20,138 nt of DNA, from the IMG/VR virus record IMGVR_UViG_3300032073_000352, positions 1 through 20,138 of that record. One strand, given 5' to 3'. The stretch's first letter is position 1, and every line of letters starts with the position of its first letter. The stretch is from a virus. The position numbers and the translations under genes were made by a program. Below are positions 1-20,138 of this stretch, piece after piece. The notes under the pieces were generated by a model that had not been told where the DNA came from, ran no database searches, and was given only the letters and a program-made list of their open reading frames with translations.

Positions 1-513
1 GCAACGATTAAGATGGGTTGGGGTAAGTACGATGCTGCATCTGGTTACACTTATGTGTTTCAAGATGATTTGCACAAACCTATTCCAAAACCTGACGAAG
101 ATTTTAAAAAAGCATTTGCAGTTTGGCTGTACCCAAAATTTATTAACGATACCCAGAACTTTGATTTAGGTCGTGCTGTTTTATGGCAACGCCAATCATT
201 CGGTGAATACGATGGTTTCAGAAAAATGTGTTCTATGTTTTATGAACAATCACAACTTACAGAAAACTTAGACAAACTGCCGATAGTAAAATACACAGGT
301 TCAGAACCTTTGAAGATCGGCATGGGCAGCACCAGAATCCCAGAGTTTGAATTTGTCGGATTTAAGGACAGAGCCGATGGTTTTGTTCTGCCTAGTTTTG
401 CACTAGAGGATGGTAACTCATCTGACCCCACTATCACAGAATCATCTTCTAGTGCATCTGTAGAGCCTTCTGCTGCAGAAGGTGGAATCATAGATGATGA
501 AATTCCCTTTTAG
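1..513 (+). CDS. SSB-like protein with acidic C-terminal tip (5' partial)
   Basis: The frame is open from the first base of the window, so the true start is probably outside; an in-frame ATG lies at 13. From that ATG 166 residues are visible. The last 50 residues are low-complexity, rich in Ser, Glu and Asp, and finish with DDEIPF, nearly identical to the DDDIPF tip by which bacterial single-stranded DNA-binding proteins recruit partner proteins. The preceding globular part is rich in Phe, Tyr and Trp but I do not recognise a canonical OB-fold SSB pattern. The stop is followed after 2 nt by the GTG start of a primase-helicase, so the two are probably co-translated and act together at the fork. 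I infer a ssDNA-binding or replication accessory role; the family is not assigned from sequence. Confidence 0.6.
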   Translation, partial: ATIKMGWGKYDAASGYTYVFQDDLHKPIPKPDEDFKKAFAVWLYPKFINDTQNFDLGRAVLWQRQSFGEYDGFRKMCSMFYEQSQLTENLDKLPIVKYTGSEPLKIGMGSTRIPEFEFVGFKDRADGFVLPSFALEDGNSSDPTITESSSSASVEPSAAEGGIIDDEIPF

Positions 514-515
514 TT

Positions 516-2342
516 GTGGACTGGGTAGAGATTGCTCAACCCATAGCCATTGAACTTTTAGGAGAACCAACATCTAAAAAAGGCGATGAATGGCGGTGGG
601 GTCGCAAAGGATCATTAGTTTTAAATCTTGAGTCTGCTTCATGGTACGATCACGAAGCAGATCAAGGCGGTGGGATTATTGATCTTATTAAATTTAAAGG
701 TGGTGATGTTGCTAAGATATTAGAACCTTACAATGTCGATCAAATTAAAATACCAACACAACCGATAAAACCTAAACCTATGCGATTATTCAATCGTGAT
801 CAGATGGTTGATCTTTATAATGATTCAGAAATTCATGTGCAATATTCAGAGGATTTCATGGTTATGCGATTTCCTACAGATCATGCGATCAAGCAGAAAT
901 ATGCACCATTTACTCGGCATGGTGCGGAATGGTCTATGAAGCGACCTGAAGGCGTATTGCCTATATATGTTTCGGATAGAGATAAAGATAGTCATGTAAT
1001 TATTGTTGAAGGCGAGAAAGCTATGAAGGGTGGAGAAAGCATTTATAAAGGTGATATCTGTTGTCATCATGGCGGTGTTAGTAATTGGCAGAATTGTGAT
1101 TGGTCAAAGCTAAAAGATCGCAAAGCGTATATCTTTCCTGATAACGATGAAGCTGGAAAGAAGTTTGCTCACGAACTGAAAGAACATTTAGCAGACATTT
1201 GCGATTCAGTAGATGTCATAAAGATACCTAGAGCCTTCAAAGATAAAGACGATCTATGGGATGCAAAGGTTAATGAATACTGGAAATCATCAGAAGAATT
1301 TATTGATTATTGTCAGAGCAATATTGTCAGACAAAGAGTCAGTTTAGAACTTATCCCAGTTGGTAGAATGATCAAAGATATCAAGAAACCTGAATGGCTC
1401 ATAAACGATGTCTGCGAGAAAGAATCAGTAATAGCTATCTTTGGTCAGGCAAAAGCTGGTAAATCGTTTATAACAGTCGATATGGCAGCTTGTTTGGCAT
1501 TGGGTAAAGATTGGCATGGTCATAAGACACATCAAGCACCAGTCATTTATTTGGCGGGCGAGGGTTTGAGAAACATTAGTAGAAGATTCCTAGCTTGGTC
1601 TAAGATTAATAAAGCAGAGATACATCAAGCACCTTTGATGATATCTAGTCGTGGTGCAAGGTTATTAGACGATAAAGACCATCAGCTTTTGAAAGATACG
1701 ATATCTGCAACAGAAGATGAATATGGTGATATCGGCATGATCATTGTTGATACTTTAGCTAGAAACTTTGGTGGTGGTAATGAAAATTCAACAGAAGATA
1801 TGAACGCTTTTGTAGAAAGAATTGATGATCTTAAAGATACTTTTAAATCTTGCATATCTATTGTGCATCATACTGGTCATGGCTCAGGCACAAGGGCGAG
1901 AGGATCATCGGTACTACCAGCAGCAGTAGACGCTGAATATAAAGTCTTGAGAAAAGATGTAAGTGAAGAAATGTTTGTATCTTTCTCACAGACACTTATT
2001 AAAGATGGTACACCAATGAAAACTAAAGAATTTAAGTTTGAAGTATTGAATCTACCTTTTGAAGATTTATCTTCTGGTGCATTGGTAGAAGTTGATGAAA
2101 TACCAATTGAAAAAGCATTGTCTGAAACTAAAATTAAGATATTAGATGCGGTCAAAGCGATACAAGAAAAAGAAAATGAACCAGCACTTAGATGGGTAAA
2201 TCATGGCGAGATTATAGAAAAGTCAGGATTGACAAAAAACACTATTGATAAACCATTACGACAATTAAGAGATGACAATAAATTGAGTTATGACAAACCT
2301 AAAGGATATCAAGTAAAGGATTTTGATGATGAACTATTTTAG
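516..2342 (+). CDS. Primase-helicase (Toprim + RepA-like AAA ATPase + winged helix)
   Basis: This 608-aa protein probably primes and unwinds phage DNA. Residues 25-58 resemble the DnaG-type zinc-binding domain in layout (GSLVLNLE, then WYDHEADQGGGIIDLI) but all zinc cysteines are missing. Residues 160-225 form a Toprim domain with EGEKA (165-169) and PDND (208-211), the acidic metal-binding residues. Residues about 295-480 are a RepA/RecA-like hexameric helicase ATPase with Walker A GQAKAGKS (310-317), Walker B MIIVDT (408-413) and a HHTGH motif (451-455). Residues about 540-600 look like a winged helix (GEIIEKSGLTKNTIDKPL). The start is GTG at 516, 2 nt after the upstream stop, without a clear ribosome site, suggesting translational coupling. 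An iteron-like repeat cluster lies directly downstream. The Toprim and ATPase assignment is solid; the exact priming chemistry is inferred. Confidence 0.88.
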   Translation: MDWVEIAQPIAIELLGEPTSKKGDEWRWGRKGSLVLNLESASWYDHEADQGGGIIDLIKFKGGDVAKILEPYNVDQIKIPTQPIKPKPMRLFNRDQMVDLYNDSEIHVQYSEDFMVMRFPTDHAIKQKYAPFTRHGAEWSMKRPEGVLPIYVSDRDKDSHVIIVEGEKAMKGGESIYKGDICCHHGGVSNWQNCDWSKLKDRKAYIFPDNDEAGKKFAHELKEHLADICDSVDVIKIPRAFKDKDDLWDAKVNEYWKSSEEFIDYCQSNIVRQRVSLELIPVGRMIKDIKKPEWLINDVCEKESVIAIFGQAKAGKSFITVDMAACLALGKDWHGHKTHQAPVIYLAGEGLRNISRRFLAWSKINKAEIHQAPLMISSRGARLLDDKDHQLLKDTISATEDEYGDIGMIIVDTLARNFGGGNENSTEDMNAFVERIDDLKDTFKSCISIVHHTGHGSGTRARGSSVLPAAVDAEYKVLRKDVSEEMFVSFSQTLIKDGTPMKTKEFKFEVLNLPFEDLSSGALVEVDEIPIEKALSETKIKILDAVKAIQEKENEPALRWVNHGEIIEKSGLTKNTIDKPLRQLRDDNKLSYDKPKGYQVKDFDDELF

Positions 2343-2345
2343 AAG

Positions 2346-2458
2346 TTGGTGTCTATTTGGTGTCTATTTTGGTGTCTATTTAACGTATTTTGGTGTCACA
2401 CGATGTAGAAAGTGGTGTGTGTCTATATACATTCCTATGTATAGACACCACACACCAT
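2346..2458. repeat. Iteron-like repeat cluster, candidate replication origin
   Basis: In the gap after the primase-helicase, GGTGTCTAT occurs in direct orientation at 2348-2356, 2359-2367 and 2371-2379, degenerate at 2392-2400 (GGTGTCACA) and 2418-2426 (TGTGTCTAT), and inverted at 2441-2449 (ATAGACACC). The first four starts are 11, 12 and 21 bp apart, close to whole helical turns. Positions about 2413-2456 also form a large imperfect inverted repeat around the perfect TATACAT/ATGTATA pair. Iterons beside a replication ATPase gene are typical of theta origins; operator sites for a regulator are the alternative. Confidence 0.55.
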
Positions 2459-2481
2459 CGCAAATTTGATATTTGATTATT

Positions 2482-2973
2482 ATGGATAATGAAGCATTAT
2501 TTGAAAAATTAAAGGAACTTAGGACTCTTGAATCTGACATGGTGTCAACTTATGGAGTAGATGATCCTTATAGTTTGGTATCTGCTAACTTTCAAAAAAA
2601 ATTCAGATTAGCTAAACAGAAGTTTAATATTTCACTTTCTTACGATACACCAGAAAAACAGATAGAAATGTGCGACATGATGATTCGTGCTAATGAAGCA
2701 TTAAAGAAACAACTAAATAGAGAAGGTGTTATTGCATTGCCAGTTGATACATGGATTGTAAAACACAGACCTACTGGAAAAGATGTTTTAGTATGCAGAA
2801 ACAAAGAACAAATCCAAAAGGTCAAAAAAGATATTGGTAGGAATATGCCAATCTATGCAGCAGAAGAATTATTAGATTGTATTCCAGAAGATATATTTGA
2901 ATTTAGAAATATGCTAGATAAAGAAACAGGCAGAGTATCAATAACTAAAATCAGGGATTTAGATGAAAGTTGA
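2482..2973 (+). CDS. Hypothetical phage protein, early region
   Basis: I do not recognise this 163-aa protein. The N-terminal 75 residues are strongly helical and charged (EALFEKLKELRTLESDM; KQIEMCDMMIRANEALKKQL), followed by a mixed region with a PVDTWIVKHRPTGKDVLVC strand pattern and an acidic C-terminus. I place the start at ATG 2482; an in-frame TTG at 2473 would add three residues, but neither has a clear ribosome site. It starts just after the repeat cluster and ends 11 nt inside the following gene, so it belongs to the same early transcript as the replication genes. No signal peptide or membrane segment is visible. The helical N-terminus would suit a protein-protein or DNA-binding accessory, but no function can be claimed. 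Confidence 0.7.
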   Translation: MDNEALFEKLKELRTLESDMVSTYGVDDPYSLVSANFQKKFRLAKQKFNISLSYDTPEKQIEMCDMMIRANEALKKQLNREGVIALPVDTWIVKHRPTGKDVLVCRNKEQIQKVKKDIGRNMPIYAAEELLDCIPEDIFEFRNMLDKETGRVSITKIRDLDES

Positions 2974-3220
2974 AAAGCTAATAGAAGAACGCGGTAAGGA
3001 TTATGGCAATCCAGAATATTTCTTTAGTCAGTTGTCTGGTGTTTGGACTGCAATGCTAGGAATACCAGTATCGCCTACAGAATGTGCAGCATTGATGATA
3101 GCTTTCAAGAATTTACGATTGGTTAATAATCCAAATCATTTAGATACATTAGACGATATAGAAGGTTATACTTACATCGCTAAGTTATTAGCTGACAAAT
3201 ATTGTGAACAGAAAGACTGA
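2963..3220 (+). CDS. DUF6378-like phage protein
   Basis: This 85-aa protein shows the pattern I associate with the phage DUF6378 family: ERGKDYGNPEYFF at the N-terminus, a Trp-containing helix, then PTECAALMIAFKNLRL and a C-terminal DDIEGYTYIAKLLAD helix. Members occur beside nucleotide-metabolism and replication genes in many phages; their all-helical make-up recalls MazG-like folds, but no catalytic activity is established to my knowledge. The ATG overlaps the end of the upstream gene by 11 nt, and its own stop overlaps the next gene by 17 nt, which indicates an operon with coupled translation. The family call rests on pattern memory; small size and context support a real gene. Confidence 0.7.
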   Translation: MKVEKLIEERGKDYGNPEYFFSQLSGVWTAMLGIPVSPTECAALMIAFKNLRLVNNPNHLDTLDDIEGYTYIAKLLADKYCEQKD

Positions 3221-3608
3221 ATCAATTGGTAGGCAAGGAGAATATTTAGTTGCAGCTTTTTTATCTAAATATACACCTACTGTTAATGTTGTTCCGCATG
3301 GTGCAGAGGAAGATATCGTGTTCAAACTGAACGATAGATATTATGGTTGTCAGGTCAAAACAAAAAGTAAGAAAGAAAAAGTAAGGAATGGTTGGCGTTT
3401 TGATCTCAGAAGAAGCGGTAATACTTACGATAGGTATTACAGACAATCAATAGATATCTTTGCTTTAGTTTGTTTACCAAAAAACAAAATATATTTTTTA
3501 GATGCTAAGTATCAAAAATCTTTAATTACACTTTCTGATTTTCAATTAGATAACTTGGATGAAGATTTATGTTTTCAGGCTACATTACAAGAACTATCTC
3601 AAGTATAA
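3204..3608 (+). CDS. PD-(D/E)XK superfamily endonuclease
   Basis: The 134-aa product carries the compact nuclease core in the right order: a first helix with GRQGEYLVAAFL (Glu13), then ED-IVF (Asp37) at the end of a strand, and a Q-V-K motif at 50-52 (GCQVKTKSK), which together make the metal-binding site of restriction- and resolvase-like enzymes. Length and layout suit the PDDEXK family that includes group I intron endonuclease and archaeal Holliday-junction-resolvase-like proteins. In this position it could resolve recombination intermediates, process replicated DNA or degrade host DNA. The GTG start at 3204 lies inside the preceding gene (17-nt overlap). It is the last early gene before a noncoding junction. 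Confidence 0.72.
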   Translation: MNRKTESIGRQGEYLVAAFLSKYTPTVNVVPHGAEEDIVFKLNDRYYGCQVKTKSKKEKVRNGWRFDLRRSGNTYDRYYRQSIDIFALVCLPKNKIYFLDAKYQKSLITLSDFQLDNLDEDLCFQATLQELSQV

Positions 3609-3623
3609 TAAACACATCATTCG

Positions 3624-3696
3624 TGGATGGAGTAATACTCACTCGTGTTTTCTCCTAGATATGATTGCTGACAATACAGCTTACTTACTCCATCCA
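3624..3696 (+). ncRNA. Candidate structured RNA with perfect 12-bp closing stem
   Basis: In the 96-nt gap between the nuclease and the gpZ-like gene, TGGATGGAGTAA (3624-3635) and TTACTCCATCCA (3685-3696) are perfect inverted complements enclosing 49 nt, 73 nt in total. Inside is a short hairpin, GCTG(3667-3670)-ACAATA-CAGC(3677-3680). The left arm can also pair locally (GAGT-AAT-ACTC), so two conformations are possible. It lacks D-arm and T-arm consensus, so it is not a normal tRNA. It may be a small RNA, a 5' leader control element of the late operon, or a protein-binding DNA site. The strand is assumed from flanking genes. Confidence 0.4.
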
Positions 3697-3704
3697 TCAG
3701 CATT

Positions 3705-4310
3705 ATGAAAATAGACATTAAGGCAGATTTAAAAAAACTTAATAAAAATCTTGTTGGTTTTCAAAAAGATCAAATACCTTTTGCTTCTATGTTAGCTATC
3801 AACGATACGACTAAAGATATGCGTATACAATTACATAAAGATATGGAAACAATTTTTAGCAAAGGTGTAACTCGTTTTACAAAACAAGGATTATTTAGAA
3901 AGTTTGCGACAAAAAGAATTCCAGAGGGAGCAATATACTTTAAACCAGCACAAGCAAAATATTTAGAAAAGCAAGTCTTTGGTGGTGTGAGAACAGAAAA
4001 GAGTCCGATACCAATACCTTATAGAAATAGAGTTAAATTATCTGCGCAAGGAAATTTAAGTAAAGCAAAGCTAAAATCTTTAATAAACAAAAAAAAGAAT
4101 AGAGTTTTAAAAATAAATGGTGTTGGTGGTGTTTATGAAATAAATAAAGGTGAACCACCAAAGCTGTTAGTTGCTTTAGATTCTAATGTTGCTGTTTATA
4201 AAAATCCAAAATTCAATTTCTTTTCTTTAGGTCGCAGAGTCTTTGATAAAAAATTTGTACCCAACTATAAAAGAAGATTGAAATTTTCTTTAAGAACAGC
4301 AAGAAGATAA
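3705..4310 (+). CDS. Minor tail protein Z-like / tail completion protein
   Basis: The 201-aa protein is highly basic, with a pattern I recognise from the lambda gpZ-like minor tail family: an opening helix, then QIPFASMLAINDTTKDMR, a helix, and a KQGLF-x-KFATK region followed by beta-strand segments. In lambda, gpZ is a 192-aa tail completion factor needed for infectious virions. Length and charge agree. The placement does not: lambda has Z between FII and U, whereas here FII-like and U-like genes are adjacent at about 12276 and this gene sits upstream of the terminase. That missing slot indirectly supports the assignment. The ATG at 3705 follows the inverted-repeat region without a strong ribosome site. 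Confidence 0.6.
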   Translation: MKIDIKADLKKLNKNLVGFQKDQIPFASMLAINDTTKDMRIQLHKDMETIFSKGVTRFTKQGLFRKFATKRIPEGAIYFKPAQAKYLEKQVFGGVRTEKSPIPIPYRNRVKLSAQGNLSKAKLKSLINKKKNRVLKINGVGGVYEINKGEPPKLLVALDSNVAVYKNPKFNFFSLGRRVFDKKFVPNYKRRLKFSLRTARR

Positions 4311-4411
4311 CCCCCTATGCAAGGTACTGTCTGTAGGTTACAACGTGGGTGATTCGCAAGCGCAGTATTTTTTTAGATACAGGTTATAAGAATTGAGTGT
4401 AATATAACTAT
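4311..4411. other. Noncoding spacer upstream of packaging genes, possible cos region
   Basis: This 101-nt gap has no credible reading frame. It begins with CCCCC and includes a comparatively GC-rich stretch (about 4335-4375), then a run of seven T after position 4367. In lambda the cohesive-end site lies just upstream of the small terminase gene, so this is the most natural place for cosN/cosB. I see no convincing palindromic nick site or repeated terminase-binding boxes, so the assignment is positional only. Confidence 0.25.
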
Positions 4412-4555
4412 ATGGCAAAAAAGAAAACAATAATTGCTGTTGATCCAGAAAAACGTAAAAACAAGCGCACATCAATTGGTTCAAGCAGAAATACATACCC
4501 TAGAAACAAACATAAGCGCAAACAATACAAAAAATACAGAGGACAAGGCAGATAA
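4412..4555 (+). CDS. Small very basic protein (47 aa) preceding the terminase
   Basis: A short frame of 47 codons plus stop runs from ATG 4412 to a TAA that directly abuts the small-terminase ATG at 4556. The product is almost entirely Lys, Arg and polar residues, begins MAKKK and ends with a Tyr/Arg/Gly motif, KKYRGQGR. I recall similar tiny KYRGQGR-ending proteins upstream of terminase genes in marine phages, from memory only. A nucleic-acid-binding role, for example at the packaging initiation complex or in DNA condensation, is plausible from charge and location. The tight junction, in-frame Lys-rich coding and conserved-looking end make it a likely real gene rather than spacer. Confidence 0.7.
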   Translation: MAKKKTIIAVDPEKRKNKRTSIGSSRNTYPRNKHKRKQYKKYRGQGR

Positions 4556-5074
4556 ATGGCTACACAAAAAGAAATAGCTGAATATTTAGACTTATCTGCA
4601 CCTTATGTAAGCACATTAGTAAAAAACGGTGTTTTGCCACAAGCAAAAGGCAAAGAAGGCATGAGTAAAGATCATTGTCGCATTGCTTACATAAATTATT
4701 TACGCTCAAAAGCTAGATTGCACCTAAAATCAGGATCAGGAGACATTGGAGAAGAAAAACTTAGACTTGTAAAGAATCAAGCAGATCATAAAGAATTAGA
4801 AGTAGCAGAATTATCAGGAAAACTTATAGATACTGATGACGTTATTGACCTTTGGCAAGATATGATTGCTAATTGCAGGTCAAAATTGTTAAATATAGCT
4901 GCAAAAGTCACACATCAAGTTATAGGACTGACAGAATACGGAGAAGTAGAAGATTTAATTAATGATGAAATACACGAAGCTTTAAATGAACTTGCAAAAG
5001 AACCCATACCAGAAGCAGTTGAACTCGATCTGGAACAAATCAATAGCGACATTCAAAGCACCAGAGAAGCTTAA
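4556..5074 (+). CDS. Terminase small subunit (Nu1-like)
   Basis: The 172-aa product opens with a helix-turn-helix typical of Nu1-type small terminases (TQKEIAEYLDLSAPYVSTLVKNGVLP), the DNA-recognition element that binds the packaging start site. A central charged helix with KNQADHKELEVAEL and a helical C-terminal half (LWQDMIANCRSKLLNIAAK) would supply oligomerisation and contact with the large subunit. AAGG at 4545-4548, 7 nt before the ATG, serves as ribosome site. It sits directly upstream of and overlaps the gpA-like large subunit, the standard arrangement for lambda-type cos packaging. The HTH placement and neighbour make the call strong. Confidence 0.85.
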   Translation: MATQKEIAEYLDLSAPYVSTLVKNGVLPQAKGKEGMSKDHCRIAYINYLRSKARLHLKSGSGDIGEEKLRLVKNQADHKELEVAELSGKLIDTDDVIDLWQDMIANCRSKLLNIAAKVTHQVIGLTEYGEVEDLINDEIHEALNELAKEPIPEAVELDLEQINSDIQSTREA

Positions 5075-6800
5075 AGTAAGTGAATGGTCAGACAAATATA
5101 GAGTTCTGACTAGCGAATCATCTGCTGAAGCTGGTCAATGGAAAACTAGCAGAGCAGAATACCAAAGAGGTATGATGGATGCGGTCAATGATCGTAGAAT
5201 AGAACGCATCGTCATTATGAGTTCATCACAGGTTGGCAAGACTGAGATGATAAATAATATTATTGGTTATCACATTGCCCACGATCCAGCACCTATGCTT
5301 GTCGTCATGCCAACTTTAGAAATGGCAAGATCATGGAGTACCCAAAGATTCTCAAAAATGATTGCTGCTTCTGAATCTTTGAAACATAAAATCAAAGACT
5401 CCAAAGCTAGAGATTCAGGTAACACAATATTATCTAAATCTTTTGCTGGTGGTTTCGTTGTAATGACTGGATCAAACTCGCCAGCTTCATTAGCATCCAG
5501 ACCATGTAGGATTGTTTTGCTTGATGAGGTTGATCGTTACGAAACAACAAGCGAGGGTGACGCTGTTTCATTAACAATTAAAAGAACTGCAACATTTGCC
5601 AATCGTAAGATCATAATGACATCAACGCCAACGATAGATGGTGCATCAAGAATACAAGATGCTTGGGAAGAATCAGATAAAAGATATTTCCATGTGCCTT
5701 GTCCGCATTGTAAACAAAAACAAGTTTTAGAATGGCAGAATGTTAAATGGGATGATGCAAAAGATGCACACATGGTTTGTATTCATTGCGGTTCTGTCAT
5801 AGAAGAAAAAGATAAGATATGGATGATTAGAAATGGTGAATGGATAGCAGAAGAAGAAACTTATAAAACTGCTGGTTTTCATCTTAACGAACTGTATTCA
5901 GTTTGGCGATCATGGTCAGAAGTCGTTGAATCTTTTTTAAATGCAAAAGAACATCCAGACCAACTTAGAGTTTTTGTTAACACTTCACTTGGTCAGGTGT
6001 GGCAATCTGATGGTGAAGAAATTGAAAGTGATTCGTTGTTAAATCGTAGAGAAAACTACGATGCACAATCTATACCTGAACCAGTTGTATTACTTACTTG
6101 CGGTATTGATGTGCAGTCAGATCGGATCGAGTCACAAGTTGTCGGTTGGTCGGCTGAAAATCAGATGTATGTCGTGGATTATCAAATCATGTTTGGTGAT
6201 CCGAACCAATTGCAAGTCTGGAATGAACTAGATGAATATTTAAAATCCTCATTCAAAACAGAAGATGGCAGAACCATAAAAATATCTATCACTTGTATTG
6301 ACTCAGGTTATGCAACTCAAAATGTTTACGCTTTTTGCAAACAAAGACAGGGAAGAAGAATCTTTGCAATTAAAGGGCAGAGTCAACATGGTAAACCAAT
6401 TGCCAATAGACCAACGCAATCAGGTAAACAAAGAGTGCAACTTTTCCCAGTAGGTACAGATTCAGCAAAAGACACTTTATTTTCATGGCTTAATATTGAT
6501 GAAGTTAGATCAGGTTACATCCATTTTCCTGCTGATGTCGATGAGGAATACTTCAAACAATTAACATCTGAAAGAAGAATAATCAAATATTACAAAGGAC
6601 AAAAGCGCATGGAATGGAAACAGATCAGAGAAAGAAACGAAGTCTTAGATACTTGGGTTTATAACATCGCTGGTTTTTATATTTTGAATCCTGATTTAGA
6701 AAGTCTAAAAAACAAAGCTATAGATACAAAACAAACTCAAAGAAAAGGAAGAACTAACAAACAAAGACGCAACCAAAATTGGGTAAATTCTTGGAGATAA
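4986..6800 (+). CDS. Terminase large subunit (lambda gpA family)
   Basis: This ATPase-nuclease motor packages DNA and cuts concatemers. Numbered from ATG 4986 (604 aa): the gpA-like N-terminal signature KVSEWSDKYRVLTSESSAE at 30-48, Walker A SSSQVGKT at 79-86, Walker B IVLLDE at 176-181, coupling motif TSTPT at 212-216, a zinc ribbon with C239/C242 and C265/C268, then a nuclease domain with acidic residues D375 (GIDVQ), D439 (CIDSGY) and E552/D555 (NEVLDTW). The ATG lies 89 nt inside the small-subunit gene; the family signature begins only near residue 22, so a later non-ATG start (TTG 5019) is possible. The C-terminus is a basic, Gln/Arg-rich tail, probably the portal contact. Confidence 0.95.
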   Translation: MNLQKNPYQKQLNSIWNKSIATFKAPEKLKVSEWSDKYRVLTSESSAEAGQWKTSRAEYQRGMMDAVNDRRIERIVIMSSSQVGKTEMINNIIGYHIAHDPAPMLVVMPTLEMARSWSTQRFSKMIAASESLKHKIKDSKARDSGNTILSKSFAGGFVVMTGSNSPASLASRPCRIVLLDEVDRYETTSEGDAVSLTIKRTATFANRKIIMTSTPTIDGASRIQDAWEESDKRYFHVPCPHCKQKQVLEWQNVKWDDAKDAHMVCIHCGSVIEEKDKIWMIRNGEWIAEEETYKTAGFHLNELYSVWRSWSEVVESFLNAKEHPDQLRVFVNTSLGQVWQSDGEEIESDSLLNRRENYDAQSIPEPVVLLTCGIDVQSDRIESQVVGWSAENQMYVVDYQIMFGDPNQLQVWNELDEYLKSSFKTEDGRTIKISITCIDSGYATQNVYAFCKQRQGRRIFAIKGQSQHGKPIANRPTQSGKQRVQLFPVGTDSAKDTLFSWLNIDEVRSGYIHFPADVDEEYFKQLTSERRIIKYYKGQKRMEWKQIRERNEVLDTWVYNIAGFYILNPDLESLKNKAIDTKQTQRKGRTNKQRRNQNWVNSWR

Positions 6801-6860
6801 TATTTATCCTATAGATTTATAGCTTTTACATTTATAATAGTCATTAAAAATCTATTTTTT

Positions 6861-7451
6861 ATGGCAAATCAATTTGATCGTGTAAATTACCCTAAACAAG
6901 AGCCAGATGAATTAGTCATTGGTGATCGTTGGGTTTGGCGTAGAGATGATCTTGTTTCAGATTATCCATTAGCTTCTTATGAACTCAGTTATGAATTTCA
7001 CGAAGATTCTGGTGGTGGCGGTTCACATAAATTTACAATAGCTGCTACAGAAGCAGATGATTCATATTTAGTTGAAATAGCTTCAAGCACAACTGCATCT
7101 TTAGCAGATGGTGATTTTATCTGGTATGCCTTTATCACTAGATCATCTGATTCACAAAGAGTATCAGTAGATGAAGGCAGAACAACTATTGTCAAAAACT
7201 TTGCAAACACAAATGCAGACTTACGAAGTCATGCTAAGAAAGTTTTAGATGCCATTGAAGCAGTCATAGAAAATAGGGCAACTGTAGATCAATCATCTTT
7301 TTCTATTGCTGGCAGATCGTTGTCAAGAATGTCTATAGATGAATTACTGACTTTAAAAAATAGATACAAGGCTGAATATTTGAAAGAGATAAAAGAAGCA
7401 AGAATCAAAAACAAACAAAGATCAGGTAATACAATCGGAGTTAAATTCTAA
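6861..7451 (+). CDS. Beta-domain / gpW-like head-tail connector fusion
   Basis: The 196-aa protein has two parts. Residues 15-112 are beta-rich with a glycine loop (GGGGS) and read like a small immunoglobulin-like domain. Residues 117-186 are helical and match the lambda gpW layout: a first helix (LRSHAKKVLDAIEAVIENRA), a short hairpin (SSFSIAGRSLSRM) and a second helix (IDELLTLKNRYKAEY). GpW plugs the portal after packaging and gives the site for gpFII. The gene lies between terminase and portal, exactly the lambda W position, and its stop overlaps the portal ATG (TAATG). Lambda gpW is only 68 aa, so the N-terminal domain is an addition, perhaps displayed near the head neck. Confidence 0.72.
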   Translation: MANQFDRVNYPKQEPDELVIGDRWVWRRDDLVSDYPLASYELSYEFHEDSGGGGSHKFTIAATEADDSYLVEIASSTTASLADGDFIWYAFITRSSDSQRVSVDEGRTTIVKNFANTNADLRSHAKKVLDAIEAVIENRATVDQSSFSIAGRSLSRMSIDELLTLKNRYKAEYLKEIKEARIKNKQRSGNTIGVKF

Positions 7452-8953
7452 TGGCTTGGTACGACAGATTAACAGGTAGAACAAGGAAGAAAAAAATACC
7501 AAAGATAAGAAAATATCAAGGTGCAAATACTGGCAGGTTGTTCTCTGACTTCATGCAAACTTCTACATCTGCTGATAGAGAAATTAAAGATCAACTAAGA
7601 TTATTAAGAGATAGATCAAGAGATTTAGCAAGAAATGATTCTTATGTCCAAAGATATTTGCATCTGATGCAAAGCAATATTGTTGGTTCAAATGGCATAA
7701 GACTTTCGATGAAAGCAAGAAACGATGATGGTTCTTTAGATTTAGTTGCAAATAGAATCATAGAACAGCAATGGAGAAATTGGTGCAAGCTAGGTAGTTG
7801 TACAACTAACGGAAGATTATCTTTCATTGATTGTCAAAAGTTATTTATTGAATCTTTAGCAAGAGATGGTGAAGTATTAGTACGTCACGTCAAATCAAGA
7901 GATTCAGAATTTGGTTACAAGATTGAGTTTTTAGAAGCTGACCATTTAGATGAAAAGAAAAACGAAGATGCTAAAGGATCAGGTAATAAAATTAAAATGG
8001 GTGTTGAACTTAATCAAAGTCAAAAACCAATAGCGTATTATCTTTTTAAAAACCATCCATTTGATAATACACATCAAAGTACTACTCAACACATAAGAGT
8101 AAATGCTGATGAACTTATACACGCATACATCCCACAAAGACCAGAACAAAACAGAGGAGTACCCTTTACTGCTTCTGCAATGGCAAACATAAAATTGTTA
8201 AATGGCTATTTAGAAGCAGAGATAGTTGCAGCAAGAACTGCTGCAAGCAAAATGGGATTCTTTGTATCTGGTGACGGTGATCAATATGTTGGTGATGGTG
8301 AAGATGATGAATACGTTCCAATTATGAATGCTGAAGCAGGTACTTTTGAACAATTACCTAGTGGCATGGACTTCAAAGAGTTTGATCCATCGCATCCAAC
8401 ATCTGCTTTTGAACCATTTACAACGCAAGTATTGAGAAGCATTGCTTCAGGCTTAAACATTTCTTATCACGCACTTACTAATGATCTTAGTTCAGTAAAC
8501 TATTCATCATTGCGTGCTGGTGCTTTAGAAGATCGTGAGATGTATAGGTTATATCAAAGATTTACAATAGATCATTTTGTAAGACCAGTATTTGAAAAAT
8601 GGTTAGAGATGGCTATATCTTCTGGCGCAATATCTACATCGCCATCTACAAATCAACCTTTACCAATAAGCAGATACGATAAGTTTGCTTTAGCAGCTAA
8701 CTTTATACCTAGAAGCTTCTCTTGGGTTGATCCACAAAAAGAAATGATGGCTTCTATAAGCGGTATGCAATCTGGATTAGTTACATTTCAAGATGTGCAA
8801 GCTAATTATGGTAGAGATGTTGAAGAACTTTTTGAACAGCATGAAAGAGAACAAAAGCTTGCTGAACAATACGGTATCAAAACTGCGTTTCAACCTTTTG
8901 GTATGAAGATACCAGTTGAAGCAGATATACAAGGTGGTAATGATGGCGACTAA
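7451..8953 (+). CDS. Portal protein (lambda gpB family)
   Basis: The 500-aa product is the dodecameric vertex through which DNA enters and leaves. Lambda-family features include the N-terminal helical segment (SADREIKDQLRLLRDRSRDL followed by ARNDSYVQRYL), an NIVGSNGI motif at 76-83, a GEVLVRH strand, RGVPFTASAM at 235-244 and the signature SSVNYSSLR at 347-355. Length is close to lambda gpB (533 aa). The C-terminal 60 residues are helical and acidic, as in the portal clip/crown. GGAG at 7437-7440 provides a ribosome site 10 nt before the ATG. The last bases overlap the start of the capsid-protease gene. Confidence 0.94.
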   Translation: MAWYDRLTGRTRKKKIPKIRKYQGANTGRLFSDFMQTSTSADREIKDQLRLLRDRSRDLARNDSYVQRYLHLMQSNIVGSNGIRLSMKARNDDGSLDLVANRIIEQQWRNWCKLGSCTTNGRLSFIDCQKLFIESLARDGEVLVRHVKSRDSEFGYKIEFLEADHLDEKKNEDAKGSGNKIKMGVELNQSQKPIAYYLFKNHPFDNTHQSTTQHIRVNADELIHAYIPQRPEQNRGVPFTASAMANIKLLNGYLEAEIVAARTAASKMGFFVSGDGDQYVGDGEDDEYVPIMNAEAGTFEQLPSGMDFKEFDPSHPTSAFEPFTTQVLRSIASGLNISYHALTNDLSSVNYSSLRAGALEDREMYRLYQRFTIDHFVRPVFEKWLEMAISSGAISTSPSTNQPLPISRYDKFALAANFIPRSFSWVDPQKEMMASISGMQSGLVTFQDVQANYGRDVEELFEQHEREQKLAEQYGIKTAFQPFGMKIPVEADIQGGNDGD

Positions 8954-11651
8954 CTTTCCAACTAAAGATGACGATAAAAAAGTTAGTTTGCGAAACTCTA
9001 ACTATCCTCAGTTTGATTATGACTTTATTGCTGGTGTCAAAGAAAACGATCCTGATATTTACAAAGCTGGTGGCAACATCAGAGGTAATGAATCATTTAA
9101 TTTATGGACAAAAGCTAGAAACGGTGAAGAAACAGATGGTGTCATTAGTTGGATTAAAGAAAGGGAAGCATGGGCAGCTAGACATTTTGAGGATGGCGCA
9201 CAATTTAAATCAGGTGACAAAGCTGGTAGACCATCAAACATAGCTGGTGTCATTGCACAAATGAAATGGGGAGTGATTGGAACTCTAGGTGAACAAAAAA
9301 TGAAAGATGTTGTTTTAGAAGCTATAAAATATGTTGAACAAAAAGAATCAGGTTCAGCGAGTCAGGCTCAACAAGATAGACAAATTTCAGCAAAAACAGA
9401 AAAAGCATTAGAAAATAAAGTAAAAGAACATAACGAAGAAGTTAATAATGCAGCTTCTAAAAGAACAACTTTAGGAACACTTAAAAAGGTCTATGACAGG
9501 GGTATTGGTGCATACAATACCAATCCAGCATCAGTCAGACCTAATGTGTCTAGTCCGCAAACTTGGGCTATGGCACGAGTAAATAGTTTCCTTTTCGCAT
9601 TGCGAAATGGAAGATTTCAAGGCGGTAAACACGATACTGATTTACTGCCTGAATCACATCCTTTATCATCAAAAGACAAAGAGGAAAAAGCGATGAAAAA
9701 CAAAGACGAAAGACATATCATAAATGTTGAAGAATCCGATGATAGTTATACCATCGAATTTGCAAAACATCATGGTATGGAAGAAGAAATGGAAATGGAA
9801 GAAAATGAATCTGAAAAAGATGAGATGGAATCCAGACCATATCACGATGAAGATGAAGAAAAAGATAAGGACAGATCAAATGCAGAGGATATTGTCTATC
9901 GTACTGTTGATCTTTCTAAAGCATCTTACATTGATGAAGAAAATAGAAGGGTGAGAATAGGCGTAAGTTCTGAAGAACCTGTTGAAAGGGAATTTGGAAT
10001 GGAAGTTTTATCTCATTCTGAGGGTGATATTGAAACTGACTTTATTGCTAGTGGAAGATCACCTTTATTGCTAGATCACGACATGACTAAACAGATTGGA
10101 GTGGTTGAACAATATAAATTAAATTCTTCTGAAAAACGCGCAGTAGCAATAGTTCGCTTTAGTCGAAGCAAACTTGGAGAAGAAATATTTAATGATGTTC
10201 GAGATGGTATTCGTCAGAATATAAGTGTCGGATATAAGATAAACAACATGGAAAGAGTTAAATCAACTGATTCTGATAAACCTATGTATAGAGTTCAACA
10301 CACACCTTTAGAAGTGTCTGTTGTTTCTGTACCTGCGGATCAATCAAAAGCAGTTGGCGTAGGTCGTTCCAAAAACAAACTTTCTAATATAGAGGTAAAA
10401 ACAATGACTGACGAAGTTAAAAATGAAATAAACCTTGAAGAAGTTAGAGAAAAATCTGCTGCTGAAGCTAGAGAACAATTTCAAAGAAATTCAAAAGAAA
10501 TTATTGATCTAGCTGTCAAGCACGACAGACGTGATCTAGCTGACAAGGCTATTCAAGAAGGAATATCAGTTGAAGAATTTAGAGGTGTTTTGTTAGACAA
10601 TATTTCTAACGACAAACCTTTAGAAACTGCTGAGATTGGTCTTTCTAAAAATGAAGTGCGTAAATTTTCAGTAATGAAAGCTATCAATGCTTTAGCTAAC
10701 CCTACTGATAAAAGGGCGCAAAAAGAAGCTGAATTTGAATTTGAATGTTCAGAAGAAGCAGCTAAACACTATGGCAGAACTGCTCAAGGTATTATGTTAC
10801 CACCTGAAGTTCTATCTAATTGGTCAACTAGGGACTTAAATGCTTCTGATGATGCAGGTCTTATTGGTCAAGATTTTAGAGCAGGTGACTTTATTGACGC
10901 ATTGAGAAATGCTTCATCTGTAATGCCATTGGCTAGAACTTTGAACGGTTTATCTGGCGATGTAAAAATCCCTAAGAAAACTTCTGCTTCAAGTGCTGCT
11001 TTCATATCATCTGAAGGTGGTGCTGCTGGTGAATCAGAAATGGTTATCGGCTCTGTAACTATGTCACCAAAAACTCTTGGTGCATTTACAGATGTAACTA
11101 GACAGCTAATGATTCAATCTTCATTAGATGTTGAAAACTTGATCAGAGATGATTTAGCACAATCTATGGCTATTGCTATTGATAATGCTGCTCTTGAAGG
11201 CTCTGGCTCTAGTGGAAACCCAACTGGTATTACTAACACAAGTGGTATTAATACAGTTTCACTTTCTAGTGCTGCTGCACCAACTTTTGCAGAAATGGTT
11301 TCTATGGAAACTGCTGCTGCTGTTGATAATGCTTTATTAGGTAAATTATCTTACATAATGCACCCTAGTAACTATGGCACACTAAAAACTACTGAGAAAG
11401 CTAGTAACACAGCACAATTTGTTGCTGCTAACAATGAAGTTAACGGTTATCCTGTAGTTGTATCTGCACAATTAACTGCAAACAACTACGTCTTTGGTAA
11501 CTTTGATGACTTACTTGTTGGTTTCTTTGGTGGACTAGATATAGTTGTTGATCCATTTACTGCTTCAACTTCTGGAACAGTAAGGGTTGTAGCTTTACAA
11601 AGCATGGATGTAGCGGTTAGACACGCTGTATCTTTTGTAGCTGCAAGTTAA
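8943..11651 (+). CDS. Fused N-terminal domain + HK97 prohead protease + major capsid protein
   Basis: One uninterrupted frame encodes three modules (902 aa from ATG 8943, preceded by AAGG at 8931-8934; a TTG at 8916 is a less likely start). Residues 1-245 hold motifs REAWAARHFEDG and TWAMARVNSF, which I recall from marine phage proteins of unknown role. After an acidic linker (about 265-315) comes an HK97-type prohead protease with His379 (LLLDHD), Ser428 (ISVGY) and the PLEVSVVSVPAD strand around 455-466. From about 488 a charged helical delta/scaffold region precedes an HK97-fold capsid protein (GIMLPPEVL onward to the C-terminus). Two in-frame ATGs with good ribosome sites lie at the module borders (9693, 10404), so separate protease and capsid products are predicted. 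Stop overlaps no gene; hairpins follow. Confidence 0.9.
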   Translation: MATNFPTKDDDKKVSLRNSNYPQFDYDFIAGVKENDPDIYKAGGNIRGNESFNLWTKARNGEETDGVISWIKEREAWAARHFEDGAQFKSGDKAGRPSNIAGVIAQMKWGVIGTLGEQKMKDVVLEAIKYVEQKESGSASQAQQDRQISAKTEKALENKVKEHNEEVNNAASKRTTLGTLKKVYDRGIGAYNTNPASVRPNVSSPQTWAMARVNSFLFALRNGRFQGGKHDTDLLPESHPLSSKDKEEKAMKNKDERHIINVEESDDSYTIEFAKHHGMEEEMEMEENESEKDEMESRPYHDEDEEKDKDRSNAEDIVYRTVDLSKASYIDEENRRVRIGVSSEEPVEREFGMEVLSHSEGDIETDFIASGRSPLLLDHDMTKQIGVVEQYKLNSSEKRAVAIVRFSRSKLGEEIFNDVRDGIRQNISVGYKINNMERVKSTDSDKPMYRVQHTPLEVSVVSVPADQSKAVGVGRSKNKLSNIEVKTMTDEVKNEINLEEVREKSAAEAREQFQRNSKEIIDLAVKHDRRDLADKAIQEGISVEEFRGVLLDNISNDKPLETAEIGLSKNEVRKFSVMKAINALANPTDKRAQKEAEFEFECSEEAAKHYGRTAQGIMLPPEVLSNWSTRDLNASDDAGLIGQDFRAGDFIDALRNASSVMPLARTLNGLSGDVKIPKKTSASSAAFISSEGGAAGESEMVIGSVTMSPKTLGAFTDVTRQLMIQSSLDVENLIRDDLAQSMAIAIDNAALEGSGSSGNPTGITNTSGINTVSLSSAAAPTFAEMVSMETAAAVDNALLGKLSYIMHPSNYGTLKTTEKASNTAQFVAANNEVNGYPVVVSAQLTANNYVFGNFDDLLVGFFGGLDIVVDPFTASTSGTVRVVALQSMDVAVRHAVSFVAAS
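9680..9695 (+). promoter_or_regulatory. Internal ribosome site and ATG at the protease boundary
   Basis: AGAGGA at 9680-9685 lies 7 nt before the in-frame ATG at 9693, codon 251 of the long fused gene. Initiation here would produce the prohead protease-capsid portion (652 aa) without the N-terminal domain. The match and spacing are as good as any gene start in the window. Sequence evidence only. Confidence 0.5.
10391..10406 (+). promoter_or_regulatory. Internal ribosome site and ATG at the capsid boundary
   Basis: AGAGG at 10391-10395 lies 8 nt before the in-frame ATG at 10404, codon 488 of the long frame. The resulting 415-aa protein would begin with a charged helical region of about 100 residues followed by the capsid fold, the same plan as HK97 gp5 with its removable delta domain. 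This supports independent high-level synthesis of the capsid subunit, comparable to the nested C/Nu3 arrangement of lambda. Confidence 0.6.
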
Positions 11652-11701
11652 TAACTATTTTGGTTATTGATACAATGAAGGGTGGCGTAAAGTCACCCTT
11701 C
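11650..11701 (+). terminator. Tandem hairpins after the capsid gene (attenuator or processing site)
   Basis: AATAAC (11650-11655) pairs with GTTATT (11663-11668), overlapping the capsid stop codon. It is followed by GAAGGGTG (11677-11684) and CACCCTTC (11694-11701), a perfect 8-bp stem with a 9-nt loop. The second stem is followed by TT and then a run of A rather than T, so it is not a classic intrinsic terminator on the + strand. It may protect the capsid mRNA 3' end or reduce read-through. Confidence 0.4.
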
Positions 11702-11719
11702 TTAAAAAAGGAAAAGATA

Positions 11720-11929
11720 ATGAAATACACAATTTTAAAAGATACTGTTGCTGGTGGTAATAAAGTATATGCTGGTGACGTAATAGATTTGCCTGAAGAT
11801 GAAGGTAAAGTATTAATGAGTTATGGTAAAGCAGAAGAAGCAAAAGCTTCTGCACCAAAAAAAGAAGATAGAAGCGTTGGCTTAGACGACTTAGAAAAAC
11901 CAAAAGTACAAAAAAGAAAAAGTAAGTAA
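11720..11929 (+). CDS. Small protein in gpFI position (69 aa)
   Basis: From ATG 11720, preceded by AAGGA at 11708-11712 with 7-nt spacing, a 69-aa product is encoded. An upstream TTG at 11660 in the same frame would place coding across the hairpins and is unlikely. The first 37 residues form a small beta-like unit (YTILKDTVAGGNKVYAGDVIDL-type pattern, then a helix KVLMSYGKAEEA), and the rest is a charged, Lys-rich tail. Similar short ILKDTV-x-GG-x-x-x-x-AGD proteins follow capsid genes in many siphoviruses; the role is not established, although the place corresponds to lambda FI. The TAATG stop overlaps the next gene start. Confidence 0.75.
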   Translation: MKYTILKDTVAGGNKVYAGDVIDLPEDEGKVLMSYGKAEEAKASAPKKEDRSVGLDDLEKPKVQKRKSK

Positions 11930-12276
11930 TGGCTTTAGAATTTGATGCAGACTTTGCTGGTTATTTTGACGCTGATTTTGGTCATGGTGTAAGTGCTACT
12001 TATACAAGAACAGGACAGTCTGCAACAACTATTAAAGTAATTCTTGAAGATGAATTTGTCGCGATGGGGGGTCTATCGGTTGATGTAGAAGGTTCTTCTC
12101 CCATCGCCTTCTGTAGAACAACAGATGTGCCTAATGCTGCACATGGAGATACTTTAGCTTTTGCAGCATTGACAACTAAAAGTGATACACAAATAAAAGC
12201 AGCTACAACTTATGAAGTTGTTGGCGTAGAACCTGACGGTACTGGTATTACAGCTTTAACTCTTGAAAAACAATAA
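11929..12276 (+). CDS. Head-tail joining protein (gpFII-like)
   Basis: The 115-aa product matches lambda gpFII in length (117 aa) and in a clear core motif: VEGSSPIAFCRTTDVPNAAHGDTL corresponds to the VEGSSP-x-x-F-x-R-T-D-x-V-x(5)-GDTL stretch of gpFII. The N-terminal part (EFDADFAGYFDADFG) is acidic and less conserved, as expected for the flexible arm. gpFII sits on gpW at the base of the head and provides the surface to which the finished tail docks. Both neighbours overlap by 1 nt with TAATG junctions. Position after the capsid gene and before the tail terminator agrees with lambda order. Confidence 0.85.
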   Translation: MALEFDADFAGYFDADFGHGVSATYTRTGQSATTIKVILEDEFVAMGGLSVDVEGSSPIAFCRTTDVPNAAHGDTLAFAALTTKSDTQIKAATTYEVVGVEPDGTGITALTLEKQ

Positions 12277-12722
12277 TGGCAAATCATATCAGACAACAAA
12301 TAAGAGAAAGAGTTGCTACTACTCTAACTGGTCTATCAACTACTGGATCAAACGTTTTTCAATCAAGAGTTTTTAACCTAGAAGAAAGCAAACTGCCAGC
12401 TATAATTATCTATACAAAATCTGAAGCTGGTGAACTATTGGAAATGGGTTCAACCAGAACTTTACAAAGAACATTATCATTAGTTGTTGAAGCTTATGTA
12501 AAAGCCATAAGTAATTTTGACGACACTATTGATACTATTGCAAAAGAAGTAGAAGCTGCTATGGCAGCAGATGTTACTCATAACAGTTTAGCTAGAGATA
12601 CTTTTTTAGAATCTACTGAAATCAATTATAATGGTGAAGGAGATCAGCCTGTAGTTGTTATGGAAATGACATTTAGTATAATTTACTTAACTACTGAAGC
12701 TGCTCCTGATTCAGCTTTATGA
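12276..12722 (+). CDS. Tail terminator protein (gpU-like)
   Basis: The 148-aa product follows the lambda gpU pattern: an N-terminal helix (IRQQIRERVATTL), then RVFNLEESKLPAIIIYTKSE, comparable to the RPAVFDEADFPAVAVY stretch of gpU, a long strand (TLQRTLSLVVEAYV), a helix with IDTIAKEVEAAM, and a last strand EMTFSIIYL. Lambda gpU (131 aa) forms a hexamer that stops tail-tube growth and caps it for head attachment. No strong ribosome site precedes the ATG, which overlaps the upstream stop, so translation is likely coupled to gpFII. The family is divergent, but alignment of motifs and gene order make the call good. Confidence 0.8.
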   Translation: MANHIRQQIRERVATTLTGLSTTGSNVFQSRVFNLEESKLPAIIIYTKSEAGELLEMGSTRTLQRTLSLVVEAYVKAISNFDDTIDTIAKEVEAAMAADVTHNSLARDTFLESTEINYNGEGDQPVVVMEMTFSIIYLTTEAAPDSAL

Positions 12723-12732
12723 GGTAAGCAAT

Positions 12733-12873
12733 ATGGATAAGAATGTAATGGTTTCTCCTGATGGCAAATCAAAAATTACAGTTTTTGATAGTGCTGTTGA
12801 GAATCTTAAAGCAAATGGGTGGACTCTTGAAGGAGAGTCTATTAATAAAAAAACTAAAACAGAGGATAAATAA
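12733..12873 (+). CDS. Small hypothetical protein between U-like and tail tube genes (46 aa)
   Basis: A 47-codon frame begins at ATG 12733 with GAGG at 12721-12724, 8 nt upstream, and ends in TAA overlapping the next ATG (TAATG). The product reads as one small domain, VSPDGKSKITVFDSAVENL followed by KANGWTLEG and a Lys/Glu tail. I do not recognise a family. Good ribosome site, exact fit between neighbours and absence of alternative frames argue that it is real. It could be a small structural or tail-assembly factor; nothing in the sequence fixes this. Confidence 0.7.
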   Translation: MDKNVMVSPDGKSKITVFDSAVENLKANGWTLEGESINKKTKTEDK

Positions 12874-13262
12874 TGGCAGTATTTACTGGAAAAGCTGGTG
12901 TTGTTCAAACTGGTTCTAATGCTTTAGCAGAAGTTAGAAGTTACTCAATAACTGAAACTGGCGAAACTACAGAATCTACAGCTATGGGCGATTCAGCAAA
13001 AACTTTTGAGTCAACTTTAAATGAATTTTCAGGCTCAGTAGATTTATTTTTTGACGATACTGATAGTAGTGGACAAGTTTCATTGACTATTGGTTCATCA
13101 TTTACTTTAAATCTAGCACCTGAAGGTTCAAGTAGTGGAGCATACAAATTGTCTGGAAGCGGAATAGTGACTGAAAAAACTATAACTGCTGCACACGATG
13201 GCTTAGTCGAAATGACAATTGGCTTTCAAGGAACTGGTGCATTAACAATAGGAACTTACTAA
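12873..13262 (+). CDS. Major tail tube protein (gpV-like)
   Basis: The 129-aa product is beta-rich and uncharged at its start (MAVFTGKAGVV), with ARSYSITETGE-like strand, ESTAMGDSAKTFESTL and FSGSVDLFFDD segments that are characteristic of siphovirus tail tube subunits with a gpV/TTP-like beta-sandwich. It ends with ALTIGTY and has no extra C-terminal Ig domain, unlike lambda gpV (246 aa). Tube subunits stack as hexamer rings around the tape measure. AGAGGA at 12861-12866, 6 nt before the ATG, is one of the strongest ribosome sites in the tail operon, as expected for an abundant protein. The next gene is the tail chaperone. Confidence 0.85.
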   Translation: MAVFTGKAGVVQTGSNALAEVRSYSITETGETTESTAMGDSAKTFESTLNEFSGSVDLFFDDTDSSGQVSLTIGSSFTLNLAPEGSSSGAYKLSGSGIVTEKTITAAHDGLVEMTIGFQGTGALTIGTY

Positions 13263-13265
13263 TAG

Positions 13266-13601
13266 ATGGGTGCGATAGACAATGTTGTTGCTCACTTTGA
13301 CGCACAAGAAATTACTTCTTTTGAAGTCAAAGAATGGGGAACAGAAGAAGAACCTTTAGTCATTTATTCAAAACCATTGACGTTGCAAGAGTCAAAAAAG
13401 CTTTACAAGATGGCAAATGACAGCGATCTTGAAGTAATGGTTTATGCAATCATTACAAAAGCCCTAGATGCAGACGGTGAAAAAATATTTTCATTAGCTG
13501 ATAAACAAGCTTTAATGAATCGTGCAGATGTAGGCGTTGTTGCTGACGTAGCTTCAAAGATACTTGGTGCTATGACACCAGATCAAGCAGAGGGAAAGTA
13601 A
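13266..13601 (+). CDS. Tail assembly chaperone (gpG-like), unshifted product
   Basis: The 111-aa product sits between tail tube and tape measure genes, where phage tail chaperones lie. Its N-terminal part resembles tail-chaperone proteins (EVKEWGTEEEPLVIYSKPLTLQESKKLYKM pattern), followed by helices. The end of the frame contains the slippery heptamer GGGAAAG at 13592-13598 immediately before the TAA stop, so most ribosomes should make G and a minority shift to the T frame. gpG and gpGT coat the tape measure and recruit tube subunits in lambda. The start ATG is 3 nt after the upstream stop with no clear ribosome site. Confidence 0.85.
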   Translation: MGAIDNVVAHFDAQEITSFEVKEWGTEEEPLVIYSKPLTLQESKKLYKMANDSDLEVMVYAIITKALDADGEKIFSLADKQALMNRADVGVVADVASKILGAMTPDQAEGK

Positions 13602-13750
13602 CAGCCGAGTCTGAAACATTTGCCCAGTTTGCTCTAGCTGACAGGCTCGGTAAGACTATTAGTGAGATTGAATCTATGACAGTAGATGAAATAACTATGT
13701 GGTATGCCTACATTAAACGAAGAAACGATTTAGAAAAAAGAGATGGGTAA
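13266..13750 (+). CDS. Tail assembly chaperone gpGT-like frameshift fusion
   Basis: A -1 shift at GGGAAAG would join 13266-13598 to 13598-13750 (base 13598 read twice), giving 161 residues: 111 from G and 50 from the T frame. The T part begins VTAESETFAQFALADRLGK and contains ISEIESMTVDEITMWYAY, a pattern I recognise from tail assembly chaperones of other siphoviruses and gene transfer agents. It has no initiation codon of its own near the junction, and its TAA at 13748-13750 overlaps the tape measure start by 8 nt. This coding is otherwise unexplained, which together with the slippery heptamer and the downstream stem makes a programmed frameshift very likely. Confidence 0.88.
13592..13598 (+). 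promoter_or_regulatory. -1 programmed frameshift slippery site GGGAAAG
   Basis: The heptamer G GGA AAG is positioned in the G frame so that GGA and AAG occupy P and A sites, and TAA follows at once. The same heptamer is used by lambda at the G/T junction. Slipping back one base gives GGG AAA, then GTA ACA GCC, continuing the open T frame. Confidence 0.88.
13604..13651 (+). promoter_or_regulatory. Stem-loop downstream of the frameshift site
   Basis: GCCGAGTCTG (13604-13613) pairs with CAGGCTCGGT (13642-13651): 10 pairs, two of them G-U, with a 28-nt loop. It begins 5 nt after the slippery heptamer, the usual spacing for a stimulatory structure. Within the loop AAAC (13614-13617) can pair with GTTT (13627-13630) and would stack on the main stem. 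Confidence 0.65.
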
Positions 13751-15536
13751 GCTAGGAAAACTTAATATTGTTATTGGTGCAATAAACAATACACAAAAAG
13801 CTTTTAAAAACATTCAGCATGGTTTGAAAAAGATTAGTGATAGGACTGCATTCATTAGAAAGCAGTTCAAAAGGTTTGCTTTAGCTGTTTCAGGTGTTAC
13901 TTTAGTTTTTGCTGCTCTTATTTTAAGACAGACAGCATTTATAGATCGTTTAGGTGATACAGCAGATAAACTTGGCGTAGCTTCAGACTTTCTACAAAAA
14001 TTTAGATTTGCTGCACAACAGACAGGTATCAGAATTGAAACTGCTGATATGGCTCTGCAAAGATTCACACGAAGAATTGCAGAAGCAGATAAAGGAGTTG
14101 GAGAAGCTAGAGGTGCTTTAGAACAACTTGGTATCAGCACAAGAACCACAAATGGCGTACTCAAATCGGCAGAACAAGTTTTATTTGAAGTAGCTGATGG
14201 TATAGCTAAGACTACATCAGAATCAGAAAAAGTAAGATTAGCTTTTAAGTTCTTTGATTCAGAAGGTGTAAGTTTAGTGAACACCTTAAAGGGTGGTTCT
14301 GATGTTTTACAACAATTTTTTCAAGATGCTGAAAATTTAGGTTCAGTTCTCACTAGAAACTCAGTTAAAGGCGTACAAAAATTTAAAGATGAACTTGGTC
14401 GTTTAGGTGCTTTACTTACTGGATTAGCAAATCAAGTTACAGCAAAACTTGCACCAGCTTTAGAATTTTTAACTAAAAAATTTACAAACTTTGCAATAGA
14501 ACTTTTTAAAACGAAAGGTGGTGTTGAAGCATTTGCAGCGTCAGTTGCTACAAGCATATTAAGTGGCGTTTCAGTAGCTTTAGTTTCAATAGAAAAATTT
14601 GCAAATGAAACAATGCGAATCCTTTTTGAAGCAAATCAATCTTTAGTCAAAATGGGTTTCATATCTGAATCGATTGATGTACAGAACGCAAGAAAACGAA
14701 TTACAGAAATAGAAAACGAAATTTCTAATTTATCGCAAACGTTTGAAACAATGCGTACTTCCGCAGGTGCTTTTTCTCATGTGCTTGTCAGCAAAGAAAT
14801 GACAGACGCAGAAAAAACTAGAGTACAAGAATTAAAAGAAGAATTAATAAGTTTGCAAGAATTCATTGGTAAACCAATGCAAATTACTGGTTTATCAACT
14901 TTGAGCAATGAAATAAATGATCTGATACTCAAATTCCCTGAATTGATGAAAGAGTTTGATGAAATGATCAATAAAAATAATCAACTAGGAGATTCAACAG
15001 TTAATTTAGGAGAAATGTTTAGAGGCGTTCTTTCTAAAATGCAAAATAATTTATCTAATTTAGATGCTGCTCAAGGAAGAATAGCAACTGCTTTAGAAAC
15101 TAATTTAACAAATGCTTTTATGAATATTGAGAAAGGTATATCTTCTTTAGGAGATTCTATAAAAGCAATGGCAAAAGCAATAATACAAGAATTGATTAGA
15201 ATTTTTGTAGTTCAAAAAATAGTTGGCGCAATTACAAGTGCAGCATCACCAGCACCAGTACCAATGATGGCAAGAGGTGGTACAGCAACAGGTGGTAAAG
15301 CAGTCATTGTTGGTGAAAAAGGAGCAGAATTATTTGTACCTAATAGAACAGGTACTATAGTTCCTAATAATCAACTTGCAGCAAGCAATGAGATGGCAGC
15401 ACCAGTCAATGTAAGTTTTAACATTTCTGCTATGGATGCAGAAGGTCTTGATAAATTACTTGTGAAAAAGAAAAATTTATTAGTTTCTGTAGTATCACAA
15501 GCAATGAATCAAAGAGGTAAAGTAGGTCTAGTATGA
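13743..15536 (+). CDS. Tape measure protein (gpH-like)
   Basis: The 597-aa protein sets tail length. It is helix-rich throughout, with a hydrophobic segment at 45-61 (RFALAVSGVTLVFAALIL) typical of tape measures, heptad-like stretches (QLTEIENEISNLSQTFE-type at about 325-345), and the C-terminal signature ARGGTATGGKAVIVGEKGAE followed by LFVPN at about 510-530, widely shared by siphovirus tape measures. At roughly 0.15 nm per residue this predicts a tail of about 90 nm, shorter than lambda. ATG 13743 overlaps the T frame stop. It is followed by tail-tip genes with a 4-nt overlap. Confidence 0.93.
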   Translation: MGKLGKLNIVIGAINNTQKAFKNIQHGLKKISDRTAFIRKQFKRFALAVSGVTLVFAALILRQTAFIDRLGDTADKLGVASDFLQKFRFAAQQTGIRIETADMALQRFTRRIAEADKGVGEARGALEQLGISTRTTNGVLKSAEQVLFEVADGIAKTTSESEKVRLAFKFFDSEGVSLVNTLKGGSDVLQQFFQDAENLGSVLTRNSVKGVQKFKDELGRLGALLTGLANQVTAKLAPALEFLTKKFTNFAIELFKTKGGVEAFAASVATSILSGVSVALVSIEKFANETMRILFEANQSLVKMGFISESIDVQNARKRITEIENEISNLSQTFETMRTSAGAFSHVLVSKEMTDAEKTRVQELKEELISLQEFIGKPMQITGLSTLSNEINDLILKFPELMKEFDEMINKNNQLGDSTVNLGEMFRGVLSKMQNNLSNLDAAQGRIATALETNLTNAFMNIEKGISSLGDSIKAMAKAIIQELIRIFVVQKIVGAITSAASPAPVPMMARGGTATGGKAVIVGEKGAELFVPNRTGTIVPNNQLAASNEMAAPVNVSFNISAMDAEGLDKLLVKKKNLLVSVVSQAMNQRGKVGLV

Positions 15537-16135
15537 GTGGTACTTATCCTACAACTAAAAACCCTAGTATCTATAACTTTAAGTCTAATAGACCCACGAC
15601 AGTAGATTACACTTTGTCTGGTAAAAGATCAGTCAAACAATTTGCATCCCAATATTTTAGCTTTACAGTTACTATGCCTTCAATGAAGCGATCTGACTTC
15701 ATGGAATACTATTCTTTTTTAACAAAACAGAAAGGCGGTTTTGAAAGTTTTACTTTTACATCACCTTTATCTAATCAAGGCGCAGTAGCGCAAAGCGATA
15801 CAGTTCTTGTCGCAGGGACACACGCAGTAGGAGATACAACTATAGATTTAGATGGTTTTGCAAACTCTACTACAGGCGTTTTAAAGGCTGGTGACATCAT
15901 AAATTTTGCAGGACATAACAAAGCTTATATGGTTGTTGCAGACGCTTCTAGTGACGGTTCTGGCGCTTCTACGGTGACTATTGAACCACCTTTACAGTCA
16001 GCATTATCAAATAACGCTGCTGTAACTGCAAAAACACCTACTTTTACTGTAGCTTTGGAACAAGATGATGTAGTTTACAATACTGATTCTAGCGGTATTT
16101 TTAATTTAAGTTTTGATGTTAGAGAGGTCATTTAA
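15533..16135 (+). CDS. Distal tail / minor tail protein in gpM position
   Basis: The 200-aa product lies directly after the tape measure, as lambda gpM does. Residues 1-78 and 168-200 look like one split beta-sandwich (YTLSGKRSVKQFASQYFSFTV; SFLTKQKGGFESFTF; FNLSFDVREVI), a DUF2460-like distal tail pattern. Residues about 80-168 are an inserted beta domain with KAGDIINFAGHNKAYMV at 118-134 and a Gly/Ser-rich loop. Distal tail proteins form the ring that connects tail tube to the tip. Ribosome site AGG at 15524-15526, 6 nt from the ATG. Family naming is tentative; tail-tip role is well supported by context. Confidence 0.72.
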   Translation: MSGTYPTTKNPSIYNFKSNRPTTVDYTLSGKRSVKQFASQYFSFTVTMPSMKRSDFMEYYSFLTKQKGGFESFTFTSPLSNQGAVAQSDTVLVAGTHAVGDTTIDLDGFANSTTGVLKAGDIINFAGHNKAYMVVADASSDGSGASTVTIEPPLQSALSNNAAVTAKTPTFTVALEQDDVVYNTDSSGIFNLSFDVREVI

Positions 16136-16686
16136 TGTCAAGATCATTAGATTCTTCTGTAGTAACTCAAATACAGAGCGAAGGAATAAGACTTGCTTAC
16201 TTAGCAGAGTTTAGTTTTTCTTCTGCTGTTTATTTAACAAATCATTCTAAAAACTTAGCATTCAACTCTCAGACTTATGTGGCTGATGGACAGCTTCACA
16301 TAGAAGATTCAAGAGAAGAAACTGGCAAGATTGAATATTCTAATATGACAGTATTTCTAAAAAATATGTCAGATGCTATGCGTACAAATTTAAAAGCTGA
16401 AGATTATGTAGGAACAGAAGTAACTATCACTTTAGGATTTTTAGACGCTACAGAACTTATTACTGCATCTTATGAAATATTCAAAGGCACTATAGGTTCA
16501 GCAGCTATGGTCGAAAAAGCAGGACAAGTTCTAGCTTCCATAGAATTAGTATCGCATTGGAAAGATTGGGAATCTACCAAAGGAAGAACTTTTACAGTTG
16601 AATCACAAAACGCAATTCATGCTTCTGATAGAGGTTTAGATTACGCACATAGAACAAGAGAAAATCTTGAATGGGGTCAGCCATAA
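16135..16686 (+). CDS. Tail tip protein in gpL position (DUF2163-like)
   Basis: The 183-aa product begins SRSLDSSVVTQIQSEGIRLA and continues LAEFSFSSAVYLTNHSKNL, AFNSQTYVADGQLHI and EDSREETGKIEYSNMTVFL, the layout I associate with DUF2163-type tail-tip proteins, which are functional relatives of lambda gpL. The C-terminal part has SHWKDWESTKGRTFT and HASDRGLDYA. Unlike lambda gpL (232 aa), which binds an iron-sulfur cluster in its C-terminus, this protein has no cysteine at all and is shorter. AGAGAGG at 16120-16126 is an 8-nt-spaced ribosome site. The stop overlaps the next ATG. Confidence 0.75.
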   Translation: MSRSLDSSVVTQIQSEGIRLAYLAEFSFSSAVYLTNHSKNLAFNSQTYVADGQLHIEDSREETGKIEYSNMTVFLKNMSDAMRTNLKAEDYVGTEVTITLGFLDATELITASYEIFKGTIGSAAMVEKAGQVLASIELVSHWKDWESTKGRTFTVESQNAIHASDRGLDYAHRTRENLEWGQP

Positions 16687-19600
16687 TGGTTGATCCATTT
16701 TTAATTATAACGATCATAACTGCTGTTATTGGCGGTGTACAAGCTTATCAAGCTAACAAACAAGCTAAAGAGCTAAGAAGAAAAGCTAATAATCTTTTAG
16801 TAACAAAGTTTGGAACAGGAGAAGCTATACCTGTTTTATACGGTAGAAGAAGAATAGCTGGAACAGTTGTGTTTGCAGAAACAGTAAATCAAAAAGATTT
16901 ATTTGTAGTTTATGCTTTATCAGCAGGAGAAGTAGAAGAAATACATGGTGACACCATTCTTATTGACGGTGATAGATTAGATAAGGCATCAAGATTTAAA
17001 GGCGACAATTTCATAATTAGAAACGACAGATCAGAAAACTATGGTTCTGGTACAGCTTTATTTGGAGCAACTACAGCAGATAAAAATAATGTTTTAGATA
17101 TTTATACTACTACAAATGTAAAAGTTAATAACAAGCGTAAAAAAGATAACGCAAAAAACTTTTCAATGATTTTTAATTTGCATCATGGATCACCTACACA
17201 ATCTGCTGATCCAATGCTTACAAGTGTTTTTGACGGTACAAGCAATAAATCTACATGGTCTAGTGATCACAAACTATCTGGTATTGCTTACATAGCTGCA
17301 CACTTTCAACACAAACAAGACGGTAGATTTAGAGGTTTACCAGAACTAACAGTAGAAGTAGAAGGTCGTAAAGTCTATGATCCTAGATTAGATTCTACTG
17401 TAACAAATGGTTCTGGTTCACATAGGCAAACAGATACCAGCACACACGCTGGCACATCAAATCCTGCTATAAATTTTTTAGATTATTTGACTAATACAGA
17501 ATACGGTAAAGGTATAGCATTTAGTAAGATTGATCTAAGCAGTTTTCAAACAGCAGCAAATGTTTGTGACAATACGATAGCAACAATATCTGATACAAGC
17601 TTTTCTATATCTTCTGGACAGACAGGCAACAAACAAGACAAGCTAATCATACCTATAGCTTCTATAGATAATTTTTCTAGCTTTAAAGTTGGAAATAGCA
17701 TTGCAATTACAAATGATTCTAACAGCGCATCAATTGCTTCAGGGATCATTACTGGTAAATCATACTTTGCTGGTACAGATGGCATCATAGATCATTACGA
17801 ACTTAACATGGCATCAGGTGCAGTAGCTTCTACTTTTACTTCTCCTGTTACTGCAAGCGCATCACAAACGCAAAAACGTTTTGAATTTAACGGTGTTGTA
17901 GATACATCAGAATCAATTATGACAAACTCGCAAGAATTTCTAGCTTCTATGCGTGGCATATTTGCTTATCAAGATAGTAAATATTATTTGAATATTGAAC
18001 ATACTGTATCTTCAGCAGCTTTGAATATTGATGAAGATGATATTTTAGAAGAAGGATTTCAACTAAGTTTAGAAAGTAAAGAAAGAAAATATAACAAAGT
18101 AGAAATTACTTTTTACAACGCACAAAGAAACTATGAAAAAGATTCTGTTGTATACACAGGTGAAACTAGCGATACATTTTTATCTGACGATGGTAATGAA
18201 GTCTTAGAAGAAAAGGCAGAGTTCAGTATGGTTACAAATCAACAGATTGCTTACAACCATGCTAAGTCAATTTTATTTAGATCAAGAAGGCAAAGACAAA
18301 TTAAATTTACTGGTACTCCTAAGTTATTAAATGCAACAGTAGGAGATGTCATTGGGGTAACCCATAGTAAATTTGATTTAACAAGTAGTGGCGGTACACC
18401 AGATCAATTTAGAATAACAAGAATGACTCTTAGAACTGATTTAAATATTGAAGTAGAAGCTATTGAGTATCAAGCTGATATATATGGTTATGCTACACCA
18501 CCTTCAGAAGATATTGATTACGCAAATCAAGTTGTAGATAGGACAGCAGTAGTACAGCCTAGTAACTTAACTTTTGTTGATAAAGACCCAACAACAGGTA
18601 TTCAAGCTTTTCTAAGCTGGGAAGATGCAAATGTATATCCATCAAGGTTTAGAGTTACCGTAAGAAATGAGCAGTTTGTTCAAAGAACAGTTGCAACATC
18701 TGATGGTTCAGCAACGACAGTAGATACTACTTATAAAATCATAGGAGATTCTATATCTAATCAAACTATGTCTTTCTTAGAAGCAGGTTATATAGCATCT
18801 TCTAATTATTCTTTTTCAGATGGTACGTTTACATTTAATCAAGCAGGTATAAGCGGAGAAGATTTATCTGCATTAAAGTTTCCATTTGATGAATTGTTTG
18901 CTACGACAGGTAACGGTTCTACAACTGCTTTTACTTTTAACACACAATTAACAGGCTTAACGACAGCTAACATACTGCCATTTATAGATGGTGTTTATCA
19001 AGCACCAGAATCTTTTGCTTTTAACACCAGCAGTAAAGTTCTTACGTTTGATGCAGCACCACCTAATTCATCAATTGTAGAAGTTTTTATGGATGATGAA
19101 ATAGAAGTGGTATCAGAAACTTCTACTGGTCAAACTGCTTTTACACTTGATCCAATATTTCCTGTAGAAAACTTATTAGTATTTATTGGTGGTGGTTATC
19201 AAAAAGCAGATGCTTTTTCTATAGCTACAAGCACAACAGGTATGACTGTTACCTTTGATGAAAGCATATCTTCTGGAACAAAAGTACATTTTGTTCTAAT
19301 GCCAGAAAAAGTAGAAGGTGTTATTTACACAACCATTACAGATGAAACAAGTATTGATTTATCTAATATAAGAATCAACGATGGCTATAAAGGAGAAGTA
19401 TCAGCAATCAATGCTTTTGGTTTTGAATCTGCACCAGCTACAGTAACTTTTACAAATGCTCAAAGTCCAGTACAAATTAAATACGATATTCCAGATTCTT
19501 CTATTAATGCAGCAAAAGTTGTTGATACGTCAATAACACAAGCGAAACTAGAATCAGCAGTCAGTACTGCTTTGAATACAATACCAACACACACAAGCGA

Positions 19601-20138
19601 TATAGGCACGCTACAAGTCAACGTAGCTGCGTTGCAGTCTACAGTCAATGATTCAAATACTGGGGTAGCTGCTAACGCAACAGCAGTAACGCAACTTAAT
19701 ACTTCACTAACATCTACAAACACAAACGTAACCGCAAATGCTTCATCAATAACAACTTTAAATACAAGTGTTAATAACATAAATTCAAGCGTCACAAGCT
19801 TGCAAAGTTCTACATCTGATTTAGAAGGTAATGCAGCAGCTTCTTTTGTTTTACAAACTGATGCTAACGGTGCAGTTTCACAAATGATTTTAGAATCTAA
19901 TGCTCAAGCTGGTACAAACCCAACGTCTATAATTAAATTTAGAGCAGATACATTTCAGATCACGAACAATTCTACAAGTACAACAGCACCTTTTACGGTT
20001 TCAGGCGGTAGCGTAATAATTGATAACGCATTTATTGTTGATCTTACTGCTGATAAATTGTCAGCAAATTCTTTGAATGTTGCAGGTAAAGCTGTTAGCG
20101 GTACTGCTGGTAACATAACAGGTTCAGCAGGTATAAAC
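16686..20138 (+). CDS. Tail tip attachment protein J-like, host specificity (3' partial)
   Basis: The frame starts at ATG 16686 (TAATG overlap) and stays open for 1151 codons to the window edge. Residues 4-18 form a hydrophobic helix (PFLIITIITAVIGG), followed by a basic helix and a J-like tip domain (GTGEAIPVLYGRRRIAGTVVF). Residues about 300-395 look like an inserted beta domain. Residues 740-800 and 810-870 are two copies of a fibre repeat (TTAFTF...FIDGVYQAPESF and QTAFTL...FIGGGYQKADAF). Residues about 940-1040 are a Ser/Thr/Asn-rich coiled-coil-like region (TTLNTSVNNINSSVTSLQSS), then IIKFRADTFQI...FTVSGGSVIIDNAFI, the typical gpJ C-terminal DUF1983-like module. It forms the central tip spike and binds the host receptor. 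The C-terminal receptor-binding end is missing. Confidence 0.88.
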   Translation, partial: MVDPFLIITIITAVIGGVQAYQANKQAKELRRKANNLLVTKFGTGEAIPVLYGRRRIAGTVVFAETVNQKDLFVVYALSAGEVEEIHGDTILIDGDRLDKASRFKGDNFIIRNDRSENYGSGTALFGATTADKNNVLDIYTTTNVKVNNKRKKDNAKNFSMIFNLHHGSPTQSADPMLTSVFDGTSNKSTWSSDHKLSGIAYIAAHFQHKQDGRFRGLPELTVEVEGRKVYDPRLDSTVTNGSGSHRQTDTSTHAGTSNPAINFLDYLTNTEYGKGIAFSKIDLSSFQTAANVCDNTIATISDTSFSISSGQTGNKQDKLIIPIASIDNFSSFKVGNSIAITNDSNSASIASGIITGKSYFAGTDGIIDHYELNMASGAVASTFTSPVTASASQTQKRFEFNGVVDTSESIMTNSQEFLASMRGIFAYQDSKYYLNIEHTVSSAALNIDEDDILEEGFQLSLESKERKYNKVEITFYNAQRNYEKDSVVYTGETSDTFLSDDGNEVLEEKAEFSMVTNQQIAYNHAKSILFRSRRQRQIKFTGTPKLLNATVGDVIGVTHSKFDLTSSGGTPDQFRITRMTLRTDLNIEVEAIEYQADIYGYATPPSEDIDYANQVVDRTAVVQPSNLTFVDKDPTTGIQAFLSWEDANVYPSRFRVTVRNEQFVQRTVATSDGSATTVDTTYKIIGDSISNQTMSFLEAGYIASSNYSFSDGTFTFNQAGISGEDLSALKFPFDELFATTGNGSTTAFTFNTQLTGLTTANILPFIDGVYQAPESFAFNTSSKVLTFDAAPPNSSIVEVFMDDEIEVVSETSTGQTAFTLDPIFPVENLLVFIGGGYQKADAFSIATSTTGMTVTFDESISSGTKVHFVLMPEKVEGVIYTTITDETSIDLSNIRINDGYKGEVSAINAFGFESAPATVTFTNAQSPVQIKYDIPDSSINAAKVVDTSITQAKLESAVSTALNTIPTHTSDIGTLQVNVAALQSTVNDSNTGVAANATAVTQLNTSLTSTNTNVTANASSITTLNTSVNNINSSVTSLQSSTSDLEGNAAASFVLQTDANGAVSQMILESNAQAGTNPTSIIKFRADTFQITNNSTSTTAPFTVSGGSVIIDNAFIVDLTADKLSANSLNVAGKAVSGTAGNITGSAGIN
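18903..19300 (+). repeat. Tandem fibre-repeat domains inside the J-like gene
   Basis: Two consecutive units of about 60 residues share the order T-A-F-T-(F/L), then (F/V)-I-(D/G)-G-x-Y-Q-x-(P/A), A-F, then a strand V-x-F-D and a closing FMD/FVLM strand. The second starts at about 19122. Such GxTxFTL/VNGVxQ-like units recur in many phage fibres. Similarity is at protein level; DNA identity is low, so the duplication is old. Confidence 0.6.

Follow-up and report, generated by a model that had tools for sequence, protein, structure and literature searches.

A conserved start codon at the border between protease and capsid, identified by comparative sequence analysis, probably provides a marine phage with capsid subunits that carry a protease and others that do not. 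The window, i.e. the whole stretch of 20,138 bases analyzed here, is an IMG/VR virus record with the gene order of a tailed-phage head and tail module, in which the portal gene is followed by a fused open reading frame (ORF, 8943–11651) and then by tail genes. We consider it likely that this single frame yields three nested capsid products, with starts at 8943, 9693 and 10404, and that the long and short subunits co-assemble.

Anatomy of the fused reading frame

The frame of 902 codons stays open from 8943 to 11651 and has no internal stop. It was originally predicted to hold an N-terminal domain, a prohead protease and an HK97-fold capsid protein, and all three modules are matched by Pfam: DUF5824 at residues 160–218, Peptidase_S78 (PF04586) at residues 373–473 and Phage_capsid (PF05065) at residues 644–900. 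The PHROG 617 family, 'major head protein', spans residues 319–900 (E = 2.8e-131). The locus has the following features.

7451–8953: portal, directly before the fused ORF in gene order
8943–11651, + strand: fused ORF, 902 aa, with N-domain, protease, delta-like scaffold and HK97-fold capsid
8943–9683, + strand: N-terminal domain (Pfam DUF5824 at 9420–9596; structure model; linker at aa 248–258)
9765–9923, + strand: acidic low-confidence linker upstream of the protease (AlphaFold model)
9945–10367, + strand: S78 prohead protease (Pfam)
10077, 10224 and 10311, + strand: predicted catalytic residues His379, Ser428 and Glu457 (invariance; analogy with HK97 gp4)
10404–10850, + strand: helical delta-like scaffold domain, end approximate (helices at aa 498–625 and a low-confidence linker)
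10851–11651, + strand: HK97-fold capsid, approximate mature part, ~27 kDa (8gta homology; Foldseek)

The AlphaFold model consists of folded blocks parted by low-confidence linkers, including residues 248–258, 275–327, 475–498 and 631–647. The capsid block is predicted to adopt the HK97 fold: Foldseek matched its model to the R4C capsid (8gta, E = 7e-19) and to HK97 (1ohg, E = 6e-13), and the homology to 8gta begins at residue 640. Cleavage between the delta domain and the capsid would be expected in the linker near residues 631–647 (10833–10883). Residues H379, S428 and E457 are invariant across 54 aligned sequences and are the predicted protease triad, their roles being assigned from HK97 gp4. 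The model of the N-domain has low confidence (pLDDT 58), and the matches of this domain are mainly unnamed proteins, plus a few that are named prohead protease, XkdF or ChaB.

Start signals within the window

The strength of SD sequences was scored as the duplex energy with the anti-SD. By this measure, the best three of the 25 in-frame ATGs are 8943 (−7.6), 10404 (−7.1) and 9693 (−6.0), and the value of −6.0 is reached by just two of the 45 out-of-frame ATGs. The three SDs are similar in strength to those of the window's best gene starts, and the local RNA at the three sites is less structured than at ~87–96% of in-frame positions. The signals and the predicted nested products are listed below, with z-scores from the synonymous recoding described in the next sections.

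8931–8937, + strand: SD-like AAGGTGG ahead of the full-length start (duplex energy −7.6)
9680–9685, + strand: internal SD AGAGGA, 7 nt before ATG 9693 (conserved, z = −7.2)
10391–10395, + strand: internal SD AGAGG, 8 nt before ATG 10404 (conserved, z = −7.8 in the close family, −9.4 over 104 representatives)
9693–11651, + strand: predicted nested product protease-delta-capsid, 652 aa, 71 kDa
10404–11651, + strand: predicted nested product delta-capsid precursor, 415 aa, 44 kDa

Both internal SDs are thus present with the motifs and distances that the original prediction gave. Its placement of the two starts exactly at module borders holds in part. Met251 (9693) lies inside the linker of residues 248–258 and Met488 (10404) inside that of residues 475–498, so both internal ATGs are located between folded modules of the model, and 10404 marks the border between the protease and the delta domain; the border of the mature capsid is ~150 residues further downstream. 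The shortest product, earlier taken for the capsid alone, would be a delta-capsid precursor of 44 kDa that resembles HK97 gp5. The mechanism had been described as re-initiation; because there is no upstream stop in the window, it would have to be internal initiation. With these corrections, the nested-start interpretation is supported by the sequence comparisons given below.

The three starts of the window have similar SD strengths, so the sequence by itself gives no reason to expect more of the short form. Prediction of the product ratio from the SD strengths of the gene start and the border start was attempted for 21 annotated phages and dropped, the mean energies of −4.9 and −5.2, respectively, being uninformative.

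Conservation in close relatives

The close family comprises 80 IMG/VR relatives, retrieved with six search patterns; one of the six included Met488, which causes a slight ascertainment bias at this site. Every relative that covers site 251 has ATG there. At site 488, a start codon is present in 80 of 80 relatives, ATG in 79 of them and GTG in the remaining one (L050). The SD cores AGAGG, AAAGG or GAGG are retained, though the encoded residues vary (K-V, E-V, R-V, E-K, R-I).

For the synonymous-recoding test, we used 18 representatives with less than 85% identity. Both site 251 (z = −7.2) and site 488 (z = −7.8) have stronger SD energies than synonymous recoding predicts. A GAG codon is located four codons before Met251 in 16 of these 18 sequences, although just 15.5% of the Glu codons of the genes are GAG. 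The column of Met488 has the lowest flanking identity among the Met columns (0.43), yet Met is retained in 17 of 18 sequences, and the exception has GTG. Within the close family, 9693 is as clear a candidate start as 10404.

Conservation across diverse relatives

Broad scans covered viral contigs and one genome per prokaryote species, with search patterns that avoid the border and Met488. With them, the set grew to 256 fused protease-capsid loci, which form 104 clusters at 75% identity. An in-frame ATG is present 8–70 codons past the protease in all 104 representatives. The mean SD energy at the first border ATG is −5.83, compared to −3.77 upon synonymous recoding (z = −9.4), and the outcome is the same if any ATG in the border interval is allowed (z = −8.7). 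Control ATGs in the protease (z = +1.1), the delta domain (+6.9) and the capsid (+6.3) have no signal or avoid SDs. A chance origin of the border SD-ATG is made very unlikely by the synonymous-recoding null and these in-gene controls and was rejected. The distances between SD and ATG at the border cluster at 4–9 nt, the normal spacing, and no such peak was found at capsid-internal ATGs. In 59 of the 104 representatives, the border Met is followed by Ser, Thr, Pro or Ala, a profile resembling that of protein starts.

Every named phage, whether of roseobacters, cyanobacteria or other proteobacteria (mostly 35–57% identity), carries an in-frame ATG where the protease meets the delta domain, and a clear SD precedes it in most of them. 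In the cyanophages S-CBS1, S-CBS3 and S-LBS1 the border ATG is present and the SD is weak or absent, as in roughly a tenth of the 104 representatives. Pseudomonas phage LPPA33 has a capsid of a different Pfam domain (PF25209) that also gives a Mu gpT-like match. Its protease/capsid border has GAGGA-ATG, and SD and ATG are kept in 80 of 80 relatives. The start between the N-domain and the protease (9693, as opposed to 8943) is limited to relatives with the N-terminal extension, and across the diverse ones this tier is less certain (z = −3.1 over 23).

No locus that splits the protease from the capsid was found among the 256, in a retrieval that favors full-length matches and may miss rare splits; in particular, the real stop/start junctions that the original prediction proposed to look for at the protease/capsid border occur in none of the relatives. 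The loss of both internal ribosome sites in relatives, by which it could have been refuted, is not observed: the sites are kept, and the equivalent of site 488 is present in 104 of 104 representatives. Two candidate split loci were rejected. VP882 has one frame, and its other genes are annotated on the opposite strand. L250, from a Haematospirillum genome, has a fused gene plus a second capsid; this stand-alone capsid paralogue (5277–6366) directly follows the fused gene and has a strong SD-like stretch, GGAGG, before its first ATG.

The absence of a split in the 256 loci suggests that the fusion is also selected. Selection on the border start at the nucleotide level implies that the short product matters, and the unbroken fusion in the sample that the long product matters too. 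Together they point to a dual use of the frame.

Interpretation of the border signal

The capsid gene of phage R4C is a fusion of 629 codons, and the solved capsid chain corresponds to its C-terminal 268 residues; hence the protease and delta parts are absent from the mature shell chain. The text passages found of the structure paper contain no discussion of capsid processing. This chain is compatible with both an internal start and cleavage and does not separate them. It would also result if only the full-length protein were translated, the protease releasing the capsid by cuts in the linkers and the internal ATGs being idle. Such an account agrees with the frame kept fused in 256 of 256 loci and with the flexible linkers that the AlphaFold model has at the right places. 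We regard it as improbable, since it would place one protease on each of the ~415 subunits, and it leaves unexplained an SD and start codon maintained at one spot beyond synonymous expectation, with start-like spacing and GTG as a substitute.

The location of the SD-like stretch in inter-domain linkers could also suggest that it slows ribosomes at the domain border for folding and starts no translation. A pause, however, needs neither an ATG at a fixed distance of 4–9 nt nor a second residue typical of starts, and the only substitute need not be GTG; we consider this role very unlikely. Slightly less credible still is that the SD-ATG is a fossil of once-separate protease and capsid genes that later fused: distant phages such as phi39:1 do have separate, abutting genes, but the signal persists at 35–40% protein identity amid turnover of codons and residues, which requires ongoing selection.

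Nested starts in one frame would operate as follows. Translation from 8943 would produce N-domain-protease-delta-capsid, the internal SD-ATG at 9693 protease-delta-capsid, and that at 10404 delta-capsid, the counterpart of the HK97 gp5 precursor. Since all products share the capsid C-terminus, long and short subunits could co-assemble through the common shell domain into a mixed shell of many delta-capsid and fewer protease-delta-capsid subunits. The long subunits, whose N-terminal side faces inward, would hold a limited number of proteases there. Once assembly is complete, cuts by the protease at the delta/capsid junction and in its own linkers would leave just the 27 kDa capsid.

The cultured Roseobacter phage CRP-823 matches CRP-831 almost completely in the stretch of the fused gene, but has one extra T between the N-domain and the protease (L084, 2782–3753) that leads to a frameshift and a stop. 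An SD-ATG (AGAGGGCCGCACC-ATG) is located downstream of this stop. If the sequence is right, the protease-capsid would be made from its own start; a sequencing error, use of the annotated upstream overlapping ATG as the start, or re-initiation are also possible.

Variation of the N-terminal module

An insert of ~125 residues was observed inside the N-terminal module of several relatives (L054, L059, L070, L044, L063, L056, L055 and L048). It ends with 'LYYYCVNHxGMGxKI', which resembles a cupredoxin-like copper-site motif. The region upstream of DUF5824 (8943–9400 in the window) exists in two dissimilar versions, 'SLRNSNYPxFD...' and 'PKPTEGMKxEAxxGLxWR...GGTRIGATRAR', that are swapped among close relatives. 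A metagenomic relative (L043, 1–318 and 264–2690) has a frameshift in the N-domain, which could reflect either faulty assembly or another natural split.

In Salinibacter phage 12_1 (L097, 4569–8586), the N-domain (~48% identity) is followed in the same ORF by a different prohead protease, and the HK97-fold capsid is encoded by a separate gene. Both the N-domain/protease ORF and the capsid are annotated merely as hypothetical proteins. A contig of a SAR86-cluster genome (L186, CACEDS010000004.1) bears a protease-capsid fusion with 62% identity, which hints at a SAR86 host for the phage group of the window.

Comparison with known systems

Protein family catalogues already list fused prohead protease/major capsid proteins (PHROG 617 and 4523, NCBIfam NF045541; phages ep3, PPpW-3, Murka and R4C). 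Like these fusions, the window locus combines an S78 protease with an HK97-fold capsid in a gene placed after the portal; unlike them, it has an additional N-terminal DUF5824 module. The fused ORF scores 131.4 bits against NF045541 (cutoff 525), with the match confined to the protease-delta part, and is thus related to this narrow family and not a member of it. In the records of the ep3/PPpW-3/Murka/R4C type that we examined, a single product with one start is annotated and the border start is unmarked.

HK97 gp4 and gp5 have the same functional parts, and the 10404 product would match gp5 (delta and capsid). In HK97 the protease and capsid are separate genes, and the protease is not tethered to the capsid subunit. 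The nested protease/scaffold genes lambda C/Nu3 and P2 O work in a similar way, making an abundant protease-free part from an internal start in the same frame. That part is the scaffold, and the capsid has a gene of its own, whereas at the window locus the nested product would be the capsid itself. The property by which nested internal-start genes are recognized, an SD and start conserved beyond coding constraint, was found here (z = −9.4, with tight spacing). A scaffold domain fused to the capsid has also been reported (PMC10275583).

The logic of the proposed shell, and only the logic, is that of retroviral Gag and Gag-Pol, where a minority of subunits, fused to the protease, assembles together with an untagged majority. 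Gag-Pol arises by frameshift or readthrough and is a C-terminal fusion, in contrast to internal initiation and an N-terminal fusion in the phage, and there is no homology.

For the fused family, a search of the openly licensed full-text literature revealed no account of an internal start that sets the capsid apart from the protease. The fusion itself is known, and it is its conserved internal start that appears to be undescribed.

Implications for capsid assembly

Fused genes pose a puzzle of stoichiometry, as each head needs hundreds of capsid subunits and few proteases. The conserved internal start offers a concrete, testable answer to it. The suggested reason for keeping the fusion is that a protease attached to a small share of the shell subunits would be carried into the head. 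On balance, we favor the broader view that internal initiation at the border is a general feature of phages with fused genes, an overlooked design shared by at least two capsid subfamilies. It would set the ratio of tagged to untagged subunits as a counterpart of Gag-Pol, with the N-domain as an optional marine tier. If this is true, hundreds of genomes contain an unannotated capsid start, and the main structural protein of many phages would be annotated without its major start.
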